DNA from: Spongiactinospora gelatinilytica
Lineage (GTDB): Bacteria; Actinomycetota; Actinomycetes; Streptosporangiales; Streptosporangiaceae
Reading direction: 5' to 3'
Length of the DNA stretch: 38,910 nucleotides
Assembly (NCBI RefSeq): GCF_003236385.1
Contig: NZ_POUA01000024.1
Location: forward strand, 1-38,910
Position numbers and translations under genes: made by a program. Below are positions 1-38,910 of this stretch, piece after piece; within the stretch, counting starts at the first letter, position 1; every line of letters begins with the position of its first letter. Under the pieces are notes generated by a model. That model searched no databases. It was given only the letters and a program-made list of their open reading frames with translations, and was not told the origin of the DNA.

Positions 1-2817
1 TTCCACGGCACCCTCCGCCCCTACCAGGAACGCGGCCTGTCCTGGCTCTCCTTCCTCTCCACCCTCGGCCTCGGCGGCATCCTCGCGGACGACATGGGCC
101 TGGGTAAGTGCATCGCCCCCGACTCTCCGGTCTTCGTGAACGGCACACTGGTCGAGGCGGAGCGTGTCTGGGCGCGGTTCAGCGGCCCGACGACCTTCGA
201 CGGAGAGGGCGAATGGGCGGTTCCCAAAGCGCCGCTGATCACCAACTGCGTCGACGCCTCGGGCCGGATGGCCACCGCGGCGATCACCCGGCTGTACCGG
301 CAGCACGTCCGTGAACGGCTCCGGCGTGTCCGGCTGGACGACGGCAGCGAACTCACGATCACCGCACGGCACCGCCTCCTCGGCCTCGGCGGCTGGACCA
401 ACGACATCGCGCCGGGCGACCGGATCTGCGTACCGAGGCGTCTGAACTGGACGGGCGGCCCCGCAGACCCCGACCTCACCGTGCTGCTGGCCTGGCAGAT
501 CGCCGAGGGGCACGAGTCTCGGACCGGCGACCTGCGCATCTATCAGAAGGACCCCGCAGTCCTGCGATCGCTGCACGATCGCGTGTACGCCGTCGGCGAG
601 CGCTTCGGCTTGGCGGTCAACACGCCCACTGTGCGCCGCGACAGAAACGTCCACGTGTTGCGGATGTGCAGCGCGGACTACGCGAGGTTCCTCGCTCGAC
701 ACGGTTACCGGTGGGGACAGCGGTCCGCCGGAAAGCGGATCCCCGACCTGATCATGTCGGCCGACGACCTAACGGTCCGTACCTTCCTGCGGGAGTACTT
801 CTCGGCCGAGGGAAGCGTGCTCGGTGGCATGCGGGTGATCGAGATCGGTTCCGCGTCGCCCTGGCTCATGGCGCAGCTCGCCACACTGCTGCGCCGTTTC
901 GGCATCTGGCTCCACAGCACCGAGAAGATGAAGCACGCCACCAACGGCACCGGCATCAGGCACCCCTACCGCATAGGCGTCATCGGCGGGCCGGCGCTGC
1001 GCGCGTTCCGCGACCTCATCGGTTTCGCCGACCCCGTCAAGCAGGCCAAACTCGACGCGCTCTGCGCGAAGCCCGCCTACAGCAACGTCGAGGGCGTTCC
1101 CGGTTCCGATCTGCTGTCGGCCGCGTACTCGCTCACCGGCCTCCCGCAACGGCACTTCGGCGTCGGAACCGTCTATTTCTCCGGCTCTCAGGAATTGTCC
1201 CCCGCCACCGCGACCGTCGCCGCCATGGACGGCATGCTGTCCGGCGAATCGGAACGCGGCTACCGAGCACGGCCCCGTACCAAGTGGACCGAGGCGGTGT
1301 GCGCCGCCTACGCGCCCCTGGACCGCCCGGCCCTGTCGGCGATCCGCGACGAACTGGCCCGCCGTGCCTCACAGGAGGTGTTCTACGCGCGCGTCGTCTC
1401 GGTCGAGGAGATCGACTATGAGGGCCACGTCTACGACTTCGAGGTGGCGGGCGAGCACAACTTCGTGGCGGGCGGCATGCTCTGCCACAACACCGCGCAG
1501 ACCCTGTCGCTCCTGCTCAACGAGCGGGCCGAAGGAGCCGTGGCGCCGACGTTGTTGGTGTGTCCGATGTCGGTGGTGACGAACTGGCACAAGGAGGCCG
1601 GGCGGTTCGCGCCGTCGTTGCGGGTGTACGTGCATCACGGGGGGAGCAGGAAGCGGGCGGAGGAGCTGGACGAGGCGGTGGCGGGGGCGGATTTGGTGAT
1701 CACGACGTACGGGACGGCGTGGCGGGACCTTGAGGCGTTGCGGGCCTTCGCGTGGGGGCGGGTGGTCTGTGACGAGGCGCAGGCGATCAAGAACAGCGCG
1801 GCGCGGCAGGCGCAGGCCGTACGTTCGCTGCCGGCCAGGACGCGGCTGGCGCTGACCGGCACGCCGGTGGAGAACCACCTGGCGGAGTTGTGGTCGATCA
1901 TGGAGTTCTGCAACCCCGGGCTGCTCGGCCCGGCGCGGCGGTTCAAGCAGCGTTATCAGGAGCCGATCGAGGCGCGCAACGACGAGGACGCGGCCAGGGC
2001 GCTGAAGCGGGCGACCTCCCCGTTCGTGCTCAGACGGCTGAAGACCGACCGGACGATCATCACCGACCTGCCGGACAAGCAGGAGATGAGGGTCTGGTGC
2101 ACGCTGACGCCCGAGCAGGCCAGCCTGTACCAGGCGGTGCTCGGCGACATGATGGCGAAGATCGACCAGAGCGAGGGCATCGAGCGGCGCGGCAACGTGC
2201 TGGCCACGATGACCCGGCTCAAGCAGGTCTGCAACCATCCGGCGCACCTGCTGAAGGACGGCTCGCGGCTGGCCGGGCGGTCGGGGAAGCTGGCCCGGCT
2301 GGAGGAGCTGGCCGCGGAGATCGTCGAGGAGGGTGACAAGGCGCTGGTGTTCACCCAGTACGCCGAGTGGGGGTCGCTGCTCCAGCCGTACCTCGCGGCG
2401 CACCTGGACCGCCCGGTGCTGTGGCTGCACGGCGGGCTGCCCAAGAAGAAGCGCGACGAGCTGGTGGAGCGGTTCCAGACCGACGAGGAGCCGATGCTGT
2501 TCCTGCTGTCGCTGAAGGCGGCGGGCACCGGCCTGAACCTCACGGCGGCCAGTCATGTCATCCATGTGGACCGCTGGTGGAATCCGGCGGTTGAGGACCA
2601 GGCCACCGACCGGGCCTTCCGGATCGGGCAGACGAAGAACGTCCAGGTGCGCAAGTTCGTGTGCGCGGGCACCCTGGAGGAGCGGATCGACGAGATGATC
2701 GAGCGGAAGAAGGCGCTGGCCGAGCGGGTGGTGGGCACCGGCGAGGAGTGGATCTCGGAGCTGTCCACCGATCAGTTGCGCGAGCTGTTCGCGCTGGGTC
2801 CCGAGGCGGTGAGCTGA
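1..2817 (+). CDS. SNF2-family DEAD/DEAH-box helicase, intein-containing, 5' partial
   Basis: ATP-dependent DNA translocase of the SWI2/SNF2 superfamily. The reading frame is open from base 1, so the N-terminus lies outside the window. Walker A reads DDMGLGK, is interrupted by an intein (109-1491), and resumes as TAQTL. After the intein come motif II (CDEAQAIKN), motif III (LTGTPVENHLAELWSI), and helicase lobe 2 with motif V (KAAGTGLNLTAA) and motif VI (DQATDRAFRIGQTKNVQ). The C-extein is about 441 residues, the usual size for both helicase lobes. The stop is 1 nt from the GTG of the SWIM zinc-finger gene, so the two are probably one operon. This pairing is common in actinobacteria and suggests a chromatin or DNA-remodelling complex. 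Activity requires intein removal, because the P-loop Lys and Thr are separated until splicing. Codon style shifts towards G/T-ending codons shortly after the intein. Confidence 0.93.
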   Translation, partial: FHGTLRPYQERGLSWLSFLSTLGLGGILADDMGLGKCIAPDSPVFVNGTLVEAERVWARFSGPTTFDGEGEWAVPKAPLITNCVDASGRMATAAITRLYRQHVRERLRRVRLDDGSELTITARHRLLGLGGWTNDIAPGDRICVPRRLNWTGGPADPDLTVLLAWQIAEGHESRTGDLRIYQKDPAVLRSLHDRVYAVGERFGLAVNTPTVRRDRNVHVLRMCSADYARFLARHGYRWGQRSAGKRIPDLIMSADDLTVRTFLREYFSAEGSVLGGMRVIEIGSASPWLMAQLATLLRRFGIWLHSTEKMKHATNGTGIRHPYRIGVIGGPALRAFRDLIGFADPVKQAKLDALCAKPAYSNVEGVPGSDLLSAAYSLTGLPQRHFGVGTVYFSGSQELSPATATVAAMDGMLSGESERGYRARPRTKWTEAVCAAYAPLDRPALSAIRDELARRASQEVFYARVVSVEEIDYEGHVYDFEVAGEHNFVAGGMLCHNTAQTLSLLLNERAEGAVAPTLLVCPMSVVTNWHKEAGRFAPSLRVYVHHGGSRKRAEELDEAVAGADLVITTYGTAWRDLEALRAFAWGRVVCDEAQAIKNSAARQAQAVRSLPARTRLALTGTPVENHLAELWSIMEFCNPGLLGPARRFKQRYQEPIEARNDEDAARALKRATSPFVLRRLKTDRTIITDLPDKQEMRVWCTLTPEQASLYQAVLGDMMAKIDQSEGIERRGNVLATMTRLKQVCNHPAHLLKDGSRLAGRSGKLARLEELAAEIVEEGDKALVFTQYAEWGSLLQPYLAAHLDRPVLWLHGGLPKKKRDELVERFQTDEEPMLFLLSLKAAGTGLNLTAASHVIHVDRWWNPAVEDQATDRAFRIGQTKNVQVRKFVCAGTLEERIDEMIERKKALAERVVGTGEEWISELSTDQLRELFALGPEAVS
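109..1491 (+). other. In-frame intein (461 aa) with LAGLIDADG homing endonuclease, inserted in Walker A of SNF2 helicase
   Basis: The intein begins with Cys1 (CIAPDSPVFVNG) directly after the P-loop Lys and ends GGMLCHN before Thr+1 of the extein. All class 1 splicing landmarks are visible: Cys1 in block A, TxxH in block B (TITARH, near intein residues 83-88), block F (VYDFEVAGEHNFVAGG), the penultimate His and the terminal Asn. Two LAGLIDADG-like helices, LLAWQIAEGH (about 126-135) and FLREYFSAEG (about 226-235), each keep an acidic residue near the end, so the homing endonuclease may be active. The frame is unbroken, so splicing and homing competence are likely but unproven. P-loops are classic intein targets because the DNA site is constrained. 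Confidence 0.95.
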
Positions 2818-2818
2818 G

Positions 2819-3628
2819 GTGCCGATGGGGCCCGAGGGGTGGTACGAGGCGACCGCGCCGATCCGGGTGGAGGGCGGCATCCGGGCGCGCAGCAAGCGCG
2901 GGTCGATCGGCGCGCAGTGGTGGTCGCGCCGGTTCATCGACATTCTGGAGGACATCTGCGATCCGGGGCGGCTGACCCGTGGCCGGTCCTATGCCCGCAA
3001 GGGCCAGGTGATCTCGCTGGACCTGCTGCCGGGCGAGGTGCGGGCGAGCGTGCAGGGGTCGCGGCCGGAGCCGTACGACGTGGTGGTGGAGATCGAGGCG
3101 TACGACGAGGCGATGTGGGCCGACGTCGAGCGGGCCCTCGCCGGGCAGGCGCTGTACCGGGCCAAGCTGCTGGCCGGGGAGATGCCGGCGGAGATCGAGG
3201 AGGTCTTCGACTCCCTCGACCTGCGGCTGTTCCCGAACGAGCTGGAGATGGAGTGCTCCTGCCCGGACTGGGGGATTCCGTGCAAACATCTGTCGGCGGT
3301 GCTGTACCTGCTGGCCGAGGCGTTCGACGACGATCCGTTCCTGGTGCTGGCCTGGCGCGGCCGGGCGCGCGATGACCTGCTGGGCGCGCTGCGCGGGCAG
3401 GCGGAGGAGGAGGCCGCCGATCCGCTGCACGTGCCGGACGAACCGCTGGCCGAGCGATTGGGCGACTTCTACTCCCCGGCGGTGCCGCTGGGCCGGCTGC
3501 GCCCCCGCCCGGCCACGACGGCGTCGCCCGACATCCTGCTGCGCGCGCTGGAGCCGCCGCAGGTGCGGGTGCGGCACATTCCGCTGCTGGACATCCTGCG
3601 CCCGGTCTACCGCGGGTTCGCCGACTAA
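2819..3628 (+). CDS. SWIM zinc-finger protein, SNF2 partner
   Basis: This 269-aa protein carries a SWIM zinc-binding motif of the form CxCx6CxH (CSCPDWGIPCKH, around residues 142-153), expected to bind DNA or a protein partner. The N-terminal half (WWSRRFIDILEDI, then GRSYARKGQV) is typical of the SWIM proteins found next to SNF2 helicases in actinobacteria. The start is GTG 1 nt after the helicase stop; an ATG two codons later is an alternative. The pair is almost certainly translated from one message. The 3' end overlaps the convergent response regulator gene by 4 bp. The enzymatic role is unknown, and a function in helicase targeting is inference. Confidence 0.88.
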   Translation: MPMGPEGWYEATAPIRVEGGIRARSKRGSIGAQWWSRRFIDILEDICDPGRLTRGRSYARKGQVISLDLLPGEVRASVQGSRPEPYDVVVEIEAYDEAMWADVERALAGQALYRAKLLAGEMPAEIEEVFDSLDLRLFPNELEMECSCPDWGIPCKHLSAVLYLLAEAFDDDPFLVLAWRGRARDDLLGALRGQAEEEAADPLHVPDEPLAERLGDFYSPAVPLGRLRPRPATTASPDILLRALEPPQVRVRHIPLLDILRPVYRGFAD

Positions 3629-4275
3629 CCACGCAGGTACGCGAGCACGGCGAGCACCCGGCGGTGGTCGTCCGCGGCCGGGGGCAGGTCGAGTTTGGCC
3701 AGGATGCCCGCGATGTGCTTGGAGACGGCCGCCTCGGTGACCACGAGGGTGCGGGCGATGGCGGCGTTGGAGCGTCCTTCGGCGACCAGGCCGAGCACTT
3801 CGCGTTCGCGGGGGGTGAGCCGGGCCAGCGGGTCGCGGCGGCGGCCGAGCAGTTGCCTGACCACCTCGGGATCGACGACGGTGTGGCCGGCGGCGACCCG
3901 TTCCACCGCCCCGGCGAACTCCGAGACGTCGCCGACGCGGTCTTTCAGCAGGTAGCCGATGCCGCCGCTGCCGCCGCCGTCGAGGAGTTCGGCGGCGTAG
4001 GTCTGCTCGACGTACTGGCTGAGCACGAGCACGGCGAGGCCGGGCCGTTCGGCACGCAGCGCGAGGGCGGCGCGCAGACCCTCGTCGGAGTAGCCGGGCG
4101 GCATGCGGACGTCGGCCACCACGATGTCGGGCTCGTGTTCGCGTACGGCGGTGATGAGCGCCTCGGCGTCGCCGATCGAGGCGACGACCTGGTGGCCGAA
4201 CCGGTCGAGCAGCCCGACCAGGCCCTCGCGCAGCAGTACGGCGTCTTCGGCGAGAACTATTCGCAGCCCGGGCAC
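3625..4275 (-). CDS. Two-component response regulator, NarL/LuxR family
   Basis: This 216-aa DNA-binding response regulator has a receiver domain (acidic pocket E10/D11, phospho-acceptor Asp55 in VVADVRMP, conserved Lys in YLLKDR) and a C-terminal LuxR-type helix-turn-helix (LTPREREVLGLVAEG, then EAAVSKHIAGILAKL). The GTG start lies inside the end of the kinase gene (19-bp overlap), so the pair is translationally coupled. The kinase of this type phosphorylates the regulator, which probably controls the divergent ABC transporter at 5576-8582. The target is inferred from position only. Confidence 0.93.
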   Translation of the reverse strand: MPGLRIVLAEDAVLLREGLVGLLDRFGHQVVASIGDAEALITAVREHEPDIVVADVRMPPGYSDEGLRAALALRAERPGLAVLVLSQYVEQTYAAELLDGGGSGGIGYLLKDRVGDVSEFAGAVERVAAGHTVVDPEVVRQLLGRRRDPLARLTPREREVLGLVAEGRSNAAIARTLVVTEAAVSKHIAGILAKLDLPPAADDHRRVLAVLAYLRG

Positions 4276-5465
4276 GGAATCTCCACGCGCAGTGAGGTCG
4301 GCCCGCCGCGCGGGCTGGACAGGGTCATGACGCCGTCGGCCACCGCGACGCGGTCGGCCAGCCCGGCGAGGCCGGACCCGGCCTCGGGGTCGGCCCCGCC
4401 CACGCCGTCGTCGCAGATCTCCATGGTCAGGGCGCCGTCGCGCAGCCGGCCGTGGACCAGGCCGCGCCGGGCCCCGCTGTGCTTGGCGAGGTTGGCCATG
4501 GCCTCGGAGACGACGTAGTAGGCGGTGACCTCGGCCAGGGGCGGCAGCCGGCCGGGAAGGTCCACATCGACGTCCACGGGGACGGGCGAGCGTCCGGCCA
4601 CGTCGAGTACGGCGGCGCGCAGCCCGCGGTCGGTGAGGACCTTGGGATGGACGCCGCGGATCAGTTCGCGCAGCTCGGCGAGGGCGCGTTTGGCCTCCTC
4701 GTGGGCCTCGGCGACCTGGGCTTCGGCCGGCGAGCCCGGCGGCAGGTCCAGCCGGGCCAGGCCGAGCCGCATGCTGAGCGCGACCAGTCGTTGCTGGGCG
4801 CCGTCGTGCAGGTCGCGTTCGATCCTGCGGCGTTCGGCCTCGAAGGCGTCCACGAGCCTGGCGCGGGAGCGGATGACCTCGGCGTCGCCGGGGGCGAGGA
4901 CCGCGCGGGTCATCAGCGCCCGCGCGCCCGCCCACGCGGCGATCGGGTACGCCGACAGCGGGATCATCAGCAGCCCGCCGAGGGCCACCAGGTAACTCGT
5001 GGGGGCCTCGCCGCTCGGCTGGAGCGGCGCGGACATCAGCAGCAGCGGCACCCAGGTGGCGAGCCCGACGAAGCCGAGGTCGATCCACCACAGCGCGAGC
5101 AGCGCCAGCATGGTGAAGCCGAGATCGCGCCAGGTCGCCGGGTCGCGCAGCCGGGTGGCGAACCAGGCGCGCGGGCCGCGCCGGGGCGGCTCCCGGCGCG
5201 GGTCGGCGGCGGGGGCGAGATCGACCAGCCGCAGCCGCCGCCGTTCCAGCCGGGCCGCCGGGAGGCCGAGCAGGGCCACGGCCAGCACCGCCGCGCCGCA
5301 GGCGAGCGGGACGCCGAACCGGTACGCGATCATGATCACGCCCGTAACGACCACCGCGAAGACCCCGCTGACCAGCAGGTAGGCCAGCGACCGCCACGGC
5401 CACGACGACCGCAGGAAGGCCGACGGCCTGCGGGTCAGCGCGGAAAGGGAGGTACGGGGTGGCAC
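4257..5465 (-). CDS. Sensor histidine kinase, HisKA_3/HATPase type
   Basis: This is a membrane-bound kinase of about 402 aa. Its N-terminal half has four or so hydrophobic segments (about residues 28-70 and 115-185). A HisKA_3 dimerisation region follows, with phospho-acceptor His220 in ERDLHDGAQQR. The ATPase domain has an N box (YYVVSEAMANLAKHSG) and a G box (CDDGVGGADPEAGSGLAGL). The GTG start (VPPRTSLSAL) is preferred because residues upstream look non-coding; no strong ribosome binding site is visible. The gene overlaps the response regulator by 19 bp. NarL-type pairs divergent from FtsX-like ABC exporters often sense envelope or antibiotic stress, which is inference here. Confidence 0.9.
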   Translation of the reverse strand: MPPRTSLSALTRRPSAFLRSSWPWRSLAYLLVSGVFAVVVTGVIMIAYRFGVPLACGAAVLAVALLGLPAARLERRRLRLVDLAPAADPRREPPRRGPRAWFATRLRDPATWRDLGFTMLALLALWWIDLGFVGLATWVPLLLMSAPLQPSGEAPTSYLVALGGLLMIPLSAYPIAAWAGARALMTRAVLAPGDAEVIRSRARLVDAFEAERRRIERDLHDGAQQRLVALSMRLGLARLDLPPGSPAEAQVAEAHEEAKRALAELRELIRGVHPKVLTDRGLRAAVLDVAGRSPVPVDVDVDLPGRLPPLAEVTAYYVVSEAMANLAKHSGARRGLVHGRLRDGALTMEICDDGVGGADPEAGSGLAGLADRVAVADGVMTLSSPRGGPTSLRVEIPCPGCE

Positions 5466-5575
5466 GCACTCGACGGTAGCCGACCGTGCCGGGTGCGGCA
5501 GTAGTGCTGGGTATAGCCCCGATCCTCGTTCCAGCGCCAATGTGCCGGCGCGGCGTGGCCGGTTGGCTTGGCCGC

Positions 5576-6322
5576 ATGGATGTCAAAGAGACCGTCCGGC
5601 TGTGGTCGGTACGCAGGCTGTACGGCACCGCCGACCGGACCGTGAGAGCGCTCGACGGCGTGACCGCGTCCTTCCACCCGGGCACGCTGACGGCGGTGAT
5701 GGGGCCGTCGGGGTCGGGCAAGTCCACGTTGCTGCACTGCGCGGCGGGCCTGGACCGCCCCACTGAGGGGAAGGTCGTCATCGACGGGACCGATCTGGGG
5801 GAACTCGACGAGACCGGGCTGACCCTGCTGCGGCGTGAGCGGGTGGGGTTCGTGTTCCAGGCGTTCAACCTGGTGTCGGCGCTGACCGCCGAGCAGAACG
5901 TGGCGCTGCCGCTGAAGCTGGCCGGGCGGCCGATCGCCCCGGCGGAGGCACGGGCCGCGCTGGCCGAGGTCGGGCTGGCCGAACGGGCGGGGCACCGGCC
6001 GAGCGGGCTTTCCGGCGGGGAGCAGCAGCGGGTGGCGATCGCCCGGGCCTTGATCACCAGGCCGGCGGTGCTGTTCGCCGACGAGCCGACCGGGCAGTTG
6101 GACACCAAGACCTCCAGGCAGGTGCTGGGCATGCTGCGCGACCTGGTGGACAACCAGGCGCAGACGGTGATCATGGTGACGCACGACCCGGTGACCGCCT
6201 CCTACGCCGACCGGGTGCTCTTCCTGGCCGACGGGCGGTTGGTGGACGAGTTCACCACCGGTGTCACGGCCGAGGCGGTGGCGGCGCGGATGGCGAACCT
6301 CGAGGCGGTGGCCTCGTGCTGA
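5576..6322 (+). CDS. ABC transporter ATP-binding protein, MacB/LolD type
   Basis: This 248-aa ATPase has Walker A (GPSGSGKST), a Q-loop (FVFQAFNLV), the signature LSGGEQQR, Walker B (VLFADEPT) and an H-loop His (VTHD), all intact. The order and spacing are those of MacB/LolD/FtsE-like ATPases that drive FtsX-type permeases in mechanotransmission rather than transport through a channel. The ATG at MDVKETVRLW was chosen because the frame upstream looks non-coding; no clear Shine-Dalgarno is seen, so it may be leaderless. The stop overlaps the GTG of the permease gene by 7 bp. It is divergent from the kinase/regulator pair with about 110 bp between. Confidence 0.93.
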   Translation: MDVKETVRLWSVRRLYGTADRTVRALDGVTASFHPGTLTAVMGPSGSGKSTLLHCAAGLDRPTEGKVVIDGTDLGELDETGLTLLRRERVGFVFQAFNLVSALTAEQNVALPLKLAGRPIAPAEARAALAEVGLAERAGHRPSGLSGGEQQRVAIARALITRPAVLFADEPTGQLDTKTSRQVLGMLRDLVDNQAQTVIMVTHDPVTASYADRVLFLADGRLVDEFTTGVTAEAVAARMANLEAVASC

Positions 6323-8582
6323 AGACGCTGAGCGTGGCGTCCGTGCGGGAGCGGTGGACGGCTTTCACGGGCGGGTTCGTCGCGCTCCTTCTCGGCGCGG
6401 CGATGGTGTCGATGACCGGGCTCGCGCTGTTGTCTGCGGGTCCGGAGGTGCCGGGCCGGCTTCGGCGCGGGACGGGCACGCCTGGTCCACGGCGGCGCTG
6501 GGCGCCTACCGGCTGGTGTCCGGCGCGGCGCCGGGGCGCGGGGAGGTCGCGGTGAGCCGCGCGCTCGGCCTGGCGGCCGGTACCGAGGCCACCGTGCTCA
6601 CCGTGCGCGGGCCGGAGACCTTCCGGGTGTCGGGCACGGTGGACGGGCCGGGCGTCTACCTGAGCGACGCCGACGCGGCGGCGCTGGCCGAGGGCGTGCG
6701 GGTGATCGGGGTGGTCACCGAGCCCGGCGCGGACGTCGCGGCGGTCGCCTCGGCCGTGCGGGCGGCGGCGGGCGCGCAGGGGCGGGTTTACACGGGCGAG
6801 GCGCGCGGCGCGCTCGAATCCCGCGACGACGAGCGGACCCGCTGGATCGGCATGCAGGTGCTCACCGGGATGACCGTGCTGTCGGCGTTCGTGTCGGTCT
6901 TCGTGGTGGCCTCGACGTTCGCGTTCGGGGTGGCGCAGCGGCGGCGTGAGTTCGGGCTGCTGCGCGCGGTGGGCGCGACGCCCCGGCAGGTGCGCCGGAT
7001 GGTGTACGGCGAGGCGCTGGTGGTCGGCGGCGTGGCGGCGGCGTGCGGGGTGGCGCTCGGCGCGGTACTCGGACCGTCGCTGGGCGAGCTGCTGGTCGCC
7101 GCCGGGTTCGAGCCGGTCGGGTTCGAGGTGCGGGTGTCCGCGCCGCCGCTGGCGGGGGCGTTCGCGGTCGGTGTGCTGGTGGCGCTGCTCGGGGTGTGGT
7201 CGGCGGCGCGGCGGGCGGCGCGGGTGCGCCCGCTGGAAGCGCTGCGCGAGGCGGCGGTGGACGACCGCCCGATGCCGCGCGGCCGGTGGATCGCCGGTGC
7301 CGGATTCTGCGCCCTGGGCGTCGCGGCGGCGTTCGGCGCGGCCGTGGCGGGGCCGGAAGGGCTGGTGACCAGCGGCCTGTACGCGGCGATGGCGATGATC
7401 GTCGGGGTGGCGCTGCTCGCCCCGGCCGTGGTGCCGTTCGTGGCCAGGGCGCTGACCTGGCCGCTGAACCGGGGGCGCGGCGCGCTGGGGATGCTGGTAC
7501 GCGAGAGCGCGCTGACCGCGATCCGGCGTACCGCGTCCACGGCCACGCCGGTGCTGGTCACGGTCGGATTCGCGGTGCTGATCACCGGCATGGTGCAGAC
7601 CACGGCGGCGTCGTTCGCCGCGGCGCGGACCACCACGATCAGGACCGAAGCGGTGATCATGCCGGACGGCGTGCCCGGACTGTCGGACGCGGCGGCGGCG
7701 GCCTCCGGCGGGGAGTCCGCGCTGTTCAGCGCGCTGTACGAGGCGAACGGTGAGGCGCTGAGCGCGATCGGGGCGACGCCCGCGCTGCTGGAGCGGGCCG
7801 GTGAGGTGCGGGCGGTGTCGGGTTCGCCGGCGGCGTTGGGCGGCGACCGGGTGTTCGTCTCGCCGTGGCTGGCGAAGGAGCGCGGCCTGCGGGCCGGTTC
7901 GGCGCTGCGGGTGGCGTTCGAGGACGGCACGCCGGGTACGCTGCGGGTCGAGGGGGTGGCCGAGGGCGTCGGGGCCGACGTACTGCTGGCGCGCGACACG
8001 GTCAGAGCGCACGACAAGGCCGCCCTGGCGGACGTGGCGTACGTCGCGCGGGCGACGCCCGTGCCGCCCGGCATGGGCGCGCGACCGGCGGACCTCGACA
8101 CGTACGCCGCGCAGGCGGACGCCGACGAGGACCGGCTGGTGTGGACGTTCACGCTGCTGCTGGTGGCGGTGTCCACGGCGTACGCGGCGGTGGCCGTGGC
8201 CAACACGCTGATGATGGCGGCGGGCGGCCGGCTGCGGGACCTGCGGGTGCTGCGCCTGTCGGGGGCCACGAGCCGGCAGGTGCTCGGCACGGTGGCCGCC
8301 GAGTCGGCACTGGCGGTGATCTTGGGCACCGGCCTCGGCCTGGTGGTCGCCATCCCGGCGCTGCTCGGCCTCCGCTCCGGCTACGGCGACCTGATCGGCA
8401 GGCACGTCCCGTTGGTCGTGCCGTGGGGCCTGATCGCCGCTGTGGCCGCGACCTGCCTGGTACTGGCCGCGACCGCGGCCGTCCTGGCATCCCGCCCCGC
8501 CCTCACCGTTCGCGAGCGGCCGCACGTTCGCACGGGTGTCACGGTCAAGCGTCGTCGTGACGGTTCCGAGATCCCCCGCTGA
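6316..8582 (+). pseudogene. FtsX-like ABC permease with frame-shifting internal deletion near the 5' end
   Basis: The GTG start overlaps the ATPase stop and gives the expected first membrane helix (LKTLSVASVRERWTAF, then GGFVALLLGAAMVSMTG), but this frame closes at 6555. The rest of the permease is in another frame from about 6456, starting near ARDGHAWSTAALGAYRLV and continuing through two FtsX domains (SAFVSVFVVASTFAFGVAQRRREFGLLRAVGA, split here as a description of the region near 6880-6990) to 8582. Full-length relatives have roughly 80-100 residues of extracellular sequence between these two parts, so a deletion around 6432-6465 removed it and shifted the frame. The 2267-bp span is not a multiple of three. 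Either the exporter is dead or the assembly has an error. The downstream part lacks its first helix if translated alone. Confidence 0.8.
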
Positions 8583-8604
8583 CCCCCCGCCGGCTATGGC
8601 CACT

Positions 8605-8640
8605 CGGCCGGATGGCCGGGCGATGCCGGCCGTCCGGCCG
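8605..8640 (+). terminator. Long GC-rich hairpin after the permease gene
   Basis: A 15-bp stem (CGGCCGGATGGCCGG pairing with CCGGCCGTCCGGCCG, one T-G wobble) closes a 6-nt loop, 22 nt after the permease stop. There is no T tract, as is common for terminators in high-GC actinomycetes. It probably separates the ABC unit from the peptidase remnant. Confidence 0.6.
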
Positions 8641-8702
8641 ATGATCGGGCGTGCCCTTCGCTTCTAGCCTCGGCTGGGTCGTCATCGAACCAGGGGGAGA
8701 AG

Positions 8703-9258
8703 ATGCGGATCGTCTCGGCGATCGGGCTGGGGCTCGTGCTGCTGGCGGGGAGTACGCCGGCGGTCGCGGCCTCTGGCCGGGATCTGCTGTCGGGCTATGG
8801 ACGGCAGAGCGTGCGGTGGGGAGCGTGCCCGCCGGCGCACAAGGAGTTGCGGGAGGCCGGGGCGCGGCGGTGCGGGCGGGTCCGGGTGCCACTGGACTAC
8901 GCCGATCCCGGCGAGCCGATGATCGAGATCGCGGTCTCGCGTATCAAAACCAAGGGGCCCCGGCGCGGGATCCTGCTGGCCGATCCGGGTGGTCCCGGCG
9001 GCACCGGGCCGGCGTACGCCCTGGACCTGCGGCCCGCGCCCAAGGGCGTCGCCGACCGGTACGACCTGATCGGCTTCGCCCCCCGCTTCCTCGGCGACAG
9101 CACGCCGATCACCTGCGCTGGTGAGCGCCGACATCAGGGCGCACGGCGTCTACGGGCGCGGCGCGGTGGGACTGCCGCCGGTGGCCTGCGCCGACCGCGC
9201 GGTGAACGACTACCTGGCGGGCGGGCCGCTGCCGGACCGCGACCTCACCTGTCCGTGA
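8703..9258 (+). pseudogene. Secreted alpha/beta-hydrolase (tripeptidyl aminopeptidase-like) with large internal deletion
   Basis: A good ribosome binding site (GGGGGAGAAG) precedes ATG 8703. The first 140 codons encode a signal peptide (VSAIGLGLVLLAG to AVAA), the WGACPP and CGRVRVPLDYADP segments and the oxyanion region LLADPGGPGGTG, then YDLIGFAPR, as in SlpD/TAP-like mycelial peptidases. Coding then jumps to a different frame near 9115, where VACADRAVNDYLAGGPLP and the stop at 9256-9258 match the usual TAP-like C-terminus. The whole middle, about 300 residues with the catalytic Ser (GxSYG), Asp and His, is missing. It overlaps the convergent LysR gene by 14 bp. It is almost surely inactive. 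Confidence 0.83.
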
Positions 9259-10159
9259 CGGCGGACCCGTCGCCCAGGACGTCGCGCATGAAGGCGACCA
9301 GCCAGTGCTGGGCGGGGCTGCGCGCGTGGGAGTGGCGGGCGTACACCGACACGTGCACCGGCTCGATCTCCAGGGGCAGCTCCAGCAGCCGCACCCGATG
9401 CTCGGCCGCGAACACCTCGGCCACGTTGCGCGGGACCATCGCCACCAGGTCGCTCTGCCGTACCAGGTACGGCAGGGCGGCGAACCTGGTCACCTCCAGC
9501 GCCACCCGGTGCAGCAGCCCCTGCTCGGTCAGGGCCCGGCGCGGCCCCTCGTGCCCGGTCGGCCCGAAGACCGTGACGTGCCGTTCGGCCGCCAGCTCGG
9601 CCGCCGAGACCCGATCGCCGCGCAGCCGCGGGTGGCCGGCGCAGACCATGCCCACGTAGTCCTCGGTGAACAGCGGGATGCGGGTCACCCGCCGGGAGCC
9701 GATCAGCGGCGAGGCGATGAAGGCGTCGATCTCGCCCCGGCCGACCTGGTCGGGCGCGTTCACCACGTCGAGCGGCCGGACCCGCAGGGTGACCCCCGGC
9801 GCCCGGCGCGGCAGCGCCGCCATGAGCCTGGGCAGCAGGGAGACCTCCCCCAGGTCGGACAGGCACAGCGTGAACGTGGTGTGCGCGGCCGGGTCGAACG
9901 TGCGGGCCCCGCTGACCGCCGTCTCGATGCCGGAGAGCGCGGCGTGCAGCGGCTCGTAGAGCTGCCTCGCGGTGGTGGTCGGCACGAGCCCGCCGCTGCT
10001 CCTGCGGAACAGCTCGTCGCCGAACCTCCTGCGCAGCTTCTGCAGCCCGTAGCTGATCGTCGGCTGGGTGACGTGCATCGACTCGGCGGTCGCGGTGACG
10101 CTGCGGGTCTCGTACAGCAGCACGAACGTGCGAACGAGGTTGAGGTCGAAATCACGCAT
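9245..10159 (-). CDS. LysR-family transcriptional regulator
   Basis: This 304-aa regulator has a winged helix-turn-helix at residues 5-65 (DLNLVRTFVLLYETRSVTA, then VTQPTISYGLQKLRRRFGD) and a periplasmic-binding-like effector domain. It is transcribed divergently from the benzoylformate decarboxylase gene, the classical layout for a LysR activator of an aromatic catabolic unit. The effector is probably an aryl-glyoxylate or related acid (inference). The ATG start gives a standard MRDFDLNLVR N-terminus, and the length is normal for the family. Confidence 0.93.
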   Translation of the reverse strand: MRDFDLNLVRTFVLLYETRSVTATAESMHVTQPTISYGLQKLRRRFGDELFRRSSGGLVPTTTARQLYEPLHAALSGIETAVSGARTFDPAAHTTFTLCLSDLGEVSLLPRLMAALPRRAPGVTLRVRPLDVVNAPDQVGRGEIDAFIASPLIGSRRVTRIPLFTEDYVGMVCAGHPRLRGDRVSAAELAAERHVTVFGPTGHEGPRRALTEQGLLHRVALEVTRFAALPYLVRQSDLVAMVPRNVAEVFAAEHRVRLLELPLEIEPVHVSVYARHSHARSPAQHWLVAFMRDVLGDGSAVTDR

Positions 10160-10276
10160 TATCGATCCTGTCTATAACACCTCGCCGGAACATCTATTGG
10201 AACACGACCCCACCGCCTTCCTAGTGTCTGTGTCACAAGGTGGCCTGTGTCACAGCTCCGAGGAGGGTTTCGTCCG
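10160..10276. promoter_or_regulatory. Divergent control region between lysR-type gene and benzoylformate decarboxylase
   Basis: The 117-bp gap is the only AT-richer stretch nearby. It contains a direct repeat, GGAACA-tctatt-GGAACA (10187-10204), and ATCGATCCTGTCTATAACA next to the regulator start, a plausible LysR box with the T-N11-A flavour. AGGAGG at 10261-10266 is the ribosome binding site for the ATG at 10277. Exact promoter elements are not assigned. Confidence 0.5.
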
Positions 10277-11857
10277 ATGCCAACCGCCCGCCAGATCGTC
10301 CACGAGTTCCTGGAACGCCGTGGGATGACCACGATCTTCGGCAATCCCGGCTCCAACGAACTTCCGTTCCTGGCCGAGCTGCCCGGTTCGTTCAGATACG
10401 TGCTGGGGCTGCACGAGGGCGCCGTGGTGGGCATGGCCGACGGATACGCCCAGGCCACCGGCCGCCCGGTACTGGTCAACCTGCACGCCGCCGCCGGCTC
10501 GGGCAACGCGATGGGCGCGCTCACCAACGCCGTGTACTCCCGCTCGCCGCTGGTGCTGACCGCCGGCCAGCAGGTACGGCAGGCGATCGGCCCGGAGGCG
10601 ATGCTCGCCAACGTCGAGGCCACCCAGCTGATGCGCCCGCTGGTCGGCTGGGCGGGCGAGCCCGCCTGCGCCGCCGACGTGCCGAGGTCGCTGGCACAGG
10701 CGGTGTTCGAGGCCGAACTGCGCCGCCGCCCCACCTACCTGTCGGTCCCCTACGACGACTGGGACGCCGAACTCGGCGGCAACGCGCTGGTCACCCTCGA
10801 CCGCGACGTACGGCGGGCGCTCACCCCCGCCGAAGCCGACCTGGCCGCCCTCGCCACCGAGGTCGCCGAGGCCGCGAACCCGGTCCTGGTGCTCGGCGGC
10901 GACATCGACACCGCCGGTCTGTTCACCCGCGCGGTCGCCCTGGCCGAGCACCTGGAGCTGCCGGTGTGGGTGGCGCCCTCGCCGTTCCGCCTGCCGTTCC
11001 CCAACCGGCACCGGCTGTTCCGCGGCGTGCTCCCGGCCGGGATCGGCGCGCTGTCGGACCGGCTCGCCGGGCACGACCTGATCCTGGTGCTGGGCGCCCC
11101 GGTCTTCCGCTACCACCAGCACGTCCCGGGGCCGTACCTCCCGGAGGGCGCGACCCTCGTGCAGGTCACCGACGACGCCGAGGCCGCCGCCCGCGCCCCG
11201 ATGGGACGCTCGCTGGTCGCCGACCCCGGAACGGTGATCGAAGCGCTGCTCGGCCGGGTCGCCGGGCGGCCCACCGGGCAGGGACCGCGGTTCGCGCCCA
11301 ACGAGGAGCCCGCGCCCGCGCCCCGGGACCTGCACCCCGAGCAGGTGTTCGCCGCGCTGCGCGAAGCGCAGGCCCCAGGCACCACGTACGTGGTGGAGTC
11401 CACCTCCACGAACGCCGCCTGGTGGCGGCAGGCGGACCTGCGCGAGGAGAGTTCCTACTTCTTCCCCGCGGCCGGCGGGCTCGGCTTCGGCCTGCCCGCC
11501 GCGGTGGGCATGGCGATGGGCCGCCCGCAACGGCCGGTGGTCGCCGTGATCGGCGACGGCTCGGCGAACTACGGCATCACCGCGCTGTGGACCGCCGCCC
11601 ACTACCGGGTGCCGGTCACGTTCGTGATCCTGCGCAACGGCAGCTACGGCGCGCTGCGGTGGTTCGGCGACCTGCTGGGCACCCCCGACGTGCCGGGCAC
11701 CGACATCCCCGGCCTGGACTTCACCCGCATCGCCGAGGGGTACGGCGTGCCGGCCGCCACCGCCGCCGACCTGCCCGACCTGCGCGCCAGGCTCAAGGGG
11801 CCGGCCGACGGCCCCCGGCTGATCCAGGTCGACACCCACCTCACCACCCCGGAGTGA
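10277..11857 (+). CDS. mdlC: Benzoylformate decarboxylase (ThDP-dependent)
   Basis: This 526-aa enzyme decarboxylates benzoylformate to benzaldehyde in mandelate or aryl-glyoxylate catabolism. Residues known as catalytic in the Pseudomonas putida enzyme are conserved at nearly identical positions: Ser26 (NPGSNE), Glu47 (LHEGAV, ThDP activation), His70 (NLHAAAGSGNAM) and His280 (GAPVFRYHQH). The ThDP-binding GDG motif is in VIGDGSANYGITALW, with its Asn in ILRNGSYGAL. The ATG was chosen for the ideally spaced AGGAGG. Keeping both active-site His argues for true benzoylformate decarboxylase over acetolactate synthase or indolepyruvate decarboxylase. Its neighbours are a LysR regulator and an AAHS transporter, so it likely uses imported aromatic acids. 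Confidence 0.92.
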   Translation: MPTARQIVHEFLERRGMTTIFGNPGSNELPFLAELPGSFRYVLGLHEGAVVGMADGYAQATGRPVLVNLHAAAGSGNAMGALTNAVYSRSPLVLTAGQQVRQAIGPEAMLANVEATQLMRPLVGWAGEPACAADVPRSLAQAVFEAELRRRPTYLSVPYDDWDAELGGNALVTLDRDVRRALTPAEADLAALATEVAEAANPVLVLGGDIDTAGLFTRAVALAEHLELPVWVAPSPFRLPFPNRHRLFRGVLPAGIGALSDRLAGHDLILVLGAPVFRYHQHVPGPYLPEGATLVQVTDDAEAAARAPMGRSLVADPGTVIEALLGRVAGRPTGQGPRFAPNEEPAPAPRDLHPEQVFAALREAQAPGTTYVVESTSTNAAWWRQADLREESSYFFPAAGGLGFGLPAAVGMAMGRPQRPVVAVIGDGSANYGITALWTAAHYRVPVTFVILRNGSYGALRWFGDLLGTPDVPGTDIPGLDFTRIAEGYGVPAATAADLPDLRARLKGPADGPRLIQVDTHLTTPE

Positions 11858-11864
11858 CGAGCCC

Positions 11865-11894
11865 CGGGCGACCACAGGGCCGGTAGGTCGCCCG
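11865..11894 (+). terminator. Hairpin between decarboxylase and transporter genes
   Basis: A perfect 9-bp stem CGGGCGACC/GGTCGCCCG with a 12-nt loop lies 8 nt after the decarboxylase stop, without a T tract. It may act as a partial terminator or mRNA 3' stabiliser that tunes transporter expression; the transporter has its own ribosome binding site downstream. Confidence 0.55.
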
Positions 11895-11934
11895 AGCACC
11901 CCCCACGGCCCCGCGAGACCGAAGGAGTACGGCC

Positions 11935-13149
11935 TTGACCACATCCCCCCAACGCCCGGCCTGGACCGCGGCCCTGTGCTGGCTGACCGTCCTGATCGAA
12001 GGCTATGACCTGGTCGCGCTCGGCGCGGCGATCCCCACGCTGCTGCGCACCCATGAGCTGGGCTTCACCCCGGCCGGGGCGACCGCGGTGGCCACCGTGT
12101 CGCTGGTCGGCGTGGGCATCGGCGCGGCCTGCATCGGCCCGCTCACCGACCGGTTCGGCCGGCGCGGCATGCTGATCTGGTCGGTGCTGCTGTTCTCGCT
12201 GTTCACCCTGGCCATCCCGCTGTCGCCGAACGTCGCCGTCTTCGGCGTGCTGCGGTTCGCCGCCGGGCTGGGCCTGGGCGCGTGCATGCCGGTCGCGCTG
12301 ACCATGATGTCGGAGAGCCTGCCGGAGCGGCGCCGGGCCAGCGCCAACACCGTCACCATGACCGGTTACCACGTCGGCGCGGTGCTCACCTCGCTGCTGG
12401 CGCTGGCGGTGGCCGGCGACTGGCGGGTGCTCTTCTACGGCGGCGGGATCGTCGGCCTGCTGGTGGTGCCGGTCATGTGGCTGCGGCTGCCGGAGTCGGC
12501 CGCCTTCCTGGCCGCCCGGCAGGCCCCCGAGCGGGACCGGGTACGGCCGCGCGACCTGCTCGGACCGCGGTTCCGGCGGACCATCCTCACCGTGTGGGCG
12601 GGCTCGTTCATGGGGCTGCTGCTGGTCTACGGGCTCAACACCTGGCTGCCGCAGCTCATGGCCACCGCCGGTTACCCGTTGGCCACCTCGATCTCGCTGC
12701 TGCTGGTGCTCAACGTGGGGGCCATCGCCGGGCTGCTGGTCGCCGGGGCGGTCGCCGACCGGTTCGGCATCAAGCGCGTCGCGGTGATCTGGTTCGCCGC
12801 CGCCGCGCTGCTGCTGGCCGCGCTGAGCCTGCGGGTGGACAGCGAACCGCTGCTCAACGTGCTGGTGCTGCTGACCGGGGTGTTCGTGTTCTCCGCCCAG
12901 GTGCTCATCTTCGGCTATGTGGCCCACTACTTCCCCGCGGCGGCCAGGGGCACCGCGCTCGGGCTCACCTCGGCGGTGGGGCGGCTCGGTTCCATCCTCG
13001 GGCCGTTCGTCACCGGCATGCTGGTGACGGCGGGCGTCGCCTACCCGTGGGGGTTCTGGTTCTTCGCGGCGGTGGCGGTGCTGGGGATGGCCGCGATGGC
13101 GACGGTCGCCGGGCGTACGGCCCCGGCCTCGGACGTGCGGGTCGCCTGA
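11935..13149 (+). CDS. MFS transporter, aromatic acid/H+ symporter (AAHS) type
   Basis: This 404-aa protein has 12 predicted membrane helices. The MFS loop 2-3 motif is GPLTDRFGRRGML and the helix-1 signature WLTVLIEGYDLVALGAAIP matches AAHS carriers such as PcaK/BenK, with the Asp of EGYD important for substrate/proton coupling in that family. The second half repeats a DRFGIKR loop. The start is TTG at 11935 with GAAGGAG about 7 nt upstream; no ATG fits. It is probably co-expressed with the decarboxylase and brings in its substrate or a related benzoate; the exact substrate is inference. Confidence 0.9.
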   Translation: MTTSPQRPAWTAALCWLTVLIEGYDLVALGAAIPTLLRTHELGFTPAGATAVATVSLVGVGIGAACIGPLTDRFGRRGMLIWSVLLFSLFTLAIPLSPNVAVFGVLRFAAGLGLGACMPVALTMMSESLPERRRASANTVTMTGYHVGAVLTSLLALAVAGDWRVLFYGGGIVGLLVVPVMWLRLPESAAFLAARQAPERDRVRPRDLLGPRFRRTILTVWAGSFMGLLLVYGLNTWLPQLMATAGYPLATSISLLLVLNVGAIAGLLVAGAVADRFGIKRVAVIWFAAAALLLAALSLRVDSEPLLNVLVLLTGVFVFSAQVLIFGYVAHYFPAAARGTALGLTSAVGRLGSILGPFVTGMLVTAGVAYPWGFWFFAAVAVLGMAAMATVAGRTAPASDVRVA

Positions 13150-13161
13150 CCGATCCGGGGC

Positions 13162-13668
13162 TCACAGGTCGCGGGCGTACCGGTCGAGTTCGGTGCCGTC
13201 CTCGTCCTTGGTGCGCCCGGTGAAGGCGAAGCCGGACCGCCTGGCGACCGCGACGGACGCGGTGTTGGCCGGCTCGACCTTGATCTCCGCCAGCCCCGCG
13301 CCGCGCGCGGCGGCGTAGCCGCAGGCCAGGTGGACCGAACGGGTCGCGATGCCGCGGCCCCGGAAGGCCGGGTAGAGCCCGTAGGCGAGGCTCACCCGGC
13401 CGCGGGCCTTCGCCTCGAACCGCAGGTCGATCGTGCCCGCCAGCGCGCCTTCGGCCTCCAAATGAACGCCGAAGGCGAGCAACGGCCCGCCGGCCGTCCA
13501 GTTGCGCGTGCACTCGCGGATGTAGACCTCGGCGCCCTCCCGTGTGCCCGGCCCCCCGTTGAGCCACCGCACCAGCTCCTCGTCCTCCCCGGCCAGGTGC
13601 GCCTCCAGGTCATCGAGACACAACGGCGACAGCGTGACCACCCCGTCGGACACCCGCACATCTGCCAT
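13162..13668 (-). CDS. GNAT-family N-acetyltransferase
   Basis: This 168-aa acetyltransferase of the RimJ/RimL-like group has the acetyl-CoA pyrophosphate-binding motif FRGRGIATRSV (about residues 105-115) and the C-terminal beta-bulge segment VEPANTASVAVARRSGF (about 135-151). The substrate is unknown. It is convergent with the transporter gene (12 bp apart). The length and both ends are normal, so unlike its neighbour downstream it looks intact. Confidence 0.88.
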   Translation of the reverse strand: MADVRVSDGVVTLSPLCLDDLEAHLAGEDEELVRWLNGGPGTREGAEVYIRECTRNWTAGGPLLAFGVHLEAEGALAGTIDLRFEAKARGRVSLAYGLYPAFRGRGIATRSVHLACGYAAARGAGLAEIKVEPANTASVAVARRSGFAFTGRTKDEDGTELDRYARDL

Positions 13669-13738
13669 GCACCGACTACTAACGACCCGGGGCCCGCGAC
13701 GGCAACCGATTTACTCGGCCATTGAGCAGAACGCGCCA

Positions 13739-14038
13739 TTACCCGATCTCCTGTGCGTAACGATGACACCGTCCGGCCCGCAACTGGGTCACGGTGGCGT
13801 CGATGTCGTCACAGGCGAAGGTCAGATAGGCCCCCTCCCCCGGGCTCTTGCCGAAGGCCGCGGCACTGTGCAGGGTGATCGAGGTCTGCCCGCCGGGCGG
13901 GGTGACCTCCACCCAGCGCGCGCCGGGCCACTTCTCGGCGTCCATGGTCTTGGTGAAGCCGAGCTTGCCGACGTAGAAGTCGACCGAGCGCTGCTGATCG
14001 GTCACGTACATGACGGCGACGCTGATATGGGTGATCAC
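13739..14038 (-). pseudogene. VOC/glyoxalase-like protein, 3'-truncated
   Basis: The first 86 residues are a normal VOC half: VAVMYVTDQQRSVDFYVGKL, then VEVTPPGGQTSITLH and FACDDIDATVTQLRAGR. Family members then continue for about 30-40 residues with the last beta strands (PWG, DPDGN and the final acidic metal ligand). Here the frame ends in CHRYAQEIG, unlike the family, and the downstream 70 bp hold no matching tail in any frame. The fold would lack one strand pair and probably a metal ligand. A divergent short VOC protein that works as a dimer cannot be excluded. Confidence 0.7.
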
Positions 14039-14074
14039 ATCATCCTCCCTCGCGCGAAAAGCCGAGGATAACGG

Positions 14075-15256
14075 CTAGGCGCACCCCTTCAGGGCGCAGT
14101 GCTCGACCTCGGGGTACCGTGGCGACGGTTCGTCCAGCAGCGGCTGCGGCTCGCCGCGCAGGTGCCGGTCGAGGAAGGCCCGGACGTACGTGCGGGTGAT
14201 CTCCACCGAGCGGGCGGCGGGCGTTCCGCCGGGAGCGCGGGCGCCGAGGGCGTCCCCGAACAGCGGCACGTCGGTGAAGGACTGGTGATCCGCGCCGGGC
14301 AGCACCAGCCAGCGCTTCCAGCCGGTCAGCAGCTTCCAGTCCCGCTCCCAGGAGCCGTCCCGGCCACCGGGCCGGTGCCCCGCCGACCCCAGGAACAGCA
14401 GTGGCCTGGCCAGGCCGTCCTTCTTCGGGATCCGCGCGTACGTCGTGCCGTCCATGTCCACGCCCGCACGTACCCGGCGGTCCGCCAGCATGGCCGCCAC
14501 CGCGCTCGCCCCGCCGATCGACTGGCCGACCATCGCGATCTTCGTCCGGTCGATCAAGCCCTGCCACCGTGCGCCCGGCCCGGTCAGCCGGTCCAGCACG
14601 AAGGAGACGTCGGCCGCCCGGACCCCGACCACCTTCGTACCGAACCCGGGGTCGGTGTCGCTGTCGCACGCGACGCACTCGGCGACCCGTCCGTCCGGGA
14701 AGGTCGTCGCGTGGTTCTCGTGGGTGTGGTCGATGCCCGCCACGACGTACCCGGCGGCGGCCAGCCCCTCGGCCAGAGCGGTGAGCGTGCCGCGCGGCAT
14801 GGTGAACCCCGGGGAGAGCACGACCAGCGGCAGCGCGCGCCCGGCCGGCTCCGCCCCGGCGAACGCGTTGGTGCGGGTCCTGCTCAGCAGGTCGTACGGC
14901 ACGCCGGTGATCCGCTTGCCCTTCAGCGTCAGCTCCGACTCCCGCGCGCTCATGTAGGGGGCCGGCTTCCCCGTCCGAGCCTCCGTCGGGTACCACAGGG
15001 TGACCATCAGCTCCCTGGCCTTGACCTCGGGCACCCAGGGGTCGGGGCGGGAGGCGTCCTTCAGGTGGAGCGTCGTGCTGCCCACCCGGTGCGGGCCCGC
15101 CGGTGCGGGCAGTACGGGAGGGCCGGTGGGCGAGGGGCTGGAGGTCGCGGCGACGGTCCTGGGCGGGGCGGGCGCGGCACAGGCCGCCGCGAGCACCATG
15201 ACTCCCACGGCGAGCATGCCGCGCGGCATCGGCCTCGATCTGATGGCATGCCTCAT
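14075..15256 (-). CDS. Secreted lipoprotein alpha/beta-hydrolase, PAF-acetylhydrolase/chlorophyllase-like
   Basis: This 393-aa protein has a lipoprotein-like signal (LAVGVMVLAAAC, Cys26, with a weak lipobox). The hydrolase domain shows the strand VMVTLWYP-like segment (LMVTLWYPTEARTGKP), oxyanion region LSPGF, nucleophile elbow GQSIGG and a terminal catalytic His in PGADHQSFTD. This pattern matches platelet-activating-factor acetylhydrolase-like and dienelactone-hydrolase-related esterases. The ATG start has AAAGGCGG about 9 nt upstream. It follows the S41 protease gene by 35 bp on the same strand and is probably the last gene of that operon. The substrate is not predictable. Confidence 0.85.
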   Translation of the reverse strand: MRHAIRSRPMPRGMLAVGVMVLAAACAAPAPPRTVAATSSPSPTGPPVLPAPAGPHRVGSTTLHLKDASRPDPWVPEVKARELMVTLWYPTEARTGKPAPYMSARESELTLKGKRITGVPYDLLSRTRTNAFAGAEPAGRALPLVVLSPGFTMPRGTLTALAEGLAAAGYVVAGIDHTHENHATTFPDGRVAECVACDSDTDPGFGTKVVGVRAADVSFVLDRLTGPGARWQGLIDRTKIAMVGQSIGGASAVAAMLADRRVRAGVDMDGTTYARIPKKDGLARPLLFLGSAGHRPGGRDGSWERDWKLLTGWKRWLVLPGADHQSFTDVPLFGDALGARAPGGTPAARSVEITRTYVRAFLDRHLRGEPQPLLDEPSPRYPEVEHCALKGCA

Positions 15257-15291
15257 CGAACGGTCCGCCTTTCGGTGATGCTTCAGGGTGG

Positions 15292-16728
15292 TCAGCCGCG
15301 CAGCAGGGTCAGCGCCTTGGCCAGGGCGGCATCGCGTCCGGCGGCGGCGTCCTTCGCGGCCGGCGGCACATGGTGGTGCGGCGCGACGCCGATCCGGTCG
15401 ATCACCTCGCGGCCGGGCGCCAGGTGGCGCCGGCTCGGGAGGGTCAGGACGGTGTTGTTGCCGAGCAGGTACGGCTCGGCGGGGCCGGGCATCGCGCCCG
15501 CCGTACGGGTGCCGACCAGTGTGCCGAGGCGCAGGTCCTTCACGACGGAGCCGAAGTGCTCGCACGCCGAGGCGCAGCCTCGGTCGATGAGCACGACCAG
15601 CGGCAGGCCGACCAGCGGAACGGTGTCATCGGTCCGCATGGTGTCGCACGTGCCGTCCACCCGGCACAGGTAGGCGGTGACCTCGCCGTGCGCGAACCCG
15701 CCCAGCAGCCGGTTCACCTCATTGGGGCTGCCGCCGCCGTTGCCGCGCAGGTCCAGCACGAGGCCGGTCAGCGTACGTCCGGCGCGCAGCCGGGCGATCT
15801 CCTTGAGCACCCGGTCGGCGGCGTCGGGCCCGAAACCGCCCAGCCGCACGTACGCGACGTCGTCGTCCAGGACCTTGGCGGTCACCGGCCGCACGGCGTC
15901 GGGGTCGGGCTGGAACAGGCCGGGCTTCAGCGTCACCGTCCGGCTGGAGCCCTCGCGCCGCACCTGGAGGCGGACCGGATCGGCCTGCGGGTACTGCGGA
16001 TAGAGCGCGGCGATGGCGGCGGAGGTGACCTGGCCGCCGATGAAGGGGGCCGATCCGTCGATCGACGCGATGACGTCGCCAGGCCGCAGCCCCGCCTTCT
16101 CGGCCGCCCCGCCCAGCACGGCGGTCACGAACAGCGGGGGCAGCGCGACACCCGGGTTCTCGCCGACCTGGGCACGGAGGCTGGTCCGAAGGCCCAGGCC
16201 GTACTGGTCGCCGTCGTAGTAGCCGGGCGGAGGGCGGCGGCCCGGCGCCCACCGGGCGTGGTTGTCGCCGAGGGCGGCCACGACGGCCCGCAGGGTGGCG
16301 GCGGCCAGCTTCTCGCGCAGTTCACCGTCGTCCGGCAGCCGGCCGGTGACCCGCCGGTAGGCCGCCTCGAACGCCGCCCAGTCGGCCGCGCGGTCACCGC
16401 CCAGCGCGGGCATGGTGGCCTCGGGCAGGTCGTGCCCGGCGCGGTTGAGCTCCTGGGTGAAGGCGGCGAATCCGGCGAGCAGCAGCGACCGGGCGTCCAG
16501 GGTGGCCCCACTGTAGTGGTAGGCGAGGATGCAGAGGTACGCCTGTTCGACGACGTCGATCGTGACCGGCGTCTGCGGCCCCGGATCGGTGCCCCGCGGC
16601 GGGTGCGCGCAGGCGGACGTGCCCGCCTCGGTCGCCCGGACGGCCTCGGCGCGCGGCGGCGTCTGCCCGGTGCAGGCGGTCAGCAGGAACAGCAGCGCGA
16701 GCCCGGCCGCGACGCCTTTGCCGCTCAT
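15292..16728 (-). CDS. S41-family (C-terminal processing) protease lipoprotein with PDZ domain
   Basis: This 478-aa protein has a lipobox LLTAC (Cys19), a helical N-terminal domain, a PDZ domain (PLFVTAVLGGAAEKAGLRPGD and VIASIDG, about residues 210-290) and an S41 catalytic core. The core includes LVLDLRGNGGGSPNEV and the nucleophile Ser in RGCASACEHFG, as in tail-specific proteases. It would sit outside the membrane and cleave exported proteins. Its start overlaps the permease stop by 4 bp (ATGA), so it is co-translated with an ABC transporter, an unusual pairing that suggests a joint envelope task. Confidence 0.88.
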   Translation of the reverse strand: MSGKGVAAGLALLFLLTACTGQTPPRAEAVRATEAGTSACAHPPRGTDPGPQTPVTIDVVEQAYLCILAYHYSGATLDARSLLLAGFAAFTQELNRAGHDLPEATMPALGGDRAADWAAFEAAYRRVTGRLPDDGELREKLAAATLRAVVAALGDNHARWAPGRRPPPGYYDGDQYGLGLRTSLRAQVGENPGVALPPLFVTAVLGGAAEKAGLRPGDVIASIDGSAPFIGGQVTSAAIAALYPQYPQADPVRLQVRREGSSRTVTLKPGLFQPDPDAVRPVTAKVLDDDVAYVRLGGFGPDAADRVLKEIARLRAGRTLTGLVLDLRGNGGGSPNEVNRLLGGFAHGEVTAYLCRVDGTCDTMRTDDTVPLVGLPLVVLIDRGCASACEHFGSVVKDLRLGTLVGTRTAGAMPGPAEPYLLGNNTVLTLPSRRHLAPGREVIDRIGVAPHHHVPPAAKDAAAGRDAALAKALTLLRG

Positions 16729-17783
16729 GACAGCCGCCTGCGGACCCAGCGGAGGCAAAGACCTGTCAGGGCGAGCGTGAGCAACGCGTACACGCCGGTC
16801 TCGATCCACTGGAAGGCCCAGAACCGCTCGAACGGGTGATAGGTCGCCGCCTGCCGGTAGCCCAGCCGGTTGATCTCGGCGACGCACGTCTCCATGTGCC
16901 CCTTCGGGCTCCCGGCCCCTTCCTGACGGGCGCACGCTCCCGACGCCACCGAGATCGGCAGGGCGGCCTCACCGGTGCCGTCGTCGATCGGCCGCCCGGC
17001 GGGGTCGAGCAGGCGGCTGGACAGGACCCAGGCCCCGGTCTGCCCGGGAACGGCCGATTCCAGGAGCATCCTGGGCGAGCCGTCGTCGGGGACGAGGAAC
17101 TGGTCGATGTTGACCGGGCCGAGTTCGACGACCGAGCGGACCGGGGGCATCAGGTGCGGCCGGACCAGGGACGGCATGGCGATCTGGATCGCCGCGAATA
17201 CGACCAGCGTGAGGGCCATCGCGGGCAGCGTGCGGCGGACCAGGATGCCCACGGTCACGCCCAGGATGAAGGCGAACGCCGCGTACCCCACGGGCGCGAT
17301 CCCGCGCGCGCCGAACACCAGCGGGTCCATCATCGTGAACCCCGGCTCGGCGGATCTGTCCAGCGGGCCGGACCACCACGTCACCGCCAGGCTGGCGATC
17401 CCGGCGGCGGCCATCGCGGCCAGGCCGGTGATCCCCAGTTTGACTGCCAGCCAGCGGGTGCGGGTGATGGTCTGGTTCCACACCAGCAGGTGGGTGCCGG
17501 CCTCCAGCTCGTGGGTGATCAGCGGCGCGCCCCAGAACAGCCCCGTCACCGCGGGCAGGACCAGCACGATCACCGTGACGCCCAGGAACGGGGTCTGGTA
17601 CTCGTCGAAGAACCGGTCGAAGAAGCGCGTGCAGTCGCCGTCGCGCAGGCAGCCGGTGATGCCTTCGGCGTAGCCTGCGGCCAGCCCCGGGCCGGTCAGC
17701 GCCAGGGCGGCGGCCAGTACGACGAGCGCCCCGGACACCATCGCGGCCCCGCCGCGCAACTGCCGCCAGGTGAGCCAGATCAT
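16725..17783 (-). CDS. ABC-2-like transporter permease
   Basis: This 352-aa membrane protein has about six hydrophobic segments (residues 13-38, 50-70, 105-130, 150-170, 178-200 and the C-terminal LALTGLCLRWVRRR). Residues 200-310 form an extracytoplasmic region containing Cys residues (SGACARQEG, METCVAEI). The N-terminus MIWLTWRQLRG is typical of permeases paired with YtrA/GntR-controlled ABC ATPases. It has 4-bp overlaps with both neighbours, showing tight translational coupling. The substrate is unknown. Confidence 0.85.
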   Translation of the reverse strand: MIWLTWRQLRGGAAMVSGALVVLAAALALTGPGLAAGYAEGITGCLRDGDCTRFFDRFFDEYQTPFLGVTVIVLVLPAVTGLFWGAPLITHELEAGTHLLVWNQTITRTRWLAVKLGITGLAAMAAAGIASLAVTWWSGPLDRSAEPGFTMMDPLVFGARGIAPVGYAAFAFILGVTVGILVRRTLPAMALTLVVFAAIQIAMPSLVRPHLMPPVRSVVELGPVNIDQFLVPDDGSPRMLLESAVPGQTGAWVLSSRLLDPAGRPIDDGTGEAALPISVASGACARQEGAGSPKGHMETCVAEINRLGYRQAATYHPFERFWAFQWIETGVYALLTLALTGLCLRWVRRRLS

Positions 17784-18685
17784 CGCCGCCCCTCCAGGGT
17801 GATCGCGCGGGCGGGCTCGTCCGTGTGCTGATCTGCCTGCCGGTCCATGTAGGCCAGGACGAGATCCTCCAAGGTGAGGTGGCTGACCGACCAGCTCGGA
17901 TCGAGGATCGGGCCGTCGGCCCGGACGATGACGGTGCTCTGCCGGTCGGCGTGGCGGGCGGTGATGACGTGCTGGTCGGCGGGCAGGCGGCCGGGCTCGC
18001 GGCGCGGGCCGCTGAGCCGGTGGTGGGTCGCGAGCAGCCGCTCGACCTCGCCCGCCACCCGCACGCGCGAGCCGGTCAGCACGATCAGGTGGTCGCAGGC
18101 GCGTTCCAGGTCCGACAGCAGGTGGGAGGAGAGCACGACGCTGAGTTCGTACTCCACGACGGCCTCCATCAGGCCCTGGAGGAACTCGCGGCGGGCGAGC
18201 GGGTCGAGCGAGGCGACCGGCTCGTCCAGGAGCAGCAGCCGGGGACGTTTGGCCAGGCCCATGGTGAGGGCGAGCTGGGCGCGCTGCCCGCCGGACAGGC
18301 CGCCCGCGCGCTGCGCGGGGTCCAGTCCGAGCCGTTCGATCCGCTGCCTGGCGAGGCCGGCGTCCCAGCCCGGGTTGAGCCCGGCCCCGAGCCGCAGGTG
18401 GTCGGCGACGGTCAGCCTCGGGTAGACCGGGGTGTCCTGGGCGACGAACCCGATCTTGGCCAGTTGCGCCGGGCCGTCCGCCGGACGGCCGCCGAGCACG
18501 GTGATGCCGCCCGAGGTCGGCGCGAGCTGACCGGCCGCCAGCTTGAGGAACGTGCTCTTGCCCGCCCCGTTGGGGCCCACCAGCCCGACCACCCGCCCGG
18601 CGGGGATCTCAAGGGTGCAGTCGCGCAGCGCCCATCGCCTGCCGTACTTCTTGCCGAGTTCCTGGCTCTGCAATATCGGCGTCAC
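17780..18685 (-). CDS. ABC transporter ATP-binding protein
   Basis: This 301-aa ATPase has Walker A (GPNGAGKST), a Q-loop (GFVAQDTPV), the signature LSGGQRAQ, Walker B (LLLLDEPVASLD) and an H-loop (LSSHLL). A C-terminal extension of about 80 residues (LVLAYMDRQADQ) follows the core, as in drug- and peptide-type ABC-2 exporters. It has ATGA overlaps with the GntR gene upstream and the permease downstream. It forms the exporter with the 352-aa permease. Confidence 0.92.
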   Translation of the reverse strand: MTPILQSQELGKKYGRRWALRDCTLEIPAGRVVGLVGPNGAGKSTFLKLAAGQLAPTSGGITVLGGRPADGPAQLAKIGFVAQDTPVYPRLTVADHLRLGAGLNPGWDAGLARQRIERLGLDPAQRAGGLSGGQRAQLALTMGLAKRPRLLLLDEPVASLDPLARREFLQGLMEAVVEYELSVVLSSHLLSDLERACDHLIVLTGSRVRVAGEVERLLATHHRLSGPRREPGRLPADQHVITARHADRQSTVIVRADGPILDPSWSVSHLTLEDLVLAYMDRQADQHTDEPARAITLEGRR

Positions 18686-19074
18686 GCTATGTCCTCCTCC
18701 GCCGCGCTCCGGAAGGTGGTCGAGAACAGGGCCTCGATGCTCTCGTCGTCCAGGCCCGCGAGCCGCGCCTTGGCCAGCCAGCGGCGCAGCTCGCGGCGCA
18801 GCGGCTCGTGCGCGGCCAGCGAGGCGTTGGCCAGCGTGCGCGTCACGAACGTCCCGACCCCGGGCCGGGCGGCCACCAGTCCCTCGTGCTCGAGTTCGCG
18901 GTAGGCCTTGAGCACGGTGTTGGGGTTGATCGCCAGCCGCGCCACCACGTCCTTGACGGTGGGAAGCCGGTCCCCCTCGCGCAGCAGGCCGAGCCGCAGC
19001 GCGTGCCGTACCTGATGGACCAGTTGCAGGTACGGCGAGACCCCGGACCGGGCGTCCAGATGGAACTCGATCAC
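18682..19074 (-). CDS. GntR-family repressor, YtrA subfamily
   Basis: This 130-aa protein consists of a GntR winged helix-turn-helix (YLQLVHQVRHALRLGLL, then LPTVKDVVARLAINPNTVLKAY) plus a short helical tail, the hallmark of YtrA regulators, which usually repress their own ABC operon. It is the first gene of a five-gene unit with successive 4-bp overlaps. The GTG start has GGAGG (19079-19083) four bases upstream. The inducer is likely a cell-wall-active compound by family precedent, which is inference. Confidence 0.92.
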   Translation of the reverse strand: MIEFHLDARSGVSPYLQLVHQVRHALRLGLLREGDRLPTVKDVVARLAINPNTVLKAYRELEHEGLVAARPGVGTFVTRTLANASLAAHEPLRRELRRWLAKARLAGLDDESIEALFSTTFRSAAEEDIA

Positions 19075-19078
19075 CCTA

Positions 19079-19124
19079 CCTCCATTTATCTAGGTATCTA
19101 GTACTTTAGAGGTATAGAGGTTAA
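19079..19124 (-). promoter_or_regulatory. Promoter and candidate YtrA-type operator of the GntR/ABC operon
   Basis: Reading the minus strand, TTAACC (19119-19124) and TAGATA (19095-19100) form a -35/-10 pair with an 18-nt spacer. Around the -10, TAGATACC is tandemly repeated (TAGATA at 19095-19100 and 19087-19092) and gives CTAG-N4-CTAG symmetry, a plausible autoregulatory site. GGAGG follows at 19079-19083. This is the most AT-rich stretch for several kilobases. Confidence 0.6.
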
Positions 19125-19158
19125 GGGCGCATAAGGACGTGTGTCGGCGCGGGCCGGC

Positions 19159-19335
19159 CTACCAGAGGGCGGTGGGGTGTTCCGGGGTGTTCTGCGGCCT
19201 ACGGGAAGGATCGGCCTGCTGCCGGCGGCGCTGCCTGCGGCGACGGCCGAGCAGCCAGCCTGCCGCGAGGGCGGCCAGGCCGAGCGGGGTGCGGATCATG
19301 CGGCGGGCGAGCAGGAGTTTCAGGAAATTCACCAT
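19159..19335 (-). CDS. Small basic single-span membrane protein, possibly DUF6203-like
   Basis: This 58-codon frame starts MVNFLKLLLARRMIRTPLG, has a hydrophobic stretch LGLAALAAGWLLG (residues 18-30) and then a strongly basic run RRRRQRRRQQ. The layout resembles short actinobacterial proteins annotated DUF6203; that match is from memory and uncertain. It lies 39 bp downstream of the APC permease on the same strand and could be co-transcribed with it. GTG at 19332 is an alternative start. Confidence 0.55.
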   Translation of the reverse strand: MVNFLKLLLARRMIRTPLGLAALAAGWLLGRRRRQRRRQQADPSRRPQNTPEHPTALW

Positions 19336-19374
19336 GGCGAACGCCTGCCCCGGGGCGGGCCCGGCAAGCCTCGG

Positions 19375-20604
19375 CTACCGGCCGGGGCGGCCTCGCCGTA
19401 CCGCCCAGAGCGCGCCGCCCACGCAGAAGAGCGCGACTCCCGCGATCACCGATGTGAGCGGGAGCGTGAACGCCAGTACCAGGCACAGCACCACCCCCGC
19501 CGCCGGCACGACCTTGGGCGGCGCGCCCTCCTCGCGCGACAGCGTGAGGGCCGAGGCGTTGGCGATGGCGTAGTAGACCAGCACCCCGAACGACGAGAAC
19601 CCGATCGCCTCGCGCAGGTCGGCCACCAGCACCAGGGCGATCACGGCCACGCCGACCGCGAGTTCGGCCCGGCGCGGCACCTGCCTGACCGGTTCGACCG
19701 CCGCCAGGCCCACCGGCAGGTGCCGGTCGCGGGCCATCGCGAGCACGGTCCGTGACACGCCGAGGATGAGCGCGAGCAGTGCCCCCAGCGCCGACACCGC
19801 CGCGCCCACGCGGACGACCGGCGCGAGCCACCCGGCCCCGGCCGCCGTGGCGGCGTCGGCGAGCGGCGCGGGCGAGGCCGCGAGCCCCGCGGGTCCGAGT
19901 ACGGCGAGCGCGGTCCCCGCCACGGCCGCGTAGACGACGAGCGTGATGCCGAGGGCGATCGGGATGGCCCGGGGGATGGTGGTCGCCGGGTCGCGTACCT
20001 CCTCGCCGAGCGTGGCGATCCGGGCATATCCGGCGAAGGCGAAGAACAGCAGCCCGGCTCCCTGGAGGACGCCCCAGGAGGGCGCGTCCTGGAAGACCGG
20101 CAGCGCGACCGCCCCGCTCGCGCCCACCAGCACGACGGAGGCGAGCACCAGCAGCACGGCGGCCACGATGATCCGGGCGGCCAGGGCGGACTTGTGCACA
20201 CCGAACAGGTTGAGCGCGGTGAGCCCCGCCACGGCGGCGACCGCCGCCCACCGGCCGTACTCGGGCGCGAGGTAGATGCCGAACGTCAGCGCCATGGCGG
20301 CGCAGGAGGCCGTCTTGCCGGTGATGAACCCCCATCCGGCCAGGTAGCCCCACAGGTCGCCGAGCCGCCGACGCCCGTAGACGTAGGTGCCGCCGGACTC
20401 GGGGTAGCGCGCGGCCAGCCGGGCGGAGGAGACCGCGTTGCAGTACGCGGCCAGGGCGGCGATGGCGAGCGACAGCGGGAGCCACGAACCGGCCGCGCCG
20501 GCGGCGGGCGCGAAGGCGCTGAACACACCCGCGCCGATCATCGCCGCGAGCCCCACGACGACGGCGTCACCAGTGCCGAGCCGCCGCGCGAGTTCTCCGT
20601 TCAC
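19375..20604 (-). CDS. APC-family amino acid/amine permease
   Basis: This is a protein of about 409 aa with 12 predicted helices. The first helix carries the APC substrate motif GAGVFS (in VVGLAAMIGAGVFSAF). The loop after helix 2 (ARYPESGGTYVYGRRRLG) and helix 6 (LLFFAFAGYARIATLGEEVRDP) match cationic amino acid/amine transporters of the superfamily. The GTG start at 20604 has GGAGGG 6 nt upstream; the longer frame to 20667 has no such site. The substrate cannot be told from sequence alone. Confidence 0.9.
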   Translation of the reverse strand: MNGELARRLGTGDAVVVGLAAMIGAGVFSAFAPAAGAAGSWLPLSLAIAALAAYCNAVSSARLAARYPESGGTYVYGRRRLGDLWGYLAGWGFITGKTASCAAMALTFGIYLAPEYGRWAAVAAVAGLTALNLFGVHKSALAARIIVAAVLLVLASVVLVGASGAVALPVFQDAPSWGVLQGAGLLFFAFAGYARIATLGEEVRDPATTIPRAIPIALGITLVVYAAVAGTALAVLGPAGLAASPAPLADAATAAGAGWLAPVVRVGAAVSALGALLALILGVSRTVLAMARDRHLPVGLAAVEPVRQVPRRAELAVGVAVIALVLVADLREAIGFSSFGVLVYYAIANASALTLSREEGAPPKVVPAAGVVLCLVLAFTLPLTSVIAGVALFCVGGALWAVRRGRPGR

Positions 20605-20725
20605 CCGCCCTCCATCCCTGTCGAGAACCGCAAGCCTGCCTTCCCTCGTTGAACGCCGGGTGAACACCGGGCGGCGGTATGCAGGTCAGTCGGGTGGGGC
20701 GCAGGAGCCGGGGCTCCCGGGCAGG

Positions 20726-21325
20726 TCAGTGGGGAGGGGGCAGGCAGGCGGGGCGCAGGAGGGCGAACGCGCGGTCGACCAGGGCCAGGCGGTCGGCCTG
20801 GCCGTCCGCGTCGGCCCAGGCGCGGGACACGCCGTCGAGGGCCGCGCCCGCCGCCGCCGTGACCAGGTCCACGGTGAACGTGTCGAGACCGTGGCCCGGC
20901 CGGGCCAGCAGCGCACGCGTGATCAGCACGCGGGTCTCCTCGCGTTTCTGCGTGAACCGGGCGCGCAGCGCCGGGGTGGCCTCGATCAACCGCAGGCCGT
21001 CGAGCGCCTGCCGTTCGGCGTCGATCCGCTGCTCCCAGCCGCGCAGCACGGCGTGCAGGGTGTCCCACACGTCCTCGCCTTCGGGCCGGGCGGCGATCTC
21101 GTCCACGATCCGCTCCCCCATGAGATCCACGCGGCCGAGGACGACGTCCTCCTTGACCGGGAAGTAGCGGAAGAAGCTGCGTTTGGACATGCCGGCCGCG
21201 CGGGCGATGTCGTCGACCGTGGTCTCGTCGTACCCGCGTTCGGCGAACAGCCGCATCGCCGCCTCGGTCACCTCGGCCCGCACCGCCGCCTTGGTCCGCT
21301 CGCGTAGTCCTGTCACGCCCGTCAC
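20726..21325 (-). CDS. TetR-family transcriptional regulator
   Basis: This 199-aa regulator has an N-terminal helix-turn-helix (VTEAAMRLFAERGYDETTV, DDIARAAGMSKRSFFRYF, about residues 16-58) and an all-helical ligand domain. The SFFRYFPVKED tail resembles mycofactocin- and redox-linked TetR proteins. GTG at 21325 was chosen; GTG at 21316 is also possible. It is divergent from the SDR remnant, with a palindrome between them that is probably its operator. Confidence 0.9.
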   Translation of the reverse strand: MTGVTGLRERTKAAVRAEVTEAAMRLFAERGYDETTVDDIARAAGMSKRSFFRYFPVKEDVVLGRVDLMGERIVDEIAARPEGEDVWDTLHAVLRGWEQRIDAERQALDGLRLIEATPALRARFTQKREETRVLITRALLARPGHGLDTFTVDLVTAAAGAALDGVSRAWADADGQADRLALVDRAFALLRPACLPPPH

Positions 21326-21335
21326 CCTACACCGG

Positions 21336-21364
21336 TTGACATGTGTGGCACTCGGTGTCACATT
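21336..21364 (+). promoter_or_regulatory. Promoter with candidate TetR operator upstream of the SDR gene
   Basis: TTGACA (21336-21341) is followed after 17 nt by CACATT (21359-21364). The spacer contains the near-perfect inverted repeat TGTGGCAC-tcg-GTGTCACA (21344-21362, one mismatch). A repressor bound here would block polymerase directly, fitting the divergent TetR gene. Confidence 0.65.
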
Positions 21365-21370
21365 CAGAGC

Positions 21371-21877
21371 ATGGATCTCAGCGAGAAGACCGTACTCATC
21401 ACCGGCATCCCCGCCGGGCCGATCGACCTGGCCAACCTGCAAGCGGAGCGGCGGCTGCTCGGGTGGACGTTCAGCCACTACAACCACACCAAGACCATCC
21501 AGATGGCGATGAGCCACCGGTTCGCCGAGCTGGTGGGCGGCACCGGGGTGACGGTCAAGGTGGTCTACCCCGGGCACGGGTCCACGCCGATGAACCGGGC
21601 GATGCGGGTACGGAGCTTCCCATACGTGTACCGCCCGATCGCCCCGCTGGTGAAGCCGCTCGCCCCGATCTTCATGGCGGACCTCACCAAGCCCGCACGC
21701 TCCGGCATCCGGATGGCCACGGACCCGGCCCTTGAGGGGGTCACCGGCGCGTACTTCGGGCAGGACGGCCGGCGCAGGCCGTGGCCGTCCAGCGTGCTCG
21801 ACGTGCGGGTACGCGACCGGGTGTGGTCCCTCTGCGAGGAACTGAGCGCCCGGACACTTGGACACCTGTCCCATTAG
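21371..21877 (+). pseudogene. Short-chain dehydrogenase with in-frame internal deletion
   Basis: The frame starts MDLSEKTVLITG, the first strand of an SDR Rossmann fold, but then goes directly to GPIDLANLQAERR, a stretch found about 150 residues into normal family members. The glycine-rich GxxxGIG NAD(P) site, the NNAG motif and the catalytic Ser are gone, while the YxxxK pair survives (YNHTK) with the later VKVVYPGHGSTPMNR region. At 168 aa against about 290 it lacks some 120 residues, yet the frame is intact. It still has a good promoter and operator. It is very likely unable to bind cofactor. Confidence 0.8.
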
Positions 21878-21890
21878 CCATGCGTTGGTC

Positions 21891-22586
21891 TCAAGCCGCG
21901 AGGGCCGAGGCCTTGTCGGCGGCCCGCTCGCCCACCGCGCCCCGCCGTACCGCGGCGGCCTTGTCCCGGCAGCGCAGCAGCAGGCTACGGCCGAGCAGTA
22001 CCAGTACGCCCAGCTCGGTCACCACGACCAGCCGCTGCGTCAGGCCCGCCGGAATGTCATCGTTGCTCACCGGAATGCCCACGAACCGCAGCGCGTACGG
22101 CACGACCACGGCGACCAGGCAGACCAGCGCGATCCCGCAGAGCACCCGCATGGCCGTCGCCCAGCGGTCCCTGGTCACCAGCCGGGCCAGGATCAGCCCC
22201 GCCAGCGGCATGGCCAGGAACGCCACCAGCGCGGCGTACCTGTGGATGCCCCCCGACATCGACAACGGCACCCCCGGCCGGTCGGTGGGGAAGGCTCCCA
22301 CCAGCATCATGCAGGCCCCCCACGCCGCGACCAGCAACGCCACCCGCCTGGACCCGGCGGACCGGACCATCGCCATCGCGAACAACGCGGCCCCCGCCGC
22401 GAAGCAGGTGAGCGACACGCCCAGCAACCAGCCGGCGGGCGCGAAGGCGTACTCACTGATCAACCCGTGCATCGGGTCCAGCCCGGCGGTCAAATGCAGC
22501 CCGAGCATCGCGACGGCCCCCGTGACCACCGCCGCGAACCCGGCGACGACCAATCCCTTCGTCCGGATTTGTACTTCAATCCCCAT
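21891..22586 (-). CDS. DUF998-family membrane protein
   Basis: This 231-aa protein has six predicted helices, with the DUF998 pattern: LDPMHGLISEYAFAP after helix 1, a central AFPTDRPG loop, and MSGGIHRYAALVAF before the next helix. The function of this family is not established. It is convergent with the SDR remnant (13 bp apart) and ends in a basic cytoplasmic tail. The ATG start MGIEVQIRTKG gives a short cytoplasmic N-terminus. Confidence 0.85.
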   Translation of the reverse strand: MGIEVQIRTKGLVVAGFAAVVTGAVAMLGLHLTAGLDPMHGLISEYAFAPAGWLLGVSLTCFAAGAALFAMAMVRSAGSRRVALLVAAWGACMMLVGAFPTDRPGVPLSMSGGIHRYAALVAFLAMPLAGLILARLVTRDRWATAMRVLCGIALVCLVAVVVPYALRFVGIPVSNDDIPAGLTQRLVVVTELGVLVLLGRSLLLRCRDKAAAVRRGAVGERAADKASALAA

Positions 22587-22826
22587 GGCTCACAAGGCTG
22601 GCGGGAAGGGGCGTAACGGGGTATCGGAGATCGCCCCAGACCCGGCCCTGACCCCTCCCTTAAGGCATCCCGGGGGAGATAGGGACAGCCATACCGGGGC
22701 ACTTGCCGCAAAGCACCTGTGACCTGCCGTTTTCCCCTCGGGGGTAGGGCCAGCCCCATCAGGGTTCACCCCTCGCCCGCACCCTGGGAGCGGTACCGTG
22801 TCAGGCACCGGATCAGGGGGTCACCG

Positions 22827-22961
22827 ATGTCCATGAGCGGGGATGAAGCCGGGCGCGAACCACCTCCTACGCTCCCCGGCCATCGCGCGCCGGCTCATCG
22901 AAATCGACGAGTGATAATCGACCTGGACGAAGGGGTCGAGGGAGCGGGGGCAACGCGGTGA
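22827..22961 (+). CDS. Hypothetical 44-aa protein coupled to the zinc-knuckle protein
   Basis: This short frame starts MSMSGDEAGREPPPTL, contains RNRRVIIDLDEG and ends by a GTGA overlap with the next gene. The coupling is the main argument that it is translated; the ribosome binding site (CAGGGGG) is weak. Its composition is hydrophilic, with no recognisable domain. The 240 bp before it (22587-22826) hold no gene or clear signal. Confidence 0.45.
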   Translation: MSMSGDEAGREPPPTLPGHRAPAHRNRRVIIDLDEGVEGAGATR

Positions 22962-23161
22962 GAGAGATCACGCAACGCCACTTCTGCGGCATGTGCGGTG
23001 GTTCAGGCACACGCGAGGTACCGCGGGCGGTGGCGCTGAAGGGCACGATCCAGACCGCTGTCGTGGTGGAAAGCTGCACGTACTGCGACAGCAAGGGCTA
23101 TATCGAGTACACGGCCACCGTCCGCCCGCTCCCCGAAAATGAGGACGAGCCAGAGCAATAG
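22958..23161 (+). CDS. Small DnaJ-type zinc-knuckle protein
   Basis: This 67-aa protein has two CxxC pairs with the glycine pattern of DnaJ-like zinc ribbons: CGMCGGSGT (residues 10-18) and CTYCDSKGY (about 44-52), followed by an acidic tail (ENEDEPEQ). It probably binds one zinc ion structurally. The GTG start overlaps the previous stop by 4 bp. The role is unknown; it sits at the edge of the accessory patch that includes the Scr1/DUF397 genes. Confidence 0.7.
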   Translation: MREITQRHFCGMCGGSGTREVPRAVALKGTIQTAVVVESCTYCDSKGYIEYTATVRPLPENEDEPEQ

Positions 23162-23217
23162 CGCCGTAACGGCGGGCGGCGCTTGCCGGGCATGCCGCCA
23201 ACCCCAGAACGCCGCCC

Positions 23218-23291
23218 CCCGCCTCCGGCGGGACACAATGGCCCTCGCTGACGCTCGGACCGCTCTTCCTCATGTCGGGCTCCGCCCGACG
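23218..23291 (+). repeat. REP-like hairpin element, copy A
   Basis: Two short hairpins occur together: CCCGCC-tcc-GGCGGG (23218-23232) and GTCGGGC-tcc-GCCCGAC (23274-23290). The segment 23233-23291 (ACACAATGG to CCCGACG) aligns along its whole length, with roughly three quarters of bases identical and two small gaps, to the reverse complement of 25930-25986. The rest of 23162-23378 shows nothing else. Confidence 0.7.
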
Positions 23292-23378
23292 CTGGCGCCA
23301 CCGAACACACTTCCCTCAAGCTCCAGTCAGACAGGTCGGCAACCGGAGTCGTAGTTAGAGGGAGTACGCCTGGAGAGG

Positions 23379-23513
23379 TCAGCGATCCAGCCGAAGCTCA
23401 TCGAACCGGACCGCCCGATCCCCTGGAATGACGATCGGGCCGGCCACCTCCACAACCCGATCACCCGAGTACATCGACCTGGTGATCACGAAAATGGGCA
23501 CCTCACCGGACAT
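23379..23513 (-). pseudogene. Remnant of a GntR-family regulator (UTRA domain C-terminus)
   Basis: The last 44 codons (GEVPIFVITRSMYSGDRVVE, then VAGPIVIPGDRAVRFDEL) match the end of a UTRA effector domain, where GntR/HutC proteins read roughly VIxITRTAYDxxGRPVEVxxMVxPADR. Nothing upstream in this frame resembles the helix-turn-helix or the rest of the UTRA domain. It is therefore a 3' fragment left by deletion or insertion. Confidence 0.7.
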
Positions 23514-23526
23514 GCCGTGACGATTT

Positions 23527-23940
23527 TCACGCCACCGCGGCGCAGGAAGTTCTAGCTGTACCGCTCCAAGGCCCCGCCCCAAAGTCCCATCCGCCGCTCC
23601 CGCCGCCCCTGGGCCCGGCGAAGACGATTGAAGGCAAGCCACTCATCCACCCAGTCGCCCGGCTCAGTGTCCGCATCCGGCCACCAGGCCGGGAGACCGG
23701 GAACGCGGTACCGCCCTCGATCTGCGTGAGATGAAGTTCGACCCGATCACCCGCACGCCCCGACCGCGCGCCATGGATCACGGCATTGGTCATCAGCTCA
23801 CTGATGACCAGCACCACCGAGTACTCATCGCCGTCGTAGCCATGCACAGTGAGCACGGCCCGGACGAACGCCCGTGACACCGGAACCGACGAGGCCGCAG
23901 CAGGAAGCCGCACCATCCCCAGGAACGTCGTCACGGGCAC
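23527..23940 (-). pseudogene. RsbW-like HATPase (anti-sigma factor type) truncated after the N box
   Basis: The first 77 or so codons are a normal start for the HATPase_c proteins that accompany Scr1/DUF397 pairs: LPAAASSVPVSRAFVRAVL, then SVVLVISELMTNAVIHGARS (N box) and RVELHLTQIEGG. After about 23705 family resemblance ends: the expected DxG and GRGL boxes of the ATP site are absent and the frame runs through unrelated DNA to 23527. The protein could not bind ATP. It is divergent from the Scr1-type gene, the usual layout of these loci. Confidence 0.72.
23552..23722 (-). pseudogene. 3' fragment of an unidentified gene fused onto the HATPase remnant
   Basis: In a frame different from the HATPase, a 56-codon stretch reads DRGRYRVPGLPAWWPDAD, then TEPGDWVDEWLAFNRLRRAQ, and stops at 23552. 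Its composition is protein-like, with Trp-rich and acidic segments and a helical tail, unlike the low-complexity shadow translations around it. It looks like the genuine C-terminus of some protein whose 5' part was lost. The family is not recognised. Confidence 0.45.
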
Positions 23941-24006
23941 CTCCGATCTGGCCCCTGCTGCCGCCGCGAGCTGGCATGCTCATATCGGCACATACAGGCT
24001 CCTTTA

Positions 24007-24048
24007 TGCAGGGCTGCATCGTGCAGGGCTCTAGATTGAAGCCCTGCA
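24007..24048 (+). promoter_or_regulatory. Three-box operator upstream of the Scr1-type regulator
   Basis: TGCAGGGCT occurs twice in direct orientation (24007-24015 and 24022-24030, 15-bp period) and once inverted as AGCCCTGCA (24040-24048). Boxes 2 and 3 form a perfect 9-bp inverted repeat with a 9-nt spacer. The site is about 25 bp before the regulator start and in the divergent gap, so it is probably bound by that regulator. Confidence 0.68.
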
Positions 24049-24073
24049 GCATAGATAGGGAAGGGAGTTGCGC

Positions 24074-24937
24074 ATGCCCGCTGGAAACAATCCAGTACGC
24101 CGTCGCCAGCTCACCGCCGAGCTGAAGCGTCTGCGCGACCTCGCGGGCCTGACTCAAGAGGAGGTGGCAAGCCGCGCCGACTGGCACCACACCAAGGTGT
24201 TCCGCATCGAGTCCGGCCGCACGGCACCGCACCCCAACGACGTACGAGTACTCGCAACGGTCTACGGCCTCAAGGACGAGGAGCAGATACAAGCGCTCAT
24301 CCAGCTCGCCAAGGACTCGCGGAAACGTGGCTGGTGGTACTCCTACCGGGACGTACTGCCGAGCCGGTACGAGTTCTTGATCGGGCTGGAGCAAGAAGCG
24401 GCCAGCATCCGTACGTTCGAGCTGGCCGTTGTTCCAGGTCTGCTCCAGACAGAAGACTACGCTCGCGCCCTGATCCGTGGCGGCCCGCTCGAACTCGGCC
24501 CCGACGAGATCCAGCGGCGGCTTGAAGTTCGCCTCACGCGACAGCAGGTGCTCGCCAAAGAAGATCGCCCTCAGTTCTGGGCGATCATCGACGAGGCCGT
24601 ACTACATCGCCTCGTCGGTGGGCCCGAGGTCATGGGCGCTCAGCTTGACCATCTCATCGCCGCTGCCGCGGAAGGGCGAACCACCATCCAGGTCGTCCCC
24701 TACACGGTAGGAGCACATCCCGGCACGATCGGAAGTTTCATCGTCCTGGGCTTCGCAGAGCCCGGCGAGATCGACGTTGTCTACACAGAGACCATCGGTG
24801 GATCACTATCAGTAGACAAGCCCGACGAGGTCCGCCACTTCACCACGGCCTTTGACCACCTCAGAGCCGTCGCACTCAGTCCAGATGACTCAAACGCTAT
24901 GCTTATTGCAGCTCGCAGAGCTTTGACCGACAAGTGA
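24074..24937 (+). CDS. XRE-family regulator, Scr1/WhiJ type (DUF5753)
   Basis: This 287-aa protein has an N-terminal Cro/C1 helix-turn-helix (LKRLRDLAGLTQEEVASRA, then HHTKVFRIESGRTAPHPND, about residues 16-60) and a DUF5753 domain (FELAVVPGLLQTEDYARALI through FWAIIDEAVLHRLVGGPEVM and TIQVVPYTVGAHPGTIGSF). The ATG was chosen because AGGGAG lies 6 nt upstream. Proteins of this kind in Streptomyces pair with a small DUF397 protein, act in developmental or antibiotic control, and have been described as toxin/antitoxin-like pairs. The DUF397 gene follows at 12 bp. Codon choice is less G/C-extreme than in flanking metabolic genes. Confidence 0.92.
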   Translation: MPAGNNPVRRRQLTAELKRLRDLAGLTQEEVASRADWHHTKVFRIESGRTAPHPNDVRVLATVYGLKDEEQIQALIQLAKDSRKRGWWYSYRDVLPSRYEFLIGLEQEAASIRTFELAVVPGLLQTEDYARALIRGGPLELGPDEIQRRLEVRLTRQQVLAKEDRPQFWAIIDEAVLHRLVGGPEVMGAQLDHLIAAAAEGRTTIQVVPYTVGAHPGTIGSFIVLGFAEPGEIDVVYTETIGGSLSVDKPDEVRHFTTAFDHLRAVALSPDDSNAMLIAARRALTDK

Positions 24938-24949
24938 CAGGAGGTGGCG

Positions 24950-25156
24950 ATGACCCGAATTGACCTGTCGAATGCAGTGTGGCGTAAGAGCAGCCGCTCG
25001 CAGCAGAATGGAGCGTGCGTTGAGGTTGCCACGCTCCACCAGCACGTTGCGGTACGCGACAGCAAGAACCCTGACGGTCCCGTCTTGATCTTCACCACTG
25101 AGGACTGGCGAGCGTTCACAGGTGCAGTTGCGCGCGGCGAAACCCCGGCTCCATAG
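24950..25156 (+). CDS. DUF397 protein, partner of the Scr1-type regulator
   Basis: This 68-aa protein shows the DUF397 core WRKSSRSQQNGACVEVA, then VAVRDSKNPDGPVLIFT and EDWRAFTGAV. It is of the BldB-like small-protein class that works with the regulator encoded just upstream; its direct effect (repressor partner or toxin) varies between studied loci. The ATG has AGGAGG at 24939-24944, 5 nt away. A GTG two codons earlier overlaps the ribosome binding site and is unlikely. Confidence 0.92.
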   Translation: MTRIDLSNAVWRKSSRSQQNGACVEVATLHQHVAVRDSKNPDGPVLIFTTEDWRAFTGAVARGETPAP

Positions 25157-25186
25157 CCCATTGTCGTTGTATTCGATCACTTGACC

Positions 25187-25214
25187 GTGCCCCTGCCGTT
25201 CCCGGTAGGGGCAC
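25187..25214 (+). terminator. Terminator of the Scr1/DUF397 operon
   Basis: A perfect 8-bp stem GTGCCCCT/AGGGGCAC with a 12-nt loop lies 31 nt after the DUF397 stop. No T run follows. Confidence 0.65.
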
Positions 25215-25220
25215 AAGCAT

Positions 25221-25257
25221 GCTATGGCCACGGTCTCACCGTAGGCGCGGCCATAGC
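25221..25257. terminator. Second perfect hairpin, bidirectional terminator or operator
   Basis: GCTATGGCC and GGCCATAGC form a perfect 9-bp inverted repeat with a 19-nt spacer, only 6 nt after the previous hairpin. It may be a tandem terminator or, since the NUDIX gene follows, a protein-binding site. Confidence 0.45.
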
Positions 25258-25389
25258 CTCACGAAACGCCAGACAGAGGGCATAGCGGGCATCGGCGTGC
25301 GGGACAATCAGCGATCATGATCTGGCGTCGTTCGAGCGGGTATGGTTCCTGGCCATGCCGTGGTCGGGCAACGAGGTGCAGGAGCCCTG

Positions 25390-25857
25390 GTGGGACGAGT
25401 CGAATACTGGAACGACGAGCATGCGCCGCAGGCCAACAGCCTCGTGCCCGCCTGTGGAACGGTGGCCGTTGATGATCAGGGGCGGATTCTGTTGCAGCGC
25501 CGGAGGGACACGGGGCAGTGGGCGCTGCCGATGGGGAAGATGGAGATCGGGGAGACCCCCTCACAGTGCGCCGTCCGGGAGACGGAGGAGGAGACGGGCG
25601 TCCTGGTCGAGCCGGTCGGTCTTCTCGGCGTCTACTCCGATCCAGGTCATATCGTCGCCTATTCGGATGGTGAGGTCCGCCAGGAGTACGAGGTGATGTT
25701 GCTCGCCCGTCCGATCTCCGGTATTCCCGGGGCGGACGGCGAAGCCAGCGATGCCCGCTGGTTCGCTCCGGAGGATTTGAAGGACCTGGACATCCACCCG
25801 ACCCAGTGGCGACAACTCGATGACTATCTGAACGGCCGATACCCGCACGTGGACTGA
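25390..25857 (+). CDS. NUDIX hydrolase
   Basis: This 155-aa pyrophosphohydrolase has a complete NUDIX box (G-x5-E-x7-RETEEETGV, in GKMEIGETPSQCAV followed by RETEEETGV, about residues 49-71) that binds the catalytic Mg ions. The GTG start at 25390 (VGRVEYWND) has AGGAG 5 nt upstream. The EVMLLARPISG and DARWFAPEDL segments complete the fold. The substrate (a nucleoside diphosphate derivative) is unknown. NUDIX genes often sit beside Scr1/DUF397 loci in actinomycetes. Confidence 0.9.
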   Translation: MGRVEYWNDEHAPQANSLVPACGTVAVDDQGRILLQRRRDTGQWALPMGKMEIGETPSQCAVRETEEETGVLVEPVGLLGVYSDPGHIVAYSDGEVRQEYEVMLLARPISGIPGADGEASDARWFAPEDLKDLDIHPTQWRQLDDYLNGRYPHVD

Positions 25858-25929
25858 CGCCGTGAAGCCGTGCTGCGGGTCACCACCACAGCACACGGGA
25901 AACGCCGAGCACAAGAGCGCAACTGATTA

Positions 25930-25986
25930 CGCCGGGCGAAGCCCGGCATGGGAGAGGGCGACTGAGCGAAGCGAAGACGATTGTGT
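25930..25986 (-). repeat. REP-like hairpin element, copy B (inverted relative to copy A)
   Basis: The hairpin GCCGGGC-gaa-GCCCGGC (25931-25947) is the core. Read on the minus strand, ACACAATCG through CATGCCGGGCTTCGCCCGG aligns to copy A at 23233-23291. The pair brackets the HATPase/Scr1/DUF397/NUDIX segment in inverted orientation. Confidence 0.68.
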
Positions 25987-26017
25987 GCTCGGTACCTGAG
26001 CAGAAGAACGGGGGTGC

Positions 26018-26038
26018 TTGACTTCGAGCGCGCTCTAA
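26018..26038 (+). promoter_or_regulatory. Candidate MerR-type operator/promoter of the MerR-AKR operon
   Basis: TTGACT (26018-26023) runs into TTCGAGCGCGCTCTAA (26023-26038), which contains the perfect 10-bp palindrome GAGCGCGCTC. A -35 box followed by such a dyad is typical of MerR-controlled promoters, though no clear -10 with 19-nt spacing is visible before the ribosome binding site GGGGAGG. Confidence 0.55.
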
Positions 26039-26054
26039 CGGGGAGGCTCGGGGC

Positions 26055-26417
26055 ATGGAGACGGGGCTGGGAATTCAGGGGGCCGCCGCGCGGTCCGGGC
26101 TGAGCGCGCACACCCTGCGCTACTACGAGCGCATCGGGCTCATCCACGAGGTACACCGCGATGTGACCGGCCACCGCGTGTACTCCGAGGCCGACCTCGG
26201 CTGGCTCGAATTCCTGACCAAGCTCCGGCAGACCGGCATGCCGATCGCCGACATGTGCCGCTACGCCGAGCTGATGCGCGAGGGCCCGTCCACCGTGCGG
26301 GCCAGGCGGCTGATGCTGGAGGCGCACCGGGAACGGGTGCTGGCCTGCATCTCCCAACTCAATGACGATCTCAAGACCGTCGAAGCCAAGATAACCATGT
26401 ATCTGGAGATGGAATGA
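26055..26417 (+). CDS. MerR-family transcriptional regulator
   Basis: This 120-aa protein has a MerR winged helix-turn-helix ([20 protein letters not shown] and RIGLI, residues 6-27) and a dimerisation helix ([20 protein letters not shown]). There are no Cys residues in metal-site positions, so it belongs to the organic-ligand or redox group that commonly regulates aldo/keto reductases. The stop overlaps the reductase start (ATGA), showing direct coupling. It is autoregulated if the upstream dyad is its site (inference). Confidence 0.92.
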
Positions 26418-27394
26418 TCACTCGCAGACTGGGAAACGGGGGCCCGGAGGTATCCGGTATCGGCCTGGGCTGCATGGGCATGTCGGAGTTCTACGGGGCC
26501 GCCGATGATGCGGAGTCGATCGCGGTCATCCACAGGGCGCTGGACCTCGGCGTCGATTTCCTGGACACCGCCGACATGTACGGCAGGGGCCACAACGAAG
26601 AACTCGTCGGCAGGGCCGTCACCGGGCGCAGGGACGAGGTGGTGCTGGCCACCAAGTTCGGCATCGTGCGCAGTGACGACCCCGCCGCCCGGGGCGTGGA
26701 CAACAGCCCGGCCTACATCCGGGCCGCCTGCGACGCCTCGCTCAGGCGGCTCGGCGTCGACCACATCGACCTGTACTACATGCACCGCCGCGACCCGGAC
26801 GTGCCCATCGAGGAGTCGGTGGGGGCGATGGCCGAGCTGGTGACGGCGGGCAAGGTCCGTCACCTCGGGCTGTCGGAGGTCAGCGCGGACACCTTGCGCA
26901 AGGCCGCCGCGGTGCATCCGATCGCCGCCCTGCAGAGCGAGTACTCGCTGTTCACCAGGGGTCTGGAGGAGGACATCCTGCCGGTCGCCCGGGAGCTGGG
27001 CATCGCGCTGGTGGCCTACTCCCCGATCAGCCGCGGCATCCTGTCCGGCGCGGTGGCCTCGGCCGATGACCTGTCGGCCGACGACTTCCGCAGGTCCGCG
27101 CCCAGGATGGCCCCGGACGCGATCGAGCACAACCTGGCGCTGGTCGCCGAGGTCCGCGCGATCGCCGAGGAGGCCGGCTGCACGCCCGCGCAGCTCGCGC
27201 TGGCGTGGCTGCTGACCCGCGGCGACGACGTGATCCCGATCCCGGGCACCAAGCGGCTGCGCTACCTGGAGGAGAACACCGCCGCCGCCGACATCACGCT
27301 GACGCCGGACCAGCTCGCGGCCCTGGAGAAGGCCGTACCGGCGGGCGCCGCCCGCGGCGCCCGGTACGCGAACATGTCCACCATCGAGCAATAG
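26414..27394 (+). CDS. Aldo/keto reductase
   Basis: This 326-aa NADPH-dependent oxidoreductase of the AKR13-like group has the (beta/alpha)8 signatures [30 protein letters not shown] (catalytic Asp and Tyr), LATKFGI (catalytic Lys), [10 protein letters not shown] (His) and [15 protein letters not shown] near the cofactor site. It is intact and coupled to the MerR gene. Its end is 2 bp from the convergent pcaG gene. The physiological carbonyl substrate is unknown. Confidence 0.93.
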
Positions 27395-27396
27395 GG

Positions 27397-27843
27397 CTAG
27401 ACCGCCAGGAACACCGTCTCGCCCGCACCTTGCAGGCGCACGTCGAAGCGGTAGAACCCGTCCTCCAGGCGGGCCACGAGCGTCGCACGCCGCGGCTCGT
27501 CGAGGGTGGCCAGGAACGGGTCGTCGGCGTCCAGGTAGACGCGGGTCCACACCGGCTTGAGCAGGCCCCTGGCGAACACCAGCATCGAGATGTAGGTGGC
27601 GGGGCGGGCGGTGCGGAAGACGTACCGGCCCTCGGGGTCGGTCGGGCAGCGCCCGAAGATCCCAGGCTGGCAGATCTCCAGCAGCGCGTCCGGCACGGGC
27701 GCGCCCGCGCCGTCGAGGACCCGCCCGCGCAGCTCGATCGCGTCCGGGTGGTCCTCGGGGACGGCCCACGGCCCCTCGGGGTACGGCAGGGCGTGCCCGA
27801 AGAACGGCCCCACGGTCTGCGACGGCGTCGGCGTGCCAGCCAT
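27397..27843 (-). CDS. pcaG: Protocatechuate 3,4-dioxygenase alpha subunit, unusually short
   Basis: The alpha subunit structurally supports the ring-cleaving beta subunit. The signature TPSQTVGPFFGHALPYPEG, the sandwich segment LRGRVLDGAGAPVPDALLEI, FGRCPTDPEGRY, and the C-terminus GFYRFDVRLQGAGETVFL are all recognisable. At 148 aa it is 35-50 residues shorter than usual: the segment between LLEICQP and GIFGRCPTD, and the loop before SMLVFARGLL, are missing in frame. It has an ATGA overlap with pcaH. Either a trimmed functional subunit or a damaged one is possible. Confidence 0.83.
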   Translation of the reverse strand: MAGTPTPSQTVGPFFGHALPYPEGPWAVPEDHPDAIELRGRVLDGAGAPVPDALLEICQPGIFGRCPTDPEGRYVFRTARPATYISMLVFARGLLKPVWTRVYLDADDPFLATLDEPRRATLVARLEDGFYRFDVRLQGAGETVFLAV

Positions 27844-28499
27844 CACGCCTCCCTCCTGAGCACGATGTCCCACTGGTAGCCGAGCGCCCACTCCGGTTCG
27901 GTGGTCGCGAGGTCGAACGCCGCGATCAGCGACGAGGGGTCGGGCACCGAGCCCATGATCGGGTCGTGCGCGAAGAGCGGGTCGCCCGGGAAGTACATCT
28001 GGGTGACGAGCCGCTGCACGAACTGCGTGCCGAACACCGAGAAGTGGATGTGCGCGGGACGCCAGGCGTTGGGGTGGTTGCGCCACGGGTAGGCGCCCGG
28101 CTTGATCGTGACGAACCGGTACCGGCCCTCGTCGTCGGTCAGGCACCGGCCGAATCCGGTGAAGTTGGGGTCGAGGGGGGCGGGGTGCCGGTCGAGGTCG
28201 TGGGAGTAGCGGCCGGCCGCGTTGGCCTGCCAGACCTCGACCAGCGCCCGCCGTACGGGACGGCCGTCCTCGTCCAGCACCCGCCCGGTCACGATGATCC
28301 GCTCCCCCAGCGGCTCGCCCCCGTGCCGCCTGGTCAGGTCGTGGTCCAGGTCGGCGACCGTCTGGTGGCCGTAGACCGGGTCGACCAGTTCGACGGCCTC
28401 GGGGTCGAGCTTGGCCGCCACCAGGTGCTGGGAGGGGGCCCGCAGCACGGTGCTGGCGTATGGGGGGTGCAGATAGGGCGGGTGCGGATCGCTGATCAC
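27843..28499 (-). CDS. pcaH: Protocatechuate 3,4-dioxygenase beta subunit
   Basis: This non-haem Fe(III) subunit cleaves protocatechuate to beta-carboxy-cis,cis-muconate. The four iron ligands can be placed as Tyr98 (AAGRYSH), Tyr137 (PGAYPWRNH), His150 and His152 (RPAHIHFSV). The N-terminus (HPPYASTVLRAPSQHL) and length (218 aa) are typical. GTG at 28499 was chosen for AAGGGA 8 nt upstream; TTG at 28514 is the alternative. It is coupled to pcaG by a 1-bp ATGA-type junction and lies 19 bp after pcaJ. Confidence 0.92.
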   Translation of the reverse strand: MISDPHPPYLHPPYASTVLRAPSQHLVAAKLDPEAVELVDPVYGHQTVADLDHDLTRRHGGEPLGERIIVTGRVLDEDGRPVRRALVEVWQANAAGRYSHDLDRHPAPLDPNFTGFGRCLTDDEGRYRFVTIKPGAYPWRNHPNAWRPAHIHFSVFGTQFVQRLVTQMYFPGDPLFAHDPIMGSVPDPSSLIAAFDLATTEPEWALGYQWDIVLRREA

Positions 28500-28518
28500 G
28501 ACATGTCCCTTCAAATGG

Positions 28519-29142
28519 TCAGATCAGTACGGGTGCCTCCGTGCGTTCGCGGATCTCGTCTCCGCTCACGCCGGGGGCCGTCTCCACCAGGCGCAGGCCG
28601 TCGCCGGTGACGTCGAGCACCCCGAGGTCGGTGATGATGCGGTGCACGCAGGCCGCGCCGGTGAGCGGCAGCGAGCACTCCTTGACGATCTTGGGGCTGC
28701 CGTCCTTGGCGGTGTGCTCCATCAGCACCAGCACCCGCCGGGCGCCGTGGATCAGGTCCATCGCGCCGCCCATGCCCTTGATCATCTTTCCGGGGATCGC
28801 CCAGTTGGCCAGGTCGCCGCGCGCCGACACCTGCATGGCGCCGAGTACGGCGAGGTCTACGTGGCCGCCGCGGATCATGCCGAACGACAGCGAGGAGTCG
28901 AAGTACGACGCGCCGGGCAGCACCGTGATGGTCTCCTTGCCCGCGTTGATCAGGTCGGGGTCGACCTCGTCCTCGGACGGGTAGGGGCCGACGCCGAGCA
29001 CGCCGTTCTCCGATTGCAGCCACACGCCGTCCGGCGCGTGGTCGGCGAGCAGCGTGGGCAGGCCGATGCCGAGGTTGACATAGTCGCCGGGGCTGAGTTC
29101 GGCCGCCGCCCGCGCGGCGATCTGGTCACGCGTCCAGGGCAC
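28519..29142 (-). CDS. pcaJ: 3-oxoadipate CoA-transferase subunit B
   Basis: The beta subunit of the class I CoA-transferase activates 3-oxoadipate with succinyl-CoA, the penultimate step of the beta-ketoadipate pathway. The catalytic Glu45 is in the [10 protein letters not shown] motif and [13 protein letters not shown] marks the N-terminus; 207 aa is the usual length. The start overlaps the end of pcaI by 17 bp. An acetoacetate:succinyl-CoA transferase (ScoB) looks similar; the pob/pca context favours PcaJ. Confidence 0.88.
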
Positions 29143-29878
29143 GGCGGGTCCTCCGCTTCTCGATGTGCTTTTCCACCTGTCCGACGTGCAGCACCCGCTG
29201 CACGAAGATCCCGGGCAGGTGGACGTCCTCGGGGGCCAGCTCGGTCAGTTCCTCGACCTCGGCGATCGCCACCCGGCCCGCCATCGCGCACAGCGGGTTG
29301 AAGTTGCGCGCCGACTTGGCGAAGTGGAGGTTGCCGTGCCGGTCGCCCTTGGCCGCGCGGACCAGCGCGAAGTCGGTCGTGATGCTCTCCTCCAGCACGT
29401 ACTCCCGCCCGCCGAAGACCCGCGTCTCCCTGGGCGGGGAGGCGACGGCCACGCTGCCGTCCGCGTTGTAGCGCCAGGGCATGCCGCCCTCGGCCACCAT
29501 CGTGCCGACCCCCGCGGGACTGTAGAAGGCGGGAATGCCGCAGCCCCCGGCCCGCAGCCGCTCGGCGAGCGTGCCCTGCGGGATCAGTTCCACCTCGATC
29601 TCACCGGCCATGTACCGGCGGGCGAACTCCTTGTTCTCCCCGATGTAGGACCCGGTGGCGCGGGAGATCCGCCCGGCGGCGAGCAGCAGGCCGAGGCCGC
29701 CGCCGTCCACGCCGCAGTTGTTGGACACCACCGACAGGTCTCCGGCGCCCTGTTCGTGCAGTGCGTCGATGAGCACCGTGGGCACTCCGCACAGGCCGAA
29801 ACCGCCGACCGCGAGCGAGGCCCCGGGAAAGACGTCCGCCACCGCCTCCGCGGCCGATCCGACTAGTTTGTTCACCAC
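29126..29878 (-). CDS. pcaI: 3-oxoadipate CoA-transferase subunit A
   Basis: This 250-aa alpha subunit has the glycine-rich CoA-binding segment [18 protein letters not shown] (residues 22-39), then [15 protein letters not shown] and the [12 protein letters not shown] loop of class I transferases. It forms a heteromer with the downstream subunit and acts on 3-oxoadipate. The GTG start overlaps the pobA stop by 7 bp. The C-terminal extension, basic [11 protein letters not shown], is ordinary for actinobacterial members. Confidence 0.88.
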
Positions 29879-31029
29879 ACCATCCCCACATAGTTCTCGG
29901 CGAGCGTGGTCGCAGCCGCTGTTGACGAGGTCACGTAGTCTAGATAGGCGGTTTGCAACCTTTCGCCATAGGGGTCCTCATCCGCGAAGGTGTGCAGCAG
30001 GTTCGTCATCCACCACGAGAAGTGCTGGGCGCGCCAGACCCGGCGCAGGCAGGTCTCCGAGTAGGCGTCCAGCCCGGCGGCCGAGCCGGTCTCGTACCAC
30101 TGGGCCAGCGCGTCGGTCAGCACGGTCACGTCGGCGACGGCCAGGTTGAGCCCCTTGGCCCCGGTGGGCGGCACGATGTGGGCGGCGTCGCCGGCCAGGT
30201 AGAGACCGCCGTATCGCATCGGCTCGGAGACGAACGACCGCATCGGGGTGACCGACTTCTCGATGACCGGGCCGGTCTTCAGCGTGAACCCGGGCACGGT
30301 CTCAAGGCGGGCGGCCAGTTCGGACCAGATCCGCTCGTCCGGCCAGGCGTCCTCGCGCTCGTCCTTGGGCACCTGTAGGTAGAACCGGCTGACCTCGGGC
30401 GAGCGCATGCTGTGCAGGGCGAAGCCGCGCGGGGTCCTGGCGTAGATCAGCTCCTCGGCGGACGGCGCCACCCGGGCCAGCACGCCCAGCCAGGCGAAGG
30501 GGTAGTCGCGCTCGAAGACGGTCAGCTCGCCCTGCGGCACGGCGGCGCGGGTCACCCCGTGGAAACCGTCGCAGCCGGCGATCACATCGCACTCCAGCAC
30601 CTCGCCGCCGAAGGTCAGGTACGGCGAGCCGGTGAGGTCGTGCGGCTTGACGTCCGGCACGTCGAACAGGATCTTCCCGCCGGCCGCGAGCCGGGCGGCG
30701 ATCAGGTCCTTGACGACCTCCTGCTGCCCGTAGACGGTGATGCTCCGGCCGGGGACCAGCTCCTCGAACGCGATGCGGTGACCCGCCCCGCCGTACCGCA
30801 GCTCGATGCCGTGGTGCGGCAGGCCCTCGCGGCGCAGCCGGTCGCCGACCCCGGCGGCGGTCAGGACGTCCACCGTGCCCTGTTCGAGCACGCCCGCCCT
30901 GACCCGGCGCTCGCAGTGGTCGCGGTCGCGCAGTTCGAGGACGACCGAGTCGATGCCGCGCAGGTGCAGCAGATGGGACAGCAGCAGTCCCGCGGGGCCC
31001 GCGCCGACGATCCCGACCTGAGTTCGCAT
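29872..31029 (-). CDS. pobA: 4-hydroxybenzoate 3-monooxygenase
   Basis: This 385-aa flavoprotein hydroxylates 4-hydroxybenzoate to protocatechuate using NAD(P)H and O2. It carries the FAD-binding GxGxxG motif (IVGAGPAGLLLSHLL), the DG motif (GCDGFHG, about 155-161) and the second FAD motif with the substrate loop (YLAGDAAHIVPPTGAKGLN, about 276-295). Full length; the N-terminal RRVRAGVLEQGTVD segment is typical of PobA. It is the first structural gene behind the IclR regulator, 38 bp after a 25-bp palindrome. Confidence 0.93.
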   Translation of the reverse strand: MRTQVGIVGAGPAGLLLSHLLHLRGIDSVVLELRDRDHCERRVRAGVLEQGTVDVLTAAGVGDRLRREGLPHHGIELRYGGAGHRIAFEELVPGRSITVYGQQEVVKDLIAARLAAGGKILFDVPDVKPHDLTGSPYLTFGGEVLECDVIAGCDGFHGVTRAAVPQGELTVFERDYPFAWLGVLARVAPSAEELIYARTPRGFALHSMRSPEVSRFYLQVPKDEREDAWPDERIWSELAARLETVPGFTLKTGPVIEKSVTPMRSFVSEPMRYGGLYLAGDAAHIVPPTGAKGLNLAVADVTVLTDALAQWYETGSAAGLDAYSETCLRRVWRAQHFSWWMTNLLHTFADEDPYGERLQTAYLDYVTSSTAAATTLAENYVGMVW

Positions 31030-31045
31030 GAGTCGAGCATGCTCT

Positions 31046-31092
31046 GTTCGATCATGCGCGCACCCGGGGGTCTTCCGCTGAGCGGAAGACCC
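31046..31092. promoter_or_regulatory. Perfect 25-bp palindrome and IclR-box-like sequence upstream of pobA
   Basis: GGGTCTTCCGCT-g-AGCGGAAGACCC (31068-31092) is a flawless 12-bp inverted repeat around one base, placed 38 bp before pobA and 13 bp after the IclR stop. TTCCGC/GCGGAA symmetry suits IclR-family operators. The adjoining GTTCGATCATGCGCGCAC (31046-31063) recalls the GTTCGATAAT-type boxes of PcaU/PobR regulators (from memory). No T tract follows, so an operator is preferred to a simple terminator. Confidence 0.65.
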
Positions 31093-31105
31093 TGCCTCAA
31101 GAGGT

Positions 31106-31855
31106 TCAGGAGATGGCGGCGAGGTCGCGGGACAGCGCCCTGGCCGCGCCCAGTACCGCCGGGTCCAGGCGGCGCAGGTCGGCGCTGTGCCGCCACACCA
31201 CGACCGACAGCGCGGCCACCACGCGGTCGTCGCCGTCGCGCACCGGGGCCGCCGCCGACAGCGTGCCGATCGACATCTCCTCCTGGGTGTGGGCCAGGCC
31301 GCTACGGCGGACCTCGGCCAGTTCGGCGCGCAGCCGTCCCGGGTCGGTGATCGTGTTGGGGGTGACCGCGGCGAGCGGGGCGGCCAGCACGCGTTCCACG
31401 GTCTCCTCGGCGGCGAAGGCGAGCAGCACCTTGCCGACGCCCGTCGCGTGCAGCGGGAGTTCGCCCGCGACCCGCGAGAACACCGGCACCGAGTGCGGCC
31501 CGCGCAGCCGTTCCAGGCACAGCACGCGGTCCTGGCCGAGCACCGCGAGCTGGACGTTCTCCCTGGTCGTCGCGTACAGCTCGGCCATGTACGGCAGGGC
31601 CAGCTCGCGCAGCTCCCGTGGCTCGGCGGCCTGCGCGCCGATCCGCCACAGCAGCCGGCCCACCCGGTAGGAGCCCTCGGGCAGGCGTTCCAGGAAACCG
31701 CGCGCGGTCAGCTCGCCGACCAGCCGGTGCCCGGTGGTCAGCGGCAGACCGGCCCGGCGGCAGATCTCGGTGAGCGTCAGTCGTACGTCGCCCGGCAGGA
31801 AGGCGCCGAGGACCGCCGTCACCTTGGCCGCGACGCTCATGCTCACGGACGTCAC
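31106..31855 (-). CDS. IclR-family regulator of the pob/pca operon
   Basis: This 249-aa protein has a winged helix-turn-helix (LTLTEICRRAGLPLTTGHRL, about residues 27-46) and an IclR effector domain (VFSRVAGELPLHATGVGKVLLAF, split near residue 135, and HTQEEMSIGTLSAAAPV). Relatives such as PcaR, PcaU and PobR respond to protocatechuate, 4-hydroxybenzoate or beta-ketoadipate. The GTG at 31855 is used; ATG at 31840 is a possible start. It is 12 bp downstream of the kinase-like gene, so it may also be read from that promoter. Confidence 0.9.
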   Translation of the reverse strand: MTSVSMSVAAKVTAVLGAFLPGDVRLTLTEICRRAGLPLTTGHRLVGELTARGFLERLPEGSYRVGRLLWRIGAQAAEPRELRELALPYMAELYATTRENVQLAVLGQDRVLCLERLRGPHSVPVFSRVAGELPLHATGVGKVLLAFAAEETVERVLAAPLAAVTPNTITDPGRLRAELAEVRRSGLAHTQEEMSIGTLSAAAPVRDGDDRVVAALSVVVWRHSADLRRLDPAVLGAARALSRDLAAIS

Positions 31856-31867
31856 CCTACGCGGACC

Positions 31868-32809
31868 TCAGGCGGGCGACATGTACCACCGGGCGTGGCC
31901 GTCGCCCTTGGTCAGCGAATCGAGGCGGCGCGGAAGTTCGCGGCGGGAGAACGGGTCGCCGGGCGCGTTGCGGATGTGGACGCCGACCGCGTACATGTCC
32001 CTGATCTCCATCAACGTGGAGTATCCGGGCCAGGCACGCAGGTCGCGGCCGTAGGCGGCGGCGAAGGCGTCCACCTCCCCGGCGGTCAGGCCGAACCTGC
32101 GCTGGCCGTGGTAGGTGTGCACCAGGTCCCACTGGCGGGGGCCGAGGGCCACGCCGTCCCAGTCGCACAGCACCGCGTCACCGTCGGTGCGGCGGAGCAG
32201 GTTGCCGATCCAGGCGTCGCCGTGCAGCAGCACCGGCGGCCCGACGTCGTCCAGGTCGGCCCAGCGGGCGGTCAGCTCGGCCACCCGGTCGCGCAGCCAG
32301 GCGCGCTGGCGCGGGGTGAGCACCGCGCCGGCCGCCGTGCAATCCACGTTCCTGCGCACCTCGGCCAGCGGGTCGGCGAGCCGTTTGAGCGCGAACGGCG
32401 GGGCCGGCAGCCGGTGCAGGTCGCGCAGCACGGCCCCGAGCTGGCCTGTGGTCGGGGTGCCGCTGGCCGGGACGTACCGCCAGAAGGTGACCACCCGCCC
32501 CGCGTGCACCACCGGCTGCTCGCCCACCTCGTCGGCCGGGCGCACGGTGGGAAAGCCGCGGTCGGCCAGCCAGCGGGCCACCGCCAGCACCACGGGCAGC
32601 CGGGTGCCCGCGTCGGGGGCCGTCGCGATCCGCACGATGATCTGATCGCGCAGCTTGAACACGGCGTTGCTGCGCACCCGCAGCAACGTCGCGCCCCTGG
32701 CGTCGATGCCGAGACTCGCGCACACCCCGCGGAGCACATGGGCCGCCTCGGCGGCGAGTGTGTCGCGCTGCGCCGGCACCGGCACCGGCGGCGCGGCCAG
32801 GGACTTCAC
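31868..32809 (-). CDS. Aminoglycoside phosphotransferase (APH)-family kinase
   Basis: This 313-aa small-molecule kinase-like protein has the catalytic loop LLHGDAWIGNLL (Brenner HGDxxxxN) and the metal-binding Asp in LCDWDGVALGPRQWDL, with an N-lobe Lys/Arg in DQIIVRIAT. The GTG start overlaps the XRE regulator stop by 4 bp (GTGA). Many members act on metabolites rather than drugs, and resistance should not be assumed. Its coupling to a regulator and position before the IclR gene suggest joint expression. Confidence 0.88.
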   Translation of the reverse strand: MKSLAAPPVPVPAQRDTLAAEAAHVLRGVCASLGIDARGATLLRVRSNAVFKLRDQIIVRIATAPDAGTRLPVVLAVARWLADRGFPTVRPADEVGEQPVVHAGRVVTFWRYVPASGTPTTGQLGAVLRDLHRLPAPPFALKRLADPLAEVRRNVDCTAAGAVLTPRQRAWLRDRVAELTARWADLDDVGPPVLLHGDAWIGNLLRRTDGDAVLCDWDGVALGPRQWDLVHTYHGQRRFGLTAGEVDAFAAAYGRDLRAWPGYSTLMEIRDMYAVGVHIRNAPGDPFSRRELPRRLDSLTKGDGHARWYMSPA

Positions 32810-34305
32810 CGGCACACCAGCGCGAGCGGCGGCCCCGCGCCCTCGATCATGGCGTTGAGGTGCCGCACCGAGGCCAGCCCGCGCTGGTCGGGCGGTACGT
32901 CGGCGAGCAGCGCCCGGGCCCGGTTGACCACGATCGAGGTGCGGTGCTCGGGCGGTACGTCGGCCAGCGCCTTCTCGGCGAGCGCGCATGCGTCGCGGAC
33001 GTTGCCCTCGCGGGCCAGCCTGGTGGCGTGGTCCAGCATGATCAGCGCCGGGTCGATGGTGTAGGGGCCGCTCGCGCCGGTCGCCCAGTCGTCCACCTGG
33101 TCGGCCTCGCCCAGTTCGATCAGCGTGCAGGTGCGATAGAAGCGCAGCCGCCGCTCGGAGAAGTGGAAGGCCAGGTGCTCACCGCCCTCCCTGGGCATCC
33201 GGGAGAAGATCTGCTCGGCCTCGGCCAGCGCGATCCTGGCCGCCTTGTGCTCGCCCATCCTGGCCAGCGCGCGGGCCTCGGCCGCCGCGCCGAGCGCGGC
33301 CGGGGAACTGGGCGCGGTACCGGCGAGCATCCGCGCCTCGCGGGCCAGGCGCACGGTCTCGCCGAGATCGCCGTAGTAGTAGGGCAGCATCGCCTGCTGG
33401 GCGCGGACGAGGGCGCGTAACCGCAGGTCGCCCATGTCGTCGGAAGCGGTGCGGGCGGTGCCGTACCAGGCGTGGGCCTGGCGGGTGTCGCCGAGCTTCA
33501 TCAGCGCGTCGGCCGACAGCAGGGCGAGCATGGTGGTGGCGTTGAGCAGCCGGCGCTGGGCGGCGGCGGGCTGGCGGACGACGCTGAGCCTGCGCACGTC
33601 GGCCAGCTCCAGCATCAGCCGGTACAGCATCGGCAGCGGGGCGCTGGTGATGTACTCCCTGCGGTAGCGGACCACCTGCTCGTCGAGCATGTCGAGCTGG
33701 TCTTCGGTGACGGTCGCGGCGGCGAGCGTGCGGTCCAGGCCTTGGCGAGTGCGCTCGACCTCGGCCAGCATCCGGCCGTTCAGGCCGAGTTCGGGGCGCA
33801 GCAGCGCGTGGTGGAACAGCGCCCGGCGCTCGGTGTCGTCGTCCACGGTGATGTCGGGGACGGCCGGGACCGGCTCGACGTACGCCAGGCGCCCCGGCGG
33901 CGCGGGACGCGCCTCACCCTGCTCCGCGGCGACCACGACGATCTTGCCGTCGCCGGGCCCCTCGGTGTAGTCGCCGGCCAGCCCCAGCCGGACCGCGTTG
34001 CCCTGGTAGAGCCTGGCCAGCAGGTCGATGGTCTGCGGGCGGGGCCTGGCCCGGTTGTTCTCCCAGGCGTTCAGCAGGTCGATGCTAGCCCGCGGCTCGC
34101 CGAGGCCCTGCCGGGCGCACAGCTCCTCCAGCTCCTCGATCGCCTGCCGCGCCGACCAACCCCTGGCCTGCCGGTGCGCCTTGAGGAGGCTGACCCCGCA
34201 GCAACCGTTGATCGCCTGCGCGGTCTGCCACAGGCTCCACTGCCGGGTGGCAGCCTGTTCGCGCCAGCGACGTGCGCACGCCGGCGAATGCTCGCCTCGG
34301 GCCAT
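32806..34305 (-). CDS. XRE-type regulator with C-terminal TPR-like helical repeats
   Basis: This 499-aa protein has a DNA-binding region within residues 33-100, including LLNAWENNRARPRPQTIDLL, a pattern typical of Cro/C1 domains in large actinobacterial regulators. Residues 190-480 are continuous amphipathic helices with TPR-like phrases (KLGDTRQAHAWYGTARTAS, MGEHKAARIALAEAEQIF). The plan resembles peptide-sensing RRNPP regulators, but no ligand is known. It is divergent from the 101-aa and 32-aa genes and coupled to the kinase-like gene. Confidence 0.85.
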   Translation of the reverse strand: MARGEHSPACARRWREQAATRQWSLWQTAQAINGCCGVSLLKAHRQARGWSARQAIEELEELCARQGLGEPRASIDLLNAWENNRARPRPQTIDLLARLYQGNAVRLGLAGDYTEGPGDGKIVVVAAEQGEARPAPPGRLAYVEPVPAVPDITVDDDTERRALFHHALLRPELGLNGRMLAEVERTRQGLDRTLAAATVTEDQLDMLDEQVVRYRREYITSAPLPMLYRLMLELADVRRLSVVRQPAAAQRRLLNATTMLALLSADALMKLGDTRQAHAWYGTARTASDDMGDLRLRALVRAQQAMLPYYYGDLGETVRLAREARMLAGTAPSSPAALGAAAEARALARMGEHKAARIALAEAEQIFSRMPREGGEHLAFHFSERRLRFYRTCTLIELGEADQVDDWATGASGPYTIDPALIMLDHATRLAREGNVRDACALAEKALADVPPEHRTSIVVNRARALLADVPPDQRGLASVRHLNAMIEGAGPPLALVCR

Positions 34306-34353
34306 GGCCCGCCCCCCAACCGTTCCCCGTTGGTATTACGTCCATGTTAATAA

Positions 34354-34368
34354 TGGCGTAGTGCGCCA
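34354..34368. promoter_or_regulatory. Inverted repeat in the XRE/TPR divergent region
   Basis: TGGCG-tagtg-CGCCA lies in an AT-richer patch (ATGTTAATAATGG) of the 233-bp divergent gap, 49 bp upstream of the regulator start. It may be an autoregulatory site. The gap holds no other gene. Confidence 0.4.
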
Positions 34369-34538
34369 CAATCGGTTTCGCGTTCCCTGTTCCCGGAAAT
34401 CGCGTATTTTCCACGGAATTGGCGTCACTTTCCGCTGCCTTGCGCCGAACTCGCGGAAACCTGACGATTGCCGGTGCCCCCGTGATGGACGCAACCTGCC
34501 GGGGTAGGCGGACCCCTCCCCAGGCAGGAGTGCTCTGC

Positions 34539-34844
34539 ATGAGATCAGAAGGCGTGGTGGTCGCGGCGGACGCCGTGGACCACCTCCAGCGACTCGCCCT
34601 CCAGTTGGAGGCGCACGCGTTCCAGGCCGAGGTGGAGTCGCGGGGCGGCCCCTCCCCCCGGCTGCATGTGATCAATCCGGTCGCCCCGGCCAGGACCGAG
34701 GACGTGTTCGCCGCCCACGAGGAGGACGGCGAATGGTGGTTCTGGCTCTCCTGGGCCGGGCGCATCGGGCCGGCCGAGGACGTCGCGACCGCGGCGGAGC
34801 GCGTCGCGAGCGTCATGCACGTCATCCGGCACCCGGAGCGGTGA
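34539..34844 (+). CDS. Conserved-looking hypothetical protein, 101 aa
   Basis: This frame starts MRSEGVVVAADAVDHLQRL, has a helical N-terminal half and then a beta-rich WWFWLSWAGRIGPAEDVATA segment, ending in a helix (AERVASVMHVIRH). It is preceded by AGGAG 8 nt from the ATG. No motif for a known enzyme is visible. It is divergent from the XRE/TPR regulator and followed 57 bp later by the small peptide gene; the three may form one regulatory unit. Confidence 0.75.
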   Translation: MRSEGVVVAADAVDHLQRLALQLEAHAFQAEVESRGGPSPRLHVINPVAPARTEDVFAAHEEDGEWWFWLSWAGRIGPAEDVATAAERVASVMHVIRHPER

Positions 34845-34901
34845 CACATAGATCGCGGGCCCCCGGGTAACCGGACAGTGCTCGGCGGAGAGGAGAGGAC
34901 G

Positions 34902-35000
34902 ATGAAAAGAAACCGCGTGCTCGTGCGCCGGCCCCGGCCCGCGCACCAGGAGCGGCCCCTTGACCTGCGCACCCCGTCGGGCCGCCGGTTGCCCTACTGA
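34902..35000 (+). CDS. Short basic peptide gene (32 aa)
   Basis: A very strong purine-rich ribosome binding site (GGAGAGGAGAGGA, 34887-34899) precedes ATG 34902. The peptide starts MKRNRVLVRRPRPAHQE and ends PLDLRTPSGRRLPY; it has nine Arg/Lys and no hydrophobic leader. The two AAA/AGA-rich start codons are unusual for this genome and favour efficient initiation. It is too short for homology calls. Candidate signal peptide, RiPP precursor or regulator ligand; all are inference. Confidence 0.6.
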   Translation: MKRNRVLVRRPRPAHQERPLDLRTPSGRRLPY

Positions 35001-35027
35001 TGATCCGCCCGCCTGATCCGCCCGCCG

Positions 35028-35759
35028 TCAGCTGAACGGGCTTTTGGGGCGCTCCTGCAGGACGCCGTCGAGATAGATGTCCACCTTCTCGTTGTAGAAG
35101 GAGATGAGGCCCGCGATCTTCTGGCTCTCCGGCAGCGGGGTGCGATACGACCAGGCGTAGTCGTCGTGCCCGGCCACCGACCAGTAGTCCGCCCAGCCCT
35201 TGTAGGGGCAGCGGGTGACCGTCTCGGTCGGCGTCAGCAGATCCAGCCGCACATCGGTCTTGGGCAGGTAGTAGCGGGCCGGCAGATGGGTCTCGTACAG
35301 GATGCGCGGGCTGCGGGAGTCGGCCACGGTCACGCCGTCCACCTCCACCCGCACGTGCCGGGAGCTGGGCAGCACCTCGACCCTCGTGCCCGGGTCGCGG
35401 GCGTGGACGAAGACCTCCTCGTCCTCCTCGAACCAGGCGTCCATGGCGTCCCACTCCAGGCGCACCCGGTCGCGCAGTTCCTCGATCGGGGAGTCGGCGT
35501 AGATCAGCGCGGCCCCCTCCCGGTCGCCCGCCGAATGGACCAGGCCCTCGCCCCTGCTGGGCGAGTGCCTGGTCTCGCCGGTCGGCTTGAGCAGGCCGTC
35601 CTGTACGTCGCCGAGCGGAATGTAGTAGGTCGGGTAATAAGGACTCTCCCAGACCAGCAGCGCGCGCACGGTGTCCACCACCGGGCGCCCGCCGAGATAG
35701 ACCCGCACCCTCTTGGCCGACGGCTCCAGCCGGAGGCGGCCGCGTTTTTCGTCACCCAT
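35028..35759 (-). CDS. DUF427 protein with two tandem domains
   Basis: This 243-aa protein contains two DUF427 copies. The second is clearest: SRHVRVEVDGVTVADS, then ILYETHLPARYYLPKTDV, TRCPYKGWADYWSV and the end DIYLDGV. The first copy (KRVRVYLGGRPVVDT, SPYYPTYYIPLGDV) is more diverged. The fold is a small beta-barrel of unknown function, common in actinobacteria. It is divergent from the metalloprotease gene. Confidence 0.88.
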   Translation of the reverse strand: MGDEKRGRLRLEPSAKRVRVYLGGRPVVDTVRALLVWESPYYPTYYIPLGDVQDGLLKPTGETRHSPSRGEGLVHSAGDREGAALIYADSPIEELRDRVRLEWDAMDAWFEEDEEVFVHARDPGTRVEVLPSSRHVRVEVDGVTVADSRSPRILYETHLPARYYLPKTDVRLDLLTPTETVTRCPYKGWADYWSVAGHDDYAWSYRTPLPESQKIAGLISFYNEKVDIYLDGVLQERPKSPFS

Positions 35760-35884
35760 GTAGGGGAAAACTCCCGGCGTGGGACGGCTGTTCCCATCTC
35801 ACCTGAGTAGCGGGGTACTCATGCGCGCGAGGCATATGGGGCGCAGAGTCGTGGGGCACTCAGGCGGTCATTCAGGAGGTACCC

Positions 35885-36973
35885 ATGACGGAGAACACCG
35901 TGCCCCTGTGCGGGCTGCCCCCCGCCCCGCCGCGCATCCTCCCCGAAGGGCTGTCCAGGAACCGGCTGGACGCGATCATCGAACTAGGCGACAAGTGGGT
36001 GAACGGCACCACCCTGCGCTACTACTTCTTCGACGCCGAGACCGACGGCTCCAAGGTCGTGCTGCCCGATGGCAGCGTCGAGTTCGTCACCTGGGCCGGC
36101 GCCCAGGAACAGCAGGACGCCGTGCGCCGGAGCTTCGCCGAGTGGAAGGCGCTCGGCATCGGCCTGAACTTCACCGAGGTCCGCGACCGCAACGAGGCCG
36201 AGGTACGGATCGGCTTCATGCGGGGCGACGGTTCGTGGTCCTATGTAGGGCGCGACGTGCTCGGCATCGGGACCGGCGAGCGCACGATGAACTTCGGTTG
36301 GGATCTGACCGCGCCGAGGGCGCGGCAGACCGCGCTGCACGAGATCGGGCACACGCTGGGCATGATGCACGAGCACCAGAACCCGTTCGCCGGAATCGTG
36401 TGGGACGAGGAGGCCGTCTACGCTGAGCTGGCCGGGGCGCCCAACTTCTGGGACAGGGAGACGACGTTCCACAACATCATCCGCAAGCTGGACCGGGTGG
36501 CCGGTTCGGTGTGGGACGCCAAGTCGGTGATGCACTACCCGTTCCGGCCGGGGCTGATCGTCTCTCCGCCGGAGTTCGGCACCTCGGGCATCAACCCGCC
36601 GGGCACGATCTCCGACCTCGACGCGGCCTACATCCGCGAGTGGTACCCGCCGCTCGACCCGAGCGACGCGCCGACGCTCAAGCCGTTCGAGTCCCGCCCG
36701 CTGGCCCTGCGGCCGGGCGAGCAGGCGGACTTCCTGATCGAGCCGGACGCGAGCCGGGAGTACACCGTGCGGGCCTTCGGACCCGCCGACATGGTGACGG
36801 TGCTGTTCGAGGACGTGGAGGGCGACCTGCGGTACCTGGCGGGCGACGACGACGCGGGCCAGGCGCGCAACGCCGAGCTGAGGGTGCGGCTGTTCAAGGG
36901 GCGCCGTTACGTGCTGCGGGCCCGCCTCTACACCTCGTGGGAGTCGAACCAGACGGCGGTCATGTATTGGTAG
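35885..36973 (+). CDS. Astacin-like (M12A) zinc metalloprotease
   Basis: This 362-aa protein has the extended zinc motif HEIGHTLGMMHEHQNP (His152, Glu153, His156, His162) and the Met-turn with its Tyr ligand in SVMHYPF, diagnostic of astacins. Residues 260-362 form a beta-rich C-terminal domain (FLIEPDASREYTVRAFG), similar to prepeptidase-C-terminal folds. No signal peptide is visible from the ATG used, which has AGGAGG 5 nt upstream. A secreted role would then need another route; an intracellular protease is the alternative. Confidence 0.9.
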   Translation: MTENTVPLCGLPPAPPRILPEGLSRNRLDAIIELGDKWVNGTTLRYYFFDAETDGSKVVLPDGSVEFVTWAGAQEQQDAVRRSFAEWKALGIGLNFTEVRDRNEAEVRIGFMRGDGSWSYVGRDVLGIGTGERTMNFGWDLTAPRARQTALHEIGHTLGMMHEHQNPFAGIVWDEEAVYAELAGAPNFWDRETTFHNIIRKLDRVAGSVWDAKSVMHYPFRPGLIVSPPEFGTSGINPPGTISDLDAAYIREWYPPLDPSDAPTLKPFESRPLALRPGEQADFLIEPDASREYTVRAFGPADMVTVLFEDVEGDLRYLAGDDDAGQARNAELRVRLFKGRRYVLRARLYTSWESNQTAVMYW

Positions 36974-37108
36974 CCGGGGCCGGGAGGCGGTTTCAACGCG
37001 CTATCGCATCGCCTGTAAGCGAGATGAAAGTCGTCCGCAAGGCGCGGTCCCTACGGTACCCTGCGTCGCAATTGCAACACAGACCTCAAATCTCACAAAG
37101 GCTGATGA

Positions 37109-37573
37109 ATGTCTAGCGTCCTCACGATTCGCCGAATCAGCGTCCTCGCGGCTTCGGTTCTCACCGCCCTCAGCCTCGCCGCCTGCGGCGGGTCCTCCGG
37201 TGGTGGCAGCACCGCGGCCGAGGCGAGCGCTCCGGCGGCCGAGGCGAGCACCTCCTCCAGCGACTCGGGTTCCTCCTCGGGCGGCAACGACAACCTCGCC
37301 GTCTGCATGGAGGCCACGAAGGTCCTCACGGACTTCAGCACGAACCTGGCCAAGGCCGACGTCAACTCCTACGACAAGGTGATGAACGACCTGTCCGCCA
37401 AGCTCAAGGAGCTGGCCGGCAAGGCCAAGCCCGAGATGGCGTCCGCGCTGAACGACCTGGCCGACACCTACAGCAAGTTCAAGATCGACGCCACTGACCC
37501 GTCCTCCATGCAGGACGCGATGACCAAGGCGACCGAGGGGGCCACCAAGCTGGGCGACGCCTGCGCCAAGTAG
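37109..37573 (+). CDS. Small secreted lipoprotein
   Basis: This 154-aa protein has a signal peptide ending in the lipobox SLAAC (Cys26), a low-complexity Ser/Gly/Ala linker (residues 27-58) and a helical domain beginning NLAVCMEATKVLTDF and ending GDACAK. Two Cys residues in the mature domain may form a disulfide. It is monocistronic, with a terminator after it. No function is known; it resembles actinobacterial surface lipoproteins of unknown role. Confidence 0.83.
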   Translation: MSSVLTIRRISVLAASVLTALSLAACGGSSGGGSTAAEASAPAAEASTSSSDSGSSSGGNDNLAVCMEATKVLTDFSTNLAKADVNSYDKVMNDLSAKLKELAGKAKPEMASALNDLADTYSKFKIDATDPSSMQDAMTKATEGATKLGDACAK

Positions 37574-37629
37574 GCCGGGCCATTCGAGTAAGCCTGAGTA
37601 CGACCGAGTAACAACACTTGAGCCGCCAC

Positions 37630-37665
37630 GGGGGCCGCGAGCCGCACGCCGGTGCGGCGGCCCCC
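37630..37665 (+). terminator. Terminator of the small lipoprotein gene
   Basis: GGGGGCCGC/GCGGCCCCC arms (9 bp) enclose a second possible stem GCCGCAC/GTGCGGC. The structure begins 57 nt after the stop, with no T tract. Confidence 0.65.
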
Positions 37666-37762
37666 GCAGGCGTGATCGAGTAGCCGTGCCGGCACTGGCG
37701 CGGTGGCCGGCGCGGCTACTCCCTTCCTGTGAAAAGCGATTCATCTTCTAGTGTTGTCCGCC

Positions 37763-38910
37763 GTGACCCTCACCGACGACGACACCTCCGCCGGGGCGGC
37801 GTCCGGACGGCGTGGCCGCCTGGCGCAGGCGTTACCCGCGCCCCTGGCCCGGATGATCGCCTGGGCCCTGCGCGGACACCGCCCCAAGGTCGGACTCCTG
37901 GTCGCGGCCGCCGCCACCGTCTACGCCACCCTCGGCCTGGTCCGCCTGCACACCTTCCGTGCGAGCATCTTCGACCTGGTGATCTTCGACCAGACGGTCC
38001 GCGGTTACGCCGCTCTGTCCCCGCCATTCATACCCTCGCGTGGTGTGTCGCTGGACCGTGGATCGGACTACCTCCAACTCGCCGATCACTTCTCTCCCAT
38101 ACTCGCGACGCTCGCGCCTTTCTACTGGATCCACAACGGGCCGGCGACACTGATCGTCCTCCAAGCCGTGCTCTTCTCCTCCGCCATCCCATTCCTGTGG
38201 CTCTACTCCCGACGACTCCTCGGCACCACGCCCGCCTACCTCGTCGCCATCTCATACGCCATGTCGTGGCCGGTGGCCCAGGCGGCGAACTTCGACTTCC
38301 ACGAGGTGGCCTTCGTACCCCTGCTCACCGCGATCGTGATCGAGCGTCTTCAGGCGGGCAGGCAAACATCGTGCTACCTGGCCATGTTCGCTCTCCTGCT
38401 GGTGAAGGAGGACATGGGCCTGATGGTCATCGGCTTTGGCGTCTTCCTGTTCGTCACCGGCGAGCGCCAGATCGGTCTCTCCTTCGCGCTGGTCGGCGGC
38501 GGGTGGACCGCCCTGGTGCGCGGCGCCCTGATTCCGATGGCCGGGGGCGACCCTCGGGATTTCTGGGCCTATGGCCATCTCGGCGGCAACATCTCTGAGG
38601 CGGCCCTCGCGCTGGTCAAGGATCCGCTCGTCACCTTCCGCCTGCTGCTCGGCGATGAGACGAAACTGGACACACTCGTGCTGCTTGCTTGGCCGACGCT
38701 GCTGCTGTGCCTGCTGTCGCCGCTCGCGTTCGCAGCTCTGCCGCTCGTGCTCGAAAGGATGTTGTCCGACCGGCCGCTCTGGTGGGCGGCCGACTTCCAC
38801 TACAGCGCGTTCACCGTGGTGATCCTCTTCTGCGCCGGGGTGGACGGGCTGGTACGCGTGCTCGGGTGGCTGAAGCGGCGGGAGGACCGGGGGCTGGTCC
38901 TGGCGTGGTC
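37763..38910 (+). CDS. DUF2079 membrane protein, 3' partial
   Basis: The frame is open to the window edge (382 codons). It has a cytoplasmic N-terminus (TLTDDDTSAGAASGRRG), a first helix near LVAAAATVYATLGLV, then FRASIFDLVIFDQTVRGY, LQLADHFSPILATLAPFY and NFDFHEVAFVPLL, which are the DUF2079 landmarks, with VKEDMGLMVIG further on. This family is thought to resemble glycosyltransferase-type membrane proteins, with function not established. GTG 37763 was chosen; GTG 37751 is an in-frame alternative, neither with a strong ribosome binding site. Confidence 0.87.
   Translation, partial: MTLTDDDTSAGAASGRRGRLAQALPAPLARMIAWALRGHRPKVGLLVAAAATVYATLGLVRLHTFRASIFDLVIFDQTVRGYAALSPPFIPSRGVSLDRGSDYLQLADHFSPILATLAPFYWIHNGPATLIVLQAVLFSSAIPFLWLYSRRLLGTTPAYLVAISYAMSWPVAQAANFDFHEVAFVPLLTAIVIERLQAGRQTSCYLAMFALLLVKEDMGLMVIGFGVFLFVTGERQIGLSFALVGGGWTALVRGALIPMAGGDPRDFWAYGHLGGNISEAALALVKDPLVTFRLLLGDETKLDTLVLLAWPTLLLCLLSPLAFAALPLVLERMLSDRPLWWAADFHYSAFTVVILFCAGVDGLVRVLGWLKRREDRGLVLAW

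Follow-up and report, generated by a model that had tools for sequence, protein, structure and literature searches.

In the window analysed here, the whole 38,910-nt stretch of Spongiactinospora gelatinilytica DNA, a SNF2 helicase gene is interrupted within its P-loop by an insert that we read, with a probability of about 0.93, as an intact, selfish mobile intein, for which both splicing and homing are predicted from sequence.

An in-frame insert in Walker A

The SNF2 helicase ORF (nt 1-2817, plus strand) is open throughout from base 1 and consists of the end of an N-extein, the insert and a C-extein. The insert is a stop-free run of 461 codons in frame 1 (nt 109-1491, plus strand) and is located between Lys36 and the Thr of Walker A (GLGK^T), the frame 1 junctions reading ...GGILADDMGLGK / CIAPDSPVFVNG...GGMLCHN / TAQTLSLL... 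A sequence-only reading had placed a complete intein exactly between these two residues, had listed Cys1, a block B TxxH, block F, a His-Asn end and Thr+1, and had credited both LAGLIDADG helices with acidic residues. The placement proved correct to the base by frame, Pfam and junctions, the listed motifs are all present in the sequence, and the acids were confirmed as E133 and E234.

Two Pfam models match the insert above their cutoffs, Intein_splicing at 1.2e-17 (64.6 vs 35.8 bits) and LAGLIDADG_3 at 5.7e-11 (43 vs 22.5 bits), and the whole ORF matches SNF2-rel_dom (1.1e-65) and Helicase_C (1.4e-20). Of the NCBIfam models for intein ends, TIGR01443 (intein_Cterm) scored above its cutoff (19.7 vs 15.6), and TIGR01445 (intein_Nterm) fell below its curated cutoff for the insert (18.0 vs 24.5 bits). 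We note that the TIGR01445 cutoff is an annotation threshold and does not represent a functional requirement. The best PDB sequence matches of the insert were the PI-PkoII and Pho RadA inteins. Table 1 lists the features of the locus; the SWIM gene also adjoins the intein-bearing helicase gene in S. rosea and in Spongiactinospora sp. TRM90649, and the two genes perhaps belong to the same operon.

Table 1. Features of the intein-bearing helicase locus, in window coordinates.
Feature	Position (nt)	Strand	Basis or remark
N-extein end, last 36 codons, ends Walker A ...DDMGLGK	1..108	+	Upstream part lost at contig end
Full-length intein of class 1, Cys1 through Asn461 (461 aa)	109..1491	+	Pfam, NCBIfam, empty sites, 66-sequence family
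Splicing domain, N-terminal part, aa 1-112, boundary approximate	109..444	+	Alignment; kept in mini-intein L060
Block B, T85-A-R-H88	361..372	+	T in 65/66, H in 66/66 family members
Homing endonuclease region of LAGLIDADG type, approximately aa 113-322	445..1074	+	Pfam LAGLIDADG_3 aa 223-305; Foldseek matches with intein endonucleases and I-DmoI
LAGLIDADG helix 1, LLAWQIAEGHE, with E133 as the acid at the catalytic position	484..516	+	Sequence, alignment
LAGLIDADG helix 2, FLREYFSAEGS, with E234 as the acid at the catalytic position	784..816	+	Sequence, alignment
Mostly helical linker of ~100 aa, endonuclease to C-terminal splicing region	1075..1374	+	AF2 secondary structure (partly low confidence); shorter in relative L059
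Splicing region at the C terminus (aa 423-461), with blocks F and G	1375..1491	+	Pfam, alignment
Block F, VYDFEVAGEHNFVA	1429..1470	+	Alignment
Block G end, C459-H460-N461	1483..1491	+	C 65/66, H 66/66, N 66/66 family members
SNF2 helicase C-extein, starts at Thr+1 of Walker A	1492..2817	+	Pfam SNF2-rel_dom, Helicase_C
SWIM zinc-finger protein gene, starts 1 nt past helicase stop; outside intein	2819..3628	+	Pfam SWIM 1.1e-05

The host gene is truncated in this assembly (8.05 Mb in 957 contigs), the window being contig C166. When the 609-aa N-extein of S. rosea, in which the precursor is a single open frame of 1513 aa, was used as the reference, its residues 574-609 matched the start of C166 and residues 1-124 matched another contig, C228, at its extreme end (identity 79%), and approximately 449 of the 609 residues, from the middle, were not found in the window's assembly. 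A gene split between C228 and C166, with the window beginning only 108 nt before the insert, would fit a reading in which there is no intein here at all and the insert is an assembly chimera at a contig end or an ordinary lineage-specific domain insertion. We attach next to no weight to this reading: the same insert with the same junctions is found in two congeners, well inside contigs, and in many genera, and Cys1, the block B His and the terminal His-Asn are each present in 66/66 family members, even though the regular expression used to extract the family left position 1 free except for Thr/Ser and did not demand Cys. A chimera was ruled out because the two congeners share identical junctions.

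Predicted splicing and fold

The insert contains Cys1, T85 and H88 of block B, block F, H460-N461 and Thr+1. Class 3 inteins have no nucleophile at position 1 and carry a Cys in block F; this class, as in Dra Snf2, was rejected because Cys1 is present, and block F (VYDFEVAGEHNFVA) is without Cys. Class 1 inteins are defined, in a passage of one source, by a nucleophile at position 1 (PMC5790916), and the insert combines Cys1 with the block B TxxH, blocks F and G with CHN^T, and relatives with an empty site. It is a class 1 full-length intein, and splicing is predicted. We propose, from these motifs and the known class 1 pathway, that the precursor would fold and Cys1 would attack the Lys-Cys peptide bond, that Thr+1 would take over the ester, and that Asn461 would cyclise with the help of His460, restoring the GKT of the P-loop. 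Before splicing, the helicase would be expected to fail to bind ATP normally. According to an excerpt of PMC6195587, the ATPase function of RadA is disrupted by its P-loop intein, and by analogy we can soundly infer that the window helicase would be inactive until it is spliced.

An AlphaFold2 model of the intein, built from 11 sequences, had a mean pLDDT of 76.2 and a pTM of 0.77, and confidence was low (<50) for residues 1-6 and 449-461, where the two splice junctions lie. The top Foldseek matches of the model were solved inteins that bear endonucleases, TliVMA (2.2e-22), PI-PfuI (6.2e-17) and PI-PkoII (6.2e-16), with I-DmoI among those ranking next. By fold, these three inteins share the splicing-plus-endonuclease architecture of the window intein (TM to query 0.54-0.59), but they are only 15-19% identical to it over long gappy alignments and reside in other host proteins.

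Occupied and empty sites among relatives

The sequence-only reading had made its case depend on intein-free orthologues aligning straight across GK/T, and this is what was found at 26 of the 27 intein-free helicase loci inspected, where the P-loop is continuous and reads LADDMGLGK followed by T (24 loci) or S (2 loci); the remaining locus (L044) gave no regular-expression match at the P-loop. The C-exteins of the inspected intein-free loci are 64-88% identical to that of the window, and the DNA of the empty sites is identical to the window flanks at 46-66 of 72 bp (11 of 12 loci, L047 being left out).

Relatives of the intein were present in 25 of 345 species and 6 of 70 genera of the host order by protein search (E up to 1e-20). 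This count replaces the 11/345 obtained with a strict DNA pattern (0 with a reversed-pattern control), as that pattern overlooks hosts carrying SMGLGK or MMGLGK. Of the order's 25 relatives, 19 are full-length (461-466 aa) and four are shortened (376-433 aa); one more is a mini-intein of 169 aa that lacks the endonuclease, and the frame of the last is broken. The mini-intein and the four shortened relatives retain the frame and the splice ends. Within the genus, the intein was found in all three species examined (the window, S. rosea and Spongiactinospora sp. TRM90649).

Inspection of the best 80 of 136 relatives from a scan of named genomes showed that 66 interrupt a SNF2 helicase at this same position; in 63 of them both junctions are visible and in frame, L110 and L123 are truncated by a contig end, and the frame of L118 is broken. 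The remaining 14 belong to different host proteins, as judged by eye from the flanks, and at five of these in which the N-junction is visible (L126, L136, L137, L141 and L144) the insertion is also directly after GK. Hosts of the SNF2 inteins include Sphaerisporangium, Microbispora, Microtetraspora, Asanoa, Actinoallomurus and Actinomadura, many cyanobacteria, and one metagenome-assembled genome (MAG) each from Anaerolineales (Chloroflexota) and Chloracidobacterium (Acidobacteriota). A viral scan added SNF2 K^T inteins at three of its five loci (58, 58 and 50% identity), on putatively viral contigs of 4-5 kb. The 66-member family set used throughout was drawn from the named-genome scan (best 80 of 136), the viral scan and the window; it leaves out the unnamed-genome loci of the order, the two loci truncated at a contig boundary (L110 at its end, L123 at its start), the frame-broken L118, an exact duplicate, and the 16 other-intein loci (L126, L133, L136-L147, L151 and L152).

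The homing endonuclease and signs of mobility

E133 and E234 lie one in each of the two LAGLIDADG helices, the Pfam LAGLIDADG_3 match spanning only aa 223-305, a stretch that contains the second motif. Each acid is present in 22/22 actinomycete-type rows that have the region, and in the remaining rows E133 is found in 34/38 and E234 in 35/36. For the two window-congener pairs, dN/dS was 0.205 and 0.238 in the endonuclease region (0.134-0.334 over nine pairs), 0.158 and 0.263 in the splicing region, and 0.188 and 0.270 for the whole intein against 0.056 and 0.139 for the C-extein, the intein as a whole being the less constrained of the two. Judged by its sequence, the endonuclease is probably still active. 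On the strength of the conserved acids, purifying selection and fold, we propose that it would cut intein-free alleles at the sequence encoding GK/T, and that repair would then copy the intein into the cut allele.

Between the window and S. rosea the C-exteins are 99% identical and the inteins 92%; between the window and TRM90649 the figures are 93% and 72%. Synonymous divergence follows the same direction, with intein dS at 0.208 vs 0.091 for the C-extein in the S. rosea comparison (95% interval of the difference 0.052-0.182), 0.723 vs 0.340 in the TRM90649 comparison (0.228-0.557) and 1.070 vs 0.398 in an Asanoa pair (0.440-0.967). The downstream SWIM gene is extein-like (dS 0.114 for S. rosea and 0.373 for TRM90649), and in a Microbispora pair intein and C-extein are equal (0.228 vs 0.223). 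Intervals were obtained by bootstrap, for four pairs out of the nine computed. Weaker codon bias (GC3 0.883 vs 0.952) may account for part of the higher intein dS, but the Microbispora pair has a larger GC3 gap and no dS excess, which speaks against a pure codon-bias effect.

Identities also disagree between intein and host across phyla. The intein of the Anaerolineales MAG is 51% identical to that of the window and its extein 34%; in the Chloracidobacterium MAG the intein is closer to that of Nostoc (62%, vs 48% to the window's) and the extein closer to that of the window (64%, vs 57% to Nostoc's). Quick trees of inteins and exteins, with SH-aLRT support only, agree with these cross-phylum mismatches. 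They were built from self-chosen rows (46 inteins of >350 aa among 50 extracted; 62 exteins, 12 of them intein-free), and the Chloracidobacterium conflict hinges on two extein rows, Anaerolineales and IMGVR_150, whose branches are very long.

Mobility is suggested by the patchy distribution, by an intein dS above that of the host gene, by the mismatches between intein and host, by the conservation of the catalytic acids and by relatives in which the endonuclease is reduced or lost. Vertical inheritance inside Spongiactinospora is possible, since the intein is in all three species examined. This same occurrence, the existence of family members with shrunken endonucleases, and the fact that the residue after the second acid is variously G, S, A, C or V in actinomycete-type rows would also fit an endonuclease that is already inactive, leaving a passenger, passed on vertically, whose sole activity is splicing. 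We consider such a passenger improbable, if the most credible of the alternatives, as E133 and E234 are both kept in all actinomycete-type rows with the region, the endonuclease dN/dS is near that of the splicing region, and intein dS exceeds host dS in both window-congener pairs. The anatomy of the insert, the exact empty site, the patchy distribution of the family and the signs of lateral movement are what the analysis shows.

Cysteine 459 and possible conditional splicing

C459, immediately before the terminal His-Asn, is Cys in 65/66 family members, and a Cys occupies that position in 2/16 other inteins of the same scans (14 in hosts judged by eye to be non-SNF2 and two on putatively viral contigs). 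Two further cysteines are common in the family, C107 (58/66) and C319 (58/62). In TRM90649 an Ala replaces C459 and the other motifs are intact. At least 65 of the 66 members agree at 29 of the 151 splicing-region positions, so that C459 may simply be structural.

Conditional splicing has been published for P-loop inteins of other ATPases, dependent on oxidation for the mycobacterial DnaBi1 (in an excerpt of PMC6195587) and on temperature for RadA (in an excerpt of PMC5790916). By this precedent, and given the position of C459 beside the C-terminal catalytic pair, its enrichment over other inteins, and the retention of frame and splice ends by the mini-intein and four shortened relatives, the window intein might be seen as a domesticated regulatory switch, in which a signal such as oxidation delays or blocks splicing and active helicase is freed only under the right conditions. 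We regard this as unlikely. Presence in 25 of 345 species alongside intein-free relatives opposes a switch that is needed, conserved endonuclease acids and purifying selection fit a selfish element, TRM90649 does without the cysteine, and the conservation of C459 may be structural as noted above. A specific form of conditional splicing, to which we give slightly less credence again, is that Cys1 might pair with C459 or C107 in a reversible disulfide, which would hold the helicase as an ATP-blind precursor under oxidation and act as a redox brake on SNF2 remodelling shared by many bacteria. A selfish mobile intein remains our preferred reading.

Relation to known inteins

The sequence-only reading had held that few SNF2 inteins are known, and this is not supported. 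Besides the relatives in 25/345 species of the order and the 66 among the best 80 of 136, NCBIfam already includes NF058636, an entry under the name 'sll1366 family intein-prone helicase', and the Snf2 intein of D. radiodurans is reported to splice (in excerpts of PMC11219805 and PMC3196547). This model aligns to residues 1-36 of the window, 41-609 of S. rosea and 2-662 of Nostoc sp. NMS7, in each case with its final position (589) on the GK that precedes the insert. Nostoc sp. NMS7 passes the cutoff (868.1 vs 550), whereas the window (54.9) and S. rosea (299.4) fall below it, and the actinomycete helicase is therefore a relative and not a certified member; the best model for the window and S. 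rosea is SCO1167/SCO6262, which with the intein inside is also below its cutoff (582.4/692.9 vs 1200). The full-length cyanobacterial relatives in the named-genome scan have inteins at the same point, mostly of 466-469 aa and 41-49% identical to that of the window. The D. radiodurans intein can be likened to the window's by host only, both being in a SNF2 helicase; it is described as class 3, in the parts of the sources consulted, whereas the window intein has Cys1 and fits class 1. The TerL1-a inteins of mycobacteriophages differ in having a host protein other than a SNF2 helicase. K^T is called a 'classic' P-loop intein site in passages of the literature, and Rad54/SWI-SNF2 is named among intein hosts in a table from a review (PMC5874633, excerpt). 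In the open-licence literature we found no paper joining an intein with sll1366 or Spongiactinospora, and none using the phrase 'Snf2 family helicase' alongside intein; papers that mention intein, snf2 and helicase together do exist there.

The window intein is a well-preserved addition to a widespread and already recognised kind of SNF2 intein. If C459 controls splicing, the family would represent a widespread post-translational switch on a helicase. Within one order, the large allele family shows several stages of the homing cycle, from full-length inteins through a reduced endonuclease and a mini-intein to the empty site, and it is therefore a good set for studying how inteins spread across phyla.

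Host gene and neighbouring genes

The SNF2 helicase gene is split by the assembly over two contigs, C228 and the window itself (C166), with the two recovered portions of the N-extein lying at contig ends; the middle of the N-extein was not found in the genome assembly. A gene for a SWIM zinc-finger protein adjoins the helicase gene in the window and also in Spongiactinospora rosea and Spongiactinospora sp. TRM90649, and this shared adjacency suggests that the two genes form an operon in the genus. The genes for an ordinary LuxR-type response regulator and an ordinary sensor histidine kinase seem to overlap slightly, and the 849-aa open frame that spans both is probably an artefact of high GC content.

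Features of the host gene and the window
Feature	Position	Strand	Remark
SNF2 helicase, first 124 residues	G000 (this genome):C228:9226-9609		extreme contig end; loci L153, L180
SNF2 helicase, final 36 N-extein residues	1-108		start of C166
Intein C459	1483-1485
SWIM zinc-finger protein	2819-3628		starts 1 nt past helicase stop
849-aa open frame	3625-6174	-
LuxR-type response regulator	3628-4275	-
Sensor histidine kinase	4260-5540	-
Open frame, astacin/matrixin-type metallopeptidase match	35885-36970	+	above cutoff, 3.4e-09 and 4.6e-08

The intein and its relatives

The terminal His-Asn of the intein is directly preceded by C459. A cysteine occupies this position in 65 of the 66 SNF2 K^T inteins, a set made up of the window's own intein and members from the best 80 of 136 relatives in named genomes and from the viral scan, but in only 2 of the 16 other inteins from the same scans (14 in hosts judged non-SNF2 by eye, two on viral contigs). 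Among the best 80 of 136 relatives, five distant ones in hosts judged non-SNF2 (L126, L136, L137, L141 and L144) lie immediately past a P-loop-like GK, the junctions being GTGK^S, GHVDHGK^T and GGVGK^T. At the SNF2 K^T site itself, mini or reduced inteins of 169-279 aa were found (L060/L125, at 169 aa, L127-L132 and L135), their hosts being one actinomycete and the genera Calothrix, Richelia and Anabaena. These inteins provide a ready-made series for endonuclease loss.
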